Positions 1 to 64,000 of a DNA stretch of 64,000 bases are shown piece by piece. A program made the position numbers and the translations under genes. Each line of letters begins with the position of its first letter. Position 1 is the first letter of the stretch. The notes beneath the pieces are model-generated. The model saw nothing but the letters and a program-made list of their open reading frames with translations, did no database searches and had not been told where the DNA came from. This stretch comes from Bacteroidota bacterium (GTDB taxonomy: Bacteria; Bacteroidota; Bacteroidia; B-17B0; Aurantibacillaceae), in contig JAJNDK010000005.1 of NCBI GenBank assembly GCA_021156365.1, positions 124,001 to 188,000 of the forward strand. The letters run 5' to 3'.

Positions 1-1
1 C

Positions 2-766
2 ATCCAGTATTCCTGCAACTCTTATTACAGCTATGTATTCAGAAGTATTGTGGATCAGCGGAAGTATCCCAAATTTAAAGATGGCTACCAACACTGGCGG
101 GATGCCGTCATGAGCTTTGGCGTGGGGAAAAAACTGAATTCGGATATTCCCTACGAACGCTCAGGGAATGTACCGAGCATCAAATACTATGACAAAGTTT
201 TCGGTCTGAACGGATGGCGTTCCAATACGATCGTGTCATTAGGGATCGGGCAGGCCGAGCTGCTGATTGCACCCGTGCAGATGGCCAATGTAATGTGCGC
301 CATCGCCAACAAAGGATATTACTATACACCACACACGGTAAGAGGAACTATTACGGGAAAACCGATCGATAAAAAATTCAGCGAGAAAAATTATACCATT
401 GTTCAAAACGATGTGTATTACAACAACGTGATCGAGGGGATGCAAAAAGTAGTGGAGTCGGGAACGGCAGCTGCCTCAAAGATCAAAGACATTGTAATCT
501 GCGGAAAAACCGGAACAGCTCAGAACCCGCACGGGGAAGATCACGCGGTATTCGTTGCCTTTGCCCCAAGAGACAATCCGAAGATCGCTATTGCCTGCAT
601 CGTAGAGAACGCCGGTTTCGGTGGAACATGGGCAGCGCCGATCTCCAGTCTCATGATCGAAAAATACATCAAAGGAAAAATATCACGCCCCGATATGGAA
701 AAACGAATGACAGAAGCGGATCTGATCTTAGGCAAAAATGTTCCGGTAGTAAAACCACACCTGTAG
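2..766 (+). CDS. mrdA: Penicillin-binding protein 2 (peptidoglycan transpeptidase), 3' part
   Basis: This is the C-terminal part of the elongation-specific D,D-transpeptidase that cross-links peptidoglycan together with the RodA glycosyltransferase. The frame is open from the first bases of the window, so the gene starts upstream; the GTG at 50 is an internal valine codon. The SxN motif of the penicillin-binding fold is read as SCN at bases 11-19 and the KTGT motif (KTGTAQ) at 506-517, so the active-site half is intact apart from the SxxK motif, which lies outside the window. The stop at 764-766 is followed one base later by the GTG start of rodA, which indicates one transcript and probably coupled translation. 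Family assignment is secure; the length cannot be judged. Confidence 0.95.
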   Translation: MQYSCNSYYSYVFRSIVDQRKYPKFKDGYQHWRDAVMSFGVGKKLNSDIPYERSGNVPSIKYYDKVFGLNGWRSNTIVSLGIGQAELLIAPVQMANVMCAIANKGYYYTPHTVRGTITGKPIDKKFSEKNYTIVQNDVYYNNVIEGMQKVVESGTAAASKIKDIVICGKTGTAQNPHGEDHAVFVAFAPRDNPKIAIACIVENAGFGGTWAAPISSLMIEKYIKGKISRPDMEKRMTEADLILGKNVPVVKPHL

Positions 767-767
767 A

Positions 768-2078
768 GTGAGAAAGGACGAAAGCAAATTATTCCATAAT
801 GTAGACCGTTGGACGATCTTCATTTATATCCTGCTCGTTTTTATGGGCTGGCTGAATATTTATGCGGCCGTATACAATGAAGAGCATAGCAATATCCTGG
901 ACATGTCGCAAAAATACGGAAAGCAATTGCTCTGGATCGGCGGTGCGGCTTTCCTCGCGGTCCTGATCCTCATTATTGACGCCGGTTTTTACACGGTGTT
1001 TGCATATGTCTTTTATGGCTTTCTTTTACTGGCCTGTATCGCAGTCCCCTTTATTGGCCGGCCAATAAAAGGAAGTAAGTCGTGGTTCGGCTTTGGTGGT
1101 TTTGGAGTTCAACCAGCGGAGTTCATGAAATTTGCCACCAACCTGGCCCTGGCAAAATTCCTGAGCAATGTAAACCTGGGCGATTGGAAAACTTCCAATT
1201 TTAGACTAAAGCTATCCTCTATTATCCGGAATTACAAAAATGTGCTCATTACATGTGCCATTATCTTTATTCCTGCCCTCGTGATCAAACAATTGCAGGA
1301 TGAGACAGGGCTGGCCATTGTGTTTGTTGCTTTTATTGTGGTCATGTTCCGGGAAGGACTTTCGATCAATTTTATTCTGATCGGTTTTCTTGCAGTGGCC
1401 CTGATGGTGATGGCCCTCCTGCTCAACAACCTTTATGTGTTTATAGGGATCGCAGGCGTTGCAGTATTGTGGTTTTTGTTCTCCCGCAAAAAAGTACGGA
1501 ACATTGTGATCATTTGCATCTGTACATTGGCTTCCTTTGCGCTTGTATGGGGAACCGATTATATTTATGACCATCTCGAAGATCACCAGAAAATACGGAT
1601 CGACTCTTACCTCGGGCGTTCCCGGGCCGATCTGAAAGGCGTTGATTTCAATGTGAACCAATCCAAAATAGCGATAGGTTCCGGAGGTTTTACCGGCAAA
1701 GGCTATCTGAAAGGCACACAAACCAAATACAATTTCGTGCCGGAGCAGGATACAGATTTTATTTTCTGCACAGTGGGCGAAGAATGGGGATTCTTAGGCA
1801 GCGCTTTTGTTATTCTCCTGCAGCTTTCCCTGATGATCCGACTGCTTTTTCTCTCCGAACGACAGCGCTCTCCATTCAGCCGGATCTACGGGTATGGAGT
1901 AGCCAGTATTCTGTTCTTTCACCTCACCGTCAACATCGGGATGACCATCGGGATGATGCCGGTGATAGGTATTCCCCTGCCCTTCTTTAGCTATGGCGGT
2001 TCTTCACTCTGGAGCTTTACCATCCTGCTTTTTATCTTTATCAAGCTCGACTCCCAGCGCTTGCTCATATTGAGATAA
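768..2078 (+). CDS. rodA: SEDS glycosyltransferase RodA
   Basis: RodA polymerises lipid II into glycan strands for cell elongation and works with PBP2, the gene directly upstream. The 436-residue protein is hydrophobic throughout with about ten predicted membrane helices. The SEDS signature near the C terminus is visible as PLPFFSYGGSSL, and the central QPAEFMKF segment is also typical. The GTG start at 768 lies one base after the mrdA stop, which supports this start and an mrdA-rodA operon. No terminator is obvious in the 137 bases that follow. The alternative SEDS paralogue FtsW is less likely because of the mrdA neighbour. Confidence 0.95.
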   Translation: MRKDESKLFHNVDRWTIFIYILLVFMGWLNIYAAVYNEEHSNILDMSQKYGKQLLWIGGAAFLAVLILIIDAGFYTVFAYVFYGFLLLACIAVPFIGRPIKGSKSWFGFGGFGVQPAEFMKFATNLALAKFLSNVNLGDWKTSNFRLKLSSIIRNYKNVLITCAIIFIPALVIKQLQDETGLAIVFVAFIVVMFREGLSINFILIGFLAVALMVMALLLNNLYVFIGIAGVAVLWFLFSRKKVRNIVIICICTLASFALVWGTDYIYDHLEDHQKIRIDSYLGRSRADLKGVDFNVNQSKIAIGSGGFTGKGYLKGTQTKYNFVPEQDTDFIFCTVGEEWGFLGSAFVILLQLSLMIRLLFLSERQRSPFSRIYGYGVASILFFHLTVNIGMTIGMMPVIGIPLPFFSYGGSSLWSFTILLFIFIKLDSQRLLILR

Positions 2079-2215
2079 CACCGGCCGGAGATCCATTCCC
2101 GGATTCCTTCACCATCTTTTTCGTTCCATTCACCCAGTCAAAGTCCTCAACAACCAATTTTGCTTATTTCCGGTTGAACTTCAATCTACATTAGATTAAA
2201 ATTAAACAAGCAACC

Positions 2216-3916
2216 ATGAAAAAGCAGTATCTCTCCAAAATAGCTCTTGCAGCTTTAGCATTTACATTCTGCGTTCACACCGCAGATGCACAATTGGGCA
2301 ATCTTAAGAATAAAGTGAAAAGTGCCGCAGGAAATGTAGGTGGAAACAATTCCGGTAACAGCAGCTCCTCCTCTTCAAGTACTACTACAAACGACAATAG
2401 TTCCAATACCGGAACCACTTCCTCCACACCTTTAAGCAATGTGACGAATGCCGGCAGTCCGGGATGGTACAAAGTAAGCGCTCCGACATGCGTATTCAGC
2501 AGCGATTACGGATTCGGCACTACAAAAACGGATTTCCAGCCGGGTGAAAATATTTTTGTGCGTTTTGCTTTCCCGAAATCTGTTGGTGAAACCTTCATGA
2601 CCGAATTAGGCCTTTCCAATATTCCCGGTACTGCGAAACTATCGCTTGTAGTGGCAAAGAACGCAGAAGACGAAAATCCGGTCGTGATCTATTCAGCCGA
2701 CATTATGACCAGTCGTTACACCAAAGACAATGTGATCGACTTCAGTCTCCAGGCTGATCAGAAAACCATTGAAACTATTGCCAACGGCACCGGCGATGTG
2801 GCTCAGAAAGTGTGCTTCAACTCGCAGGGTACTATGGGCAATACCGCGCTCAATGATGAATGGTTCCGCCAGGCAGCTCTGTTCCCGATCAGTGTCAAAG
2901 ACTGGGAAGTGTTCGTGGCCATCAGCCCATGGAACAATACCGATCCTGCAAAGGTGAAGCTGGTTACACTCTCCCAGAATAAATTCAAATACACCGTTAC
3001 AGCTGAGAATAAAAGCAAGCTGGCTGCCGGAATGAACATGTACGACAAACAACGCTTCGAAAAAACACCGGATGATGGTGTGGTAACAGGTGTTCACAAA
3101 AACAACGTGGAAAAGATCATATTTGCAAAAAATAAAATGACAAAAGATTTTGATGATGCTTCTGCTCTTAAAACATCTTTCGATAACCTTTCAGGTGGTC
3201 TCTATGCACGCCTGTACCTGAAGGAATCGATGAGAAACATATTTGCCAACGATGGTAACGGTAAAGACGTAAGTGATGTGGATTACCGGATTGATTTTTA
3301 TGTGGATGGCAATAAAGAAATGAGCTGCTGGAGCATTGACCGGCTAATGCAGGAAGATGCGTTGAAACGCACATCCTGGGCAATAGCACTTGCTCCTAAC
3401 CAGAAAGAGGATGAGGACATGAATCCTAAGATGACTGAACGTTTTGCCTATGTGATCTCCGAGCTGAAACCCGGGAAACACAAGATCAAAATGATCGCAA
3501 AATACGGAGGAGTGGTAGAAACACAAAAAGTAATAGCAGAAGGCGAGTTTGAAATTAATATCGCCGCCGCAGAAAGAGATGCATTTGCCGTGAAATATGG
3601 CGCACACCTGCCACAGAAAGGCGCACTGGAAGATGCTGCATTGGAAGCACAGGTAAAAAAACTATGTGATCCGAGTGTGAAAAATGTTCGCTGCCCGAAA
3701 GTGTGGGAAAACAGGACCAATGCATTCGGATCGATCACACATCGCGTCACGATCGTTCACACCGGGTATATTGACAAAACCGGTCGTTCGAAACAAGGCT
3801 CGTTCATGATCGAACAGGTGAAAATGAGCAACGGATGGGACAAAGCACAATACTCTACACGTGAAAGCATGTGGTACGGAGTTGAAGAATATTTACCACT
3901 ACAGAATAATAAATAA
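2216..3916 (+). CDS. Exported protein of unknown function with Ser-rich linker
   Basis: I do not recognise a family. The 566-residue protein starts with a clear Sec signal peptide (basic start, hydrophobic core, ending in ADA before QLG). Residues about 40-76 form a low-complexity Gly/Asn/Ser/Thr linker including a run of seven serines. The rest is a mixed polar region with no membrane segment and no T9SS sorting domain at the end, so a periplasmic or surface location without covalent sorting is likely. It stands alone: 137 bases separate it from rodA, and a strong hairpin terminator follows. A short perfect inverted repeat (AATCTA-cat-TAGATT, 2183-2197) sits just upstream of the start. The long minus-strand frames inside it are judged to be shadows. 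Confidence 0.85.
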   Translation: MKKQYLSKIALAALAFTFCVHTADAQLGNLKNKVKSAAGNVGGNNSGNSSSSSSSTTTNDNSSNTGTTSSTPLSNVTNAGSPGWYKVSAPTCVFSSDYGFGTTKTDFQPGENIFVRFAFPKSVGETFMTELGLSNIPGTAKLSLVVAKNAEDENPVVIYSADIMTSRYTKDNVIDFSLQADQKTIETIANGTGDVAQKVCFNSQGTMGNTALNDEWFRQAALFPISVKDWEVFVAISPWNNTDPAKVKLVTLSQNKFKYTVTAENKSKLAAGMNMYDKQRFEKTPDDGVVTGVHKNNVEKIIFAKNKMTKDFDDASALKTSFDNLSGGLYARLYLKESMRNIFANDGNGKDVSDVDYRIDFYVDGNKEMSCWSIDRLMQEDALKRTSWAIALAPNQKEDEDMNPKMTERFAYVISELKPGKHKIKMIAKYGGVVETQKVIAEGEFEINIAAAERDAFAVKYGAHLPQKGALEDAALEAQVKKLCDPSVKNVRCPKVWENRTNAFGSITHRVTIVHTGYIDKTGRSKQGSFMIEQVKMSNGWDKAQYSTRESMWYGVEEYLPLQNNK

Positions 3917-3931
3917 ACCAAAACCGATAGA

Positions 3932-3964
3932 AGCGGGAAGTTTTCAGGTACTTCCCGTTTTTAT
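3932..3964 (+). terminator. Intrinsic terminator after the 2216-3916 gene
   Basis: An eight-base perfect stem (cgggaagt at 3934-3941 with acttcccg at 3950-3957) with an eight-base loop is followed by a run of Ts. It lies 17 bases past the stop codon and 22 bases before the next start. Confidence 0.85.
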
Positions 3965-3985
3965 TCAAATCAAAAAACTACGGAC

Positions 3986-4657
3986 ATGAATACAATTAAA
4001 ATGGCGCTACTGTTAGTTGTTTTACTGGTAACAGGAGCTAATGCGCAAACGTACAAAAACGGTGAAAAGCTGATGGCTTTTGAAGACGATGACAATCTGT
4101 GGTACGAGGCAACCATACTCGAAGCCGGAGCTACACACAGCAAAATACACTGGGAGGGATTTTCGGCAGAGTATGATGAGACCCTAACCAATAAAAGGTT
4201 TTGGAGAAAAGGCGATCCTTTTTTGGCGGGCGATGAGCTGCAGGGAATGGAAACCGATGGCAAATGGTATAATATCAAAATTTTAAAAAATGGTACGGGA
4301 ACCGAAAAATACCTCATTCACTGGGCAGGATTCAGCAGCGATTACGACCGGTATCTCTCTTACGATTCTATAAGACTACCAACAAAAGCCAATACTATTC
4401 CTAAACCCGCTTCTAATGCATCACAAAGCGGTTCAGCATCCGCAACCCGGATTTCCGTAGTATACCTCGAAAACAAAACCGGACAAACGATAAGCTGGTC
4501 TATCAGTGGTGATGGAATGAGCAATTCCGGAACAATTTATAAAGGTCAAAAGTCAAATATCAGTCGCGCCCCGATAGGAGCAACACTGTATGTGAACAAA
4601 CAAGCCTATATCAAGATCTCAGGCTCACACGACGGGCAAACTATAGTAATAAAATAA
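3986..4657 (+). CDS. Secreted protein with two Tudor/chromobarrel-like repeats
   Basis: The 223-residue product has a signal peptide (cleavage after ANA, about residue 21). Residues about 24-130 hold two tandem repeats of about 52 residues. In each, a WY(E/N)xxIL strand is followed by a (K/L)IHW(E/A)GFS(A/S)(E/D)YD strand, the pattern seen in Tudor-knot, Agenet and MRG chromobarrel folds, where a barrel with aromatic residues binds modified peptides or nucleic acid. A linker rich in Ser, Ala and Pro follows, then a C-terminal beta-rich domain (about 155-223). The fold assignment is by pattern and should be treated as likely; the ligand is unknown. It follows a terminator and is 19 bases upstream of an OB-fold-like lipoprotein, with which it may be co-transcribed. 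Confidence 0.85.
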   Translation: MNTIKMALLLVVLLVTGANAQTYKNGEKLMAFEDDDNLWYEATILEAGATHSKIHWEGFSAEYDETLTNKRFWRKGDPFLAGDELQGMETDGKWYNIKILKNGTGTEKYLIHWAGFSSDYDRYLSYDSIRLPTKANTIPKPASNASQSGSASATRISVVYLENKTGQTISWSISGDGMSNSGTIYKGQKSNISRAPIGATLYVNKQAYIKISGSHDGQTIVIK

Positions 4658-4676
4658 GTCTCATAAAACAAAAACA

Positions 4677-5465
4677 ATGAAAAAAATCCTTATTCCCATT
4701 TGTACAATTGTCTTGATCTCCTGCGGAAACAAAGCTGAAGGAGAAGCAAATGCTGCAACAGATTCCACAAAAACAGAAAACGCTGTTGCCACCAATAATA
4801 TCCTGGATCCGGTGAGCGGAGACTTTTCCAAACCGATCGATCCGTTCCAGCTGAAAGAATCGATGATGGCTTGTTACAACAAAGAGATCCAGCTGGTGAT
4901 CTACCCGATCCCCTTTTTCGACACGGATAAGTTTGCCCAGGACCAGGCTGCGACAGTAATGGCTGACAGTAAAGACAAAACCATAAGCATCAATTTCAAA
5001 ACGCTGCCGGACATTGAATTTACAAGGAATACACCTTTTGTTATCAAATGCAAGCTTAAAGAAATATCTATATGGAATGACAAAAAAGAACTGCTTATTA
5101 TCGATGCAGAACTGGTAGGCGAAGCAAAAAACGTGAAAACAGAAACGTTTAATGCGTCTACATTTACGCCAGCCGCCGTATATAACTCCAAAGATGTATT
5201 GGCAAACGTTCTCGCCTGGAATGGCAAACAGGTGACTATTATAGGAGATTATAATGGTACTACCACATCCAAAAGACCTGACGGTTCGATCATGGAGCTG
5301 CGTGCCGATATCACGGATGCTGGCGGGAATTCGACTGTCGGCTGCAATTTCACGGAAGATCCGGCGATCGAAGCAGGAGCCCGGGGCATAAAGATCAGTG
5401 GCAAAACAGACCTTGTGATGCATTACGATAACCCTTACCTCAACAACTGCCAGGTAGTCAAATAA
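4677..5465 (+). CDS. Lipoprotein with OB-fold-like domain
   Basis: The 262-residue protein begins with a lipoprotein signal peptide; the lipobox LISC gives Cys at about residue 16, followed by GNK. The C-terminal half contains the segment LAWNGKQVTIIGDYNG, which resembles the start of the tRNA_anti-like OB-fold domains common in Bacteroidota exported proteins. The N-terminal half may be a second, divergent copy, because it also has a short helix followed by a strand with KCKLKEI. No catalytic motif is visible. It lies 19 bases after the Tudor-like gene and is followed by a hairpin terminator. A longer open frame on the opposite strand covers it completely but has no signal or family features. 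Function unknown. Confidence 0.85.
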   Translation: MKKILIPICTIVLISCGNKAEGEANAATDSTKTENAVATNNILDPVSGDFSKPIDPFQLKESMMACYNKEIQLVIYPIPFFDTDKFAQDQAATVMADSKDKTISINFKTLPDIEFTRNTPFVIKCKLKEISIWNDKKELLIIDAELVGEAKNVKTETFNASTFTPAAVYNSKDVLANVLAWNGKQVTIIGDYNGTTTSKRPDGSIMELRADITDAGGNSTVGCNFTEDPAIEAGARGIKISGKTDLVMHYDNPYLNNCQVVK

Positions 5466-5490
5466 GACCCCACACACGCTAAAACCGCTA

Positions 5491-5530
5491 AAGCCTCCGG
5501 TCCCGATCCAAAAGGGATACGGGGCTTTTT
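5491..5530 (+). terminator. Intrinsic terminator after the OB-fold lipoprotein gene
   Basis: The segment aagcctccggtccc pairs imperfectly with gggatacggggctt across a short A-rich loop and is followed by a T-run. It lies about 26 bases past the stop codon. Confidence 0.65.
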
Positions 5531-5617
5531 CATTTTCCGGCAGATCTGTTACTTTCTGCCACTCTTTTCGTTAAACCCAATACAACTTATTTTTACTACC
5601 TTTAAGCGGTCTTATCT

Positions 5618-6604
5618 ATGAGCGATCATTACAGCATACTCGGACTCACAAAAAACGCTACGAACGCAGAAATAAAAACTGCTTACCGACGGCTTGTTAA
5701 AGTGTATCATCCTGATAAAAATCCAAATAATCCCGGCGCTGTTGAAAAATTCCGCCTGATCCAGGAAGCGTACGATACCCTAAGCGACAGCAGCAAACGT
5801 ACGAAATATGACCACAAAGTAAATTATTCGTCGTATGCCTATTCCTATGGTGGATCTACTACCCAGGAGCAAAATCAAACAAAGACCCGCACAAAAAAAT
5901 ACACCTTCACGGATGAGGATCTGAAACGGCGACAGTATTACAAAGAGCATTACAAACAGAATCCGAAACAAAAGACGAATACTGCAGAACAAAAAAAGGC
6001 GTATAACGAGGTAAAATATATCCTGTTCTCCGTCCCGATTGCCATTGCGCTCCTGTTTTTTATCATCAACATCTATAACCGAGAGAAAACAGAAGATAAA
6101 AAAACACTTCCCGCACTTATACAAAAACAAGAGTCTCCTGCAGAGGCAGTTCCTGTGGAAGAAAAAACCGCTGTTACAACGGGTGCGGAGCCATACAATT
6201 ATCTTTTCGGAAGCCCGAAAATAGACCGGCGCACATTACAGGTAGTGCAGGTAACCAACTGGTCGGGAATGGATGCAGTGGTATGCGTGGTAGATGCCAA
6301 AACCAACAAGCCGGTGAGGAATTATTTTGTAGGCAACAATTATAACATCTTATACGAATACCTGCCGGAAGGAACGTACTACCTGCGTAATTATGTAGGT
6401 AAGACCTTCAACAAGACAAAAAAACATCCGGAACAAACGACTGTGAGCGGTGTTTTTGAAGGTGAGTCGCAGTTCCAGACATTTCCGAAAGATACATTTG
6501 TCATCAGTCTCAGCCGGCACGATACGCTGGCCCGTGATATTGCTTTTATAAAAAATCCGAAAAGCAAAAACATCATCGACGCGAAAACTTTTTTCAGCTT
6601 ATAA
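5618..6604 (+). CDS. Membrane-anchored J-domain (DnaJ-like) protein
   Basis: Residues 1-70 form a complete J domain with the HPD tripeptide at residues 31-33, which stimulates the ATPase of an Hsp70 (DnaK) partner. There is no Gly/Phe region and no zinc-finger domain, so this is a class III J protein. A basic, Gln- and Lys-rich stretch (about 85-130) precedes one membrane helix (about 133-153). The remaining 170 residues should then lie outside the cytoplasm and are of unknown fold. A cytoplasmic J domain tethered to the inner membrane suggests recruitment of DnaK to the membrane, which is an inference. Its stop overlaps the end of the convergent dehydrogenase gene by six bases. Confidence 0.9.
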   Translation: MSDHYSILGLTKNATNAEIKTAYRRLVKVYHPDKNPNNPGAVEKFRLIQEAYDTLSDSSKRTKYDHKVNYSSYAYSYGGSTTQEQNQTKTRTKKYTFTDEDLKRRQYYKEHYKQNPKQKTNTAEQKKAYNEVKYILFSVPIAIALLFFIINIYNREKTEDKKTLPALIQKQESPAEAVPVEEKTAVTTGAEPYNYLFGSPKIDRRTLQVVQVTNWSGMDAVVCVVDAKTNKPVRNYFVGNNYNILYEYLPEGTYYLRNYVGKTFNKTKKHPEQTTVSGVFEGESQFQTFPKDTFVISLSRHDTLARDIAFIKNPKSKNIIDAKTFFSL

Positions 6605-7435
6605 TTCCTTTGGAAAATCCGCAGCAATTGTTGTTTCTTCCCAGGAGTCATAATCGTGTTGAAGGGCTTCCAGTTTAAGACGTGCATTTTTCAGTGCTGC
6701 AGCCCCTAACAATAAACGTAAAGGAGGATTCTTTGATTCTACCGCTTTCACCATAGCTTTGGCAGCACGCACCGGATCACCGGGCTGATTTCCACTGTAT
6801 CCCCTGATCGAATCTTTATTGGCACCTGCCGTTGTAGCGTAATCATCGATTATTATCTTACTGTTCTTTGCAGATCGCCCTGCCCAATCCGTACGGAAAC
6901 CGCTTGGTGCGATCACCGTTACCCGGATCCCGAGAGGAGCTACTTCTTTGTACAACGATTCGGATAAACCGTCCACTGCATATTTAGTGGCATTGTAAAA
7001 ACCAACTGCCGGAAAGCTAACCAGTCCTCCGATAGATGCCACATTCAGGATGTGCCCGCTCCTTTGATGCCGCATATGCGGAAGAACTTCACAGATCATT
7101 TTGCTCAACCCGAAAAAATTGATCTCAAACATACGTCTTATCTCTTCATCTTCACTTTCCTCGATCGCTCCGAAATACCCGATACCTGCATTGTTCACCA
7201 ACACATCGATCCGGCCGAAACGTTCGATCGCTTCCTTCACTGCGGCTGCAATTTCGCCCGGCTTTGTTACATCCAGCCGTACCGCAAGCGCATGATCTTC
7301 CCCTGCCACAATATCTTCCACATCTGCAATATTGCGCGCTGTTACCACTGCACTATAACCCTGCTGTAATACATATTTTGCCAGCTCTCTCCCGAATCCT
7401 GAGGAGCAACCCGTGATAAACCATACTTTTTTCAT
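6599..7435 (-). CDS. Short-chain dehydrogenase/reductase (SDR)
   Basis: A classical NAD(P)-dependent SDR of 278 residues. The cofactor motif TGxxxGxG is read as TGCSSGFG at residues 8-15, NNAG is present at about residue 85, and the catalytic Tyr-Lys pair is in YNATK, preceded by the catalytic Ser in NVASIGG. The substrate cannot be told from sequence; relatives with this TGCSSGFG start are usually annotated only as oxidoreductases. It is transcribed alone and converges on the J-domain gene. An exact TAnnTTTG element lies 22 bases upstream of the start. Confidence 0.92.
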   Translation of the reverse strand: MKKVWFITGCSSGFGRELAKYVLQQGYSAVVTARNIADVEDIVAGEDHALAVRLDVTKPGEIAAAVKEAIERFGRIDVLVNNAGIGYFGAIEESEDEEIRRMFEINFFGLSKMICEVLPHMRHQRSGHILNVASIGGLVSFPAVGFYNATKYAVDGLSESLYKEVAPLGIRVTVIAPSGFRTDWAGRSAKNSKIIIDDYATTAGANKDSIRGYSGNQPGDPVRAAKAMVKAVESKNPPLRLLLGAAALKNARLKLEALQHDYDSWEETTIAADFPKEL

Positions 7436-7457
7436 TCCGTCTGATTTTGTTATGCTT

Positions 7458-7465
7458 CAAAAATA
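7458..7465 (-). promoter_or_regulatory. -7 element for the SDR gene
   Basis: The minus strand reads TATTTTTG, an exact match to the Bacteroidota TAnnTTTG -7 box, 22 bases before the ATG. No clear -33 TTTG box was found. Confidence 0.5.
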
Positions 7466-7551
7466 CATATAAATCAGGAAGCTGCCGAAATTCCGTCCAC
7501 ACTATTCTCCGGATTTCAGCTTCTGAAAAAAATTCAGCGCTTCATGGAAAT

Positions 7552-7584
7552 TTTGGCAGAAAATGTAACAAGGAATATAATTTG
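7552..7584 (+). promoter_or_regulatory. Candidate promoter for the 62-residue membrane protein
   Basis: TTTG at 7552-7555 is followed after 20 bases by TATAATTTG (7576-7584), close to the Bacteroidota TTTG-(19-21)-TAnnTTTG consensus with one extra base in the -7 box. The predicted start of transcription is about 30 bases before the ATG at 7621. Confidence 0.45.
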
Positions 7585-7620
7585 TATTGTGAAAATCCGA
7601 AAATTTTAAAACCAAAAGCT

Positions 7621-7809
7621 ATGAACCTCTTAACAATAGGCTTGCTTATTGCGGCTCTGATCTCTTTGATTTTAATGATCCTGCTGATCGCAGAGCGCGA
7701 ACATTTTTCTGAAACCGATCTCCCGAAGGAGCGAGAAAAAAACACAGATCCTGAAAACAGTTCAAGTGATGAATATGGGGATCTTTCGGGAGGACTGATG
7801 GGGATTTAG
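7621..7809 (+). CDS. Small single-helix membrane protein
   Basis: The 62-residue product starts MNLLTIGLL and has one N-terminal membrane helix (about residues 3-26), then an acidic, charged tail rich in Glu, Asp and Ser that ends in a short Gly-rich stretch. I chose the ATG at 7621 because a promoter-like sequence ends at 7584; the frame is open further upstream to 7447, but that part has no protein-like character. No family is recognised. It is monocistronic and faces the convergent barrel gene nine bases away. The gene is plausible but not certain. Confidence 0.6.
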   Translation: MNLLTIGLLIAALISLILMILLIAEREHFSETDLPKEREKNTDPENSSSDEYGDLSGGLMGI

Positions 7810-7817
7810 ATCCGGTT

Positions 7818-9065
7818 TTAGTTGATCCGGATCATCAGGCTGAGGTCTAAACCAACACCGTAAGGTTTTTGTGTAACAACGTAATTCCTGTTGAATATCG
7901 AATTGATGTTGTAATACACATTCGGGCTGGCCTGCATCTGAACACGGTCCGAGAAATTTTTAACAAGACCTACGTGTATGCCCGGAGCATACACCCATTT
8001 GCTGAGTGGCGCTCCACGATGTTGTTTTTTGAACGAAAACATATTCTGCCCTTCTGCAATAACTGTATTGGCAGATAAAAGTCTCGATGCCGAAAAGCTG
8101 ATACCGGTTTTCAGACCAACATTTTTGAACTCAAACAAGCGTGAAGCCTCCACCGAAAAATTCATGTACTTATAGGAATTGGATGCGAGCGGGGCATTGT
8201 TTGCAAAAGAAACCGGTTCGTTAACAGATCCTGCAAAAGCGGAATTGTTTCCTTTGCCTACATATTTGAAAGACTGGTATCCTGCAGCTGCCTGCACCAT
8301 CCATTTGTTTTTATATACAAAGCCCGCTTTCACGGAGGTATTGTAGCTGTATACTTTCGATTGGTTCTTCAGGTTGTTTACATAGAGGTCGGAATAATTG
8401 TTCCAGTATTGACCATCATACATGTTATGCCTGTTTGCATTTTTACTGATCTGATAATTGGACGCCTGCGGATTAAAGCCAAGACCTACATACCAGTCAA
8501 AATTTTTCTTTCCCGGCATTGTATGAGCAGCGCCTGCTGTTTCAGGAACATCCGCATTCATCGCCAGGATAATTTTCTTTTGCTCCGGCTTATTGAATGT
8601 CACGCTGTGTAATTCCATCAGCTCTGATTGAATATAAGCCATCGCAACCGGGCTTAGCTCTTTTTTCTGTTTGGACAAACTCAGCAGCGATCGTTCGAAA
8701 ACAACCGGTAACACTTTTGTCGATTCAGCCTGCTGATGAAGATGCGGCGGATAAACAGAAGATATTTTTTTCGGGGAATGTTTTGTGGAAGCCGGTTCAG
8801 GCCATTCGTTGAAATACGCCTGCTCTGTACTTTCAGCAGCAAAATTTGCACTTATCTTTTCTCCGGAGGGGCTGTAAGAAGGAGACAACAGGAAAAAAGC
8901 AGCGCCAAGGATCACACATCCCGCAAGACAGGAACTATAGAAGATCCTTTTTCTTTTTGCTTTCTGCGCAGCTCCCAATGCCTTCGCCGAAATTTCAATG
9001 GATGAAACTCCGGGCCCTGCTTCGGCAAGCTGTTCAGCTAAATGTATGTTGTTGCTTTTTGCCAT
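7818..9065 (-). CDS. Dual-membrane anti-sigma-like protein with C-terminal beta-barrel (second paralogue)
   Basis: The 415-residue protein has three parts: a cytoplasmic segment (1-40) with the sequence PGVSSIEIS and a basic AQKAKRKR stretch, one membrane helix (about 41-61), a periplasmic linker (about 62-180), and a C-terminal region of alternating aromatic/polar strands from NFDWYVGLG to the end typical of an outer-membrane barrel. The layout matches the dual-membrane-spanning anti-sigma (Dma) proteins known from Bacteroides, in which the cytoplasmic end binds an ECF sigma factor and the barrel sits in the outer membrane. It is a paralogue of the 9289-10668 product with the same N-terminal motif. 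It has its own upstream TATATTTG element, so it may be expressed separately from the sigma gene. The functional assignment is inferred. Confidence 0.8.
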   Translation of the reverse strand: MAKSNNIHLAEQLAEAGPGVSSIEISAKALGAAQKAKRKRIFYSSCLAGCVILGAAFFLLSPSYSPSGEKISANFAAESTEQAYFNEWPEPASTKHSPKKISSVYPPHLHQQAESTKVLPVVFERSLLSLSKQKKELSPVAMAYIQSELMELHSVTFNKPEQKKIILAMNADVPETAGAAHTMPGKKNFDWYVGLGFNPQASNYQISKNANRHNMYDGQYWNNYSDLYVNNLKNQSKVYSYNTSVKAGFVYKNKWMVQAAAGYQSFKYVGKGNNSAFAGSVNEPVSFANNAPLASNSYKYMNFSVEASRLFEFKNVGLKTGISFSASRLLSANTVIAEGQNMFSFKKQHRGAPLSKWVYAPGIHVGLVKNFSDRVQMQASPNVYYNINSIFNRNYVVTQKPYGVGLDLSLMIRIN

Positions 9066-9115
9066 TCCGGCGGTATGCCTGTTTTACTTTAGATGCTTCT
9101 TAACTTAATTTTACA

Positions 9116-9123
9116 CAAATATA
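9116..9123 (-). promoter_or_regulatory. -7 element for the second dual-membrane gene
   Basis: The minus strand reads TATATTTG, an exact TAnnTTTG match, 50 bases before the ATG at 9065. It lies in the 223-base gap between the two barrel paralogues and suggests an independent transcript. Confidence 0.5.
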
Positions 9124-9288
9124 CTAAAAACTCAGTTTTTCCGGTGATTGCTTACTTATCGTTGGCCGATTTTAAGCTTGCTTTCACCGATATCCCCACA
9201 GTGTTAAAAGAAGTTTTCGCCTGTTTATTGTGCATTTTAACAAAATAATCTGCATTTTGACCTTAAAAGAGGAGAAAAAAGACAAATG

Positions 9289-10668
9289 TTAATTTATCCG
9301 GATCAGCAAATTCAGATCAAACCCGACACCATAGGGTCTCTGCGCGATAAGGTATTTTTTGCCGAACATAGAGCTCAGGTTATAAAAAGCATTCGGACCT
9401 GCCTGTAGTTGAACACGGTTCCCGATATTTTTCACAACACCGATATGCGCTGAGGAGCCGAACATCCATTTGTTCAATGGTGCTCCGTTGTACCTGTGCC
9501 TGTATGTATACGCATGGTTCTCATCCACAACCAGCGTATTGGCAGCTACTAAATACGATGTCGAAAAACCGGCGCCTGTTCTGATCCCGAAGCTTTTGAA
9601 ATTGAATACCCGTGATCCTTCTACTGAAACCTGCATATGCCGGAATTCATTTTTAACAAGATTGCTTCCGCTGCTAAAGGACATAACGCTGCCACCATTT
9701 GAATTGGGAACAACCGAAGTTACTATAACGGGTGGCGGTCCCGGAGAAACGATCGTATCCACTGTGTATACGGTTTCGTAGTACTGATAATACTGGTATG
9801 CGATTGCCGCCTGAAGCATCCATTTACGTTTGTAGGCAAAACCGAATTTCAATGATGCATTATAGTTCCACACTTTGCGCAGCTCATTTTGCCGGTTGGT
9901 GGAATAAATATCTGTAAACACCGGAGCGTATTTAGCGTCACGGTTTTTATTTGACTGAATGGTATATGTTGTGAGCTGCGGATCAATTCCGGCGCCGGCA
10001 TACCAAACATAATTCTTTTGCTTTTTTGCAGGCAGGGAATCTTTCGGACTTATAAGTTCTGGCAACAATCCTGCATCTTTTAATGCAGAATCATTTTGTA
10101 CTGTAACAGGAAAAGAGATTGCTTTGTTAAGTGGCAGGCTGATCCAGACTGGTTCCGATCTACTTACCTCGTTGTTTGTTGGTATTCCTACAATCACAGA
10201 CTCACGATTTGTTGCCAATAAAACCGGGGTTGAAGCAGCGGTTGGCTGAATGCCTGCCTTTTCCGCTTTGCCGGATCCCATCTTCTTTTTCGGGCTCACA
10301 CTTACTGCCGTATTGTTTATGTTGACCTCTGCAATGCTTTGCGATTCTTTTGTCGGCACTTTACCCAAAGAGATCTCATCTCTGCTTACAGGAGCTTCTG
10401 ATGGAACAGGCTTTTGTATGTCAGAATGAAGTACGCCCGAAGCAATCGTATTGTTTGTTTTCACGGCCGGTGTAAAAAGTACAAGGCTTGAAACACCAAG
10501 TACAGCAATGCCTGCAAAGAACCAGATAAAAATTCGCTTTTTCCTTTTTTCCTTTTGGGCAGCCTCCAGTTTCTTCATGGAGATCTCAAAGGAAGAGATG
10601 CCCGGCTGTACCTCCAGGTTATCAAGCGATTGTTTGATAAACGATTCTATATGTTCTTTATTTTCCAT
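9289..10668 (-). CDS. Dual-membrane anti-sigma-like protein with C-terminal beta-barrel (first paralogue)
   Basis: The 459-residue protein has a cytoplasmic segment (1-45) containing PGISSFEIS and the basic AAQKEKRKKR stretch, a membrane helix (about 46-66), a long periplasmic linker rich in Ser, Pro and Val (about 67-215) and a C-terminal outer-membrane barrel starting near NYVWYAGAG and ending GFDLNLLIRIN. It directly follows the ECF sigma gene: the sigma stop and this start share one base (TGATG), so translation is coupled and the two products probably interact. This gene order is what is expected for a sigma/anti-sigma pair. The barrel strand pattern closely parallels that of the 7818-9065 product. 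No anti-sigma zinc motif (HxxxCxxC) is present, so it is not a canonical FecR/ZAS protein. Confidence 0.85.
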   Translation of the reverse strand: MENKEHIESFIKQSLDNLEVQPGISSFEISMKKLEAAQKEKRKKRIFIWFFAGIAVLGVSSLVLFTPAVKTNNTIASGVLHSDIQKPVPSEAPVSRDEISLGKVPTKESQSIAEVNINNTAVSVSPKKKMGSGKAEKAGIQPTAASTPVLLATNRESVIVGIPTNNEVSRSEPVWISLPLNKAISFPVTVQNDSALKDAGLLPELISPKDSLPAKKQKNYVWYAGAGIDPQLTTYTIQSNKNRDAKYAPVFTDIYSTNRQNELRKVWNYNASLKFGFAYKRKWMLQAAIAYQYYQYYETVYTVDTIVSPGPPPVIVTSVVPNSNGGSVMSFSSGSNLVKNEFRHMQVSVEGSRVFNFKSFGIRTGAGFSTSYLVAANTLVVDENHAYTYRHRYNGAPLNKWMFGSSAHIGVVKNIGNRVQLQAGPNAFYNLSSMFGKKYLIAQRPYGVGFDLNLLIRIN

Positions 10669-11219
10669 CAGGCGTATTTGTTGCCGTTATCAACCGTTTG
10701 TTTCTTTACTAATTTTATCAGAACCTGCTTTGCCCTGGAGAACTGCGAACGACTGGTACTTTCTGTTATCCCTAATTTTTCCCCGATCTCTTTGTGTGAG
10801 AATTCCTCTATCAAAAATAAGTTGATGATCGTTCTGTATCCATCCGGCAAAGAACCCAGACAGGCCATTAATTGTTTGGTGCTGATCTGTTGCTGCTCTT
10901 CTTCTGTTATATCCACATTGTCCACTATTGCCAGGTCTCTCTCAAAACGGATCCTGTTCTTTTTCTTCAAAGCTGTGAGCGCTGTATTCACTGCTATCCG
11001 TTTGGCCCAGCCTTCAAAGCTTCCTTCTCCTTTATATGATTTCAGGTTCATAAAGACTTTCACAAAAGCATCCTGCATCACATCTTCTGCTTCATCCCTG
11101 TCGGTGATATACCTTACACAAAGGCCAAGGAGCTTTGGAGCCAGATAATTGTACAGATCGGCTTGCGCACTTCGGTCATTACGCTTACATTTTTCTAATA
11201 TATCCGGCAGGTCTTTCAA
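10668..11219 (-). CDS. ECF-type RNA polymerase sigma factor (sigma-70 family)
   Basis: The 183-residue protein has the two ECF domains: region 2 at about 20-95, including the DEAEDVMQDAFVKVF core-binding helix and EGWAKRIAVNTAL, and region 4 at about 125-180 with EFSHKEIGEKLGITESTSRSQFSRAK as the helix-turn-helix that reads the -35 element. The start codon is TTG at 11219. An ATG at 11234 is out of frame and stops after four codons across a run of seven Ts, so it is not used unless slippage occurs. The downstream dual-membrane protein overlaps its stop by one base and is the likely regulator. An exact TAnnTTTG box lies 17 bases upstream. Confidence 0.95.
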   Translation of the reverse strand: MKDLPDILEKCKRNDRSAQADLYNYLAPKLLGLCVRYITDRDEAEDVMQDAFVKVFMNLKSYKGEGSFEGWAKRIAVNTALTALKKKNRIRFERDLAIVDNVDITEEEQQQISTKQLMACLGSLPDGYRTIINLFLIEEFSHKEIGEKLGITESTSRSQFSRAKQVLIKLVKKQTVDNGNKYA

Positions 11220-11235
11220 AAAAATCGCATTCGTT

Positions 11236-11243
11236 CAAAGCTA
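11236..11243 (-). promoter_or_regulatory. -7 element for the ECF sigma gene
   Basis: The minus strand reads TAGCTTTG, an exact TAnnTTTG match, 17 bases before the TTG start. This suggests that the sigma operon is transcribed by the housekeeping sigma factor. Confidence 0.5.
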
Positions 11244-11284
11244 AGTTATAAAGAAGTCTCCTACCATTTTTACTTTCTTCAAAA

Positions 11285-11986
11285 TTAAAACGCAAATCCT
11301 ACGGAAAGCTGTTGAACAGGTTTAAAACGGAAATCCAGTTCCCAGATATCTGGCACACCGTCATACACCACGCGATCCGATTTGCCGGCAAAACATCCAA
11401 ACCCGCTTTCCAGTGAGAAGACCAGCCCGTTCTTTAGTTTCCAGCGAATACCAATCGCAGGATCGAGATTTATTATATGTTCTGCAACAGTGTATTGATA
11501 GATCATCGGAGGAGGATCCGTAAATACAAAGTAGTCGACTCTTCCAAGGAAACTCAGCTCTCTTGTTTCCTGAGCATACATATACCCAATATCAAAACTA
11601 AAATAGGGTTGAACCGCTTTATCAGACAAGAGCCACTGGCAGCCGGCACTGACACCAAATCCATTCATATGTATTTTCCGGCGTCTAAATGAATTGAGTG
11701 TCTGTTCTTCCTTTTTATAGGAAGCATGGATATAGGACAAATCCGATCGCAACAGCACTCTCTTCTTTCCATAGCGAAAATAGAGCCCGGGTACGGGATG
11801 TTGCCGCCAATGTTGCCTTAATTCACTTCCACTTGCCGTCGGATAACAATTCAGTGAATACAAATTCACTCCGGCCTCAAATCGCTTGTGTGGCGGAGCA
11901 ACCGGGATTTCTCCTCCCGGTTGCCCTTTGCTGACATATACCGCCAAACACACACACATCAGTACAAGTATGTTTTTTCTTCTCAT
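11285..11986 (-). CDS. Outer-membrane beta-barrel-like protein
   Basis: I place the start at the ATG at 11986, which gives a 233-residue product beginning MRRKNILVLMCVCLAVYVSKGQ, a good signal peptide. The same frame is open to 12064 but that extension would put 26 charged residues before the signal and overlap the upstream gene. The mature part has alternating strands such as GVNLYSLN, KRVLLRSDLSYIHASY and GFGVSAGCQWLL, typical of a small outer-membrane barrel. The end (PVQQLSVGFAF) finishes with Phe, as outer-membrane barrels usually do. No named family is recognised. It may be co-transcribed with the lipoprotein gene at 12042-13031. Confidence 0.8.
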   Translation of the reverse strand: MRRKNILVLMCVCLAVYVSKGQPGGEIPVAPPHKRFEAGVNLYSLNCYPTASGSELRQHWRQHPVPGLYFRYGKKRVLLRSDLSYIHASYKKEEQTLNSFRRRKIHMNGFGVSAGCQWLLSDKAVQPYFSFDIGYMYAQETRELSFLGRVDYFVFTDPPPMIYQYTVAEHIINLDPAIGIRWKLKNGLVFSLESGFGCFAGKSDRVVYDGVPDIWELDFRFKPVQQLSVGFAF

Positions 11987-12041
11987 TTTGTTTGTTCCCG
12001 TAGTGATTTTTTTGATCCTCCTTTTTTCATGTTTCCTACTA

Positions 12042-13031
12042 TTAAAGTGACAGTTTTTTAGCATACACCGGCATCTCTGTACCGCCCCACTCTACCGCTG
12101 TGAAACCACTGCGTGAGAATGCAGGCAGAACCGGCTCTTTCGTTTCCACATATGTTGCACTTGGCTGGAAAGCCATGAACACACGGATCAGGTTATCGGG
12201 TTTCGGAGAGATATGAAGCGGCGCCTTTTCGGTATAGGTTTCTCCTGCAAAATGAATGATGTTATAGGCATTGTCCTGCATTTTTGGCAACCAGAAAACG
12301 ATCATATCATTGTATTCCTTTGGTGTAAGCCCCATTTTAGGTAAGATATTTTGCAGGAATTTCCTGGTATCGCTTCCTTTTACACAATATCCTGCATTCA
12401 TATCAAAATTATAAGGTGTGGCAGGCACTCCTTCCCAGAACAGGTATTGGTATTCCTGGTTATCATCGCTATTGATAAGTGTTCCGTCGGGTTTGGCTTT
12501 TACGGTCCAGCCTTTTTTAGAGGTATTGTACTCCGGATAGGTAACAGTGAGCTTCCCGTCGTATAACAATTCCACATCTACATTGGTGGTTTTCTGCGGA
12601 TAAAGATAAATTACGGGCTTCAGGATCACTATCTGCATGGAATCAGTACGCATATTGCAGACATTGACTTTCCTTGCATAACCGGGTTGACCGAAACAAC
12701 CGCATACATATGGAACCGAATCGTTCAGCAGCTCAAATTCAAAAGCTACATTGGTTATATTGTTTTGAAAAGCGGCCGGCAGATTTTGAGGTGCCAGTAC
12801 TGCAAGCGTTGGAGATACAGGAGATGTACCGTTGCTATACACATTGAGCAGCCACAGGTTCGTGTCGGGCCAGCATCTTTCAACGGTAGCTTTTGCTGTG
12901 TGAATACATCCTTGGGATGGCGGCGGCGGCGGCGGGTCTTGTCCGCAATCGTGATCCTCTTTTTTGCAGGAAGAAATGACTACTCCGAGTAGTAATCCTG
13001 CGATGGCTAAATAGTTAAATGATGTTCTCAT
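12042..13031 (-). CDS. Lipoprotein with conserved KPVIYLYP domain, function unknown
   Basis: The 329-residue protein has a lipoprotein signal peptide with the lipobox ISSC at about residue 22, followed by a short acidic segment and a run of six prolines. From about residue 130 there is a domain beginning KPVIYLYP and ending in FTAVEWGG, a pairing I know from uncharacterised exported proteins of Bacteroidota and Firmicutes. Inside it are conserved-looking segments LFWEG and MIVFWLPKM. No catalytic function is established to my knowledge. The Pro run sits next to GGCGGCGGCG-like sequence and may be polymorphic in length. It lies upstream of the barrel gene on the same strand. Confidence 0.85.
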   Translation of the reverse strand: MRTSFNYLAIAGLLLGVVISSCKKEDHDCGQDPPPPPPSQGCIHTAKATVERCWPDTNLWLLNVYSNGTSPVSPTLAVLAPQNLPAAFQNNITNVAFEFELLNDSVPYVCGCFGQPGYARKVNVCNMRTDSMQIVILKPVIYLYPQKTTNVDVELLYDGKLTVTYPEYNTSKKGWTVKAKPDGTLINSDDNQEYQYLFWEGVPATPYNFDMNAGYCVKGSDTRKFLQNILPKMGLTPKEYNDMIVFWLPKMQDNAYNIIHFAGETYTEKAPLHISPKPDNLIRVFMAFQPSATYVETKEPVLPAFSRSGFTAVEWGGTEMPVYAKKLSL

Positions 13032-13096
13032 AATAAGTTCTTTTATTACAAGACTCCCGAAACCCGGAAACGCTGCACCGGAAATAAAATTATTTT

Positions 13097-13576
13097 TTAG
13101 TCCTCTATTTTCGCCAGCTCGGCGGCATAATCCATTTGCAGGTCCTCATGAAGGGAAGAGATGAGTGTATGGATCTTTTTCAGTTGCTGTTCATACATGT
13201 TTACGATCAGCTTGCTATCATAAAATGGGATACCGGATCTCTTCAGCTTAACACAGAAATAGATCAGCAGATCAATAGTAGCAGTCTTTTCACCCATATA
13301 CTTACAGTATTTATTGATGTACCGCAGCACTTTTCGCAGGGATTTTTTGGTATAATACAGATTTCCCTGTCCTCTCATCAATATAAAATCTTCATCGATC
13401 TGCTCCTTCAGCCGGGTGATATAGGCCTGTGTGTTATGCGCCTCAAATAACAGAAAATCAAGATACTCCTTGTTGTCTTTTTTGTAGCGGGCCAGCGCCA
13501 CGCAGATCTCTGCCAGCTCTTTCGGGTCAAGAGACTGCAATTCCTTTTTTACATCATTCAGGCTGGCGGCTTTCAT
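13097..13576 (-). CDS. Small helical protein of unknown function (DUF6155-like)
   Basis: The 159-residue product is soluble and almost entirely helical, starting with SLNDVKKELQSLDPKELAEI. Its size and the Lys-rich pattern recall the DUF6155 family, but this is from memory and weak. No catalytic residues stand out. The ATG at 13576 lies only five bases after an exact TACCTTTG element, so its transcript is probably leaderless. It is monocistronic and divergent from the LpxR-like gene. Confidence 0.8.
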   Translation of the reverse strand: MKAASLNDVKKELQSLDPKELAEICVALARYKKDNKEYLDFLLFEAHNTQAYITRLKEQIDEDFILMRGQGNLYYTKKSLRKVLRYINKYCKYMGEKTATIDLLIYFCVKLKRSGIPFYDSKLIVNMYEQQLKKIHTLISSLHEDLQMDYAAELAKIED

Positions 13577-13581
13577 GCAGG

Positions 13582-13589
13582 CAAAGGTA
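13582..13589 (-). promoter_or_regulatory. -7 element giving a probable leaderless transcript
   Basis: The minus strand reads TACCTTTG, an exact TAnnTTTG match. Only five bases separate it from the ATG at 13576, so transcription should begin at or next to the start codon. Confidence 0.5.
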
Positions 13590-13691
13590 CAGATTTACGA
13601 TTTACCTGTCAGCACTATTTTTGAGAATGACTTGTGATTTAAATTTCGCTTACATCCGATCCGGAATCCATTCTTTTTCGTAGATTGAGGT

Positions 13692-14666
13692 ATGCGCATT
13701 TTTCTTTTATCCCTTTTTGTCTTCTTTTCTGCTCCTGCCTTTTCGCAGGCGGACAGCTCCACATTGCAGCCAAAAACAGAGAATTATTTCCGTTTCACCT
13801 ACGACAATGATTTTTTCAGTGCTACCGACCGGTATTATACACAAGGTATTCAGCTCGTTTTCATTCACCCTGTTGTAAAACATTCTCCTTTTTCCAAAAC
13901 GCTGATACCGCTGGGTAAAACGGCTCGTAATTATTATGGTTTTCAACTGGAACAGGATTGTTTCACACCGCGCAGCATCCGTCACGAAGAGATCTTTTAC
14001 GGGGAACGGCCCTTCTCTGCCACCTTCTTTATTTCTCATTTGCTCCGATCGCTGGACCTCCTAAAAAAACGATCGCTCACTACGCAGCTGGACATGGGTG
14101 TTATCGGGCCCTGCGCGCGCTGCGAGGATGAGCAAAAAGCCATACACAAAGCTCTTGTCAATATTTATCCCCAAGGCTGGGAACACCAGATAAAAAACGA
14201 TGTGATCCTAAATTACCGCACTTCATTTGAAAAAGGGCTGATCAACACCCGGCATTTTGAGCTGATGGGAAACACTTCCGCCCGGATCGGCACACTTTAT
14301 ACGGATATTGGACTCGGCCTGCATTTCCGACTTGGTATTCTGAATCCGTATTATGCCAACCCTGGCTTGTCGAAAGCTCCCTATTCGAAGAACACAAACC
14401 GCATATTCAGTACCTATGTGTACCTTAGGACAAATGCCCGCCTCGTTGGCTATAATGCGACATTGCAAGGCGGTTTGTTCAATCAGGAGAGTGTTTACAC
14501 CGTTCCTTCCGGGGATGTTTCCCGCATAGTGGCAGACGGAATTGCAGGAATTGTAATTGTATTCAAACGCGTAAGCCTTGAGTACAGCAAAGCATATGTC
14601 ACTTCTGAATTTACCGGCGGACTTGATCATGGCTGGGGAAGATGTGTGATCACACTTTGCTTTTAG
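13692..14666 (+). CDS. LpxR-family outer-membrane lipid A deacylase-like protein
   Basis: The 324-residue protein has a signal peptide (ending AFSQ) and the family signature YDNDFFSATDRYYTQG at about residues 35-50, in which the Asn-Asp and Thr positions correspond to the LpxR active site. A second conserved stretch, IHKAL followed by PQGWEHQIKND, carries the His position used in catalysis. LpxR removes the 3'-linked acyloxyacyl chain of lipid A in a calcium-dependent reaction and is itself an outer-membrane barrel. Whether this homologue acts on Bacteroidota lipid A is inferred. It is transcribed alone, 115 bases from the divergent helical gene. Confidence 0.85.
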   Translation: MRIFLLSLFVFFSAPAFSQADSSTLQPKTENYFRFTYDNDFFSATDRYYTQGIQLVFIHPVVKHSPFSKTLIPLGKTARNYYGFQLEQDCFTPRSIRHEEIFYGERPFSATFFISHLLRSLDLLKKRSLTTQLDMGVIGPCARCEDEQKAIHKALVNIYPQGWEHQIKNDVILNYRTSFEKGLINTRHFELMGNTSARIGTLYTDIGLGLHFRLGILNPYYANPGLSKAPYSKNTNRIFSTYVYLRTNARLVGYNATLQGGLFNQESVYTVPSGDVSRIVADGIAGIVIVFKRVSLEYSKAYVTSEFTGGLDHGWGRCVITLCF

Positions 14667-14823
14667 ATCTCTATTGGGGAATAATAACCCCACTATTGAG
14701 AATTTTTCTCCTTTTTTGATGCACTCTCACAATGATAAGGCTCCGGAAGCCTTTATTGATAGGAGCTGTGAGTATGGCATGGTTTTACTGAACTTACCTA
14801 TTCAACTTAAACAAATTTTTACC

Positions 14824-15291
14824 ATGGAAACAAGAATCACTTTACCGGGAGTCCGGCCAAAAGCAAACACCAACAGCCTGGTGATTATCACCGGCGCTGT
14901 AGCCGCTGCAGCAATGACACTTTATTTCCTGATCATGCGTGCCATTGGTCTGCATTATGTAATTGAGTTGCGTTACCTCAATATCCTCATCATGTTTGCC
15001 GCTGTGATTTATACTATTTCCTATCACAAAAGAATACAGGGACGAGTTAAGTACCTCGAAGGATTAAAGATCGGATTCCTTACTTCTATTGTCTCGTCTG
15101 CTTTATTCTCTGTGTTTTTGGTAATTTACCTGGTCAATGATCCTCCTTTTGTACATTATCTTACTCAGCATGCATTGTTGGGAGATGATATGGGACCACT
15201 GGCGATCGGAGGTCTTTCCTTTGCCGAAGGACTCACTTCCGGAAGCATTTTCGGGTTTGTAGCCATGCAGTATTTCCGGACGAGAGCATAA
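14824..15291 (+). CDS. Four-helix membrane protein (DUF4199-like)
   Basis: I choose the ATG at 14824, which gives a 155-residue protein starting METRITLPG. The frame is open further upstream, but that part lacks coding character. Four membrane helices are visible: about residues 18-40, 50-67, 80-105 and 127-150. This size and topology are those of DUF4199 proteins, which are common in Bacteroidota and have no assigned function. The short cytoplasmic loop KRIQGRVKYLEGLKIGF between helices 2 and 3 is typical of that family. It sits between the LpxR-like gene and an OsmC gene. Confidence 0.8.
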   Translation: METRITLPGVRPKANTNSLVIITGAVAAAAMTLYFLIMRAIGLHYVIELRYLNILIMFAAVIYTISYHKRIQGRVKYLEGLKIGFLTSIVSSALFSVFLVIYLVNDPPFVHYLTQHALLGDDMGPLAIGGLSFAEGLTSGSIFGFVAMQYFRTRA

Positions 15292-15300
15292 TTATTCTCT

Positions 15301-15308
15301 TATCTTTG
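15301..15308 (+). promoter_or_regulatory. -7 element for the OsmC gene
   Basis: TATCTTTG is an exact TAnnTTTG match, 23 bases before the ATG at 15332. No -33 box was recognised. Confidence 0.5.
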
Positions 15309-15331
15309 ATCAAAATAACCAAATCGTCTAT

Positions 15332-15748
15332 ATGAAAAGATCAGCATCAGCACACTGGGAAGGCAGTGGAAAAGAAGGTTCCGGACATCTTAGCGCACAA
15401 AGCGGCGCGTTGGATAAAACGCCTTATTCCTTCATAACACGTTTTGCAGAAGGACAGGGTACAAATCCGGAAGAATTGCTGGCCGCAGCTCATGCAGGAT
15501 GTTTTACGATGAAGCTGAGCTTTAATCTGAGCGGGGCTAATTTTATCCCGGCTTCTATCGATACCCAATGCGAGGTAACACTGGATCCCGCAAAAGGCGA
15601 GATCTCCTCTTCGAAACTTACCGTGAAGGCAAAGGTTCCTGGTATCAGCAAGGAAAAATTTGATGAGCTGGTGGCAGATGCGAAAGCCAATTGCCCGGTG
15701 TCCAAATTGTACAAAACAGAAATTACGTGCGAGGCTTCACTGGATTAA
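15332..15748 (+). CDS. OsmC-family hydroperoxide-reducing protein
   Basis: The 138-residue protein shows both OsmC redox-cysteine segments: GTNPEELLAAAHAGCF with Cys at about residue 57 and NCPVSKL with Cys at about 124. OsmC/Ohr proteins are small cytoplasmic dimers that reduce organic hydroperoxides with a thiol cofactor. The length is normal for the family. It is expressed from its own promoter and is followed by a good terminator. A second, more divergent OsmC protein is encoded at 26782-27198. Confidence 0.95.
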   Translation: MKRSASAHWEGSGKEGSGHLSAQSGALDKTPYSFITRFAEGQGTNPEELLAAAHAGCFTMKLSFNLSGANFIPASIDTQCEVTLDPAKGEISSSKLTVKAKVPGISKEKFDELVADAKANCPVSKLYKTEITCEASLD

Positions 15749-15776
15749 CGATTCCGAAGCCGCGATACTAACCAGG

Positions 15777-15810
15777 CCCTTCCTGATTCTGTCAGGGAGG
15801 GTTTTCTTTT
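15777..15810 (+). terminator. Intrinsic terminator after the OsmC gene
   Basis: The stem cccttcctga (15777-15786) pairs with tcagggaggg (15792-15801) with one G-T wobble, and TTTTCTTTT follows. Confidence 0.8.
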
Positions 15811-15885
15811 CTGATCTGGCCCTCATTAACATCTTTTCATTTTTTATCTCAGCCGTTTATTTGTACTTTTAGGAGATTATTTGCC

Positions 15886-17154
15886 ATGAAAAGGATCATC
15901 ACTCTACTTATTCTCAGCCTTTTTTGTTCTTCCGCTTTTGGGGCACAGATCCTCATACCGATGGATAAGGATCAGAAAAATCATTTGAAAGCATACGGAA
16001 TTGCCTACTGGGTACTGAAACACGATGTGGAAGTATACTGGTTGCTCAACTACAGGGGCGGCAGTTTCATGTTTGCCAGCAACAAAACATTTACCGACGA
16101 ATTAAATATACGAGGCGTAACTTACGAGACCATTGCAGATGCACGAAGCTCTGCCATCCTCGGTGAGATCGCAAACCCGGAAGTGAACATGGATGCGGTG
16201 AAGCTGGAGAAACCGCCAAGAGTTGCGGTCTATTCTCCAAAAACCAAACAACCCTGGGACGATGCAGTTACCATGGTGCTCACGTATGCCGAGATCCCTT
16301 ACGAAGTAGTGTATGACGAAGAGATCGTGAACAATAAATTACTGGAATACGACTGGCTCCATTTGCATCACGAAGATTTTACCGGCCAGTACGGACGTTT
16401 TTATTCAGGGTATAAAAATGCGGCCTGGTACCAGCAGGATGTAAAAAATAACGAGGCCATGGCTGCGAAGCTTGGTTTTGCAAAAGTTTCCGAGCTAAAG
16501 CTGGCGGTTGCCAAAAAGATACGCGACTTCACGATGGGCGGCGGTTTCCTTTTCGCCATGTGTTCTGCAACTGACTCCTACGATATTGCATTGGCTACAG
16601 AAGGCGTGGATATCTGCGCACAAATGTTCGACCACGATGCGGCTGATCCCGCCATGAATAAAAAGATCGATTACAGCAAAGGCTTCGCGTTCGATAAATA
16701 CACACTGAGTGAAAACCCGATGGAATACGAATTCGCAAGCATCGATACGTATAATTCACGCCGGCAGAAATACAATGTAACGAAAGACAACGATTATTTT
16801 TCACTGTTCGAATTTTCTGCCAAATGGGATCCGGTGCCTACCATGCTGTGCCAGAGCCACGAGCAATTGATCAAAGGATTCTGGGGACAAACGGTTGCTT
16901 TTGACAAAACCTACGTGAAAAAGAATGTGCTCATCTTAGGCGAGAACAAAGCAGCCAACGAAGCGCGCTACATTCATGGCGAATACGGGAAAGGAACCTG
17001 GACATTTTATGGTGGTCACGATCCGGAAGATTATGAACATCGTGTGGAAGATCCTCCAACGGATCTGAACCTGCATCCGAATTCTGCAGGCTATCGTTTG
17101 ATCCTGAACAATATTCTTTTTCCTGCTGCGAAAAAGAAAAAGCAGAAAACCTAA
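15886..17154 (+). CDS. Exported protein of the Bacteroidota family mislabelled asparagine synthetase B
   Basis: The 422-residue product has a signal peptide (ending AFGAQ) and a strongly conserved start of the mature part, ILIPMDKDQKNHLKAYGIAY and LLNYRGGSF. From memory, relatives in Bacteroidota are labelled asparagine synthetase B, but nothing here resembles the glutaminase or synthetase domains of AsnB: there is no N-terminal Cys, no PP-loop, and the protein is exported. The middle contains HHEDFTGQYG and GGGFLFAMCSATDSYD, and the end HGEYGKGTWTFYGGHDPED, which together recall a flavodoxin/ThuA-like fold with a possible Cys nucleophile. The true activity is unknown. A basic KKKKQK tail closes it. 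It is monocistronic and convergent with the next gene. Confidence 0.85.
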   Translation: MKRIITLLILSLFCSSAFGAQILIPMDKDQKNHLKAYGIAYWVLKHDVEVYWLLNYRGGSFMFASNKTFTDELNIRGVTYETIADARSSAILGEIANPEVNMDAVKLEKPPRVAVYSPKTKQPWDDAVTMVLTYAEIPYEVVYDEEIVNNKLLEYDWLHLHHEDFTGQYGRFYSGYKNAAWYQQDVKNNEAMAAKLGFAKVSELKLAVAKKIRDFTMGGGFLFAMCSATDSYDIALATEGVDICAQMFDHDAADPAMNKKIDYSKGFAFDKYTLSENPMEYEFASIDTYNSRRQKYNVTKDNDYFSLFEFSAKWDPVPTMLCQSHEQLIKGFWGQTVAFDKTYVKKNVLILGENKAANEARYIHGEYGKGTWTFYGGHDPEDYEHRVEDPPTDLNLHPNSAGYRLILNNILFPAAKKKKQKT

Positions 17155-17160
17155 GCGGCA

Positions 17161-18129
17161 TTATAAGATCCGCAATCCGAGCTTAAACCCGACTGTCAGC
17201 TGAGGCGCATAATATGTATCCGTCGTTCGAACCAGGCTATATAGTATGCCGCCATGTCCTTCGCCCGACACAATATTCGACTGCTCTATATCCGACAGAT
17301 CCGAAGACCCCGTTATTCTTCTTACACCGCCACCAAAATGAAAGTCAAACACAAAACGGTTCCCGTGCACATATTGTTTTCCCCATTTTAGTAACACTGC
17401 CTGTGCCTTCCTATGCATCCGGTATGTTTTTTCATATTTCGGTAATCCTTGTATACTGTCTGTCATGTCGAAGCGGGAATCCTTGTATATATATTCCATC
17501 GAAGCATAATTGCCAATCGTTTTACCTTCTTTGTTCAGGTATAGTTTTACTTCCGGTCGAAGAATGAGCCCGTTCACATTACTGATACCTGCCAACCCGT
17601 TAGGAATATAACCGCCTGCTTCTGCAGAAAAGGCAATGTTCCGGTATAATTTGGCTTCTATGCCCCCACGGAAACAATTGCCTCCATATGGATCTGCCAA
17701 CGCAAGAGGTGCAAACTTCAGCCAAAGCCGGTTGTCTCCGCTCCGTATGTTTTTCGCCAACAGTACCTCAATCTTATCCATCGGAACACAAGTGCGTTCT
17801 CTTTTACGAAAAAGTCCAACCGTAACAGGCTTTTTAAAACATACTGCACTGTCTTTATACGAGAGCTCAGATGCTTCAAACAACCGCCGTTTCGTGCCTT
17901 TCTCAAACCAATGTACATCGATCTTCCAGGAAGAATCCAGCAGTATGGTTCTTTTCCTTCCATTTTCCTTATACACGATCATCGAATCGGCTTTCACAAA
18001 TAAAGCCGCCGAGTCCCCGGCTGCAAATCTCTTCGCAAAATCCTCTTCGTATATAAAAAAGGTTTTACAGGATGTGGAAATGCAGGCAAACAACAGGACT
18101 AAAGAAAGTATAAAGAGATGTCTTATCAT
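17161..18129 (-). CDS. Lipoprotein/outer-membrane protein of unknown function
   Basis: The 322-residue protein has a lipoprotein signal peptide with Cys in ISTSC at about residue 21. The first half is a mixed domain with several short charged strands; the second half, from about GNCFRGGIEAKLYRN, has alternating strands (FSAEAGGYIP, ILRPEVKLYLN, FDFHFGGGVRR, APQLTVGFKLGLRIL) typical of a beta-barrel like DUF3575 proteins. A lipid-anchored N terminus with a barrel-like C terminus is unusual but occurs in Bacteroidota. The sequence gives no specific function. The neighbour upstream on the same strand is the YdeI-like gene, 23 bases away. Confidence 0.8.
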   Translation of the reverse strand: MIRHLFILSLVLLFACISTSCKTFFIYEEDFAKRFAAGDSAALFVKADSMIVYKENGRKRTILLDSSWKIDVHWFEKGTKRRLFEASELSYKDSAVCFKKPVTVGLFRKRERTCVPMDKIEVLLAKNIRSGDNRLWLKFAPLALADPYGGNCFRGGIEAKLYRNIAFSAEAGGYIPNGLAGISNVNGLILRPEVKLYLNKEGKTIGNYASMEYIYKDSRFDMTDSIQGLPKYEKTYRMHRKAQAVLLKWGKQYVHGNRFVFDFHFGGGVRRITGSSDLSDIEQSNIVSGEGHGGILYSLVRTTDTYYAPQLTVGFKLGLRIL

Positions 18130-18152
18130 GAATGATGCTTACCAAAAATTGC

Positions 18153-18656
18153 TTATTTCCCCTTATTCGCCCGCATCATTTCCCCGTAATGCATTTGCTT
18201 CGAACAGGCCTCCAGCGTTTGAGCGATGCGTTTGGCTTTGGTTTCCGGTGTTTTGGCACTTTCGATCCAGTTCGAATAATACTTCTGATGGGATGGGGCA
18301 AGTGAGTTAAAATATTTTTCTGCTGCTTTATCTTCCTTCAGGCAGGTAATCAGGTCGGAGGAAATCTTCCGGGGCGCTTTATCTTCTTCCATTTGCACCA
18401 CTACTTCGTCTCCTTTTTGCTTTTTAATGGCCTTGCGCATTTCAGCATTCACTGCCATTATGAAATCACCTTCCCCCATCGGCACCAGGCTCACTGCGCT
18501 GTATTCATACTTGTCCAGCTTACCTTTTACCCGGAATGCTTTCTTTGTGTCCGGTTTGATCCTGTGAGCGAGTTCCTGCGGGATCTCAATATAGGTCCAG
18601 CCTGTTTTTTCTCCTTTTTCACGGAACTGCTCAAGTGTGGCTTTAAACCGAATCAT
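18153..18656 (-). CDS. DUF1905 / YdeI-OmpD-associated family protein
   Basis: The 167-residue protein has a DUF1905 domain (about 1-95) with the typical start FKATLEQF, WTYIEIPQEL and FRVKGKLDKYEYSAVSLVPMGEGDF, then a YdeI/OmpD-associated helical domain (about 100-160) with LAPSHQKYYSNWIESAKTPETKAKRI. Such proteins are small, cytoplasmic and of unknown function. Its start overlaps the end of the pterin dehydratase gene by 14 bases, so the two are probably translated from one transcript. Confidence 0.9.
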   Translation of the reverse strand: MIRFKATLEQFREKGEKTGWTYIEIPQELAHRIKPDTKKAFRVKGKLDKYEYSAVSLVPMGEGDFIMAVNAEMRKAIKKQKGDEVVVQMEEDKAPRKISSDLITCLKEDKAAEKYFNSLAPSHQKYYSNWIESAKTPETKAKRIAQTLEACSKQMHYGEMMRANKGK

Positions 18657-18951
18657 CGGATTTAGTTTGATTGATCACTATTTTTTCAATAGCCCCGGCC
18701 AGCCGAAGATCCCTGACACTAATAGTGCCGACTTCATGCGTGCTGAGACTGATCTTTAAACGGTTATAACTCCCCGACCAATCGGGATGATGATTTTGCA
18801 GTTCCGCCAGCATGGCCACCTGCGTCATAAACGCGAAGTTCTCACTGAAATCCTTGAAATGAAATTCCTTGCTGATACACTGTTGATCGTAGGTCCAGCC
18901 CGGCAATGATTCCAGGCCTTCTTCGATCTCTTCTTTGTCTAATGCTTTCAT
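18643..18951 (-). CDS. phhB: Pterin-4a-carbinolamine dehydratase
   Basis: The 102-residue protein carries the family active-site signature NHHPDWSGSYNRLKI at about residues 53-67, with the two histidines and the aspartate used for dehydration of 4a-hydroxytetrahydrobiopterin. The enzyme normally recycles the pterin cofactor of aromatic amino acid hydroxylases; no hydroxylase gene is in this window. Five bases separate it from the stop of the upstream rsh gene, so it is likely in that operon. The length is standard. Confidence 0.93.
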   Translation of the reverse strand: MKALDKEEIEEGLESLPGWTYDQQCISKEFHFKDFSENFAFMTQVAMLAELQNHHPDWSGSYNRLKISLSTHEVGTISVRDLRLAGAIEKIVINQTKSDDSV

Positions 18952-18955
18952 GATG

Positions 18956-21166
18956 CTAACTATCTATTCGTACAACATTTTGAACTCCGTTTACTTTTTT
19001 CAGCTTATTGATCAATTGCGTCAAATGCTCCGTACTATGTACATACACCATGATAGTTCCTTCAAACACCCCGCTATCCGTATCGAAGCTGATCGAACGC
19101 ATATTTACGTTGTATTGCGTGGAAATTACTTTGGTGATATTATTGACCAGGCCAAGCTCATCTGTCCCCTTGATTTTGATGCCAGCAAGGAATGCGATCA
19201 GGTGCTGGCTGTTCCATTTGGCTTTCACCACCCTGTAGGCATAGTTGGAAAGCAGCTGGATGGCGTTCGGGCAGTTAACCCGGTGTATTTTGATACCTTC
19301 CCCAATGGTGATAAATCCAAACACATCATCGCCCGGGATCGGGTTGCAGCAGGGAGACAATTTGTAATCCAGCTTTTGCATATCGTCGCCGATCACCAGC
19401 AGGTCTGCATTTCCCCGTGCACCGGCCACCATTTGCTCCAGGGTCTGGGGAATGGCAGATTCCTGTTTTTTTCCGGCAAATTTTTCCGGATGCGCTTTGA
19501 ATTTTGCGTAATCTTTGATCTCTTTGATCCCGATCGCATCCTTTGCCACCCGGTAAAACAATTCCTGTGAGTTCGGCAATTTGAGGAAGTTGGCAAAGTC
19601 CTGGAGGTTCTGAACGGTAAATTCCAGTTTTTGTTTGTAGAATTTACGCTCCAGTATTTCCCTGCCTTCATCGGCAATTTTGCGGTGCGATTCTTTTAAG
19701 GCCAGCTTGATCTTCGACTTGGCTTTGGCAGTAGAGGCAAAATTGATCCAGTCTTCTTTCGGGGTCTGTTTGCGGGAAGTGAGGATCTCCACCTGGTCGC
19801 CACCTTTGAGCTCGTAATTAAGCGGCACCAGTTTGTGATTAACCTTCGCTCCTATACAATGCTGTCCTACTTTGGTGTGAATATCAAATGCAAAATCGAG
19901 CGCTGTGGCTCCAAATGGCATGGTCCGCATTTCGCCTGTCGGGGTAAATACAAAGATCTCTTCAGCAAATAAATTCAGCTTGAAGTCATCGATGAAATCC
20001 ATTGCATTCTCTTCCGGGCTTTCCAGCAGCTCACGGATCTTACGCAGCCAGTCTTCCAACTGTCCTTCCTTATCATCCGGGTTGTCTTTGTATTTCCAAT
20101 GCGCGGCATAGCCCATTTCCGCGATCTCATCCATACGTTTGGTACGGATCTGCACTTCCACCCACTTACCATCGGGACCCATCACTGTTGTATGCAACGA
20201 TTCGTAACCATTTGCCTTTGGCGTGGAGATCCAGTCACGTAAGCGTTCCGGGCTCGGGTGATAAAAATCAGTAATGATGGAATAAACGCGCCAGCAATCT
20301 GTTTTTTCCTGTTCGTAAGGAGTATCGATAATAATGCGGATCGCGAAAAGGTCGTAGATCTCTTCAAACTCCACGCCTTTGTTTTTTATTTTATTGTAGA
20401 TCGAAAAAATGGATTTCGGTCTGCCGTAAATTTTCGCTTTAAATCCCTGCTCTACCAATATATCTTTGATCGGCTCGATGAATTTCTGGATAAAGCGTTT
20501 GCGTTCCGGTTCGCTTTCCCTCAGTTTCAAAGCGATCTCATCGTAGGTTTCCTTGTTGGTGTATTTCAATCCCAGGTCTTCCAGCTCCGATTTGATAGAG
20601 TTCAGCCCGAGACGATGGGCCAGCGGTGCATAGAGATAAAGTGTTTCGGAGGCGATCTTGATCTGCTTATCGCGCTTCATACTTTCGAGGGTGCGCATAT
20701 TGTGCAAACGATCGGCGAGCTTGATAAGGATCACCCGCACATCATCCGAGAGGGTGAGCATCATTTTCCGGAAATTCTCTGCCTGCAGCGAAGAGGTCTG
20801 ATCGAACACCCCGGATATTTTGGTAAGCCCGTCAATGATCTTTGCTTCCTTCTCCCCGAACATGCCACGTATATCATCCAGTGTGATATCCGTATCTTCC
20901 ACCGTATCGTGTAACAATGCACAAACAATGGAGGTGGTTCCGAGGCCGATCTCTTCGGCACAGATCTGCGCTACTGCGATCGGATGATAAATATAAGGCT
21001 CCCCCGATTTACGGCGCATTTCCTTGTGCGCATCCACAGCCACCTCAAATGCTTTGCGGATCAGCTCCTTGTCGCCCTTTTGCAATCTCCGCTTACTTGC
21101 CTTTAAAAGTGCTTTATACCGGTTAAGAATTTCTTTTTTCTCAGCTTCTAAATCTATCTCGTTCAT
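18956..21166 (-). CDS. rsh: Bifunctional (p)ppGpp synthetase/hydrolase (RelA/SpoT homologue)
   Basis: The 736-residue protein has the full long-RSH architecture. The HD hydrolase domain (about 30-190) keeps HD at residues 86-87 and ED at 90-91. The synthetase domain (about 250-385) keeps GYESLHTTV, VEVQIRT and GYAAHWKYK. A TGS domain (about 400-465), a helical and zinc-finger-like region with SPCCNPIPGDDVFGF, and a C-terminal ACT domain (about 660-736) follow. It makes and removes the stringent alarmone and senses ribosome state through its C-terminal half. Both catalytic sites look intact, as expected when it is the only long RSH. It starts an apparent operon with phhB and the YdeI-like gene. 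Confidence 0.97.
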   Translation of the reverse strand: MNEIDLEAEKKEILNRYKALLKASKRRLQKGDKELIRKAFEVAVDAHKEMRRKSGEPYIYHPIAVAQICAEEIGLGTTSIVCALLHDTVEDTDITLDDIRGMFGEKEAKIIDGLTKISGVFDQTSSLQAENFRKMMLTLSDDVRVILIKLADRLHNMRTLESMKRDKQIKIASETLYLYAPLAHRLGLNSIKSELEDLGLKYTNKETYDEIALKLRESEPERKRFIQKFIEPIKDILVEQGFKAKIYGRPKSIFSIYNKIKNKGVEFEEIYDLFAIRIIIDTPYEQEKTDCWRVYSIITDFYHPSPERLRDWISTPKANGYESLHTTVMGPDGKWVEVQIRTKRMDEIAEMGYAAHWKYKDNPDDKEGQLEDWLRKIRELLESPEENAMDFIDDFKLNLFAEEIFVFTPTGEMRTMPFGATALDFAFDIHTKVGQHCIGAKVNHKLVPLNYELKGGDQVEILTSRKQTPKEDWINFASTAKAKSKIKLALKESHRKIADEGREILERKFYKQKLEFTVQNLQDFANFLKLPNSQELFYRVAKDAIGIKEIKDYAKFKAHPEKFAGKKQESAIPQTLEQMVAGARGNADLLVIGDDMQKLDYKLSPCCNPIPGDDVFGFITIGEGIKIHRVNCPNAIQLLSNYAYRVVKAKWNSQHLIAFLAGIKIKGTDELGLVNNITKVISTQYNVNMRSISFDTDSGVFEGTIMVYVHSTEHLTQLINKLKKVNGVQNVVRIDS

Positions 21167-21254
21167 GTGGGAGGAATAATCGTTTCTAAATTACTGAATT
21201 TGGGTTTAAAAACGAATTTTTCGGATAAATAAACAATGCCCCGATACAAGAGGT

Positions 21255-21268
21255 GATAAGCGCTTATC
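21255..21268. promoter_or_regulatory. Perfect 14-base palindrome between rsh and kynA
   Basis: GATAAGCGCTTATC is a perfect palindrome in the 223-base divergent intergenic region, 89 bases from the rsh start and 122 bases from the kynA start. It could be an operator for a dimeric regulator; no regulator is known. Confidence 0.35.
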
Positions 21269-21389
21269 CCCGGTTCATCGAAGCCGGCATGGATATTCCC
21301 CCCGCACATCTGCCAAAAGACGATGTTTTACTGATAAAAGCACGTATATTTATGCCTTAAAAATTCATATTCATTAAAACAATATAGCT

Positions 21390-22439
21390 ATGTCACGTCC
21401 GCCCGTTCACTACAGTGATTATTTACAATTGGAAAAGATCCTGGATGCACAATTCCCGGAAAGCGATAAGGAAAAAATAGAAGCGCATGATGAAATGTTG
21501 TTCATCATCATTCACCAGGCATATGAGGTTTGGTTCAAGCAGATCCTGCACGAAACAGACAGTATGCTGCAACTAATGGGTGGAGAAAAAGTAAAAGACA
21601 ATTCTCCCGACCTGCAAACCGTTGTGCATCGTTCACACCGGATCGGAACTATTTTAAAAGTACTGGTTCACCAGATCGATATCCTCGAAACGATGACTCC
21701 GATGGACTTCCTTGATTTCAGGGATTTGCTCCGTCCTGCATCGGGCTTCCAGAGCTGGCAGTTCAAGATCATCGAAGCTAAACTCGGATTGAAATTCGAA
21801 CACCGCCACGGACAAAATTATTACACTTCCCAGCTGCGACCGCAACAAGTAGACATGATCAAGCAGGTGGAATCGCAACCATCATTCATCCAGCTGCTGA
21901 ACAAATGGCTGGAGCGGATGCCATTCTTTGAAGATGCGGAGCTGTGGAAAAACTACACTCCTGTTGCTCCCAAAACCGAGGGCGCTCACATATTCTGGAA
22001 CGACTACCGGCATATTTATGCAGAGGGACTTACCGAAGTGGAGAAACAACAGGCACAGGTCTTTGATCAGCTGTTCATGCAGGAAACAGCTGCCAATCCG
22101 GAAAACCAGCTGAGCCCGAAAGCTATGCGTGCAGCCCTTTTTATCATGCTCTACAGAGGTTATCCTTTGCTTCAATACCCGTATCAGCTGTTGAACAATC
22201 TCCTTGAGATTGATGAACAAATGGCCACCTGGCGCTTCCGTCATATCAATATGGTTCACCGGGTGATCGGTATGCGCGTGGGAACAGGCGGTAGCAGCGG
22301 AAAAGATTACCTAATGGGAGCCCTGCAGAAACACTATATTTACAAAGAGCTGGCTATGCTCACCAGCTTCCTGATCGAACGGAGAAGACTGCCAAAACCA
22401 AGCCCGGAGCTGGAAAAACGGATGGGATTCGTATCCTGA
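21390..22439 (+). CDS. kynA: Tryptophan 2,3-dioxygenase
   Basis: The haem enzyme that opens the tryptophan indole ring to N-formylkynurenine, the first step of the kynurenine pathway. The 349-residue protein has the N-terminal signature IIHQAYEVWFKQIL (about residues 39-52) and the C-terminal segment FRHINMVHRVIG followed by GTGGSSG, which holds the proximal haem His and the substrate ammonium-binding loop. The length fits the longer Bacteroidota form. It is expressed alone. A -7-like TATATTTA lies upstream but with one mismatch to the consensus. No other kynurenine pathway gene is in the window. Confidence 0.95.
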   Translation: MSRPPVHYSDYLQLEKILDAQFPESDKEKIEAHDEMLFIIIHQAYEVWFKQILHETDSMLQLMGGEKVKDNSPDLQTVVHRSHRIGTILKVLVHQIDILETMTPMDFLDFRDLLRPASGFQSWQFKIIEAKLGLKFEHRHGQNYYTSQLRPQQVDMIKQVESQPSFIQLLNKWLERMPFFEDAELWKNYTPVAPKTEGAHIFWNDYRHIYAEGLTEVEKQQAQVFDQLFMQETAANPENQLSPKAMRAALFIMLYRGYPLLQYPYQLLNNLLEIDEQMATWRFRHINMVHRVIGMRVGTGGSSGKDYLMGALQKHYIYKELAMLTSFLIERRRLPKPSPELEKRMGFVS

Positions 22440-22519
22440 ACAAGTACCGGGCAGCGGCAGTAAGTTTGCATTGTTTTTTTTGTAATTTTATTCAATCAAA
22501 ATTTTCTAAAAACAGGAAC

Positions 22520-24538
22520 ATGCTCATTCGCGCCTTCTATTCTTTATTGTTCGTTTCGTTTTGCCTGGGCGCATCTGCCCAATACGAAAACAATGAATTG
22601 ACGGCAGCACGTAAGAAAAGGGATCAGGGACTGTTCATGGAAGCAGCCACTCATTACAAAAATTACCTGAGCCAGTCCCCATTAGCCAATGAAGTAAACG
22701 AAGAGTTTGCAGAAATGCTGTTCTTTGAATTGCGCGATTACGAACAGGCCTATCCATACTTGAAAAAGGTACTCACCTACGAAGTAGACACCATCGTTTA
22801 TTATTATGCCGTAGCCAAGATCGAGCATTACAATGAAAACTATGATGAAGCGCTGCGCATGTATACGGCACTGGTCGCCAATGTCGCTTCTAATAAAGAA
22901 ACCAAATGGGTAATTGATGACTCAAAAAGAGGGATCGAATGCATCAATTATTGCAAAGCCAATAAAGGAAAAGTATCGTCTCCCGACCTGAAGGTAGCCA
23001 ATCTGGGCGATCATGTAAATTCTGTTTACGAAGAGTATGTGCCGGTGGTGGATGAAAAAGAGAATTTTATCATGTTCACATCCCGTCGCAGGAACCAGTT
23101 CAACCAGTTCCCGGATATTGAAGACGACCGCTATCATGAAGATATGTATATGTCGAAGCGTCATGGTCATGTGTTTGATACCGCATCGGTGCTTCCATAT
23201 GAATATACGGAGATCAAGGACGTACAAAATACCAAAGAGAATGAGTCACTTGTTTCTTTATCGCCTGACGGAAAGATCCTTTTCATTTATAAGGAGGGTA
23301 CGCTTTGGAAATCAGATTACAATGCCGGGAAATGGGCAGAGCCGGTGAGACTCGAAAAGCAAGTGATCTCCAAGGATTACGCCAATCACGTATCGATGAC
23401 AGACGACGGGAAGACCCTCTACTTTTCATCGGAAAAAAAAGGCAGTTCGGGAAAGCTGGATATTTATAAAGCAGAAAAGAAAAGCGATGGTACCTGGACA
23501 AGTGCCGAAAATATAGGAACAACCATCAATACTTCAGGGAATGAACAAAGTCCGAATATCAGCGCCGACGGAAAAACATTGTACTTTTCGTCCGATGCCC
23601 TGCCGGGCTTTGGCGGTTATGATATTTACCGCTCTGTTTTTGATGGAAAAAGCTGGTCGGCACCGGAAAATCTTGGGATGCCTTTTAATTCGGTAGCCGA
23701 CGATGTATTCTTCTATCCGAAAAGAGACAATTCGGAAGGCTTCTTTTCTTCCAACCGGAAGGATGGGATCGGTAATTTTGATATTTATCGTTTTTATTAT
23801 CTCGATCAGCCCGATTTCGGGAAACAGGATCTGACGGTCATCAACAACCAGGACACAACGCTATCAACTGTGAAACAAACTACTACAAAATGGATCCGCG
23901 AACAGATGAATTCGGGTGAAACGGCAAAAATGTTTTTCCGGGTAAATGATACCCTGATAACTTCCGATTACAAAAAAGTAGAGGAATTGGTAAAATCCGG
24001 TGTTGTAAAAAAAATGGATATTGAGCAGGTAAAAAAATGCGATACCTGTGTGTATAAATCTACCAATTACTACTCGGTAATCAATCCTGTTGCAGAAAAA
24101 GACGAACCGCTTGTATCGAACACCACTGCTAACAATACTGGTACTACTGCTTCAACTACCAATACAACTTCTTCGACCACTGCTGAAGAGAAAAACTTCA
24201 ACATCTATTTTGATTTCAACAAGTCGGATATTACTTCCGTTTCTGCCCAACAATTGGATGAGATCGTTTCTTTACTGAATAGCAACGAAGTGTATGCATC
24301 TGTGCTTATCGGATATGCCGATCAGCAAGGCAGCGAAACCTATAACAAACGTTTATCCGAAAAAAGAGCCAAAGCCGCTGCAGCCTACCTGAAAGGAAAA
24401 GACATCAGCAAAAAACGCATCAAAAAAACAGAAGGTGCGGGAGAATTAGTGCTGCCGGTGCATTGTCCGGATAAAGCCTGTGAAGACGAACAGGATGCAA
24501 AAAGCAGGAAAGTGGAGATCCGGCTTATTACTAAATAA
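22520..24538 (+). CDS. TPR / PD40 propeller / OmpA-like envelope protein
   Basis: I choose the ATG at 22520 because it gives a clean signal peptide (MLIRAFYSLLFVSFCLGASAQ). The 672-residue protein has TPR-like helices (about 25-150), then PD40/WD40-like propeller blades with repeated LSPDGKILFI, MTDDGKTLYFSSE and ISADGKTLYFSSD motifs (about 180-450), and a C-terminal OmpA-like peptidoglycan-binding domain (about 565-672) with FNIYFDFNKSDI and a NKRLSEKRAKA segment. This order resembles PorE of the type IX secretion system and related periplasmic scaffold proteins; I cannot tell it from the many paralogues that share it. A Thr/Asn-rich linker precedes the OmpA domain. Confidence 0.9.
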   Translation: MLIRAFYSLLFVSFCLGASAQYENNELTAARKKRDQGLFMEAATHYKNYLSQSPLANEVNEEFAEMLFFELRDYEQAYPYLKKVLTYEVDTIVYYYAVAKIEHYNENYDEALRMYTALVANVASNKETKWVIDDSKRGIECINYCKANKGKVSSPDLKVANLGDHVNSVYEEYVPVVDEKENFIMFTSRRRNQFNQFPDIEDDRYHEDMYMSKRHGHVFDTASVLPYEYTEIKDVQNTKENESLVSLSPDGKILFIYKEGTLWKSDYNAGKWAEPVRLEKQVISKDYANHVSMTDDGKTLYFSSEKKGSSGKLDIYKAEKKSDGTWTSAENIGTTINTSGNEQSPNISADGKTLYFSSDALPGFGGYDIYRSVFDGKSWSAPENLGMPFNSVADDVFFYPKRDNSEGFFSSNRKDGIGNFDIYRFYYLDQPDFGKQDLTVINNQDTTLSTVKQTTTKWIREQMNSGETAKMFFRVNDTLITSDYKKVEELVKSGVVKKMDIEQVKKCDTCVYKSTNYYSVINPVAEKDEPLVSNTTANNTGTTASTTNTTSSTTAEEKNFNIYFDFNKSDITSVSAQQLDEIVSLLNSNEVYASVLIGYADQQGSETYNKRLSEKRAKAAAAYLKGKDISKKRIKKTEGAGELVLPVHCPDKACEDEQDAKSRKVEIRLITK

Positions 24539-24607
24539 GTACAGAAGCTTTCCTAACTATTTATCACTCTCTCTTGTAAGAAAAAGCTGGTCTTTTTTTA
24601 AAGATGT

Positions 24608-24727
24608 CAGTTTGAGTGATCCCGACGTTTACTGTCGGGATTGTATCGAGAACATACGGAGGGCGCCTCGATACACCGCAGTCGCGAAGCCCCGCGACGC
24701 GACCCCTCGACGTGACAGCTTGATTGA
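24608..24727. repeat. Palindromic intergenic repeat with three hairpins
   Basis: Three perfect inverted repeats lie one after another: ATCCCGAC/GTCGGGAT (24619-24641), TGTATCGAG/CTCGATACA (24642-24675) and GTCGCG/CGCGAC (24681-24698). The block is flanked by imperfect direct repeats CAGTTTGAGTGA (24608-24619) and CAGCTTGATTGA (24716-24727), 10 of 12 identical. Its GC content is well above its surroundings. It looks like one copy of a dispersed REP or MITE-like element of the kind common in Bacteroidota intergenic regions; no coding potential is seen. Confidence 0.65.
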
Positions 24728-24778
24728 TTACATCATTTCTCTACAATAGAATATACAAAAAAACGTACCTTTACCCGC

Positions 24779-25741
24779 GTGAAAATCCTCTTCATACGTT
24801 TTTCCTCTATCGGTGATATTGTACTTACCACACCTTTGCTTCGCTGCACAAAAAATCAGTTGAAAGATGCAGAGATCCATTTTGTGACCAAAAAGAAATT
24901 CGCTTCAGTCATCGCTTCCAATCCCCACATCGATAAGTTGTTTACCATTGATGAATCCGTTTCGGAGATCAGCGATCAGCTGAAAAAAGAGAACTATGAT
25001 TTTGTAGTGGACCTGCATCACAATATCCGGAGCATGCGTCTGAAACGCTCGCTGGGAAGACCGGGAGCTGCATTCAATAAACTGAATTTCGAGAAATGGC
25101 TGATCGTGCAGTTCAAAATAAATAAGCTGCCGGCAGTACATATCGTCGATCGTTATTTTGAAACCCTGAGAACCCTCGGCGTGCAAAACGATCAGAAGGG
25201 GCTTGATTATTTTATTCCTGAAAAGGACGAGATCTCCGTCAACGATGCGCTGCCGGCTTCTTTTCATGCCGGCTTCCACTCGCTCGTGTTAGGCGGCTCC
25301 TATTATACCAAACAGATCCCGGAAAATAAGCTGAACGAGATCATCCGGCTGAGCTCCCTGCCTGTAGTATTATTGGGAGGGGTGGAGGAACTGGCATTGG
25401 GAAAAAAGCTGGAAGAAGAATTCCCCGGTAAAGTGAAAAATTACTGCGGTGCGATCAGCCTGCATCAATCAGCATCACTTATCAGGCAATCGCAAAAAGT
25501 GATCACATCAGATACCGGTTTGATGCACATAGCAGCAGCCTTTAAAAAAGAAGTGCATTCGTTTTGGGGTAACACCGTAAAGGAATTCGGGATGGATCCT
25601 TACCTGCCCGGAGCCGGCAGCAAAATACATGAGGTAATTGGCCTGAGCTGCCGTCCCTGCTCCAAACTGGGTTATAAAAAATGCCCGAAAGGACACTTTA
25701 AATGTATGAACGATATAGCCGTTCAGCCTATCTTTTCCTAA
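24779..25741 (+). CDS. Glycosyltransferase family 9 (heptosyltransferase-like)
   Basis: The 320-residue protein starts MKILFIRFSSIGDIVLTTPL, the N-terminal signature of GT9 ADP-heptose:LPS heptosyltransferases, and has the C-terminal nucleotide-sugar-binding region with SDTGLMHIAAAF. A Cys-rich tail (LSCRPCSKLGYKKCPKGHFKC) is also typical of the family. It probably adds a sugar to the LPS or lipooligosaccharide core at the cytoplasmic face; the sugar is not known. The start is GTG at 24779. A -7-like TACCTTTA ends six bases before it, so the transcript may be leaderless. Confidence 0.92.
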   Translation: MKILFIRFSSIGDIVLTTPLLRCTKNQLKDAEIHFVTKKKFASVIASNPHIDKLFTIDESVSEISDQLKKENYDFVVDLHHNIRSMRLKRSLGRPGAAFNKLNFEKWLIVQFKINKLPAVHIVDRYFETLRTLGVQNDQKGLDYFIPEKDEISVNDALPASFHAGFHSLVLGGSYYTKQIPENKLNEIIRLSSLPVVLLGGVEELALGKKLEEEFPGKVKNYCGAISLHQSASLIRQSQKVITSDTGLMHIAAAFKKEVHSFWGNTVKEFGMDPYLPGAGSKIHEVIGLSCRPCSKLGYKKCPKGHFKCMNDIAVQPIFS

Positions 25742-25787
25742 ACCCAATAGTCTTTGCTTTATCTTTTCACGTTTCAAACAGAATACG

Positions 25788-25795
25788 TACTTTTG
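25788..25795 (+). promoter_or_regulatory. -7 element for metF
   Basis: TACTTTTG is an exact TAnnTTTG match, 20 bases before the ATG at 25816. Confidence 0.5.
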
Positions 25796-25815
25796 CTTTC
25801 ATTTTTTTCTTATTT

Positions 25816-26769
25816 ATGCAACTAACCGACATCCTTGCCAACAGCAAGAAGACCCTTTTCTCTATTGAAATTCTACCCCCTCTTAAAGGTAAAAGCATTC
25901 AATCCATTTTTGACAGTATCGATCCCCTGATGGAATATAAACCCGCTTTTGTGGATGTTACTTATCACCGGGAAGAGTATGTATATAAAAAGCGCGATGG
26001 CGGTTACCTCGAAAAGGTATCTATCCGTAAGCGTCCGGGCACCGTTGGAATCTGTGCTGCCATCATGAATAAATACCCGGTGGAAGCCGTTCCGCATATT
26101 ATCTGCGGTGGTTTTACCAAAGAAGAAACCGAAAATGCATTGATCGACCTGCACTTCCTGGGTATTGATAATGTACTGGCATTGCGCGGTGATTCGATCA
26201 AAACAGAAGCTGCATTCATTCCAGAGCCGGGCGGACATCATTATGCCCACGATCTTGTAAGACAGATCGATGAGATGAACCAGGGGAAATACATGGACGA
26301 TGAAATGAAAGAAGTGGAGCCGACCAGCTTCTGTATAGGCGTAGCCGGTTATCCTGAAAAACATTTCGAAGCGCCCAATATGTTCAGCGATATCAAATGG
26401 CTGAAAGCAAAAATAGATGCCGGAGCCAATTATATTGTTACCCAAATGTTCTTCGACAATTCAAAATATTTTGAATTTGTAAAACTCTGCAGGGACAACG
26501 GGATCACTGTTCCGATCATCCCGGGACTGAAAATGTTCACCACCAAAAAACAGCTCACGATCCTGCCGAAGATCTTTCACATCGACATTCCACAGGACCT
26601 GTATGAAGAAGTACTGAAATGTAAAGATGACAAACAGGTAAAAGAAGTAGGTGTCAAATGGTGCATTCAGCAAAGCAAGGAGCTTTTGAAAGAAAATGTG
26701 CCCTGCCTGCATTATTATACCATGGGAAGCTCGGAAGCTACCTCAAAAGTAGCAAAAGAAGTATTCTAA
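25816..26769 (+). CDS. metF: 5,10-methylenetetrahydrofolate reductase
   Basis: The flavoprotein that reduces 5,10-methylene-THF to 5-methyl-THF for methionine synthesis. The 317-residue protein starts MQLTDILANSKKTLFSIEILPP; the FSxEILPP segment carries the N-terminal catalytic Glu. The FAD-binding core is visible as HIICGGFTKEETENAL and LGIDNVLALRGD, and GANYIVTQMFFDN is the substrate-binding strand. The ATG at 25816 matches the family N terminus; the frame is open upstream but that part is not conserved. The OsmC-like gene follows after 12 bases and is probably in the same transcript. Confidence 0.96.
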   Translation: MQLTDILANSKKTLFSIEILPPLKGKSIQSIFDSIDPLMEYKPAFVDVTYHREEYVYKKRDGGYLEKVSIRKRPGTVGICAAIMNKYPVEAVPHIICGGFTKEETENALIDLHFLGIDNVLALRGDSIKTEAAFIPEPGGHHYAHDLVRQIDEMNQGKYMDDEMKEVEPTSFCIGVAGYPEKHFEAPNMFSDIKWLKAKIDAGANYIVTQMFFDNSKYFEFVKLCRDNGITVPIIPGLKMFTTKKQLTILPKIFHIDIPQDLYEEVLKCKDDKQVKEVGVKWCIQQSKELLKENVPCLHYYTMGSSEATSKVAKEVF

Positions 26770-26781
26770 AAATTACGCATC

Positions 26782-27198
26782 GTGCAGATCAAAATAAACA
26801 GGATAGACGACAACTATGCAATGGAAGCCGTGAATGAAGACGGCAATTCGCTGTTGATGGATGGTTCTGTGGCGATCGGGGGAAGCAATAAAGGTATGCG
26901 GCCCACGCAACTGCTTTTATCGGCGGTAGGTGGCTGCAGCGCTATCGACATCATTTCTATCCTGAAAAAACAAAAACAGGTGATCGAATCCTTTGAGATC
27001 ATCGTGGATGGTGAAAAAGAAAATGTGATTGAATATTCGCTGTTCCGGAAGATCCATATGCGGTACATCCTCAAAGGAACGATCGATAAAGAAAAGGCTA
27101 TAAGAGCTGCTCAATTATCCATAGAGAAGTACTGCTCCGTTTCAAAAACCCTCGAACCAACCGCAGAGATCACCTGGTCGGTACATGTTAATGAGTAG
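26782..27198 (+). CDS. OsmC-family protein (YhfA-like)
   Basis: A 138-residue OsmC-fold protein with RPTQLLLSAVGGCSAIDI and its Cys at about residue 52, and a second Cys in EKYCSVSKTL at about 117, the positions of the redox pair. It is closer to the YhfA-type subgroup than to the 15332-15748 protein. The GTG start at 26782 lies 12 bases after metF, which suggests co-transcription. The substrate is not known. Confidence 0.92.
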   Translation: MQIKINRIDDNYAMEAVNEDGNSLLMDGSVAIGGSNKGMRPTQLLLSAVGGCSAIDIISILKKQKQVIESFEIIVDGEKENVIEYSLFRKIHMRYILKGTIDKEKAIRAAQLSIEKYCSVSKTLEPTAEITWSVHVNE

Positions 27199-27327
27199 AA
27201 TAACGTTATTTACCGATAAAAGTAAATTATTCAGCTATCACTTTTCCCTACTTGTCTGTATTGGTTTTTCTGTTGAAAACGTGGTACAAAACTTAGGGTT
27301 CAAAGGCCCTACAATGGAAAAATCACA

Positions 27328-27335
27328 TACATTTG
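27328..27335 (+). promoter_or_regulatory. -7 element for kup
   Basis: TACATTTG is an exact TAnnTTTG match, 20 bases before the GTG at 27356. A small hairpin (TAGGG/CCCTA, 27294-27311) lies just upstream. Confidence 0.5.
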
Positions 27336-27355
27336 TACTCTAATTTTTCTACTAC

Positions 27356-29311
27356 GTGAGCACTTCAAGTAATGGGCACTTCAATAAGATCACTCTTGGC
27401 GGTCTGATTGTTACACTCGGGATCATTTACGGAGACATAGGAACATCACCCCTGTATGTGATGAAAGAACTGGTCGGCGAGAAAACTGTCAATGCGCGGG
27501 TGATCATCGGAGCGATGTCCCTTGTGTTCTGGACCATTACCTTACAAACCACCATCAAGTATGTGATCTTTACACTGAAAGCCGATAACAAGGGTGAAGG
27601 TGGGATCTTCGCACTCTATGCGTTGATCAAGAAAGCAAAAGTAAAGTGGCTCATCTTCCCTGCCATCATAGGCGGATGCTGTATATTGGGGGAAGGTATC
27701 ATCACTCCTCCTATCTCTGTAGCTTCGGCCGTAGAAGGTCTGCAAATGGTGCCCGCTTTAAAAGACATAAACACCATTCCGATCATCATCGGGATCATTA
27801 CCTTATTATTCCTTATCCAGCAATTCGGCACCAAGTTCATTGGTAAATTCTTCGGCCCGGTTATGCTTGTCTGGTTCATAACCTTGGGTGTATTGGGACT
27901 TGTAAATCTGTGTGGCGACCTTACCGTTCTGAAAGCATTAAATCCCTATTACGGTATCGATCTGCTTATTGAGCATCCGGGGGGCTTCTGGTTACTGGGT
28001 GCAGTTTTTCTTTGTACAACCGGAGCCGAAGCGCTGTATAGCGATATGGGACATTGTGGCCGGAAAAACATACGGGTAAGCTGGATCTTTGTAAAAGGGA
28101 TGTTATTGCTGAATTATTTCGGACAGACCGCTTTCCTTGTTTCCATGGATGGCCAGAAATTACCCGAAGGAAGCAATCCTTTCTTTGCGATCATGCCGGA
28201 ATGGTTCCTCCCATTCGGTATCGGGATTGCAACCATTGCAACCATCGTTGCCAGCCAGGCATTGATCAGCGGTTCGTTCACCCTGATCAACGAAGCTATG
28301 CGACTGAACTTCTGGCCTAAGGTAAAGATCAAATATCCTACTGAATTAAAAGGGCAGATGTATATTCCGGCCATCAACTGGATGCTGTATGCAGGATGTA
28401 TCTTCATCGTTCTGTATTTCAAAAAATCGACTGACATGGCGGCTGCCTACGGTTTAACGATCATCCTCGGAATGATCATGTCTTCCCGATTGCTGACTTT
28501 CTTCATGCGGATGAAAAAATTCCCGAAATGGTTCATCTACCTCTTCACGATTACCTACATCATTATTGAATGTGCCTTCCTCGTAGCCAACCTCGATAAA
28601 TTCCCGAAAGGCGGTTACATTACACTTATCATAGCTACGTTCCTTGCTTTCATTATGGCGGTTTGGTATTATGCCAAGATCATCCGGAAAAGCTATACCG
28701 AGCTTACCAAAGTGGACAAGTACAAACATGTACTGTCTGAGCTGAGCAACGACCTTACGATCCCGAAATATGCAACGCATCTTGTGTATATGACCAATGC
28801 AAGCCATGCGGATGAGATCGAGACCAAGGTGATCTACTCCATTTTGCAAAAACGTCCGAAACGGGCCGATATTTATTGGTTTGTGCATGTGAACGTATTG
28901 GATGAGCCACATAAGATGGAATACAAGGTGCACGAGATCTCGCACGATGATGTGATCCGTGTAGATCTCAATCTCGGGTTCCGTGTAGCGCCCAAAGTGA
29001 ACCTGATGTTCCGGAAAGTGGTGCAGGATCTGGTGAAGAACGGCGAAGTGGATATTACCAGCCGCTATGAATCGCTGAACAGGAACAATGTGATCGGGGA
29101 TTTTAAATTTGTGATCATCGAAAAATTCCTGTCATATGATAATGATCTTCCATGGCATGAGCGTGTGATCCTCGATCTGTATTTCGCTATTAAAAAGATC
29201 AGTTTATCGGAAGGACGTGCGTTTGGTTTGGACAGCAGCTCCGTGAAAATAGAAAAATTCCCCCTTGTTATTAATCCGCACAGGGAGATCACTTTAAAAC
29301 GCGTAGAGTAG
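27356..29311 (+). CDS. kup: KUP-family potassium uptake transporter
   Basis: The 651-residue protein has the family signature IYGDIGTSPLY near residue 24 and KGEGGIFALYALI in the second helix region. About twelve membrane helices (up to about residue 430) are followed by a 220-residue cytoplasmic domain. KUP proteins import potassium with protons. The start is GTG at 27356, directly before the conserved N terminus. It is expressed from its own promoter. No c-di-AMP riboswitch-like structure was noticed in the 157-base upstream region. Confidence 0.96.
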   Translation: MSTSSNGHFNKITLGGLIVTLGIIYGDIGTSPLYVMKELVGEKTVNARVIIGAMSLVFWTITLQTTIKYVIFTLKADNKGEGGIFALYALIKKAKVKWLIFPAIIGGCCILGEGIITPPISVASAVEGLQMVPALKDINTIPIIIGIITLLFLIQQFGTKFIGKFFGPVMLVWFITLGVLGLVNLCGDLTVLKALNPYYGIDLLIEHPGGFWLLGAVFLCTTGAEALYSDMGHCGRKNIRVSWIFVKGMLLLNYFGQTAFLVSMDGQKLPEGSNPFFAIMPEWFLPFGIGIATIATIVASQALISGSFTLINEAMRLNFWPKVKIKYPTELKGQMYIPAINWMLYAGCIFIVLYFKKSTDMAAAYGLTIILGMIMSSRLLTFFMRMKKFPKWFIYLFTITYIIIECAFLVANLDKFPKGGYITLIIATFLAFIMAVWYYAKIIRKSYTELTKVDKYKHVLSELSNDLTIPKYATHLVYMTNASHADEIETKVIYSILQKRPKRADIYWFVHVNVLDEPHKMEYKVHEISHDDVIRVDLNLGFRVAPKVNLMFRKVVQDLVKNGEVDITSRYESLNRNNVIGDFKFVIIEKFLSYDNDLPWHERVILDLYFAIKKISLSEGRAFGLDSSSVKIEKFPLVINPHREITLKRVE

Positions 29312-29353
29312 AATTTTTCTGCGCGTATAGGATTTTGTACAACTAAAACCTTG

Positions 29354-30187
29354 ATGAATCGGATTGTTCTCTTTTTTACTACCCTTCTTTGTGGGATATC
29401 CATGTCTGCACAAAGCCCCTGTGACACTTGTCCGGGAGTTAAAAAAAAGAAAGGCTCTTTCTATCTGCTTTGGGGATACAACCGCGACTGGTACACCAAA
29501 AGTACGATCCATTTCAGCAATCCCGATGGAGACCCTAAACAGGAAAACCAATATGGCGTGTACGATTTTAAGATCTACGATGCCAAAGCTCACGACCGCC
29601 CGGATTTCGATCAGATAAAAGATGTGGTCAACATCACCATACCGCAGTTCAGCGCTCGTATAGGATATTATTTCAACGATAAGAGAGACCAGGGTGTGGA
29701 GATCAATTACGATCACGCCAAATATGTCGTTACTGACGGACAAACCGTACGGATCAAAGGCAGTGCTTTCGGTAAACCTATTGATAAAGATACCGTGCTC
29801 GACAAGAATTACATTCATTTTGAGCATACCGACGGAGCTAATTTCTGGCTGTTCAATTACATGAAACGCTGGAAGCTCTGTACAAGTAAAAATCAAAAGC
29901 ACACGCTTGGACTGGTGCTAAAACCGGGTATTGGCTTTGTATATCCACGCACGGATGTTACTGTTTTCGGAAGCCGGATCAACAATAACTGGCACATATC
30001 AGGCGTTTGCCTGGGATTGGAAACCGGACTCAGGACAGAGCTGTGGAGGCATTTCACGATGGAATTCACCGGTAAGGCTGTAGGAGCCAATTACATCAAA
30101 TGCCTGGTTCAGGGCAAAGGACAGGGAAAAGCCTCACACATGATGGGTTGTGTGGAAGCTATCTTCTGTGTGGGATATACTTTCTGA
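29354..30187 (+). CDS. Predicted outer-membrane beta-barrel protein
   Basis: The ATG at 29354 gives a 277-residue protein with a signal peptide (ending SMSAQ), then a CDTC pair and a basic KKKK stretch. The mature part consists of alternating strands such as FYLLWGYNRDWY, FSARIGYYF, HTLGLVLKPGIGFVYP and CVEAIFCVGYTF; the final residue is Phe, typical for proteins handled by BamA. It is related in general form to Bacteroidota barrel proteins of unknown function. The gene lies 42 bases after kup, and converges on the small gene at 30193-30378. Confidence 0.85.
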   Translation: MNRIVLFFTTLLCGISMSAQSPCDTCPGVKKKKGSFYLLWGYNRDWYTKSTIHFSNPDGDPKQENQYGVYDFKIYDAKAHDRPDFDQIKDVVNITIPQFSARIGYYFNDKRDQGVEINYDHAKYVVTDGQTVRIKGSAFGKPIDKDTVLDKNYIHFEHTDGANFWLFNYMKRWKLCTSKNQKHTLGLVLKPGIGFVYPRTDVTVFGSRINNNWHISGVCLGLETGLRTELWRHFTMEFTGKAVGANYIKCLVQGKGQGKASHMMGCVEAIFCVGYTF

Positions 30188-30192
30188 TAAAC

Positions 30193-30378
30193 TTATTTCA
30201 GGCAAAAATCGATCTCAACGATCTCCGATACATTGATGTATTCAATCGGAGGCGTAGACATAGAGTCGATGATCGAGTTGGGGATAAAATTAATGTTCCC
30301 TGCGTCAGACAGGCCAACTACCCTGCCGCATTTGCGTTGTCCGTTCAGTAAATAAACGATTGCTTCTTTTTCTTCCAT
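30193..30378 (-). CDS. Small conserved-looking protein, 61 residues
   Basis: The product starts MEEKEAIVYLLNGQRKCGRVVGLSDAGNI in effect as three strands with a tight turn, and it is rich in Ile and Val. This is the pattern of a small beta-barrel (Sm- or PRC-like), but no family can be named. The ATG and the codon choice look real, and the gene ends five bases from the convergent barrel gene. Function unknown; existence is likely but not certain. Confidence 0.6.
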   Translation of the reverse strand: MEEKEAIVYLLNGQRKCGRVVGLSDAGNINFIPNSIIDSMSTPPIEYINVSEIVEIDFCLK

Positions 30379-30571
30379 AACATATTCAAATAAAGTACAA
30401 GTATAGCCGACCTGCTTTACCGCAAGGTTATACCAATATTAAGTTCAGCTGATTCAAATTTTATGCCTGTGTTAGCATATTCCAGGAATTGGTGATCCTG
30501 AATACCACAGAATCTGATTTATTCGTTCCTGGAAGCCAAAAAATAATTACCGCGGATTAAACTCTTTATTC

Positions 30572-30579
30572 TATATTTG
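30572..30579 (+). promoter_or_regulatory. -7 element for the lysC-lysA transcript
   Basis: TATATTTG is an exact TAnnTTTG match. It lies 15 bases before the 19-codon reading frame at 30595 and 129 bases before lysC. No -33 TTTG box was found at the normal distance. Confidence 0.55.
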
Positions 30580-30594
30580 CCCATCTCAAAATTA

Positions 30595-30654
30595 ATGGCA
30601 ACACGATCCACATTCCCCAAGAAAAAGAAGGACGCTTTTAAGAAGCGTAAATAA
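30595..30654 (+). CDS. 19-residue lysine-rich leader peptide or mini-protein
   Basis: The frame reads MATRSTFPKKKKDAFKKRK and stops with TAA. Eight of its 19 residues are Lys and two are Arg. It lies 15 bases after an exact -7 promoter element and 54 bases upstream of the aspartate kinase gene, followed by DAP decarboxylase, so the operon makes lysine. The position and composition fit a leader peptide through which ribosome pausing on Lys codons could sense lysyl-tRNA. A six-base hairpin (ACGCTT 30632-30637, AAGCGT 30643-30648) overlaps its last codons. The alternative is a small basic structural protein such as a ribosome-associated peptide. Neither role is proven. Confidence 0.45.
   Translation: MATRSTFPKKKKDAFKKRK
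30632..30648 (+). promoter_or_regulatory. Hairpin inside the lysine-rich leader
   Basis: ACGCTT (30632-30637) and AAGCGT (30643-30648) form a perfect six-base stem with a five-base loop, just after the run of four Lys codons. The following CCTTTTGTTT is only moderately T-rich, so it is a weak terminator at best. Confidence 0.35.
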
Positions 30655-30708
30655 TCCTTTTGTTTGCCATTCAATTCATTTAATCAATTTACATCTTAGG
30701 AAAAAATT

Positions 30709-32028
30709 ATGCAGGTATTAAAATTTGGAGGAACAAGTGTAGGCAGCGCAGAACGTATGCATTCACTGGTGCAGCTGGTTGTGAACGAACAGCCCAAAAT
30801 TGTAGTGCTAAGCGCCATGAGCGGAACCACCAACGCATTAGTGGAAATTGCTTCGGCACTTTATGGAAAAGACAGTGTAAAAGCAACGGAGCTGATAAAG
30901 AAACTGGAAGAAAAATATCTTATAGAAGTAAAGAAGCTGTACAGAAAGGAAAGCTCCCTGAACAAAGGTACACAGCTGATCCAATATCACTTCGATTACC
31001 TGCGTGCATTCACACTGGACATGTTCACGGCCAATGAAGAAAAAGCCATCCTTGCACAGGGTGAGCTGCTGTCGACTGCCATGTTCCATTTTTACCTGGA
31101 GGAAACCGGCGTGACTTCTGTACTGTTGCCTGCACTCAACTTCATGCGGATCGACGAGAACGAAGAGCCTGATCTTGCTTATATAGAAACACACATCAAA
31201 GCAGAGCTGGCTAAACACCCGGATGCAAAACTGTTCATTACACAAGGTTATATCTGTCGCAACTCTTTCGGAGAGATCGACAACCTGAAGCGCGGAGGCA
31301 GCGACTATACTGCTTCCCTCATCGGGGCAGCCATCCGTTCTGTGGAAGTGCAGATCTGGACCGATATTGACGGGATGCACAACAATGATCCACGCATTGT
31401 GAATAAAACACATCCGATCCATGAGCTTTCCTTTGATGAAGCAGCCGAGCTGGCCTATTTCGGGGCGAAGATCCTGCACCCGACCTGTATCCTGCCTGCA
31501 CAAAAAAGAAATATTCCCGTTCGTTTATTAAATACCATGCAGCCCGAAGCACGCGGAACCATCATTACTTCCGGAATTGCCGGCTCAGGAATAAAAGCCG
31601 TAGCTGCCAAGGACGGCATCACTGCGATCAATATCAAATCCGGGCGTATGTTGTTGGCCTACGGTTTCCTCCGTTCCGTATTCGAAGTGTTCGAGCGGCA
31701 CAAAACACCGATCGATATGATCACCACCTCAGAGGTAGCCGTGTCGCTTACCATCGATAATGCAGCGCATTTATCGTCAATTATCAAAGAGCTCGAAACA
31801 TTCGGTGTAGTGGAGATCGATACGGATCAAACCATTATTTGCATCGTAGGGGATTTCGGCGGAGAGAAAAAAGGCTATGCGAACAAGGTCTTCGATGCAC
31901 TGAAAGAGATCCCGATCCGGATGATCTCCTACGGCGGGAGCGCTCACAACATTTCCGTGCTGGTAGAAGGCAGCCTTAAGAAAGACGCATTGCAGGCGCT
32001 GAACAAAGGTTTATTTAATTATAATTAA
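30709..32028 (+). CDS. lysC: Aspartate kinase
   Basis: The enzyme phosphorylates aspartate, the committed step toward lysine, threonine and methionine. The 439-residue protein starts MQVLKFGGTSVGSAERM, the KFGGTS signature of the kinase domain, and has GGSDYTASLIGAAI and the WTDIDGMHNNDPR segment. Two C-terminal ACT domains follow (about 300-439), normally the site of lysine feedback inhibition. It is monofunctional: no homoserine dehydrogenase domain is attached. Six bases separate it from lysA, so the two form an operon. The upstream Lys-rich frame may regulate it. Confidence 0.95.
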   Translation: MQVLKFGGTSVGSAERMHSLVQLVVNEQPKIVVLSAMSGTTNALVEIASALYGKDSVKATELIKKLEEKYLIEVKKLYRKESSLNKGTQLIQYHFDYLRAFTLDMFTANEEKAILAQGELLSTAMFHFYLEETGVTSVLLPALNFMRIDENEEPDLAYIETHIKAELAKHPDAKLFITQGYICRNSFGEIDNLKRGGSDYTASLIGAAIRSVEVQIWTDIDGMHNNDPRIVNKTHPIHELSFDEAAELAYFGAKILHPTCILPAQKRNIPVRLLNTMQPEARGTIITSGIAGSGIKAVAAKDGITAINIKSGRMLLAYGFLRSVFEVFERHKTPIDMITTSEVAVSLTIDNAAHLSSIIKELETFGVVEIDTDQTIICIVGDFGGEKKGYANKVFDALKEIPIRMISYGGSAHNISVLVEGSLKKDALQALNKGLFNYN

Positions 32029-32034
32029 ACGACA

Positions 32035-33183
32035 ATGTTAGATCCTAAATTACTGACAAAATTCGAAGGACAGAAAACGCCTTTGTATTATTACGACCTG
32101 GATTTGCTAAGCCAAACACTGAAAGCAGCAAAAACAGAAGCCGACCGATACGGATATCACCTGCATTATGCCTTCAAAGCGAACTGCACCCCGGAAGTAC
32201 TGAGGACTATTCATTCCTTTGGTCTGGGGGCAGATTGTGTAAGCGGCAACGAAGTGAAATGCGCCATAGAGAATGGATTCGACAGTAAGCACGTCGTGTT
32301 TGCAGGCGTAGGAAAAAGTGATGAGGAAATTATCTACGCGCTGGAAAAAAAAATTTTTTCGTTCAACTGCGAATCGATGCAGGAACTGGAGGTGATCAAT
32401 GAGCTTGCCGGAAAGCTGAACAAAACAGCTACCATTGCGCTTCGACTCAATCCGAACGTGGATGCATACACACACAAATACATTACCACCGGCCTCGAAG
32501 AAAATAAATTCGGGATCAATGCACACGAGATCGATGCGGTGTTATTGTTACTAAAACGTTTGCCTAACCTGCGCTTAAGCGGATTGCATTTCCATATCGG
32601 CTCGCAGATAACCGACCTGGTACCTTTCAAAAAGCTCTGCTCGAAAGTGAATGAATTCATCCAGCTGTTCGAACAGAAAGGAATTCATTTTTCACATATC
32701 AATGTCGGTGGCGGATTAGGGATCAATTACAAGGAGCCGGATACACAGGCCATTCCCGATTTTGCAGCCTATTTCTGCATATTCTCTGAACTGTTAGAAC
32801 TCCGTAAGGGGCAGGAGCTGCATTTCGAATTGGGCCGTGCCCTGGTAGGTAATTGCGGCAGCCTCATCAGTCGCGTACTCTATATAAAAGAAGGGATCAA
32901 CACGAATTTTGCGATCCTCGATGCAGGAATGACCGAGCTTATACGTCCTGCCTTGTACCAGGCTTATCATAAAATAGAGAATCTGAGTGCAGGCAACGTC
33001 GATCCTATGCAACGTTATGATGTTGTAGGTCCTGTATGCGAAAGCAGTGATTGTTTTGGGAAAGCGGTTTCATTACCCGAAACGAAAAGGGGTGATCTGA
33101 TCGCCATCAGGAGCACGGGCGCCTACGGAGAGGTGATGGCCTCCGGGTATAATCTGAGAGAGAAAGCGAAAGCGGTATTCTAA
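32035..33183 (+). CDS. lysA: Diaminopimelate decarboxylase
   Basis: The last step of lysine synthesis: PLP-dependent decarboxylation of meso-diaminopimelate. The 382-residue protein has the PLP-lysine in HYAFKANCTPEVL (about residues 41-53), the HFHIGSQI segment, the GGGLGINY phosphate-binding loop and the C-terminal CESSDCFGK motif with the active-site Cys contributed to the partner subunit, then GAYGEVMASGYN. The fold is alanine-racemase-like barrel plus Greek-key domain. It is six bases downstream of lysC. The palindromic repeat block starts 25 bases after it. Confidence 0.95.
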   Translation: MLDPKLLTKFEGQKTPLYYYDLDLLSQTLKAAKTEADRYGYHLHYAFKANCTPEVLRTIHSFGLGADCVSGNEVKCAIENGFDSKHVVFAGVGKSDEEIIYALEKKIFSFNCESMQELEVINELAGKLNKTATIALRLNPNVDAYTHKYITTGLEENKFGINAHEIDAVLLLLKRLPNLRLSGLHFHIGSQITDLVPFKKLCSKVNEFIQLFEQKGIHFSHINVGGGLGINYKEPDTQAIPDFAAYFCIFSELLELRKGQELHFELGRALVGNCGSLISRVLYIKEGINTNFAILDAGMTELIRPALYQAYHKIENLSAGNVDPMQRYDVVGPVCESSDCFGKAVSLPETKRGDLIAIRSTGAYGEVMASGYNLREKAKAVF

Positions 33184-33207
33184 CTACAATATAGACTACA
33201 TAACATA

Positions 33208-33381
33208 TTCAACCCCTTCAGGGTTGTGGAGTATTTCTGCTTTTGTTATTCATATTGAACCCCTTGGGGGTTAGGCGAGAAGAATAAAAAACACAAATTG
33301 CAATTACCCAAGCCTGAAGGGCTTGAATATGAATAATTACCTGAGTACTTTATTTGTTTCACAACCCTGAAGGGGTTTGAA
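33208..33381. repeat. Four-copy palindromic repeat array (REP-like)
   Basis: Four related 15-base palindromes with AACCC...GGGTT character lie about 50 bases apart, at 33211, 33258, 33310 and 33363. Copies 1 and 4 form a 21-base inverted repeat (left 33208-33228, right 33360-33381, one extra T). Copies 2 and 3 form a second, nested inverted repeat of about 28 bases (left 33246-33274, right 33308-33335). The whole block can fold into one long cruciform between lysA and murF-alr. No protein is encoded. Such CCCCTTCAGGG repeats are dispersed in many Bacteroidota genomes. Confidence 0.75.
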
Positions 33382-33453
33382 CATTGTTTTACCGGATTTT
33401 AGGATATTTCCCTTATTTTCTCTGCTCAAAAGCCTTACCTTTATCCTGTATTT

Positions 33454-35916
33454 ATGCAATATACTTTACACGAAATAAAAAGCATTACGGGAGCCACCTT
33501 TGTAAAAGGCAATTCGGATGCTGTGATCCAACACCTGAGCATCGACAGCCGGAACAGCATCAATGAGCTAACCTTGTTCATTGCTATCAGCGGCGTCAGG
33601 AACAACGGGCATAAATACATCAGCGATGTATATGAGAGTGGAGGCAGGAATTTCCTGATCTCTGAAAAAACAGATACCGATCAATTTCCGGATGCCAATT
33701 TCCTGCTGGTAGAAGATACCACAAAAGCCCTCCAGGACTTAGCAACCACACACCGCAAAAAATTCAACATTCCGGTGATCGGCATCACCGGGAGCAACGG
33801 AAAAACCATTGTAAAAGAGTGGCTGTCTTACCTACTGGGTGATTCATTCATTGTTTGTAAGAACCCGAAGAGCTACAACTCACAGGTAGGTGTACCATTG
33901 AGCGTGTGGCAGCTGAACGAAAAACATACCTTAGCTATTTTCGAAGCAGGTATTTCGCAGGTGGGTGAAATGGAAAAGCTGCGTACCATCATTCAGCCGG
34001 ATATTGCCGTGCTCACCAATATCGGTCAGGCACACGATGAGAATTTTACGGGCAATGAGCAGAAGATCGCGGAAAAAGTACAATTGTTCCGTTTTGCCAA
34101 ACGCATTGTGTATTGCAATGATCACCCGATCGCTGATAATATCATTAAGAATTCAGTCGCTTCTTTTGTCAATCGGTTTACCTGGTCGAAGCGCAACAAC
34201 TCTTCTTTACTGATCACCAAAACCAGCAACCAGGGAAACGGTACCCTCATTGAAGGGCTTGCAGAAGGGAACAGGCAGCATATCACTATTCCTTTCAAAG
34301 ATGCGGCCTCTATCGAAAATGCGATCACCTGCTGGCTCACACTTATTGCAGTTGGTAAAAACGATGAAGCGCACCGCAGTCGCTTTATGTTCCTGCAGCC
34401 GATCGAAATGCGCCTGGAATTAAAACAGGGCATCAACAATTGTACGATCCTGAACGATAGTTACAATTCTGACCTGGGCTCTTTGTCCATAGCTATCGAC
34501 TACCTGAACCAGCAGCACCGTAATAATAAAAAAACACTGATCCTTTCGGACATCTTACAAAGTGGCAAACAGACTGAACAGCTTTACAAGGAAGTGGCCC
34601 ATCTGATCAGCAACAAAAATATCCAGCGCATCATTGGTGTAGGTGAAGAGATCAGCTCACAGGCCGATTCTTTTTCGATGGAGAAATTATTCTATAAGAA
34701 TACCGATGAATTTATCCGGGATTTCCGAAACATCGATTTTTATAATGAAGCTATCCTGTTGAAAGGTGCGCGGTCTTTTGAGTTCGAAAAAATAAACTCC
34801 CTGCTTCAGAACAAGAGTCATGAGACACAGTTAGTGATCAATCTCAATAATTTTATCCATAATGTAAACCATTACCGTTCGCTGCTGAAGCCGGAAACCA
34901 AAATGATGGCGATGGTAAAAGCACAATCCTATGGAAGTGGCAGTTATGAGATCGCTTCCCTGCTTCAGTACCACCGGGTGAATTACCTCGCAGTTGCTTA
35001 TGCTGATGAAGGAGTGGAGCTGCGTAAAGCAGGTATTACCTTGCCTATCATGGTGATGAGCCCGGAGCGTGAAAGTTTCGATAGTATCCTTGTGTATCAG
35101 CTGGAACCGGAGATCTATTCTTTCGATGTGCTGCATGCATTTGCAGAAGCCGCTACAAGACTGTCACATAAAGAAACACGCGTTCATCTGAAAATAGATA
35201 CGGGTATGCACCGCCTCGGTTTTTTGCCGGAGGAGGTAGAAAAACTGTGTGAAGACTTAAAACAACATCCAACGCTTAAAATAGCATCTGTATTTTCTCA
35301 TCTTTCTGCCAGCGACAATCCTGCATTCGATGAATTTACAAGGGAGCAGATCAGTCTTTTCAAAGAAGCCTGCCTACAAATTGAAAAAGAAATGGGTTAT
35401 GGCTTCCTGAAACACATTTGCAATTCCGGTGGTATCAGCCGTTTCCCTGAAGCACATTTTGACATGGTCCGTGTAGGGATCGGCATGTATGGCATCGGTG
35501 TGAGCGAGGAAGAAGAGAAAAAGCTACTGCCCGTATGTACACTAAAAACAGTTGTTTCGCAGGTAAAGACAGTGAAAGCGAATGAAACGGTAAGCTACAA
35601 CCGCAGTGGGAAAATCTCCAAAGACTCGCAAATTGCTGTGATCCCGATCGGTTATGCAGATGGATTCAACCGCCGGCTCAGCAACGGTAAAGGCTTTGTG
35701 TGGATCCATGAAAAGGCAGTTCCGGTAGTTGGTTCCGTGTGCATGGATATGTGCATGATCGATGTAAGCGGGATGAATGTAAAGGCAGGCGATGAAGTGA
35801 TCGTGTTCGACAACATCCCGAAGATCCGGCAGATGGCAAATACGATTGGAACAATCAGCTATGAAGTATTGACTTCGATCTCAACGAGAGTTAAGAAGAT
35901 CTATGTGCAGGAATAG
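33454..35916 (+). CDS. murF-alr: Fused MurF ligase and alanine racemase
   Basis: The 820-residue protein joins two steps around D-Ala-D-Ala. Residues about 1-455 form UDP-MurNAc-tripeptide:D-Ala-D-Ala ligase, with the ATP-binding loop GITGSNGKTIVKEW near residue 109 and the NDSYNSDLGSL segment. Residues about 460-820 form the PLP enzyme alanine racemase, with the PLP-lysine in MAMVKAQSYGSG, the HLKIDTGMHRLGF strand, and the catalytic Tyr in VSYNRSGK. This fusion is known from Bacteroidota. The residue after the PLP-lysine differs from the usual KANAYGHG, but Lys and Tyr are kept. It is monocistronic. Confidence 0.96.
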   Translation: MQYTLHEIKSITGATFVKGNSDAVIQHLSIDSRNSINELTLFIAISGVRNNGHKYISDVYESGGRNFLISEKTDTDQFPDANFLLVEDTTKALQDLATTHRKKFNIPVIGITGSNGKTIVKEWLSYLLGDSFIVCKNPKSYNSQVGVPLSVWQLNEKHTLAIFEAGISQVGEMEKLRTIIQPDIAVLTNIGQAHDENFTGNEQKIAEKVQLFRFAKRIVYCNDHPIADNIIKNSVASFVNRFTWSKRNNSSLLITKTSNQGNGTLIEGLAEGNRQHITIPFKDAASIENAITCWLTLIAVGKNDEAHRSRFMFLQPIEMRLELKQGINNCTILNDSYNSDLGSLSIAIDYLNQQHRNNKKTLILSDILQSGKQTEQLYKEVAHLISNKNIQRIIGVGEEISSQADSFSMEKLFYKNTDEFIRDFRNIDFYNEAILLKGARSFEFEKINSLLQNKSHETQLVINLNNFIHNVNHYRSLLKPETKMMAMVKAQSYGSGSYEIASLLQYHRVNYLAVAYADEGVELRKAGITLPIMVMSPERESFDSILVYQLEPEIYSFDVLHAFAEAATRLSHKETRVHLKIDTGMHRLGFLPEEVEKLCEDLKQHPTLKIASVFSHLSASDNPAFDEFTREQISLFKEACLQIEKEMGYGFLKHICNSGGISRFPEAHFDMVRVGIGMYGIGVSEEEEKKLLPVCTLKTVVSQVKTVKANETVSYNRSGKISKDSQIAVIPIGYADGFNRRLSNGKGFVWIHEKAVPVVGSVCMDMCMIDVSGMNVKAGDEVIVFDNIPKIRQMANTIGTISYEVLTSISTRVKKIYVQE

Positions 35917-35933
35917 GCAGTAATAGCCGTTTA

Positions 35934-35990
35934 ACCGCAAAGGGCGCGGAGTTTTTTTCACGCAGAGATCCGGAGAACGCAAAAAAAAAT
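35934..35990. repeat. Candidate dispersed CGCAAAG-type intergenic repeat
   Basis: The segment between the murF-alr stop and the end of pbpC contains CGCAAAGGGCGCGGAG, a run of seven Ts, CACGCAGAGATCCGGAG and AACGCAAA, i.e. several related CGCA(A/G)AG units. I recall similar units as intergenic repeats in Bacteroidota. Only one copy is seen here, so the call is tentative. Confidence 0.35.
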
Positions 35991-36032
35991 TGTTTTCAAA
36001 CTTATTCACCCGCTTAAGGATTTTTTCAACTC

Positions 36033-38324
36033 TTACTTCTTATCACTCAGCACCTCAAACGAAATAGTAAGCGTCTCCCCGTTCTCATCCACCAGTGTAA
36101 GTAAATGCTTTCCTTTCGGGGGATTGAGTCCCAACTGGTGGATCTGTTGTGTGGAGCCGATAAATGCCTCATCGATGTGCCAGAAAATAGTAGTAGCCGG
36201 ATTGCGATGTGCGACTTCGAATACTGCGGCTGTCTGCTTGCTATCGAGATCCACCGGAACATAAATAGCGGTTCCATTTTTTGGATAGATCATTTCCATC
36301 GCCTTGCCGGTGTACGTGAAACAGCCTTCCTTAAACGGAGGCAGTGTTCTGTAAGATGGATTTTTTATTTTGTAATAATATTCCACAGCAGGCGGTAATA
36401 CAAACCAGGGCACATGCTGCATATTGACTACATCCTCACACTCATTGGTAACACGGAACATTCCACTCTTGTCTAAATGTACAATGCGGTGATAAGGGCA
36501 CTGTGCAGTTTTTTCGCTGTTGATGGGAGCACGGATCTTATCGGTTTGCGGACAGTTCACGGAAGCTCTGTACCCACTCTGCTCACATACTTTCACTTGC
36601 TTCATTTCCTGCACCGGCTCGCGGAACCAGGGCGAGCGCTGCGGCAAAATTCCAAACACATCAAACAATAAAGGTGCGGCTGAGGATAATCCCGTGAGTC
36701 CCGCCCTACCCTCTCCATCTGCATTTCCGGCCCACACACCTACCACATAATCGGGTGTAATACCAATTGCCCAGCCATCACGATATCCAAAGCTGGTCCC
36801 GGTTTTCCAGGCGATCTTTCTTCCGCCCGACAATCGTTTCCAGGATGCATCCAATTCCGGGCGTGCTACTTCTGCCATTGCCTCAAAAGCAAGCCAGGTG
36901 GCTGCAGCGCCCAGTTTTTGCGGCGTAGGAACAATCTCTTCTTCCACTTTTTCATCCAGGTACATCAGTGGGCGATAATCGTTCTTATAATATTTACCGC
37001 CATACCGGTTGTAATGATTTACGGTACGTCCCATAGATGCATACACGCCGGTCATGTCCCAGAGCTTTCCTTCCGCACCGCCTAAGATCAGCGACATCCC
37101 ATATTCGTTTGCAGGCCGTGTGATCGTTGTTAAGCCAAGATTTTTCAGTTGCTGATGAAATTTTTCCAAACCGTGTTGCTGAAGTAATTTCACAGCAGGT
37201 ATATTGAGACTTCTTGCCAAAGCCCTCCAGGCCGGAACTGCACCATCGTAGGTAAGGTTGTAATTTTTCGGAGAGAATCCTCCTATCTGCGTAGGAATAT
37301 CCGGTACCAGCATACCCGGCAACAGCTCGCCATCATTGAGCATACTCGCATACAGGTAGGGTTTCAATAAACTGCCTGTACTTCGGTTCGCGTTGATCAC
37401 ATCTACATCATTCCCGTGATCCTCTTTATCTTCCGAGGAAGCTGACTTCTTATCCGCTTTTGTATTGCCCACATAACAAAGTACTTTTCCTGAATTTACT
37501 TCTGCCACCAGCACAGCGCAGTTGTGGATCTCCGAAGCCCGAAGGGTTTTGGCATGGTATTCCAACAGGGCCGTTACCTGTTTTTGCAGATCAAGATCGA
37601 TGGTCGTCGTAATACTTTTGCCGGTGCCTTTATCATGTATACAGCGATTCAGGAGGTGGGGCGCATCCTGCGGAATGGGAAAGAATTTTTCGGGCAAGGG
37701 CTCAAGCAGGCTCAGTTCAAGCGTTTCCTTATCGAAGTAGTCAAGGGAAAACAATTTATTCAGCAAGGTATTTCTTTTTCGCAGCAGTTCCTTCTGATTT
37801 CTTCCCGGATAAATAAGAGCCGGAGAATTGGGCAACACGGCCAGTGTGGCACATTCGGCCCATGACAGTTTATCGGTGCTTCTTCCGAAATACCTGCTGG
37901 AAGCCGCTTCCAGGCCAACAATATTCCCGCCGAAAGGAGCGTGTGTGGCATATAATTGCAGGATCTCTTCTTTGGAATAGCTCAAATCGAGTCGCAGGGC
38001 CCAGATCATCTCAATCATTTTTTCGAATACGGATCGTTTCCTGTTTTTCCGGGCGAGACGAATCACTTGCATCGTAAGGGTACTGCCCCCGCTCACTACT
38101 TTACCCAAGCGAATATTCTGGTAAAGTGCGCGAGAAGTAGCCGGAAGATCGATCCCCGGATGTACATAGAAATTCTTATCCTCAAACGCGATCAGGGAAA
38201 CAATGAATTTGGCTGGGATCTTTTCCGGAGCGGGAAATCTCCATTGGTTATCCTGGGCGATACGGGCAGCCATCAGCTTTCCCGAACGGTCGTACAAAAC
38301 AGTTGAATACGGAGTGTCGAACAA
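36033..38324 (-). CDS. pbpC: Penicillin-binding protein 1C (bifunctional transglycosylase/transpeptidase)
   Basis: The coordinates give the conservative frame from TTG at 38324 (763 residues). The glycosyltransferase domain shows AFEDKNFYVHPGID and GGSTLTMQVIRL (about 45-105). The transpeptidase domain has the SxxK serine in RSTGSLLKPYLYASML and KTGTSFGYRDGWAIG, and a C-terminal BiPBP_C domain follows. In frame upstream of 38324 the DNA continues to encode a basic stretch and a membrane helix (KRISLLLALAAFVWFLFCLP), needed to anchor the enzyme. No ATG, GTG or TTG starts that part; a CTG at 38441 is the best candidate, which would give about 802 residues. The family assignment is firm; the start is not. 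Confidence 0.93.
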   Translation of the reverse strand: MFDTPYSTVLYDRSGKLMAARIAQDNQWRFPAPEKIPAKFIVSLIAFEDKNFYVHPGIDLPATSRALYQNIRLGKVVSGGSTLTMQVIRLARKNRKRSVFEKMIEMIWALRLDLSYSKEEILQLYATHAPFGGNIVGLEAASSRYFGRSTDKLSWAECATLAVLPNSPALIYPGRNQKELLRKRNTLLNKLFSLDYFDKETLELSLLEPLPEKFFPIPQDAPHLLNRCIHDKGTGKSITTTIDLDLQKQVTALLEYHAKTLRASEIHNCAVLVAEVNSGKVLCYVGNTKADKKSASSEDKEDHGNDVDVINANRSTGSLLKPYLYASMLNDGELLPGMLVPDIPTQIGGFSPKNYNLTYDGAVPAWRALARSLNIPAVKLLQQHGLEKFHQQLKNLGLTTITRPANEYGMSLILGGAEGKLWDMTGVYASMGRTVNHYNRYGGKYYKNDYRPLMYLDEKVEEEIVPTPQKLGAAATWLAFEAMAEVARPELDASWKRLSGGRKIAWKTGTSFGYRDGWAIGITPDYVVGVWAGNADGEGRAGLTGLSSAAPLLFDVFGILPQRSPWFREPVQEMKQVKVCEQSGYRASVNCPQTDKIRAPINSEKTAQCPYHRIVHLDKSGMFRVTNECEDVVNMQHVPWFVLPPAVEYYYKIKNPSYRTLPPFKEGCFTYTGKAMEMIYPKNGTAIYVPVDLDSKQTAAVFEVAHRNPATTIFWHIDEAFIGSTQQIHQLGLNPPKGKHLLTLVDENGETLTISFEVLSDKK

Positions 38325-38568
38325 AGGATCGGGCAGGCAAAACAGGAACCATACAAAAGCAGCCAGGGCAAGCAGCAGGCTTATGCGCTTCTTCCGGGAA
38401 AGTTTATGGAGCCAATTCCCTATTTTATCTACTGTTTTCAGGTCCTGATAGCTATAGGAAGTAAAGATACTAAAGTCTCAGGACAGCTTATTTGTATTCG
38501 TTCTAAATTAAGAAACATGACAATGCAATGACAAATGTAAAAGGCTTTGTACTGACCTTTGTAAACGG

Positions 38569-39801
38569 ATGAAAAGTATGCTAAAAGACTTACAGATAGT
38601 TGCGTTTACGCACAAGCAGTTGGAGATTGAGCAGATTGGTTTTTTGCATCTTTCCGAAGAATCACAAGCCACACTTTTACCTCAGACCAAAAATAAATTC
38701 GGCTTCGATGAGTTTATGTTCTTATCGACCTGTAACCGTGTGGAGCTCCTGTTCAACACGCAGCAGGAAATTACCGTTTCCCTTCTTACAGAAATTCTTG
38801 CAGAGCTGAACCCTGTATTGCCCAGGGGTGAACTGGCAAAGCTTGCAGCTACGGCGAACATATACAGCGGACTGGATGCAGTAGAACATATTTACCAGGT
38901 AGCTTCTTCACTCGACTCTTTAGTGATCGGGGAACGTGAGATCATTACACAGGTTCGTAAGTCGTATGAAACCTGTTCCAAACTGGGCATTACCGGCGAC
39001 CTGATCCGTCTCGTGATCAAACAAACCATCGAAACTGCGAAAGATGTGTACACACGTACCGGCATTGCAAAAAACCCTGTATCGGTTGTATCACTGGCTT
39101 ACCGCGAGCTGCGCGATCTGAATATCAAAAACGATGCACGCATACTGATCGTTGGCGCCGGAGAAACAAATACCAACCTCGCCAAGTACCTGCAAAAACA
39201 TAAATATGCAAACTTTGTGGTATTTAACCGCACCGAAAGTAAAGCGCAGAAACTGGCTGCCGAACTGGATGGAAAAGCATTTCAACTTAACGAGCTGGCA
39301 GGATACAAAGGAGGTTTCGATGTGCTGATCACCTGCACCTCTTCCGAAACACCGATCATTACAAAAGAAATTTACACCTCCCTGCTGAACGGAGACGCGG
39401 GAAGAAAAGTGATCATCGACCTGGCTGTTCCGAATGATATTGACCGCAACCTGGTGAATGAATTCGATATCCGCCTGATCGCGGTAGAATCCCTGAAAGA
39501 ACAGGCACAGGAAAACCTGTTGAAACGCGCTGAGGAATTGGCAGCCTGTGGCGACATTATCCGTGAGCACATGGAAGAGTTCAAACAGATCGCAAAAGAA
39601 CGTACCATAGAGCTGGCGTTCGGGGAGATCCCGAAAAAAGTAAAAGAGATTAAAGACCTGGCAGTGAACGAAGTATTTGCAAAAGACATTAATGGGCTTG
39701 ATACACAAGGCAAGGAAGTCCTCGACAAGGTGCTTGCTTATATGGAAAAGAAATACAATGCCGTAGCGATGAAAACCGCAAAAGAGGCGCTATTGAAGTA
39801 A
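38569..39801 (+). CDS. hemA: Glutamyl-tRNA reductase
   Basis: The enzyme reduces glutamyl-tRNA to glutamate-1-semialdehyde, the first step of haem synthesis by the C5 route. The 410-residue protein has the catalytic Cys in FLSTCNRVELL (about residue 53), the GEREIITQVR segment and the NADPH-binding GAGETN motif near residue 197, then a C-terminal dimerisation helix. The start could be the ATG at 38569 or at 38578. It lies head-to-head with pbpC and 125 bases upstream of hemC-hemD, with a palindromic hairpin between them. Confidence 0.96.
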   Translation: MKSMLKDLQIVAFTHKQLEIEQIGFLHLSEESQATLLPQTKNKFGFDEFMFLSTCNRVELLFNTQQEITVSLLTEILAELNPVLPRGELAKLAATANIYSGLDAVEHIYQVASSLDSLVIGEREIITQVRKSYETCSKLGITGDLIRLVIKQTIETAKDVYTRTGIAKNPVSVVSLAYRELRDLNIKNDARILIVGAGETNTNLAKYLQKHKYANFVVFNRTESKAQKLAAELDGKAFQLNELAGYKGGFDVLITCTSSETPIITKEIYTSLLNGDAGRKVIIDLAVPNDIDRNLVNEFDIRLIAVESLKEQAQENLLKRAEELAACGDIIREHMEEFKQIAKERTIELAFGEIPKKVKEIKDLAVNEVFAKDINGLDTQGKEVLDKVLAYMEKKYNAVAMKTAKEALLK

Positions 39802-39826
39802 ATAGCAAAATCGTTCACCCTTAAAC

Positions 39827-39880
39827 CAAGCACATTAATGAACCATCGCGAGGCTTCGCGAAGGCATGTAAGGTGCTTTG
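39827..39880 (+). terminator. Long palindromic hairpin between hemA and hemC-hemD
   Basis: The outer arms AAGCAC (39828-39833) and GTGCTT (39873-39878) enclose an inner TCGCGA-ggct-TCGCGA stem. The element is followed by TTTGTTTTC. It may end the hemA transcript or be one copy of a dispersed palindrome. Confidence 0.5.
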
Positions 39881-39887
39881 TTTTCGT

Positions 39888-39895
39888 TACCTTTG
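39888..39895 (+). promoter_or_regulatory. -7 element for hemC-hemD
   Basis: TACCTTTG is an exact TAnnTTTG match, 31 bases before the ATG at 39927 and directly after the palindromic hairpin. Confidence 0.5.
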
Positions 39896-39926
39896 CTTAC
39901 AAATTTATTATCTCTGAATTTTACTG

Positions 39927-41504
39927 ATGCGCACTATTATAATAGGAACAAGAGGCAGCGAGCTTGCACTTTGGCAGGCTAATTACACCAAATCACTTTT
40001 GGAACAAAAAGGCTTTTCTGCCGAACTGAAAATAATCTCCACACAGGGCGATCGTACCCAGCAATGGAATACCTCCTTTGAAAAACTCGAAGGGAAAGGA
40101 TTTTTCACCAAAGAGCTGGAAGAAGCATTACTGAATAAAGAGATCGATGTAGCGGTTCACTCGCACAAAGACCTGCCTACCGAAAGCCCGGAAGGATTGA
40201 TGATAGCAGGTGTTTCGGACCGGGAAGATCCATCGGAGCTTTTGCTCATCCGCAAGGAATCGGTAAATGAAAAACAAAAATTCAATCTGAAGAAAAACGC
40301 CGTGCTCGGAACATCTTCCGCACGTAGGAAAGCGCAGTTCAAAGCATTCCGGCAGGATGTGGAGATGCGGGACCTGAGAGGAAATGTTCCCACACGCATT
40401 AACAAACTACGCGAAAAACAATACGATGCGATCATGCTGGCTGCTGCCGGCGTGGAACGTCTGAAAATAAATCTCGATGAATTTCATGCGGAGATCCTTG
40501 ATCCACGTGAATTGGTTCCGGCACCGGCACAGGGTGTCCTTGCCTGGCAGATCCGGGAGAACGATGCGGAAATGGAAAAAGTTTTTGCCCAATTAAACAA
40601 CGAAGACATTCTATTACAGATCAGCCTGGAGCGTAAGGTACTGAACCTTTTCGACGGAGGCTGCCAGTTGCCATTAGGTGCCTGGTGCGAAACCGAAATG
40701 AACGATGAAGACCGGAAAGTGTTTCGCTTATGGGTTTCCAAAGCGGCAGGTTGGGACAAACAACCTGTACAGCTGGTCTTCGAAACCTTTTTCCCGGGCG
40801 ACCTGCCGGAGAAAGTAGTGGAACATATCAACGGCATTCAAAAACAAAATGTATTCGTTACCAAAAATTTCCGTGATCATCATTACCTGCCCAATGCGCT
40901 GCGTCAACTGGGTTTCACGGTGAGCGGGCAATCCCTGATCGAACTGAAGGAAATTGCCATTGCTGAGATCCCTGCCTGCGACTGGATCTTTTTCAGCAGC
41001 AAAAATGCAGTGGATTTTTTCTTCAAACAAAATCCGAAAGTACCGGATGTAAAATTTGGCTGTATCAGCAAACAAACGGCGATGGAACTCCGCCAGTACA
41101 ACAAACGTGCTGATTTCATCGGCCAATCGACAGATACCAAACTGATCGGAAAACAATTCTCGGCCTTAGCGGGTAATGCAAAAGTAGTATTCCCGATCGC
41201 GAAAGAAAGTATGCAGAGTGTACAGAACCAATTGACCAAAAAAGAAAATGCGATCAATCTGCCCGTATATCAAACACTGAAACATGCGGTGACCGTTTCC
41301 GATGATACGAATATCCTTGTTTTCACCAGCCCGAGCAATGTGGATGCCTTCTTCGAAAAGAACAAATGGAAACCCGGCTTTAAGGCAGTAGCCATGGGAG
41401 ATGCAACCGGGCGGGCACTCGAAAGGAAAGGCGTGAAGAAATATGAATTGCCGAAAAGCTTTGATGATCTTGGACTGCTGAGAGCGGTATTGATGTTGAG
41501 CTAA
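39927..41504 (+). CDS. hemC-hemD: Fused hydroxymethylbilane synthase and uroporphyrinogen-III synthase
   Basis: The 525-residue protein performs two successive steps of tetrapyrrole synthesis. Residues about 1-300 are HemC, with IIIGTRGSELALWQAN at the start, VAVHSHKDLPTE, and the Cys that carries the dipyrromethane cofactor in FDGGCQLPLGAWC. Residues about 305-525 are HemD, which closes and flips ring D, with VTKNFRDHHYLPNAL, WIFFSSKNAVDFFF and LVFTSPSNVDAFF. The fusion means the unstable hydroxymethylbilane can be passed on directly, which is an inference. A pseudo-GyrB gene follows after 11 bases and is probably co-transcribed. Confidence 0.95.
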   Translation: MRTIIIGTRGSELALWQANYTKSLLEQKGFSAELKIISTQGDRTQQWNTSFEKLEGKGFFTKELEEALLNKEIDVAVHSHKDLPTESPEGLMIAGVSDREDPSELLLIRKESVNEKQKFNLKKNAVLGTSSARRKAQFKAFRQDVEMRDLRGNVPTRINKLREKQYDAIMLAAAGVERLKINLDEFHAEILDPRELVPAPAQGVLAWQIRENDAEMEKVFAQLNNEDILLQISLERKVLNLFDGGCQLPLGAWCETEMNDEDRKVFRLWVSKAAGWDKQPVQLVFETFFPGDLPEKVVEHINGIQKQNVFVTKNFRDHHYLPNALRQLGFTVSGQSLIELKEIAIAEIPACDWIFFSSKNAVDFFFKQNPKVPDVKFGCISKQTAMELRQYNKRADFIGQSTDTKLIGKQFSALAGNAKVVFPIAKESMQSVQNQLTKKENAINLPVYQTLKHAVTVSDDTNILVFTSPSNVDAFFEKNKWKPGFKAVAMGDATGRALERKGVKKYELPKSFDDLGLLRAVLMLS

Positions 41505-41515
41505 ATTTTGACACT

Positions 41516-42133
41516 ATGGCTGAAAAAAATTACACCGAAGATGATATAAAAGTCATCACTGCACGCGAAAGTGTTCGTCTTCGACCGAAAATGTATTTCG
41601 AAAAATGCTTCAGGGATCAATCCCTGGATGCGCTACCGCTGGAAGTAGCCTGCCATGCCCTCGATGAATATATTAACGGGAAATGCACCCGGCTTGAGAT
41701 CGTTTTATCCGAAGACTCATTTGTTGTAAAATATGACGTGGGCGTGTCGCTCGGCACAGGTCACGGAACCCATACCGCCGAGCTGTTGATGACCAGTCTA
41801 TTTGCCGGAAGAAATCATAAAAAACACCCGGAGGTTGGAAAAGGATTCTGTGAGCTTGATATCGCTTCCATTAATTATGTTTCGGCATTTTGTGCCCTCA
41901 CCACTGTATCTAAAGGAAAAAAAGGGAACTTCAGGTTTGAAGAAGGAGTGATCAAACACCGGCACATTACAGAAGCCTCCACAGAAACTGAACATACAGA
42001 AATAGTCATTCATCCCGACAAAACAATTTTCGGAGAGCTGAAATTCACTTATGAAGGAGTAAGCGAAAAAGTGAAGCAGCTGAATGCAAAGCTGGAAGGT
42101 CTTACGATCGGTGTCTCAAAACGAAGTGATTAG
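41516..42133 (+). CDS. Stand-alone degenerate GyrB-type ATPase-domain protein
   Basis: The 205-residue protein aligns with the first 220 residues of GyrB/ParE. It keeps the N-terminal ESVRLRPKMYF signature, EVACHALDEYINGKC where GyrB has EVVDNAIDE..AG.C, and AELLMTSLFAGRNHKK where GyrB has AEVIMTVLHAGGKF. The ATP site is damaged: the Asn that binds Mg is His, the DDGRGIP motif is replaced by YDVGVSLG, and the Gly-rich lid GLHGVG by GFCELDI. The protein has no transducer domain, TOPRIM domain or DNA-binding part. I therefore read it as a non-catalytic relative of the gyrase ATPase domain. Its role is unknown. It lies 11 bases after hemC-hemD. Confidence 0.8.
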   Translation: MAEKNYTEDDIKVITARESVRLRPKMYFEKCFRDQSLDALPLEVACHALDEYINGKCTRLEIVLSEDSFVVKYDVGVSLGTGHGTHTAELLMTSLFAGRNHKKHPEVGKGFCELDIASINYVSAFCALTTVSKGKKGNFRFEEGVIKHRHITEASTETEHTEIVIHPDKTIFGELKFTYEGVSEKVKQLNAKLEGLTIGVSKRSD

Positions 42134-42338
42134 AATTTTTCATCCAAATAAAGCCCCGATATTTCCCAACGAAGTCATTTGCAGGTATGTTACACGAAAA
42201 AATCACAAAAGACAGAGTATTGTACACGCGAATGTGTGAATAGTGTAAGTTTTTTGCAGGGTTCTGTAATCTTCCATAGGTCCATATGCTCTAATTTAAC
42301 TTTAGGAAAAATAATTCCTTACCCTAAGCTAATCTATA

Positions 42339-42665
42339 ATGAAAACAATTCGCCTTCCAAAAGAAGAAGAAAATAAAACCAAAAAACTGACTTGTTTCGA
42401 AAAGCTAAAAAAACAGAAGGAAGACTTAAACTGGCTCGAAGAACTAATGTTTGCCATATCCCACAAATTACGACAGCCTGTCGCTCATATCCTCGGGCTT
42501 TCCGGACTGTTCAATACCACTTCAGGGCCACCTTCTCAATTAAATAAAATTGCCGGATACATGAAACAATCAACCTTGAAACTGGACAATCAGATCCGGG
42601 AATTGTCGTCGCTTATTTATAAAAAAATAACCCAGCTAAAAACTCCCGCTCCACCAAAAAAATAA
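42339..42665 (+). CDS. Histidine-kinase phosphoacceptor (HisKA) domain without ATPase domain
   Basis: The 108-residue product has a Lys/Glu-rich N-terminal helix, then LEELMFAISHKLRQPVAHIL, which matches the H-box of HisKA domains (normally SHELRTPL), with the phosphoacceptor His at about residue 42, and a second long helix to about residue 92. It ends PPKK. There is no ATP-binding N or G box, and the sequence downstream encodes none. It could be a phosphotransfer protein or a dimerisation partner of a complete kinase. No response regulator is nearby. A fragment of a decayed kinase is a possible alternative, but the frame is clean with an ATG start. Confidence 0.75.
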   Translation: MKTIRLPKEEENKTKKLTCFEKLKKQKEDLNWLEELMFAISHKLRQPVAHILGLSGLFNTTSGPPSQLNKIAGYMKQSTLKLDNQIRELSSLIYKKITQLKTPAPPKK

Positions 42666-42729
42666 ATGAGCCTTCACCCTCTTTATCGGTCTGCATTTTA
42701 AAATAAGCTTCCAAAAACTTTGGAAAAAA

Positions 42730-45195
42730 TCAAAACCTGATGGAGATCCCTCCCATCACATTAGTTCCGGCCTGCGGATAATAATGATTGTAGGTATATT
42801 GCCTGCCCCCTGAGATCCAGCCATATGTATACCCATTGGAGCTATACATTTTATTAAATATATTATTTACGGAAACAGTAAAGCGGATCTCCTGAACCCC
42901 TTTTGCTTTTAGTAGGTAACCGAGCCTCAGATCCGCCACATAATACGCATCCAGCATCCTGTTTTCGTTGGACGTGTTGTCGAGATACTGCTTGCCCACA
43001 TATTTATTTACCAAAGCAATGTCCATGTTTTTTACGGGATGCCCGGTAATGATCAGCGAAGAGATCACATTCGGTGAATAGGCAATATCCGTGAGCGAAT
43101 GTGTGATCGTATCCTGGTAGTCTTCATAATCATCATAGTCGGCCACCAGCTCTTTAAAATCTTTGATCTTGTTTTGGCTCAGGGTAATATTCCCATTGAT
43201 GTCCAGGTATTTTGTGAGCTGACCGCCTGCTTCTATCTCCACACCACGCCTGTAGCTCTTCGCCACATTCATCCTTCGCGATCCACCCACATCGTTTAGC
43301 TCACCGGTAAGCACCAACTGGTTGGTATACTCCATATCATAGATATTGATCCCATATGCAAGGTTCTTAAAATTCTGGTTGAAGCCGATCTCTATATCAT
43401 TCATGTGCTCCGCTTTTGGCTGCTTGCTGTATTTGTTCTCCGTAAAATCATCACGGTTCGGTTCCCTGTTGCCAATACTGAAAGAGGCATATACTTTCAT
43501 GTTTTCTTTTGGCGCATACCAGAACCCACCTTTCGGATTAAGGAAGTTAAATGTTCTGGTCTGCACCGAATCGTTGTAATTGTAATCGATCCCAACGAAA
43601 TCATAATTCACTGTACGGTATTGCACATCTGCAAAGAGATTGAAATTTTTGGTCACTTCGTAATTCAGCTTCAGATAGGAGTTGATGTCTGTTTTAAACC
43701 CGGTATCATTATAATACCGGTGATTGATGCCGATATTGGAAATGTTCCGTGCCCAGATGATCTCGCCATAATGCTGCCCAATGTATTTATTTGCTCCTCC
43801 ACCAAGTATGATCTGTAATTTGTTGATCGGTTTGTAATGGATCGAATATACTGCTCCGTAAAAATCATTGTCCAGCCATTTCCTGCGGATCAGGTCGGAG
43901 TTTGTGATCGTATCCGTTCCCGAAACTACCGGTATCAGTTCGTAGTCCGCCACGCTTTGATCGTATTTGAACTCTTCATAATACCCTTTGCCTTTGGTAT
44001 AATGAAGCGCCAGGTTGATCGTCAGTTTTTTATTGAACTCATGGATAAAATGCAGCTGGTAATTATCCTGTTTGTAATTATCCGTTTGATTTTTGTAGGT
44101 GTAAATATTATAGGTCCGGTTATCCGAGTCTTTAATATTTGTTGTATCTGCAGGAGACACATACCCGAGGTTGTTATACAGGTAATCGAACAAGCTGTCT
44201 TTCGGCTCTCCGTTCAGCTTGGTTTCCGGCACTCCCCACCAGGCCTGGTAAGTTTGCTCATTACCCGAAAACGCAACTGCTTTCACGGTGGTTTTCTTTC
44301 CGTAATATCCTCCCGATAAATACCAGGAGTACAGTTTGGAATAACCCCTGTCGATAAATCCATCGCTGCTGATCCTGGAAGCCCTTGCGTCCAGTGCCCA
44401 ATGCTCATTCAACAAGCCGGTGCCTGCATTTAAGGTCGTGCGCAATGTGTTGAATGCCCCCCCGCTGGTGATGAGTTCCGCATAGGGTTTTGTATTCAGC
44501 GTATTGGTTTGGATATTAATGCTTCCACCGAAAGCGCCTGCTCCGTTGGTGGATGAGCCCACACCGCGCTGCACCTGGATGCTGTTGGTACTGGAGGCTA
44601 GATCCGGGAAATCCACCCAAAACGTTCCCTGACTTTCCGGATCATTGGTTGGGATACCATTCACCGTCACATTGATACGACTTGCATCCGTTCCCCGGAT
44701 ACGCATACTCGTGTACCCGATACCTGTTCCTGCATCCGAAGTGCTTACAACGGAAGTCTGGTTGTTCAGAATATAGGGCATGTCCTGCCCGAGATTTACT
44801 TTCTGAATGTCCTCTTTTTTCATGGTGGAATACGCAAAACCGCTGTTGGCCGATGCCCGTGTGGATTCCACCAGCACTTCGTCGATCACCACTTCACTTT
44901 TTTCCAGCACAATGTCTTTTACAACGGGTGTGCTTTCCACCTTCACCGTATCGCTCTGTTTTTTGTATCCCATGCTGTAAGTTTCAATGATGTACGTTCC
45001 GGGTTTTACATTCTTAAACAGGTAATTTCCGGCAACGCCCGTTTGTGCCGAAAAGAAAGTCTGTTTGATACTGATGGCTGCATACGAAACTGCTTCGCCT
45101 TTTTCATTTGTTACCACGCCTGAAATGTTGATCTGCGCAGGCAAAGAAACTGCCGACACGCACAACACAGCAAGCACTCTTGCAAGTTTGTTCAT
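42730..45195 (-). CDS. TonB-dependent receptor, probably for thiamine or a precursor
   Basis: The 821-residue outer-membrane receptor has a signal peptide, a carboxypeptidase-regulatory-like domain (about 22-100; SGVVTNEKGEAVSYAAI), a TonB-box-like EVVIDEVLVES, a plug domain (about 110-230; MRIRGTDASRINVTVNGIP and GAGAFGGSINI) and a 22-strand barrel to the end, finishing with Phe. It imports a substrate with energy from TonB. A TPP riboswitch lies directly upstream on the same strand, so expression should fall when thiamine pyrophosphate is plentiful. This points to thiamine or a thiamine precursor as cargo, as for the riboswitch-controlled receptor of Bacteroides. No inner-membrane transporter gene is adjacent. 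Confidence 0.93.
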   Translation of the reverse strand: MNKLARVLAVLCVSAVSLPAQINISGVVTNEKGEAVSYAAISIKQTFFSAQTGVAGNYLFKNVKPGTYIIETYSMGYKKQSDTVKVESTPVVKDIVLEKSEVVIDEVLVESTRASANSGFAYSTMKKEDIQKVNLGQDMPYILNNQTSVVSTSDAGTGIGYTSMRIRGTDASRINVTVNGIPTNDPESQGTFWVDFPDLASSTNSIQVQRGVGSSTNGAGAFGGSINIQTNTLNTKPYAELITSGGAFNTLRTTLNAGTGLLNEHWALDARASRISSDGFIDRGYSKLYSWYLSGGYYGKKTTVKAVAFSGNEQTYQAWWGVPETKLNGEPKDSLFDYLYNNLGYVSPADTTNIKDSDNRTYNIYTYKNQTDNYKQDNYQLHFIHEFNKKLTINLALHYTKGKGYYEEFKYDQSVADYELIPVVSGTDTITNSDLIRRKWLDNDFYGAVYSIHYKPINKLQIILGGGANKYIGQHYGEIIWARNISNIGINHRYYNDTGFKTDINSYLKLNYEVTKNFNLFADVQYRTVNYDFVGIDYNYNDSVQTRTFNFLNPKGGFWYAPKENMKVYASFSIGNREPNRDDFTENKYSKQPKAEHMNDIEIGFNQNFKNLAYGINIYDMEYTNQLVLTGELNDVGGSRRMNVAKSYRRGVEIEAGGQLTKYLDINGNITLSQNKIKDFKELVADYDDYEDYQDTITHSLTDIAYSPNVISSLIITGHPVKNMDIALVNKYVGKQYLDNTSNENRMLDAYYVADLRLGYLLKAKGVQEIRFTVSVNNIFNKMYSSNGYTYGWISGGRQYTYNHYYPQAGTNVMGGISIRF

Positions 45196-45255
45196 TTTAC
45201 TTATATTTTAAATTAATAAATAAAACGAATGCAGGGATGGCATTCATTTACATTT

Positions 45256-45365
45256 ATTCCCTCCGCAGGCATTACCCTGATCAGGTTTATACTGCCCTGT
45301 GTTTGGCACAAAACAGTATTGGGTATAATCTCAGCCTCTTTGAATTTCAAAAAAGCACCCCTTAA
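45256..45365 (-). ncRNA. TPP riboswitch (THI box)
   Basis: Read on the minus strand, the segment begins AAGGGGTGC, continues with AGGCTGAGATTATACCC and ends ACCTGATCAGGGTAATGCC followed by TGCGGAGGGAA. These are the conserved pyrimidine- and pyrophosphate-binding arms of the thiamine pyrophosphate aptamer, in the right order. The variable P3 arm (AATACTG...CAGTAT) also pairs. The aptamer ends about 60 bases before the ATG of the receptor gene; no strong terminator is seen between them, so control of translation start is likely. Confidence 0.93.
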
Positions 45366-45372
45366 GACGGGG

Positions 45373-45380
45373 CAAATGTA
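45373..45380 (-). promoter_or_regulatory. -7 element for the riboswitch-receptor transcript
   Basis: The minus strand reads TACATTTG, an exact TAnnTTTG match. It ends eight bases before the aptamer, so the transcript should start almost at the first base of the THI box. Confidence 0.65.
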
Positions 45381-45510
45381 TAAAAATTTTAGAATATCCC
45401 TGAATTTCTTTTCCGGCGAGGCGGATCTCATTGATTTTTCGTTGCCGAAATAGCGTCCGGGGAATCTGCCCAAATCTGCTGCTGATCTTCGATTTCAGGT
45501 CAAAATTTCT

Positions 45511-45518
45511 TACATTTG
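45511..45518 (+). promoter_or_regulatory. -7 element for the 2-oxoacid dehydrogenase gene
   Basis: TACATTTG is an exact TAnnTTTG match, 18 bases before the ATG at 45537. It overlaps the TTG at 45516, which argues against that TTG being a start codon. Confidence 0.5.
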
Positions 45519-45536
45519 GAGCTTAATTTGACAATT

Positions 45537-47531
45537 ATGATCACAGCCGAAATGCCCGTTAAATTCGACCGTAAAAAACATAAGGACGAAACCCTGCTCA
45601 CACTTTACCGCAATATTTTAAAGCCCCGTATGATCGAAGAAAAAATGCTGATCCTTCTTCGCCAGGGCAAAATTTCAAAGTGGTTCTCGGGTATCGGGCA
45701 GGAGGCTATTTCGGTAGGTCTTGCCACCGCGCTGGAAAAAGAAGAATTTATATTGCCCATGCATCGTAACTTAGGTGTGTTCACTACACGCGGGATACCA
45801 TTGAACCGCTTGTTCTCCCAGTTCACAGGGAAGCCGGGCGGATTCACAAAGGGTCGCGATCGTTCTTTTCACTTCGGTACACAGGAATATAAAATTGTAG
45901 GGATGATCTCCCACCTCGGTCCACAGATGGGTGTGGCAGACGGGATCAGTCTTGCCAACAAACTACGCAAAGACAAAAGAGCAACAGCAGTATTCACAGG
46001 CGACGGAGCCACAAGCGAAGGTGATTTTCATGAAAGCATGAACGTGGCAGCTGTATGGGACCTGCCGGTGATCTTCGTGATCGAGAACAACGGCTATGGT
46101 CTTTCCACACCAAGCAGTGAGCAGTTCAAATGCAAACAATTCATCGATAAAGCGATCGGTTACGGTATCGAAGGCGTGCAGGTGGATGGCAACAATGTAT
46201 TGAAAGTATACGAAGCAGTGAAAAAGATCGCAGAAGATATCCGTGAAAAACCACGCCCTGTTTTACTGGAATGTATCACCTTCCGGATGCGCGGACACGA
46301 GGAGGCTTCAGGAACCAAATACATACCAAAAGAGCTGTTCGATATCTGGGGCAAAAAAGATCCTGTGCAAAATTTCGAGCGGTATTTATTGGAAGAAGGT
46401 GTTTTGACAGAAGATCTGATCGAAAAAATACGTGCCGAATTCAAAAAAGAAATTGAAACAGGCTTAGACATTACTTTCAATGAGCAACTGCCGGAAGCAG
46501 ATACGGCGGTCGAATTAAAGGACATGTATAAACCTTATGTGGCAAGCGATACAAAACCACAGGGAGGTTCTCCAAAACGTATGATCGATGCTATTTCCGA
46601 CGGTATGCGTTTAGCGATGAAAAAACATCCGAATCTTGTGTTAATGGGACAGGACATTGCTGAATACGGCGGTGCATTCAAGATCACCGATGGTTTTGTG
46701 GCGGAGTTCGGGAAAGACCGTGTGCGTAATACACCGCTGTGTGAATCGGCGATCTTAGGTACGGGATTCGGACTGAGCATCAATGGGTATAAATCCATGG
46801 TAGAAATGCAGTTTGCCGATTTCGTTTCGGAAGGCATGACACAGATCATAAATAACCTTGCCAAATCACATTACCGCTGGGGACAACATGCCGATGTGGT
46901 GGTCCGGATGCCAACAGGAGCAGGTGTTGCAGCGGGTCCTTTCCACTCGCAGAGCAACGAAGCCTGGTTCTTTAAAACCCCGGGATTAAAAATTGCGTAC
47001 CCTGCTTTCCCGTCGGATGCAAAAGGATTATTGCTGAGTGCATTCGAAGATCCGAACCCTGTGATGTTCTTTGAGCACAAAGGATTATACAGAAGCATTA
47101 CGGAAGATGTTCCGGACGACTATTACACGCTGCCTTTCGGAAAAGCACGACTGGTGAAAGAAGGAACGCAGGTTTCTATTGTCACTTACGGAATGGGTGT
47201 GCATTGGGCAATAGAGCTACTGGAACAACACCCGGAAATTTCTGCCGACCTGATCGACTTAAGAACACTTGCTCCACTGGATACAGAAACGATCTATACT
47301 TCTGTGAAAAAAACCGGCAGAGCATTTATCCTGCATGAAGATACGATCACAGGCGGTATCGGCGGAGAACTGAGCGCACTGATCGCGGAACACTGCTTTG
47401 AATACCTAGATGCACCGATTGCGCGTGAAGGCAGCCTCGATACACCAGTTCCGATGAATGCGGATCTCGAAATTAATTTCCTGCCGAAAGAGCGCTTTAA
47501 GAATAAGCTCCTGGATCTGCTTGAATACTAA
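45537..47531 (+). CDS. Fused E1 alpha-beta subunit of a branched-chain 2-oxoacid dehydrogenase
   Basis: I choose the ATG at 45537 (664 residues, MITAEMPVKFDRK). The first half (about 1-330) is the E1 alpha subunit with the TPP-binding GDGATSEGDFHE ... NN motif. The second half (about 345-664) is the E1 beta subunit, with GQDIAEYGGAFK, CESAILGTGFGLSING and EMQFADF. The enzyme decarboxylates branched-chain 2-oxoacids (or pyruvate) with TPP and passes the acyl group to an E2 lipoyl protein, whose gene is not here. The alpha-beta order in one chain is common in Bacteroidota. It is divergent from the TPP riboswitch, with 170 bases between. Confidence 0.93.
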   Translation: MITAEMPVKFDRKKHKDETLLTLYRNILKPRMIEEKMLILLRQGKISKWFSGIGQEAISVGLATALEKEEFILPMHRNLGVFTTRGIPLNRLFSQFTGKPGGFTKGRDRSFHFGTQEYKIVGMISHLGPQMGVADGISLANKLRKDKRATAVFTGDGATSEGDFHESMNVAAVWDLPVIFVIENNGYGLSTPSSEQFKCKQFIDKAIGYGIEGVQVDGNNVLKVYEAVKKIAEDIREKPRPVLLECITFRMRGHEEASGTKYIPKELFDIWGKKDPVQNFERYLLEEGVLTEDLIEKIRAEFKKEIETGLDITFNEQLPEADTAVELKDMYKPYVASDTKPQGGSPKRMIDAISDGMRLAMKKHPNLVLMGQDIAEYGGAFKITDGFVAEFGKDRVRNTPLCESAILGTGFGLSINGYKSMVEMQFADFVSEGMTQIINNLAKSHYRWGQHADVVVRMPTGAGVAAGPFHSQSNEAWFFKTPGLKIAYPAFPSDAKGLLLSAFEDPNPVMFFEHKGLYRSITEDVPDDYYTLPFGKARLVKEGTQVSIVTYGMGVHWAIELLEQHPEISADLIDLRTLAPLDTETIYTSVKKTGRAFILHEDTITGGIGGELSALIAEHCFEYLDAPIAREGSLDTPVPMNADLEINFLPKERFKNKLLDLLEY

Positions 47532-47553
47532 ATAAACCCTGCACACCAAGAAC

Positions 47554-48339
47554 ATGGCACAATTCGTTTCGTTTGATGATATGGAAATTCCACGTCCTGT
47601 TTCAACCGAACTGAGATTGTCTGTCTTTTTTGGAAATATATATTTTTCCTTTGGTTCTGTTTTCCTTTTAGGAGGTGTATTCGCGCTTATTATATTTGGG
47701 AAAGACACCGATTTTAGCAGCAGGTTTATTTTCGGACAGAATGATCCAACCTGTACCGGGGTCATTACGAATGTTTTTACAACCTCCAATGGAGATGATG
47801 CCGGCGATATTGTAAAATATGCAGTGAGTTATTCTGTTAATGGTGCCCGCTATTCATCGTCCTCCTATTCCAGCAGCATAAAGCTAAAGGAAACTGACAC
47901 GACCACCGTGCAATACATCGCTAAAAATCCTGCAATAGCTGTAATCCCAGGCATGAGCAGGGCTCCTTTCGGACTGGACCTGGGTTTTGTCATTATACTA
48001 CTGTTTCCGGTAACAGGATTGTTCCTGCTGATCCCGGGAGCCCGAAGGGCTTTACGGAATTTAAGGCTGTTGCAATATGGAATTCGTACTACCGGAAGAA
48101 TAACAAATAAACTGGATGGGTTCATGAGCTTTAACGAAAATCCTGTTTATATTTATGTGTTCACATTTCAGACAAAAGATGGTAAAACGTTGGAGAGTCG
48201 TATTAAATCCATAAGGGATCTGCGGGAAGACGTATTGCAATATATACTGTATGATCCACAGGACATACGAAAAGCTACCTTGGTAGAAGCGCTTTCAGGA
48301 ACCGCACAAAAATTTATCGGAAGACCAAAAAAGAAATAA
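47554..48339 (+). CDS. Two-helix membrane protein, DUF3592-like (first of tandem pair)
   Basis: The 261-residue protein has two membrane helices (about 24-49 and 141-165) around an extracytoplasmic domain of about 90 residues that contains YAVSYSVNGARYSSSSY and VQYIAKNPAIAVIPGM, the pattern of DUF3592 domains. A second soluble domain with YVFTFQTKDGKTLESRI follows the second helix. Function unknown. The next gene encodes a clear paralogue, 28 bases downstream, so the pair arose by tandem duplication and is probably co-transcribed. It may also belong to the transcript of the E1 gene, 22 bases upstream. Confidence 0.85.
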   Translation: MAQFVSFDDMEIPRPVSTELRLSVFFGNIYFSFGSVFLLGGVFALIIFGKDTDFSSRFIFGQNDPTCTGVITNVFTTSNGDDAGDIVKYAVSYSVNGARYSSSSYSSSIKLKETDTTTVQYIAKNPAIAVIPGMSRAPFGLDLGFVIILLFPVTGLFLLIPGARRALRNLRLLQYGIRTTGRITNKLDGFMSFNENPVYIYVFTFQTKDGKTLESRIKSIRDLREDVLQYILYDPQDIRKATLVEALSGTAQKFIGRPKKK

Positions 48340-48367
48340 AAATCCTCAGACAAATAAAAACAGTACA

Positions 48368-49156
48368 ATGCAAACACACAATACGTCAAGCCTTAACAAC
48401 TGGAACCTGCCCCGTACCATTTCGGGCAAACTGAAACTAACTATCATGTTTGGGAACGTTATGTTCTCGCTGGGACTGGTCTTTTTTCTTTTCGGAAGTG
48501 TTTTTGTCATTGTGTTCGGTGCCAATACGGACTTTACCAGCACTTTTGCTTTTAAGGATACAGATCCTGTTGTACGGGGAGTTATCGTACATGTGGAAGA
48601 AACCAACTCCAGAGAGAATAAAACACGCATCTATCACAATACCTACAACTATTCCGTAAATGGAAAAGTATACACTTCCGATGCGTATTCCCTCGGGCCG
48701 GATGTAAGTCCACTGGATTCTGTAGATGTGCAATACACTGCTGCTGATCCTTCTTTGTCAGTAATACCGGGTATGCGAAAAGCGCCTTTCCAGATCTGGG
48801 TTCTTTTTATGACCATGCTCTTTCCATTCATCGGACTTGTGTTTCTGGTGATCGGGTTGCGCAGATCGCGAAAAAACATCCATTTATTACAAACCGGCCT
48901 GCACGCACATGGAAAAGTAACGCGGAAGGAAGCGACAAGTACAAAGATCAATAAACAAACGGTTTACAAAGTATATTTCAGCTTTACTACTAAAGACGGG
49001 ATGCTGACGGAAGGTATGGTGAAGACACACAAGCCTGCCCTGGTGGAAGACGAAGAAAAAGAACAGCTCGTATACGATGCCACCAATCCTTCCGATGCGG
49101 TGCTGATCGATACATTGCCGAAGGCAGTGAGAAGATTCCTTGAAAACAATACCTGA
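48368..49156 (+). CDS. Two-helix membrane protein, DUF3592-like (second of tandem pair)
   Basis: The 262-residue protein has the same layout as its upstream neighbour: helices at about 26-50 and 138-163, a domain with YNYSVNGKVYTSDAYS and VQYTAADPSLSVIPGMRKAPF, and a C-terminal domain with KVYFSFTTKDGMLTEGMV. The motif VIPGM(S/R)(R/K)APF is shared exactly in position. DUF3592-type domains resemble a repeated beta-sandwich unit; no function is established. It converges on the DinB-like gene 14 bases downstream. Confidence 0.85.
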   Translation: MQTHNTSSLNNWNLPRTISGKLKLTIMFGNVMFSLGLVFFLFGSVFVIVFGANTDFTSTFAFKDTDPVVRGVIVHVEETNSRENKTRIYHNTYNYSVNGKVYTSDAYSLGPDVSPLDSVDVQYTAADPSLSVIPGMRKAPFQIWVLFMTMLFPFIGLVFLVIGLRRSRKNIHLLQTGLHAHGKVTRKEATSTKINKQTVYKVYFSFTTKDGMLTEGMVKTHKPALVEDEEKEQLVYDATNPSDAVLIDTLPKAVRRFLENNT

Positions 49157-49170
49157 CAGAGAGATCCTTT

Positions 49171-49719
49171 TTAAAACCTCTTTTCCAGCGCTACTTTTAT
49201 CTGCGCCACATGGTGTTCGCCATGCCAGGCATACAGATCGCACAGCTGGGCCAGATTCACTGTTTTTATATATTGCGGATGAATGTAGGTCTTTTTGAAA
49301 GCGCTTTCCTCAAGGCTGCTCAGCAATTTTGCCAAGCGGTGATGGATACCCGATAAGATAATAACGGAAACGTGTGTATCGTCGCCGGATGTAGCATCGG
49401 GCGTAATGGCCCAGAGGTTTTCATCATAGGGTTTGATCGTTGGATTGTTCTCTGTCAGTGTCAGCTTCACGCGGGTGTAGGCGTTCACATGACTATCGGT
49501 GATATGATGAATGATCTGTGCAATACTCCAGCCGCCCGGCCGGTAAGAGACATCGTAGTCCTCTTTTTTCAGTTCGGCAGAAAGTTTCATCAGAGCCACA
49601 GGCAATTCCGCTATCCGGCTGATGTTCGTACTGATCTCTTCAAAAGAAAAATCAGCTTTTGCAGGAGATTTTCCAATAGGGTATTTAAGCATTTCCAGCT
49701 CTGTTGCCGATAATTCCAT
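49171..49719 (-). CDS. DinB/YfiT-like metal-dependent thiol transferase
   Basis: The 182-residue protein has the four-helix DinB_2 fold of YfiT. The three metal-ligand positions are visible: His in IAQIIHHITDSHVNAY (about residue 71) and two in YAWHGEHHVAQI (about 165-169). YfiT-type enzymes transfer bacillithiol or related thiols to electrophiles in a metal-dependent way; the start SATELEMLKYPIGK matches Bacteroidota members annotated so. The natural thiol here is not known. It is expressed alone, 39 bases from gatC on the same strand. Confidence 0.88.
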   Translation of the reverse strand: MELSATELEMLKYPIGKSPAKADFSFEEISTNISRIAELPVALMKLSAELKKEDYDVSYRPGGWSIAQIIHHITDSHVNAYTRVKLTLTENNPTIKPYDENLWAITPDATSGDDTHVSVIILSGIHHRLAKLLSSLEESAFKKTYIHPQYIKTVNLAQLCDLYAWHGEHHVAQIKVALEKRF

Positions 49720-49758
49720 CAGGTGGTGTGTGTGGTTGGTGTGTGTGTAAAAAACGAA

Positions 49759-50052
49759 TTACTTCTGTTCGATAACTTTTGCGACTTTGAAATAGTCGCT
49801 GTCTTTTTTAGGAGCATTCTTCAATGCTTCCTGCTGGGTTATCGATACTACCGGCTCATCTTCACGCAGCACGTTCACTTCGTCTGTCATATAAATGAGG
49901 GGTTCGATGGCATCTGTGTTCAGTTCGTTGAGCTTGTTGACGAAAGATAACATGTTGTTCATGTCTTTTACCATTTCGGTCTTTGCATCTGCCTCGAATT
50001 CGAGTCGCGCGAGGTGTGCAACTTCGTCAACTGTTTTGTGATCTATTGTCAT
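49759..50052 (-). CDS. gatC: Asp/Glu-tRNA amidotransferase subunit C
   Basis: The 97-residue protein starts MTIDHKTVDEVAHLARLEF and has FVNKLNELNTDAIEPLIYM and the VLREDEP segment, all typical of GatC. It stabilises GatA in the enzyme that converts misacylated Glu-tRNA(Gln) or Asp-tRNA(Asn). The start overlaps the plsC stop by four bases (ATGA), so both are translated from one transcript. GatB is encoded at 56016-57470; GatA is not in the window. Confidence 0.95.
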   Translation of the reverse strand: MTIDHKTVDEVAHLARLEFEADAKTEMVKDMNNMLSFVNKLNELNTDAIEPLIYMTDEVNVLREDEPVVSITQQEALKNAPKKDSDYFKVAKVIEQK

Positions 50053-50801
50053 TTCTTTGGCCGGTTAAATTCTTCCAGAGTATGAACGGTGAGGTCATAC
50101 ACCTGCTGACGCAAAGATACTAAATTTTCTTCTGTCATCCCCTTTGTCGGGATGGGTTCGTGGATGATGGCACGGATGAGTCCCGGCCTGCCGAAGCTCT
50201 TAAAAAACCCTCCGTTTTGAAGGAGTTTCCAGTTGCTCACAAAGGTAACCGCCACAATAGGCACCTGCTTTTCGATCGCCAGCTTGAAAGCCCCGTTCTT
50301 GAATGGCTTCAGCACACCTTCATTGCTGATCGTACCTTCGGGAAAAATACACATACTGTTGCCTTTGTCAATTTCCTCACCCGAACGAAGATAGGCCTGG
50401 TGGGCAGCCGTCGTACTTTTCCGGTTCACCGGGATGTCCAGCTTTTTGAAAAATATATTGAACAGGGGGACTTTCAATAACTCTGCTTTGCCCATGTAAA
50501 TAAGATTGTGCGGGTACACATGGCAGCTTACGATGATATCAAGGTAGGAACTGTGATTGGCCACAAAAACGCAGGTCTCCGGCAGTTTATTGCGATCCGT
50601 GCGATAGATCCTTTTCAGGAAAATACCTGCCAGGTTAATGGCGAGACCACCCCAGATCCGTTTCAGAAACATTACTGCCCGCAGTTGTTTGGTGTTAAGA
50701 AAGAGCACGAAAAAAGGATACAGGATCAAAAAAATCAGGATGAAGATGAGTGCGAACCATATCTTCCAAATTGCAGCTAATAATCTTCTCAGTACTTCCA
50801 C
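50049..50801 (-). CDS. plsC: 1-acyl-sn-glycerol-3-phosphate acyltransferase
   Basis: The 250-residue membrane-bound acyltransferase makes phosphatidic acid from lysophosphatidic acid. The catalytic motif NHSSYLD (NHx4D) is near residue 82 and the glycerophosphate-binding FPEGTIS near residue 153. One N-terminal membrane helix (about 10-33) anchors it. The start is GTG at 50801. An exact TACTTTTG -7 element ends four bases before that GTG, so the transcript is probably leaderless. It is translationally coupled with gatC. Confidence 0.93.
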   Translation of the reverse strand: MEVLRRLLAAIWKIWFALIFILIFLILYPFFVLFLNTKQLRAVMFLKRIWGGLAINLAGIFLKRIYRTDRNKLPETCVFVANHSSYLDIIVSCHVYPHNLIYMGKAELLKVPLFNIFFKKLDIPVNRKSTTAAHQAYLRSGEEIDKGNSMCIFPEGTISNEGVLKPFKNGAFKLAIEKQVPIVAVTFVSNWKLLQNGGFFKSFGRPGLIRAIIHEPIPTKGMTEENLVSLRQQVYDLTVHTLEEFNRPKK

Positions 50802-50805
50802 GAAG

Positions 50806-50813
50806 CAAAAGTA
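50806..50813 (-). promoter_or_regulatory. -7 element for the plsC-gatC transcript
   Basis: The minus strand reads TACTTTTG, an exact TAnnTTTG match, four bases before the GTG start at 50801. Transcription should start at or very near the start codon. Confidence 0.5.
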
Positions 50814-50904
50814 GCAATGTTCGCGTAATTCCTTTTACAAATAAAACCAAAAAAGCTTGTTGCCGGTTTATTTTGATCTATATCAAAAATCCGGCTCCGC
50901 TCAA

Positions 50905-51324
50905 TCAGTCCGGGCATTTGGAAGAAAACAACCAGCTGACCGCATCCTCTTCCGAGTCAAACACTTTCACCGGGAACGAACGGCGGATGGCTTTGTAGTA
51001 AAAATTGGCCATGATGCGCGTTGGCAGGTTCTTTATAACAACAGCTTCTGCAACGGTTCTTTGCTTAATATTCAGCTCTTTGAACAGATCATACGAAAAT
51101 GCCTGGGTGGATATATTATTGCGTTCGCCTGTCACCACAAGATTCAGCAGATCGACCTCTCCTCCCGTAAGCTCCCGGGTTACGTACACCATCTCTTTCA
51201 CCTCCGCTACACCGATCGTAATATCATCATTAAAATAGAAAGCGATGAGATCCTGATTGTAAAAGATAACCTCGCCTATTGAAATTGTTTTCCGCACACG
51301 TATTTCAAGATCCACTTTTACCAT
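50905..51324 (-). CDS. STAS/SpoIIAA-like protein
   Basis: The 139-residue soluble protein is of alternating strands and helices and ends VKVFDSEEDAVSWLFSSKC, the terminal pattern of SpoIIAA/STAS-like proteins. No phosphorylatable Ser in the DxSG context of anti-anti-sigma factors is visible, so it is not a canonical regulator. Function unknown. Three bases separate it from the PaaY-like gene on the same strand, which suggests one transcript. Confidence 0.8.
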   Translation of the reverse strand: MVKVDLEIRVRKTISIGEVIFYNQDLIAFYFNDDITIGVAEVKEMVYVTRELTGGEVDLLNLVVTGERNNISTQAFSYDLFKELNIKQRTVAEAVVIKNLPTRIMANFYYKAIRRSFPVKVFDSEEDAVSWLFSSKCPD

Positions 51325-51327
51325 AGC

Positions 51328-51924
51328 TCAGCTGCGGTTTGTTTTTTTCCAGGTCTTGTAGATGTCCTGCTGTTTAGGGCGATCGGCATTCAGTTCACGC
51401 AGTGGTTCACAGGGCTTCAGGGTAGCGAAACAGTCGGCAGGCAATTGCTGGTACAACTGAGTGCCCTTTGTTTTCCATTCGATCATCGTATCGCTCACAT
51501 CCTTGATCACTTTTGCAGGGTTTCCTACGACTACCTTCCTTTCGGGAATGATCGTATTGGTCGGCACAAAGGTGAGCGCACCGATGATGCAATTATCGCC
51601 TATCACCACATCGTCCATGATCACGGCATTCATTCCCACCATGGAGTTTTTTCCGATCACAGCGCCGTGTATAATAGCTCCGTGCCCGATATGAGCAGAC
51701 TCTTTTAATATAACTGTCGTTCCGGGAAACATGTGAATGGTACAGTTCTCCTGCACATTGCAGCCGTCTTCAATGATGATCTCGCCCCAATCGCCCCGGA
51801 TGGCCGCACCCGGTCCCACATACACATGTTTGCCGATGATCACATTGCCTGTTACACAAGCCTGCGGATGCACAAAACTACTCTCATGCACTACCGGTAT
51901 ATATCCGTTAAACTCGTAGATCAT
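51328..51924 (-). CDS. PaaY/CaiE-like hexapeptide-repeat protein
   Basis: The 198-residue protein is a left-handed beta-helix of the gamma carbonic anhydrase group. Hexapeptide repeats run from about residue 12 to 150 (VTGNVIIG, VYVGPGAAIRGDWG, VGMNAVIMDDVVIGDN), with metal-ligand histidines in NCTIHMF and SAHIGHGAIIHGAV. The C-terminal segment ending CEPLRELNADRPKQQDIYKTW is the hallmark of PaaY/CaiE. PaaY is a thioesterase helper in phenylacetate breakdown, but no paa genes are nearby, so the real substrate is open. Confidence 0.9.
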   Translation of the reverse strand: MIYEFNGYIPVVHESSFVHPQACVTGNVIIGKHVYVGPGAAIRGDWGEIIIEDGCNVQENCTIHMFPGTTVILKESAHIGHGAIIHGAVIGKNSMVGMNAVIMDDVVIGDNCIIGALTFVPTNTIIPERKVVVGNPAKVIKDVSDTMIEWKTKGTQLYQQLPADCFATLKPCEPLRELNADRPKQQDIYKTWKKTNRS

Positions 51925-52019
51925 ATCCTGATGTATTCAAAACATAAATTTATTTTTTTATTGGATACAAACAAGTGCTTTCGGGATTATTTTATCAGTA
52001 TTGCACATTTCTTTTTGGC

Positions 52020-52027
52020 TATATTTG
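52020..52027 (+). promoter_or_regulatory. -7 element for the GT4 gene
   Basis: TATATTTG is an exact TAnnTTTG match. A TTG at 52001-52003 lies 16 bases upstream, somewhat too close for a standard -33 box. The ATG is 61 bases downstream. Confidence 0.45.
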
Positions 52028-52088
52028 CGCTGATGCGCGGAATAGGCATACTATCTATGAATCACCGGTATAAAAAATATTGTTCCTG

Positions 52089-53276
52089 ATGCCAAAAATC
52101 CTCCGTATCATCAACCGTTTCAATTTAGGTGGCATTACCTACAATGTTACCTACCTCAGCAAATACCTTCCTGCTGAATACGAAACCATGCTGATCGGTG
52201 GCGACAAAGAACCCGGCGAAGACAGCTCCACTTTTATTCCGGAGCAATTAGGATTAAAACCTATTCTTATTCCCGAAATGAAACGCGCCATCAGCTGGAG
52301 CGAAGACAAAAAAGCCTACACCCGCATCAAAGAGATCATCGGCGATTTTAAGCCGGATATCGTGCATACCCATGCTTCCAAAGCAGGAGCGATCGGTCGC
52401 CTCGCTGCTTTTAATCAAAAGGTCCCCGTAATAGTACACACCTTTCATGGACATGTGTTCCATTCCTATTTCGGAAAAGCAAAAACCACTTTATATAAAA
52501 ACGTCGAACGGTATTTAGCCAAACGGTCCAGCGCCATTATAGCCATCAGCGACAAACAAAAATACGAGCTTACACAGATCCATAAAATTGCCCCGCCTGA
52601 AAAAACACATGTCATTAATCTCGGCTTCGACCTCAACAAATTCATTGATGATAAAGAAGATAAGCGAAAAGACTTCCGTTCAAAATACTTAGTAGAAGAT
52701 GATGAGATCGTGCTGGTGATCGTAGGAAGATTAGCTCCTATCAAAAACCACGATATGTTTTTGCGCTGTCTGAAAAACGCATTGAACAGGAGTACGAAAA
52801 AGATCCGTGCTTTTATTGTAGGCGATGGAGAAACACGTGCACATTGTGAAAATACAGCCCGCAACCTGAATATCGATTTCACCGATTTCACAATAGCGCC
52901 ACGGAAAGCCACGCTGACATTCACTTCCTGGATCACCAATGTGGATTGGGTGCTGGCCGGCAGTGATATTGTATGCCTCACTTCTTTCAACGAAGGAACT
53001 CCGGTAAGCCTTATTGAAGCGCAGGCAGCAGGAAAGCCCGTGATCACTACCGATGTGGGCGGAGTGCGTGATGTAGTCAGTGATCAAACAGGTTTCCTCA
53101 CGGCAGTGGATGACGATGCCTATTACACCGAAAAGCTATTATCGCTTATTGAAGAAGAAGCATTGCGCCAATTGATGGGCGCCAAAGGCTGGGAGATCGT
53201 AGGCAAACAATTCCATTATACCCGGTTGGTTGGAGATATGGATCGTTTATACAAAGAGCTGCTGAACAAACGCTGA
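52089..53276 (+). CDS. Glycosyltransferase family 4
   Basis: The 395-residue protein has the GT-B fold. The N-terminal domain includes a Gly-rich loop (INRFNLGGITYNV) and DIVHTHASKAGAIGRLAA. The C-terminal domain includes IVGRLAPIKNHDMFL, FIVGDGETR and the donor-binding SFNEGTPVSLIEAQAAGKPVI, with the EGxP and second Glu of the EX7E motif. It resembles enzymes that build surface polysaccharides from NDP-sugars. The exact sugar is unknown. I prefer the ATG at 52089 to the TTG at 52080. It converges on the following lipoprotein gene, with one base between the ends. Confidence 0.93.
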   Translation: MPKILRIINRFNLGGITYNVTYLSKYLPAEYETMLIGGDKEPGEDSSTFIPEQLGLKPILIPEMKRAISWSEDKKAYTRIKEIIGDFKPDIVHTHASKAGAIGRLAAFNQKVPVIVHTFHGHVFHSYFGKAKTTLYKNVERYLAKRSSAIIAISDKQKYELTQIHKIAPPEKTHVINLGFDLNKFIDDKEDKRKDFRSKYLVEDDEIVLVIVGRLAPIKNHDMFLRCLKNALNRSTKKIRAFIVGDGETRAHCENTARNLNIDFTDFTIAPRKATLTFTSWITNVDWVLAGSDIVCLTSFNEGTPVSLIEAQAAGKPVITTDVGGVRDVVSDQTGFLTAVDDDAYYTEKLLSLIEEEALRQLMGAKGWEIVGKQFHYTRLVGDMDRLYKELLNKR

Positions 53277-53277
53277 T

Positions 53278-54162
53278 CTACTCCGTCACAAAATCAAATC
53301 TCGCATTCAAACTGTTCGGACCTTTTTTGTCGCCGATATAAAACAGTACATAATACTTTGTTTTCGGTTGAAGGGTTGGTGGCGTGATCAATTGCATGGA
53401 TAAGAGCTCCTGCACTACATCAGCATCCGCACCTTCTTTCTCATAGTCTTTATAGAGGTCTTTAAATTCCGCAAGCACTTCTCCCTGTTCGGTGTACAAT
53501 GCAATGGAAGCATCCGGCCATACCATATTATTATCCGGTTCCATTCCTGTAACGCCACTGCAGTAGGCATACAGGGTATCTCCCGGGGCCAGCACGTTTT
53601 CGGTCAATGCCGATTGCTCGCTGTTCCGGTGCAAAAAGAATCCGTCCGAACGGAGTCCCTTCTCCGTATAAGTCAAACCTGTCGAAGGAGCCAGTAAAAA
53701 ATTCTCACTGATAATTAGTTTTGATTCACTGTCCTTGTCTTTCAGGGTAAATACTATTTTTTGTGTTTCGCTGATCCGTACAGGACGCTGGCATTTCAGG
53801 CTAAGCTCTAATGTGCCTTTGAATTTTTCCACCGGCATTCCGTTCGGATACTTTTCGTCAAATAATTTATCCAGGAACACGATGCTTTCGTTCTTTGCAT
53901 TGAACACTTCTATGGAGGCATCGCAATTGATCCTTCCTTTTGTTTCTTTAAATCCTTCCACTCCCTCCATAAGGAGCGTTACCGAAGAACCATAGGGGAT
54001 CACTGCTGCATCCGGCTGCTTCCCATTCACTTCGAAACGGAATTTTTTCATATCGGCTTTTACGGCTTCCAGCTTACCGATCTTCTCAGTGCGGGGAGCT
54101 TTTTCCGGCAGTTCACAGGATGCTATGAACAGTAATACAGAAATGTAGAGGATGTTTTTCAT
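53278..54162 (-). CDS. Lipoprotein of unknown function
   Basis: The 294-residue protein starts MKNILYISVLLFIASCELPEK, with the lipobox IASC giving Cys at residue 16. The mature part is a beta-rich region with several immunoglobulin-like strands (TVGxx-like patterns KFRFEVNGKQ, GTLELSLKCQRPVRI, KTKYYVLFYIG). Two Cys (about 81 and 124) could form a disulphide. No family is recognised. It is transcribed alone and convergent with the GT4 gene. Confidence 0.85.
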   Translation of the reverse strand: MKNILYISVLLFIASCELPEKAPRTEKIGKLEAVKADMKKFRFEVNGKQPDAAVIPYGSSVTLLMEGVEGFKETKGRINCDASIEVFNAKNESIVFLDKLFDEKYPNGMPVEKFKGTLELSLKCQRPVRISETQKIVFTLKDKDSESKLIISENFLLAPSTGLTYTEKGLRSDGFFLHRNSEQSALTENVLAPGDTLYAYCSGVTGMEPDNNMVWPDASIALYTEQGEVLAEFKDLYKDYEKEGADADVVQELLSMQLITPPTLQPKTKYYVLFYIGDKKGPNSLNARFDFVTE

Positions 54163-54276
54163 ATGAAGGTTTTTAACAGATCGAATGTACTCTATTTTCT
54201 GCTCCTTTTAAAATGAACCGCGTATCCATTCAATGCGTTTATTTCTTAACTTTACGGCTCTTATTTATTCAGACAC

Positions 54277-55191
54277 ATGTCCATCAGGGTAGAAAATATC
54301 AGCAAGGTATACGGGAGCCAGAAAGCGCTCAATGATGTTTCTTTTGAGATCCATGCAGGAGAAATTGTTGGTTTCCTGGGGCCGAACGGAGCCGGCAAAT
54401 CCACGATGATGAAGATCCTGACCTGCTATATCCCCCAGTCTTCGGGTAAGGCAAGTGTATGCGGATTTGATGTATCGGAGCAATCGATGGAAGTACGGAA
54501 AAATGTCGGGTACCTGCCGGAGCACAATCCTTTGTACCTCGATATGTATGTAAAAGAATACCTCGAGTTTATCGGCGGCCTGCACAAAATAAATAACAAA
54601 CGCAACCGGGTGAAAGAGATGATAGAGCTCACCGGCCTGCAGATCGAACAGAACAAAAAAATAGGAGCCCTTTCCAAAGGATACCGTCAGCGTGTGGGCA
54701 TTGCGCAGGCCATGATCCACGATCCCAAAGTACTGATCATGGATGAGCCTACCACAGGTCTTGATCCGAACCAGCTCGAAGAGATCCGTTCGCTCATCAA
54801 AAATATCGGCCGCGAAAAAACCGTGATGCTCAGCACCCACATCATGCAGGAAGTAGAAGCAGTCTGTAGCAAAGTGATCATCATCAATCACGGAGAAATT
54901 GTGGCCAACGATCAGACATCGAAACTAAAACACCGGCAGGAAGAAGTGCAGGTGGTGCAGGTCGAGTTTGACAAGGAGCCCAGCCGCAGCGCACTGAAAA
55001 GTATCAGCGGCGTGCGCGAGGCAAAAAACACGATAGGTAATGTATGGCTGATCGAGGGCAATGCAACTGCAGATGTCCGTAAAGGGATCTTCGATTATGC
55101 GGTTAAAAGCAATATCAGTATCCTTTCCCTTCAAAAAGTGGAAAGCAAGCTGGAAGATGTGTTTAAATCACTGACCAAAAAAGCTGAGTAA
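54277..55191 (+). CDS. gldA: Gliding-type ABC transporter ATP-binding protein GldA
   Basis: The 304-residue ATPase has Walker A GPNGAGKST (about residues 35-43), the signature LSKGYRQRVGIAQAM, Walker B VLIMDEPTTGLDP, and the H-loop STHIMQEVEA. The N terminus MSIRVENISKVYGSQKALNDVSFEIHA and the C-terminal extension match GldA of gliding Bacteroidota, which pairs with GldF and GldG; those genes are not in the window. Many non-gliding members keep the genes. An alternative is a GldA-like multidrug ABC ATPase, but the long C-terminal part favours GldA. Confidence 0.9.
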   Translation: MSIRVENISKVYGSQKALNDVSFEIHAGEIVGFLGPNGAGKSTMMKILTCYIPQSSGKASVCGFDVSEQSMEVRKNVGYLPEHNPLYLDMYVKEYLEFIGGLHKINNKRNRVKEMIELTGLQIEQNKKIGALSKGYRQRVGIAQAMIHDPKVLIMDEPTTGLDPNQLEEIRSLIKNIGREKTVMLSTHIMQEVEAVCSKVIIINHGEIVANDQTSKLKHRQEEVQVVQVEFDKEPSRSALKSISGVREAKNTIGNVWLIEGNATADVRKGIFDYAVKSNISILSLQKVESKLEDVFKSLTKKAE

Positions 55192-55345
55192 AACTTTCCC
55201 TGCGCTTATTTTTCTCCTTTTCTGTTTTATTTCTATTTACCTATTATTGAGCCAATTACATAAATGGCACAGTCTTTTCCTGATTTTAACAGAACAGGAT
55301 TAAACTATCGGACCAATGCCTAGTCAAATCAAAAACACGGAAATC

Positions 55346-55837
55346 ATGAGAACAATCGTTAAAGCCTTTTTAATTGTTTTGCTGGCAATACTGACACCGA
55401 ACGATCCGCTGATGGCCCAGAAAGGCCACCGCCACGGAGGCAATAAAAAGGTGATCGTTAAGAATAAATCCTACCATAATAATTCTAAGGTAGTAGTAGT
55501 GAATAAGCAGGGATATTATCATGGTCACCGCCATCGTCATTATCGCCATCACCCGCATTTTTATGGAAAAGTATATCATCCCTACTGGGGGCCGCCCGTA
55601 GGGTATTACAGACGCTGGGTATTTTTTCCGCGCTATAATTTTTACTGGGACAATTACAACAGTACCTATGTATACTGGGGCAACGGTGTCTGGGTACGAA
55701 CCGCTTCCCCTCCTCCTGCTATCATCAATATAAATATCAGCAACGAGAAAAAATACGAGCTGAACGAAACGGATGACACCATCGATGATATTTATGACAG
55801 CAACGACACGCACAAAAAATCATACCCGGAAAGTTAA
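55346..55837 (+). CDS. Exported His- and Tyr-rich small protein
   Basis: I choose the ATG at 55346 because it opens the signal peptide (MRTIVKAFLIVLLAILTPND, ending MAQ); the ATG at 55316 would add ten residues. The 163-residue product has a mature region very rich in His, Tyr and basic residues, with HGHRHRHYRHHPHFYGKVYH as the extreme stretch, and a Tyr/Trp/Asn-rich centre with VYWGNGVWV. An acidic tail with several Asp follows. His-rich exported proteins may bind metals, but this is speculation; no family is recognised. It is followed by a strong terminator. Confidence 0.7.
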   Translation: MRTIVKAFLIVLLAILTPNDPLMAQKGHRHGGNKKVIVKNKSYHNNSKVVVVNKQGYYHGHRHRHYRHHPHFYGKVYHPYWGPPVGYYRRWVFFPRYNFYWDNYNSTYVYWGNGVWVRTASPPPAIININISNEKKYELNETDDTIDDIYDSNDTHKKSYPES

Positions 55838-55862
55838 TTCCTCTCCGGCACCCTTATAGGTT

Positions 55863-55900
55863 AAAGCAGGTATCGCAATCGGTACCTGCTTTTGTTTTTA
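55863..55900 (+). terminator. Intrinsic terminator after the His-rich gene
   Basis: The stem aaagcaggta (55863-55872) pairs perfectly with tacctgcttt (55883-55892), and TTGTTTTTA follows. Confidence 0.85.
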
Positions 55901-55982
55901 GGCAGGCTTTTTCCTTCCACAGGATATTACAAAAAATGCCAATAAAGGCTTTAAAAACCAATCGTTTATCCCCGGGAATGTG

Positions 55983-55990
55983 TATCTTTG
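55983..55990 (+). promoter_or_regulatory. -7 element for gatB
   Basis: TATCTTTG is an exact TAnnTTTG match, 25 bases before the ATG at 56016. Confidence 0.5.
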
Positions 55991-56015
55991 ACCTTTTATT
56001 TTTCAAAAAATTTAC

Positions 56016-57470
56016 ATGTCGATCTACGAAAAATACGAAGCGGTCATCGGGTTGGAAGTGCACATCCAGTTGCTTACCAAAAGCAAGATGTATGCGAATG
56101 ACATTAACGAGTACGGCGCTTTGCCAAATACCAATGTAAGCGTGATCAGCCTGGGGCATCCCGGTACGCTGCCACGTGTGAATAAACGTGCTATTGAATT
56201 TGCTGTGAAGCTGGGACTGGCTGTGAATGCCAATATCCGTAAAGAGAACCAGTTTGCACGCAAGAACTATTTCTATGCCGATCTTCCGAAAGGCTACCAG
56301 ATCACCCAGGATAAAACACCCATTTGTAACGGCGGAGCCATCACCATTAAGCTGAAAAACGGCGGTACAAAAAAAGTAAATCTTACCCGCATCCATATGG
56401 AAGAAGATGCCGGTAAAAGCATGCACGACCAGGATGCAGCCGATAGTTTGATCGATTTGAACCGTGCGGGAGTTCCTCTGCTGGAGATCGTTTCGGAACC
56501 CGATATCAAAACTTCGGATGAGGCGTATGCTTATCTCACAGAAGTACGGAAGCTCGTTCGTTATCTCGACATCTGCGACGGGAATATGGAAGAAGGTTCT
56601 ATGCGCTGCGATGCCAACGTGTCCGTGATGCTGAAAGGATCGGATGCATTCGGAAAAAAAGTGGAGGTAAAGAACATGAACTCCATCCGCAATGTACAAC
56701 GTGCCATTGAATTTGAGATAAAAAGACAGATAGAAGATATTGAAGAAGGCGAAGAGATCACTACGGCAACCAGGAGCTTTAATGCAGTAACAGGAGAAAC
56801 GGTCTGGATGCGTGATAAAGAAAGCGCCAACGACTACCGTTATTTCCCTGAGCCGGATCTGCAGCCGGTAATCGTTACCGAAGAATACATCGCTAAGATA
56901 AAAGCCCTGCTTCCCGAATTGCCGAACGAATTGTTCGATCGTTTCGTGAAGGAGCTGAACCTTACGGATTACGATGCTTCCAATCTCACCGATACAAAAT
57001 CCATTGCGCTCTATTTTTCGGAGCTGGTAACCAAAACGAAAAATTACAAAGCGGCAGCCAACTGGATGATGGGCTCTGTAAAAAGTTATCTGAACGAGAA
57101 CGCATTAACGATCGAACGTTTTCCGTTGAAAGCGGAACGCATTGCAGAACTGATCGCCATCATTGATGAAGGAAAGATCAGTAACACAGTAGCATCCCTG
57201 CAGGTATTCCCGGAAATGGTAAAGCACCCGGAGAAAACACCTATGCAGATCGCAACGGACCTGAATGTGATCCAGGAAAGCAATTCGGATGCATTGCAGG
57301 AATTAGTGAACCAGGCGATCGGGGGCAATCCCGCCAAAGTAGCGGAATACAAAGCAGGTAAAGTGAACCTTGTAGGCATGTTCATGGGTGAGGTGATGAA
57401 ACTATCGGGTGGAAAAGCTGATCCGAAACTGGCAAGCAAGCTGGTAAAAGAAACGTTGGATAAAGCCTGA
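56016..57470 (+). CDS. gatB: Asp/Glu-tRNA amidotransferase subunit B
   Basis: The 484-residue protein starts with YEAVIGLEVHIQL and contains GHPGTLPRVNKRAIEFA, KNYFYADLPKGYQITQ, the EEDAGKSMHDQ segment and, in the second half, MRCDANVSV and VEVKNMNSIRNVQRAIEFE. The C-terminal helical YqeY-like region binds tRNA. GatB carries the kinase-like active site that activates the misacylated tRNA. The Cys residues of the zinc site in some GatB proteins are absent here, as in other Bacteroidota. It is separate from gatC at 49759-50052. Confidence 0.97.
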   Translation: MSIYEKYEAVIGLEVHIQLLTKSKMYANDINEYGALPNTNVSVISLGHPGTLPRVNKRAIEFAVKLGLAVNANIRKENQFARKNYFYADLPKGYQITQDKTPICNGGAITIKLKNGGTKKVNLTRIHMEEDAGKSMHDQDAADSLIDLNRAGVPLLEIVSEPDIKTSDEAYAYLTEVRKLVRYLDICDGNMEEGSMRCDANVSVMLKGSDAFGKKVEVKNMNSIRNVQRAIEFEIKRQIEDIEEGEEITTATRSFNAVTGETVWMRDKESANDYRYFPEPDLQPVIVTEEYIAKIKALLPELPNELFDRFVKELNLTDYDASNLTDTKSIALYFSELVTKTKNYKAAANWMMGSVKSYLNENALTIERFPLKAERIAELIAIIDEGKISNTVASLQVFPEMVKHPEKTPMQIATDLNVIQESNSDALQELVNQAIGGNPAKVAEYKAGKVNLVGMFMGEVMKLSGGKADPKLASKLVKETLDKA

Positions 57471-57495
57471 GAATACTAAAATTGTAAATAAACGA

Positions 57496-57513
57496 TCCCG
57501 ATAGCTATCGGGA
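57496..57513. repeat. Perfect 18-base palindrome TCCCGATAGCTATCGGGA
   Basis: The palindrome lies eight bases upstream of the thioredoxin-like gene and shares the CCCGA...TCGGG core with the first hairpin of the 24608-24727 repeat. It is probably a copy of a dispersed palindrome, but it could also block or regulate the gene behind it. Confidence 0.55.
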
Positions 57514-57520
57514 ATAAATA

Positions 57521-58708
57521 ATGAGAAAAATGAAAAACGGAATTTTAAAATCGATCGTGATCTGCGCATCAGTATTCACATTCGTTTCCTGCGGCGACGC
57601 TAAAAAATCAGCCAATGGATTTGAGCTGAAAGGAACCCTTAGCAATGCAAGCGGTGAAACATTGATATTGGAACAAATGTCGCAGAGCGGTTATGTTTTT
57701 ATCGATTCGGCCAAAGTGGATGAAAAAGGAAATTTCGAATTCACTAATATCAAACCAACGGCAATGGACTTTTTTCGCTTAAAGACAAGCGAAGCTAATT
57801 TTGCCGTGTTGGTGGCAGATTCCACCCAAAAACTAAATTTCAGCGGCAATGCAAAAGCGCTGGGAACAGACTATAAAGTTGAAGGATCACCGGATACGAA
57901 ACAATTCATTGAAATAAACATTGAGCTGCTCTCCGTGAGCAAACAGTTGGATTCGCTGCAGGGTGTTATGAACTCGAAAATGATGGCGGTTAAAATGGAT
58001 TCCTCCAAAATGGAAGAATTAAATGTGCAGGCAGAAGGGCAGTTCAATGCGATCTTTGCAAAAACAGCTGCCGTACTCATCAAAAAAGTAGACGCATTCC
58101 CGGGCACCATCGCTAACTTCAGCGCCTTTAACGCCATCCATATTGAAGACAATATGCCTTTGTATGAAAAAGTACTGAAAGAGCTGAGCGAAAAACATCC
58201 GGCTTCTTCTTACACGCAGCAATTGCGCGCAAGTATCGATCAGTACAAAAAGCAATTCGATCTACAGGAAGCGCAAAACAAGCTGTTGCCTGATGGCGGC
58301 GCTATGGCGGATATAAAACTGAAAAGTCCTGCCGGGAAAGAAATAGCACTGTCTTCGTTCAAAGGCAAGCTGGTATTGGTGGATTTCTGGGCCAGCTGGT
58401 GCGGGCCTTGCCGTAAGGAAAACCCGAATGTGGTAAGACTTTACAAAAAATACAAAAGCAAAGGATTTGAGATCTACAGCGTTTCTCTTGACGAAGAACA
58501 GGATAAGTGGGAAAAAGCCATTGAAAAAGACGGCCTTACCTGGACGCATGTATCCGACCTCGGTGGCTGGAATTCATCCGTATGCTCGCAGTTCAATATC
58601 ACTTCCATTCCTTTTACCATCCTTGTGGGTAAGGACGGGAATATCGTTGCAAAAGGATTGCGCGGGCAGGCTCTCGAAGATAAAGTGGCTGAATTGTTAG
58701 GCAGCTAG
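57521..58708 (+). CDS. TlpA/ResA-like thioredoxin lipoprotein
   Basis: The 395-residue protein has a lipoprotein signal with Cys in FVSC at about residue 24. An N-terminal beta domain of DUF4369 type (about 30-125; FELKGTLSNASGETLILEQ) is followed by a helical linker and a C-terminal thioredoxin domain (about 250-395) with the redox motif WASWCGPCRKENPNV and the cis-Pro in TSIPFTILV. Such proteins handle disulphides in the periplasm; a link to cytochrome maturation is possible. The start may be the ATG at 57521 or at 57530. Confidence 0.93.
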   Translation: MRKMKNGILKSIVICASVFTFVSCGDAKKSANGFELKGTLSNASGETLILEQMSQSGYVFIDSAKVDEKGNFEFTNIKPTAMDFFRLKTSEANFAVLVADSTQKLNFSGNAKALGTDYKVEGSPDTKQFIEINIELLSVSKQLDSLQGVMNSKMMAVKMDSSKMEELNVQAEGQFNAIFAKTAAVLIKKVDAFPGTIANFSAFNAIHIEDNMPLYEKVLKELSEKHPASSYTQQLRASIDQYKKQFDLQEAQNKLLPDGGAMADIKLKSPAGKEIALSSFKGKLVLVDFWASWCGPCRKENPNVVRLYKKYKSKGFEIYSVSLDEEQDKWEKAIEKDGLTWTHVSDLGGWNSSVCSQFNITSIPFTILVGKDGNIVAKGLRGQALEDKVAELLGS

Positions 58709-58725
58709 GCCTTGCAGGCCTTCTT
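58707..58725 (+). terminator. Weak hairpin after the TlpA-like gene
   Basis: AGGCCT at 58707-58712 and again at 58716-58721 form a short stem with a three-base loop; a TCTT follows. It overlaps the stop codon and is weak. Confidence 0.35.
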
Positions 58726-58881
58726 ACTTCACCTTATTCAGACAATGGTTTATTCTTTTTTGGGAAACTAATTAAATCCCGCCAGATACTAAGTCAAACC
58801 ACACACTTGCTAAATTTCTCGTCTCTGAATTTTTTTCTGTGAAAGGTATTTACTAAATTAGAGTAAAATAAATCCTTTTTC

Positions 58882-61800
58882 ATGAAAAAACACTACTCTT
58901 TACTTCTTGCATTTATTGCATTTGCAGGTACCGTCTTTGCCACAGGGCATACGGTAACCCCTACTGTAATGCATCACGTCACCTGCCCGGGCGGCACCGA
59001 CGGAAAAGCTTATGTAACAGTCAGCGGCGGTGTAGGTCCATATACCTACAGCTGGAACTCTACCCCACAACAAACAACGGACACACTTTCAGGCGTTCCT
59101 GCCGGGAATTATGTCTGTATGGTCACCGACCAGAGCGATATGAGCGTTACGACCGCCACCCTCACCATTAATGCCGGCATAGGCATAATAGCCACCAATT
59201 CGGGGCCTGCTTGTGCTTTCGGAGGAACTATTCAGCTAATGAGCTCTTCGGGAACGAATGTAAGCTGGTCCGGCCCTATGGGCTTTGTCTCCACCATGCA
59301 AAATCCCCCGGTAACCAATCTTCCTCCGGGTGTTTCTATCTATACGGTAACTGCTACCAGCTCCAGCGGTTGTATAGCTTCTGCTACCACGTCGGTTACC
59401 GTATCCATGCCGATCATTACTGCATCCGCTACCAATGCCACCTGTTCCGGTCTCTGCGACGGAACCGGCACTGCCATGGCCAGCGGAGGTTTTCCTCCCT
59501 ATACGTATTTCTGGACACCTGGTATGAGTGTACAGAACCCTACGAACCTTTGTGCAGGTACCTATACTGTAATGGTTACCGATGCCATGGGCTGTACAAA
59601 CACTACCACTACTTTTGTGCAACAGCCAAGTCCATTGACAGGCGCTTTGATGCCTACACAACCGAGCAGCTGCGGTGCCTGCGACGGCAGCATTCAATCA
59701 GCCGTTACCGGTGGCACAGGACCTTATGTGTATTCCTGGTCGACCGGCACTACTACCCAAAACCTGAGTAATTTATGTCCGGGTACGTATTCACTTTCCA
59801 TTATAGACATGAACGGATGTACTTTCAGCAGTTTTACTACTTTAACATCGGGCGGTCTTACTGCCAGCGTGAATGCTCTGCCTGACACCTGCGGTCATTC
59901 GGTAGGTTCGGCTACAGCTAACATTTCAGGCGCTCAGGGTCCTGTCACTTACCTGTGGCAACCCGGCAATCATACTACACAAAGTATTTTCAATGTGCCT
60001 GCGGGCAATTATTCGCTCACCGTTTACGACAGTGTTTGTGCTTACAACACAACAGTGACTATCGGCAATACAAACGCTCCTACCATTGTTGCAACTTCCA
60101 ATGCGGCCAGCTGTGGAAACGCAAACGGCCTGCTCGTACTTACGGCATCAGGCGGCACTCCTGCGTATATGTATTCTATCAATGGCGGCGCTTTTTCGCC
60201 CAATCAAACCTATAATAATATGGCTGCCGGCGTCTATACCCTTGTAGTTCAGGATGCCAATGGTTGCCAATCGACCAGTACGCACACCATTACGAATAGC
60301 GGTATGAATGTGTATTTCTCCACAGGTGTTTCATCCTGCGGAGGCAGCAATGCTACCTCATACGCATACACGGCAGGCGGCGGCACAGGGCCATATACCT
60401 ACCTGTGGAGCAATGGAGCCACTACACAAACCGTGAACAATCTCGCACCAGGCGTATATACCTGCACCATTACCGATAACACCGGTTGTGTAGCTACAGG
60501 CACTACCAACGTACAATCGCAGGCAACCCTGTTCATGAACTGGAGCTGCGCCTACAGCAACTGCGGCATAAACACCCTGGATGCAACCGTACAAAACGGT
60601 ACCGGACCTTACACCTATTTATGGTCACCGGGAGGCCAAACGACACCTGTGATCACTAACCAGGCACCGGGAATTTATGTTTGCACAGTAACGGATGTGA
60701 CTACAGGCTGCACGGGTGTCGGTAGTTATTATATCTATAATGCCGATTACTCCGTAGTGAGCGGAAACGTTTATGCCGACCTCAACGGGAATTGCAGCGA
60801 AGATCCGGGCGAGCAATCGATACTGCCGATGTCTATCGTAGCTTATAATTCTTCAGGCCAGCAAATTGCATGGGCTACGGCAAATTATACAAACGGCAAT
60901 TTCCAGATATACCTGCCTCCTACTGCGGGAACGTATACGCTGCAACTGCAAAACAGCTATTTCTACAGTAACAACATCGTTTACACATCCTGTTCCAACA
61001 ATGTGATCACATTGACCGCTGGCTGTGATACGCTGCAGAACATCCACTTAGGTTACAGTCCAACAATCGGACAGGACCTGCGCGTACAGAGCTATTGCTC
61101 CATTGCAAGGGCTGGTTTTAACCGCTGGCATTCTATCTCTTATTTTAATCCGGGAACTGTGACTACCAATGCCACTGTAAAATTCCGCTTCGATAACCTG
61201 CTTAGCTTTATCGGCTCTACTCCACCGCCTACGGCTATTAACGGGAACGTAGTGGAATGGAATGTAGGCAATCTTACACACGGGCAGTATGGGTATATTT
61301 ATGCAAACACCCAGGTGCCTACGATACAGGCCGGCGGTGCTATCGGCACACCTTTACACGATTCGATATGGATAGAGCCTATCGTTGGTGATTCGTATGC
61401 GGCTGACAACTACAATACATGTTACACAACGATTACTGCCAGCTACGATCCTAACATGAAAGAAGTGTATGCCGAAAATATGGATGCCACCGGAGCCATT
61501 GACACTTCAGCTACCGAATTATTTTACACGGTTCACTTCCAGAATACAGGAACCGATACAGCATTCACTATTGTAGTTCGTGACACGATCTCTTCATTGC
61601 TCGACCTCGGTACACTGGAAATGATAGCAGCCAGCCATCCGTATACATTTAGCATAGAACCTGGCCGTAGCCTTCAGGTGCGTTTCGATAATATTCTGTT
61701 GGTGGACAGCAACGCAAACGAAGCACTGAGCCACGGGTATTTCCATTATAAGATCCGTACCAATGGCGGACTGAATGTAGGCCAACAGGTGGATAATACG

Positions 61801-62148
61801 GCTGCCATCTATTTCGACTTCAACTTACCGGTGATCACCAATACGGTGGAAACCCCCGTTCAGCTGAGCACGGTCGGGATCAAAAATACCAAAACACAAT
61901 TGCAGGCACTGGTATTCCCGAATCCTTCCAATACCGGCAGCTTCACGATCCGGATCAACGATGCAACCTATAAACAACTGCATTTTACTATGTACAATGC
62001 TTCAGGTATGAAGGTAAGCGATAAACAATTGCCTTCGCAGCCAACCCATGAGATCAATACTTCCGGGCTTGGCAGCGGTATTTATTTCTACCAGCTGATC
62101 AATGCCGATGGTAAAAAACTGAACGGAAAGATCATCCTGACGAACTGA
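58882..62148 (+). CDS. SprB-repeat surface protein with T9SS sorting domain
   Basis: The 1088-residue protein has a signal peptide, then about seven SprB repeats between residues 30 and 620. Each repeat follows the pattern of a Cys near the start, GG(T/V)GPYTY(S/L)W, LxAGxYxVxVxD and a second Cys before the next unit. A region with a CSEDPGEQ loop (about 625-720) links to a DUF7619-like domain (about 850-1000; YDPNMKEVYAE, FYTVHFQNTGTDTAF and AIYFDFNLPVITN). The end is a type A T9SS sorting domain, VFPNPSNTGSFTI ... GLGSGIYFYQLI ... GKIILTN. The protein is therefore exported by the type IX system to the cell surface, where it may act as an adhesin. A strong terminator follows. Confidence 0.93.
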   Translation: MKKHYSLLLAFIAFAGTVFATGHTVTPTVMHHVTCPGGTDGKAYVTVSGGVGPYTYSWNSTPQQTTDTLSGVPAGNYVCMVTDQSDMSVTTATLTINAGIGIIATNSGPACAFGGTIQLMSSSGTNVSWSGPMGFVSTMQNPPVTNLPPGVSIYTVTATSSSGCIASATTSVTVSMPIITASATNATCSGLCDGTGTAMASGGFPPYTYFWTPGMSVQNPTNLCAGTYTVMVTDAMGCTNTTTTFVQQPSPLTGALMPTQPSSCGACDGSIQSAVTGGTGPYVYSWSTGTTTQNLSNLCPGTYSLSIIDMNGCTFSSFTTLTSGGLTASVNALPDTCGHSVGSATANISGAQGPVTYLWQPGNHTTQSIFNVPAGNYSLTVYDSVCAYNTTVTIGNTNAPTIVATSNAASCGNANGLLVLTASGGTPAYMYSINGGAFSPNQTYNNMAAGVYTLVVQDANGCQSTSTHTITNSGMNVYFSTGVSSCGGSNATSYAYTAGGGTGPYTYLWSNGATTQTVNNLAPGVYTCTITDNTGCVATGTTNVQSQATLFMNWSCAYSNCGINTLDATVQNGTGPYTYLWSPGGQTTPVITNQAPGIYVCTVTDVTTGCTGVGSYYIYNADYSVVSGNVYADLNGNCSEDPGEQSILPMSIVAYNSSGQQIAWATANYTNGNFQIYLPPTAGTYTLQLQNSYFYSNNIVYTSCSNNVITLTAGCDTLQNIHLGYSPTIGQDLRVQSYCSIARAGFNRWHSISYFNPGTVTTNATVKFRFDNLLSFIGSTPPPTAINGNVVEWNVGNLTHGQYGYIYANTQVPTIQAGGAIGTPLHDSIWIEPIVGDSYAADNYNTCYTTITASYDPNMKEVYAENMDATGAIDTSATELFYTVHFQNTGTDTAFTIVVRDTISSLLDLGTLEMIAASHPYTFSIEPGRSLQVRFDNILLVDSNANEALSHGYFHYKIRTNGGLNVGQQVDNTAAIYFDFNLPVITNTVETPVQLSTVGIKNTKTQLQALVFPNPSNTGSFTIRINDATYKQLHFTMYNASGMKVSDKQLPSQPTHEINTSGLGSGIYFYQLINADGKKLNGKIILTN

Positions 62149-62171
62149 TAAACCAGCTCAAATCCGGCTCT

Positions 62172-62219
62172 GAAAATCCCGGTCATCCTTCGCACATCGA
62201 AGGGGGCCGGGATTTTTGC
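62172..62219 (+). terminator. Strong intrinsic terminator after the SprB-repeat gene
   Basis: The stem AAAATCCCGG, an inner CCTTCG/CGAAGG pair and CCGGGATTTTT form a long hairpin that ends in a T-run. Confidence 0.88.
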
Positions 62220-62273
62220 TTTTTAACATTTGTAGGTACAATTAACTGATTTTAAAAAATTTACCCTAAAAAT

Positions 62274-62303
62274 TTTGGATTTAAACTTAAAGACGTATAT
62301 TTG
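62274..62303 (+). promoter_or_regulatory. Promoter of the HU gene
   Basis: TTTG at 62274-62277 is followed after 18 bases by TATATTTG (62296-62303), an exact TAnnTTTG box. This is the best two-part match to the Bacteroidota promoter consensus in the window. The 5' leader would be about 50 bases. Confidence 0.7.
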
Positions 62304-62361
62304 CACCCCTATTTTGAATAAGTAATTCAAATTATTGATTTTAAATATATTATACAGAAAA

Positions 62362-62673
62362 ATGACAAAGGCAGACATCATCACGGAAATTGCAGACAAA
62401 ACAGGCATTGAAAAGCTGGTTGTTCAGACAGCGGTAGAAACATTCATGAAATCTGTTCGCAACAACATGGCTGAAGGGAAAAACATTTATTTGCGTGGGT
62501 TTGGTACATTTTTAGTAAAAAAACGCGCTGAAAAAACAGGAAGAAACATTTCTAAAAACACAACGGTGATCATCCCGGCACACTACATTCCGGCTTTTAA
62601 ACCCTCTAAGAATTTCTCTGAAAGAGTGAAAAAGAACGTGAAAGTGGCTGCTGTTGAAGAAAACAATAAATAA
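62362..62673 (+). CDS. HU/IHF-family DNA-binding protein
   Basis: The 103-residue histone-like protein starts MTKADIITEIADKTG and has VQTAVETFMKSVRNNMAEGKN and LRGFGTFLVKKRAEKTGRNI, the helical dimer core and the start of the DNA-binding arm. The arm segment VIIPAHYIPAFKPS keeps the Pro that inserts into the minor groove. A basic and acidic tail of about 20 residues follows. HU bends DNA and organises the nucleoid. The ATG at 62362 is chosen over the TTG at 62335. The TPR gene starts eight bases after the stop, suggesting co-transcription. Confidence 0.95.
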   Translation: MTKADIITEIADKTGIEKLVVQTAVETFMKSVRNNMAEGKNIYLRGFGTFLVKKRAEKTGRNISKNTTVIIPAHYIPAFKPSKNFSERVKKNVKVAAVEENNK

Positions 62674-62681
62674 CGACCGGT

Positions 62682-63524
62682 ATGAAGTCGTTGAGCAAAC
62701 TGCAAATAGCGATCATTTTATTTTCAGTTTTATTATTCGTTCTTTTATATTTTGCAAACAAAACCCCTGAGAAAAAAGCAGAGGAACTTGCTAAAACCGG
62801 AGTGGATGCTTCTATGGCAGGTCCGGGGCTGAAGGTATTCATCGATAAAAAGATCAGCGCCTTACCCGACTCACTGAAGAAAACATACACTTCACTTAGC
62901 AAACAATCCGAAGCCAATTCCCGGAACACACAACTGCTCGACAGCCTCGTTTCCTTTTGGGATCGAAGGATGCAACCCGATGTGGCGGCATTCTACACCG
63001 AAAAGATCGCTTCCGTATCCAATACGGCCGCAGCGTGGATCAAGGCAGGAGAACGCTATTATTATTCCGTTCGCTTCGTAAAAGAGCCGGAAGAAATAGG
63101 CGCACTCTACCAGCAGGCCATGACGTGTTTCGAAAAAGGATTGAAGATGGACCCGAACAACATTGAAGCAAAGATCAAATATGCTTCTTGTTTTGTGGAA
63201 GGTACCAGCGATCCGATGAAAGGGATCGGTTTATTGAAAGAAGTGGAAAAAGTAGATTCGAATAATATCAATCTGCAGTTGGCCTTCGCTCAGTTTTCCA
63301 CCACCTCGGGCCAGTTGGATAAAGCAGTGATACGATTTGAAAAAGTCATTCGCCTGAAACCCGACTACCTCGAAGCATACCTGTATCTGGCCGATGCATA
63401 CGAACAACTGGGCAATAAACAAAAGACCATTGAAACCCTTGAAAAGTATGCAGCACTGGTGCCGGACAAGGATGCCAAAAAAGAGATCAAAACGTACATT
63501 GATAAATTAAAAAGTAATAATTAA
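62682..63524 (+). CDS. Membrane-anchored TPR protein
   Basis: The 280-residue protein has an uncleaved N-terminal membrane helix (about residues 8-25, IAIILFSVLLFVLLYFAN) and then helical repeats. At least three TPR units are visible between about 140 and 270, for example MTCFEKGLKMDPNNIEAKI and VIRFEKVIRLKPDYLEAYLYLADAYEQLG. Bacteroidota genomes often place such a protein next to HU and the mini-protein and ribonuclease genes found here. The soluble part lies in the periplasm if the helix points outward. The role is unknown. Confidence 0.88.
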   Translation: MKSLSKLQIAIILFSVLLFVLLYFANKTPEKKAEELAKTGVDASMAGPGLKVFIDKKISALPDSLKKTYTSLSKQSEANSRNTQLLDSLVSFWDRRMQPDVAAFYTEKIASVSNTAAAWIKAGERYYYSVRFVKEPEEIGALYQQAMTCFEKGLKMDPNNIEAKIKYASCFVEGTSDPMKGIGLLKEVEKVDSNNINLQLAFAQFSTTSGQLDKAVIRFEKVIRLKPDYLEAYLYLADAYEQLGNKQKTIETLEKYAALVPDKDAKKEIKTYIDKLKSNN

Positions 63525-63544
63525 CCATTTAAAAACGCATTACT

Positions 63545-63634
63545 ATGCCAAGCGGAAAAAAAAGAAAAAGACATAAGATGTCAACGCACAAACGTAAAAA
63601 ACGTCTGAGAAAAAATCGTCATAAGAAAAAGTAA
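63545..63634 (+). CDS. 29-residue basic ribosomal-type mini-protein (AURKAIP1/COX24-like)
   Basis: The product starts MPSGKKRKRHKMSTHKRKK and ends RLRKNRHKKK, 29 residues in all. It matches the Bacteroidota members of the AURKAIP1/COX24 group, relatives of mitochondrial ribosomal protein mS38 and of bS22. It would bind rRNA in the small subunit; the name is from family knowledge, the sequence shows only size and composition. It lies 20 bases after the TPR gene. It is far below usual gene-length cut-offs and is easily missed. Confidence 0.85.
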   Translation: MPSGKKRKRHKMSTHKRKKRLRKNRHKKK

Positions 63635-63763
63635 TCCTTTTTCTCTGCTAAATTAAGCCCTTATTTTCGGGAAAAATTTCACGCATACGGAGTTGATGTA
63701 AATCTTCTCCGTTTGCTTGTTGCTATACGATACCGATCGGGCATCACTTAATATTTTGACATC

Positions 63764-64000
63764 GTGAGTTACGAACTGATAATAAACAGTGCAGGAAGCG
63801 ACACGGTAATTGCTCTTTTAAAAGAAAAGAGGCTCATTGAGCTGCACAAAGAAAGAGGAAGTACCCGTTTTTCTGTAGGAGATATATATCTGGGAAAAGT
63901 AAAAAAAGTAATGACTGGCCTTAACGCTGCATTTGTGGATGTAGGCTACGAAAAAGACGCTTTTTTACATTACCTGGACCTGGGGCCGCAAGCCTCCTCC
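63764..64000 (+). CDS. rng: Ribonuclease E/G family protein, 5' part
   Basis: The frame starts with GTG at 63764 and runs off the window. The 79 visible residues include MSYELIINSAGSDTVIALLKE in the N-terminal strand, then GDIYLGKVKKVMTGLNAAFVDVGYEKDAFLHYLDLGP, the S1-type RNA-binding region of RNase E/G. These enzymes cleave single-stranded RNA and mature the 5' end of 16S rRNA. The active-site part is beyond the edge. It follows the ribosomal mini-protein by 129 bases. Confidence 0.92.
   Translation, partial: MSYELIINSAGSDTVIALLKEKRLIELHKERGSTRFSVGDIYLGKVKKVMTGLNAAFVDVGYEKDAFLHYLDLGPQASS

Follow-up and report, generated by a model that had tools for sequence, protein, structure and literature searches.

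The ECF sigma factor and the 459-aa protein encoded directly behind it in the window (the whole 64,000-nucleotide stretch of DNA analyzed here) very probably work together as a Dma/Reo-type switch of sigma and anti-sigma. Computational analysis revealed a four-part architecture and a barrel fold in the 459-aa protein, homology of this protein to the Dma2 set, a common sigma clade, and a conserved coupling of the partner gene to the sigma gene.

The sigma gene (positions 10668-11219, minus strand) begins with a TTG start codon and encodes a protein of 183 aa with matches in both Pfam and NCBIfam; in Pfam, Sigma70_r2 (58.5 bits) and Sigma70_r4_2 (51.7 bits) were both found above the cut-off. The gene of the 459-aa protein (9289-10668, minus strand) shares base 10668 with it, this base being common to the sigma stop codon TGA and the partner ATG (a 1-base overlap, TGATG). 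The Pfam domains and the common base confirm the original prediction that an ECF sigma gene is coupled to the gene of a barrel protein. An ECF sigma gene directly adjoined the homologue in all 29 loci fetched from a phylum-wide profile search, in 7 of 7 close relatives of the order, and in 24 of 24 loci fetched from the Das2 genus; because it is kept in each of these sets, the adjacency of sigma and partner is above chance. Among the 120 pairs with an ATG start, pooled over all loci, the two genes overlapped in 62 and lay within 20 bases in 95. A shared promoter motif was looked for upstream of the sigma genes and the orphan paralogue (see below) and was not found, and PADLOC gave no matches. 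Upstream of the sigma gene, the window also carries a gene with a KPVIYLYP stretch (12042-13031). In a further genome of the order (G018; loci L010 and L012), the sigma-Dma pair has a homologue of this gene immediately upstream, and, because it is placed alike there, the gene may belong to the same unit as the pair.

The 459-aa protein is composed of four parts, all encoded on the minus strand. Residues 1-45 (10534-10668) make up a cytoplasmic N-terminal domain, the proposed sigma-binding part, and residues 46-66 (10471-10533) a membrane helix, seen in hydropathy as a single 19-residue hydrophobic stretch that starts at residue 46 (mean, 2.43) and in the structural model as a helix spanning residues 24-64. 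A disordered periplasmic tether (residues 67-216; 10021-10470) and an OmpA-type beta-barrel (residues 217-459; 9292-10020) follow. In the AlphaFold2 model, which was built on an alignment of 21 sequences, residues 66-216 had a pLDDT of <50, giving a tether of ~150 residues, and residues 219-459 formed a beta-barrel, mostly at a pLDDT of >85. The top Foldseek match of the barrel was OmpA (E value, 1.4e-5), and VIA-align likewise placed OmpA first (Z score, 16.8; rmsd, 2.5 over 167 residues), followed by NspA (16.4) and OmpW (14.9). The C-terminal region is thus modeled as a complete OmpA-type barrel. These results bear out the predicted C-terminal barrel, which would have been contradicted by a region that folds otherwise, as well as the single membrane helix and the linker of about 150 residues. 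The predicted 45-residue basic end was correct in its length before the helix and less so in its charge; with 10 K/R and 8 D/E residues (net, +2), the segment is weakly basic overall, and its basic stretch, KEKRKKR, is located at residues 39-45, beside the helix. Among close relatives, mean identity was highest in the N-terminal domain (34.9%), followed by the barrel (27.3%) and the tether (13.7%). Neither the 459-aa protein nor its 415-aa paralogue had a significant match in Pfam or NCBIfam, and no solved relative of the N-terminal domain was found by sequence.

For comparison with Dma2, orthologues were picked by the published operon order (das2, dma2, DUF4943, DUF4858, and a reductase-like gene; PMC13088901); two genomes with that order were identified by searching for DUF4943. 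Profile comparison of the N-terminal domain with hhalign matched the window set to the flavobacterial set at 99.0%, the flavobacterial set to the Bacteroidales set including Dma2 at 98.2%, the window set to this Bacteroidales set at 96.5%, and the window set to the Das2 genus only (15 proteins) at 94.9%; reversed and shuffled control profiles reached at most 7.9%. The barrel part matched at 96.8 to 99.3% (96.8% to the Dma2 set), with an unrelated window protein as a control at 0.2%. The N-terminal domain thus has homologous counterparts in the Dma2 set. Where the other N-terminal domains carry an invariant tryptophan, the window family has S or F. Such proteins were present in 13 of 13 searched genomes of the Das2 genus. 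A maximum-likelihood tree placed the window sigma in one 100/100 group with two Das2 orthologues and 41 further sigmas sampled beside such partners. Of the 18 other ECF sigmas of this genome, which, unlike the outside sigmas in the tree, were not chosen by similarity or partner, 17 fell outside the group, and the one inside has a Dma-like partner. Membership in the Das (ECF21) group was judged via the Das2 orthologues, which stood in for the ECF21 model.

Features of other anti-sigma types were also searched for. No FecR domain was matched in either partner protein with Pfam or NCBIfam, and the HxxxCxxC motif of zinc anti-sigmas is absent, there being no cysteine in residues 1-45, in agreement with the expectation that signaling would involve neither FecR nor a zinc anti-sigma. 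The proposed Dma-type design is in turn supported by the barrel fold, by the homology of the N-terminal domain and barrel to the Dma2 set, and by the 100/100 grouping of the sigmas. Since every defining feature tested here was found, sequence and fold comparisons support the identification of the 459-aa protein as a Dma/Reo-type dual-membrane-spanning anti-sigma, distant in sequence and from another Bacteroidota lineage.

The gene order in the window is that of Dma2-Das2 (BT_1558-BT_1559) and Dma1-Das1 of Bacteroides thetaiotaomicron (PMC13088901), and the N-terminal domain, one helix, disordered tether, C-terminal barrel, and sigma clade are common to these systems and the window pair. However, the window protein is far off in sequence, its N-terminal tryptophan is replaced, the pair has no DUF4943 or DUF4858 genes behind it, and an extra, uncoupled paralogue lies alongside. 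NigD, the output of Dma1, was not found in this genome; Dma2 does not work through NigD1 (PMC13088901). In EcfO-Reo of Bacteroides fragilis and Phocaeicola vulgatus (PMC9308784, PMC13114119), an ECF sigma is likewise followed by its anti-sigma. Reo has been described as spanning from the cytoplasm to an outer-membrane barrel, and outer-membrane stress has been indicated as its signal in Phocaeicola (PMC9308784, PMC13114119). The likeness to EcfO-Reo is one of layout, the sequences compared being those of same-layout proteins of the Das2 genus rather than Reo by name. FecR-type and zinc anti-sigmas share with the window protein a gene beside an ECF sigma, a cytoplasmic segment, and one membrane helix. 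In contrast to them, the window protein has no FecR domain and no cysteine in its cytoplasmic segment, and, unlike FecR-type proteins, which act via a TonB receptor, it carries its own terminal barrel.

A close full-length relative was found in seven other genomes among the 87 of the window's order that were searched. In each case, the gene lies directly behind a sigma gene whose product is 54 to 67% identical to the window sigma, and the partner proteins are 19 to 25% identical to that of the window. The first contig scan with the 459-aa protein as the query gave no matches, and a profile search across 395 genomes from the phylum gave matches in 49. The inspected matches from beyond the class proved to be false, being HlyD-like and kinase proteins that aligned around the helix; because the weak matches at the level of the order were partly false in the same way, they are not used here to estimate prevalence. 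When named genomes were scanned with the sigma alignment, 80 loci were obtained, including loci from Bacteroidales, Flavobacteriales, Cytophagales, Saprospiraceae, and Chitinophagaceae, and at most of these a partner of the same kind stands behind the sigma. The sigma/partner pairing is spread across much of the phylum Bacteroidota. The suggestion that the locus widens the family thus holds for its occurrence outside Bacteroides and only in part for novelty, as the Dma family has already been termed Bacteroidota-specific, not Bacteroides-specific (PMC13088901). A second sigma of the same clade is encoded in the window's own genome (L181, G000:C6:48000-51500). Its partner has 481 aa, two W motifs, and a helix at residue 91, and the protein encoded upstream has PKD-like text and a C-terminal sorting-like end.

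The original prediction spoke of partners in the plural. This applies to the 459-aa protein, which is coupled to the sigma; the second protein, a paralogue of 415 aa (7818-9065, minus strand), has the same architecture and no adjoining sigma of its own, and its membership follows from homology alone. Its gene is separated by 223 bases from that of the 459-aa protein and is thus uncoupled. The two proteins are 42% identical over the barrel part. Helix, barrel, and basic stretch are all retained in the paralogue, as are the conserved P and S of its N-terminal domain, which is four residues shorter in the region of the first helix. No comparable copy was found in the other genomes among the 87 searched of the order. 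Tentatively, the paralogue may be a second anti-sigma for the same sigma, such that one sigma would receive two outer-membrane inputs. Consistent with this, the P and S that it keeps are the invariant ones, its gene adjoins the sigma/459-aa pair, and the one further member of this clade identified among the genome's sigmas already has its own partner. On the other hand, the shortened N-terminal domain and the confinement to this genome speak against such a role; because of the latter, the paralogue may be a decaying or diverging duplicate, or it may act on another sigma. A second input to the one sigma and a diverging duplicate fit the evidence equally well.

In Spirosoma validum (L132), sigma and partner share one frame, so that they could be folded as a single chain with the stop codon read as tryptophan. 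The model of the sigma with the N-terminal domain had a pTM of 0.77 and pLDDT values of 90 to 97 in the N-terminal domain; it is a model of a relative rather than of the window pair, with few alignment rows over the N-terminal domain, and was run without a sigma-alone control. Sigma regions 2 and 4 in the model superposed on SigW (RsiW complex) and CnrH (CnrY complex) with an rmsd of 4.7 to 5.8 over ~151 residues, and the fit to SigH on RNA polymerase was at about 26 A. A fold search with the model returned matches to the sigma part alone. The sigma is modeled in the arrangement of the SigW/RsiW and CnrH/CnrY complexes and not in that seen on RNA polymerase; this matches the expectation for an inhibited sigma and is not proof of inhibition.

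Partners with other C-terminal ends were found on the same N-terminal domain. Of 67 named partners, 13 contain the T9SS type B sorting domain CHU_C, and PKD_4 is present in 12. Proteins that combine a Dma-type N-terminal domain and helix with a CHU_C end and, mostly, PKD repeats (L113:5593-6888, L092:602-1912, L131:5551-6864, and L086:5506-6405) adjoin the same sigma clade as the Dma-type barrel proteins. A T9SS signal is odd on an inner-membrane-anchored anti-sigma-like protein, and such a protein could be a secretion monitor. Three partners of 748 to 1,098 aa (L052:665-2908, L053:1923-4295, and L049:2141-5434) contain both a VWA domain and the Plug domain of TonB receptors; two of the three carry a tail of T9SS type A, and the other ends in YfbK_C. 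At other loci (L094:5542-6495, L144:5522-7051, L106:5534-7048, and L133:5564-6874), the P..W..I motif of the N-terminal domain is repeated in tandem, in up to four copies before the helix, as if several sigma-binding units had been joined. Short sigma-coupled partners of ~200 to 290 aa (L037:1498-2226, L054:1861-2601, L055-L060, and L079:5529-6146) consist of the N-terminal domain and helix without a barrel; none of the three that were scanned had a Pfam match. In the literature searched, which did not include the founding Dma paper, no description of such sensor variants on a Dma-type N-terminal domain was found.

Taking the 459-aa protein as a Dma/Reo-type anti-sigma, we infer that its barrel senses the outer membrane and that the ECF sigma is contacted by its cytoplasmic N-terminal domain, which probably binds between sigma regions 2 and 4. 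The bound sigma would be kept inactive at the inner membrane, where the helix would serve as an anchor, with the disordered tether crossing the periplasm and the OmpA-type barrel inserted in the outer membrane. A change in the outer membrane, such as failed barrel assembly, damage, or a ligand, would be the signal, and it may either travel along the tether or trigger proteolysis of the tether, freeing the sigma. The replaced tryptophan, the lack of a shared promoter motif, and the absence of NigD weigh against this reading. Alternatively, the protein could be an anti-sigma whose barrel is a mere outer-membrane anchor, with the signal read elsewhere, for example, through stretching or proteolysis of the tether. 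In its favor, the tether is long and poorly conserved, and a barrel is missing from some relatives that adjoin the same sigma clade; however, the barrel is conserved far above the tether (27.3% versus 13.7% mean identity), and we consider the alternative unlikely. It is highly improbable that the helix is the signal peptide of an ordinary outer-membrane barrel that merely sits in a sigma operon, as might be suggested by a barrel protein with one hydrophobic helix close to its N terminus, because the 45-residue segment that precedes the helix is the best-conserved part of the protein, is homologous across the class, is nearly always coupled to one sigma clade, and also occurs with non-barrel ends.

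Together with these sensor variants, the Dma/Reo-type switch in the window raises the possibility, which we judge to be evenly balanced, that the Dma proteins form one branch within a broader, modular class of Bacteroidia anti-sigmas, in which a short, sometimes tandem, sigma-binding domain is combined with swappable sensors (barrel, PKD/T9SS, Plug-VWA/T9SS, or short) beside a single sigma clade, the window sigma being watched by two barrels. The tests reported here show trans-envelope anti-sigmas to be a common Bacteroidota route for coupling the state of the envelope to transcription rather than a speciality of gut Bacteroides. The alignments supply a proposed sigma-binding motif, and the natural T9SS, Plug-VWA, and barrel-less variants make C-terminal sensing testable by sensor swaps on one N-terminal domain.
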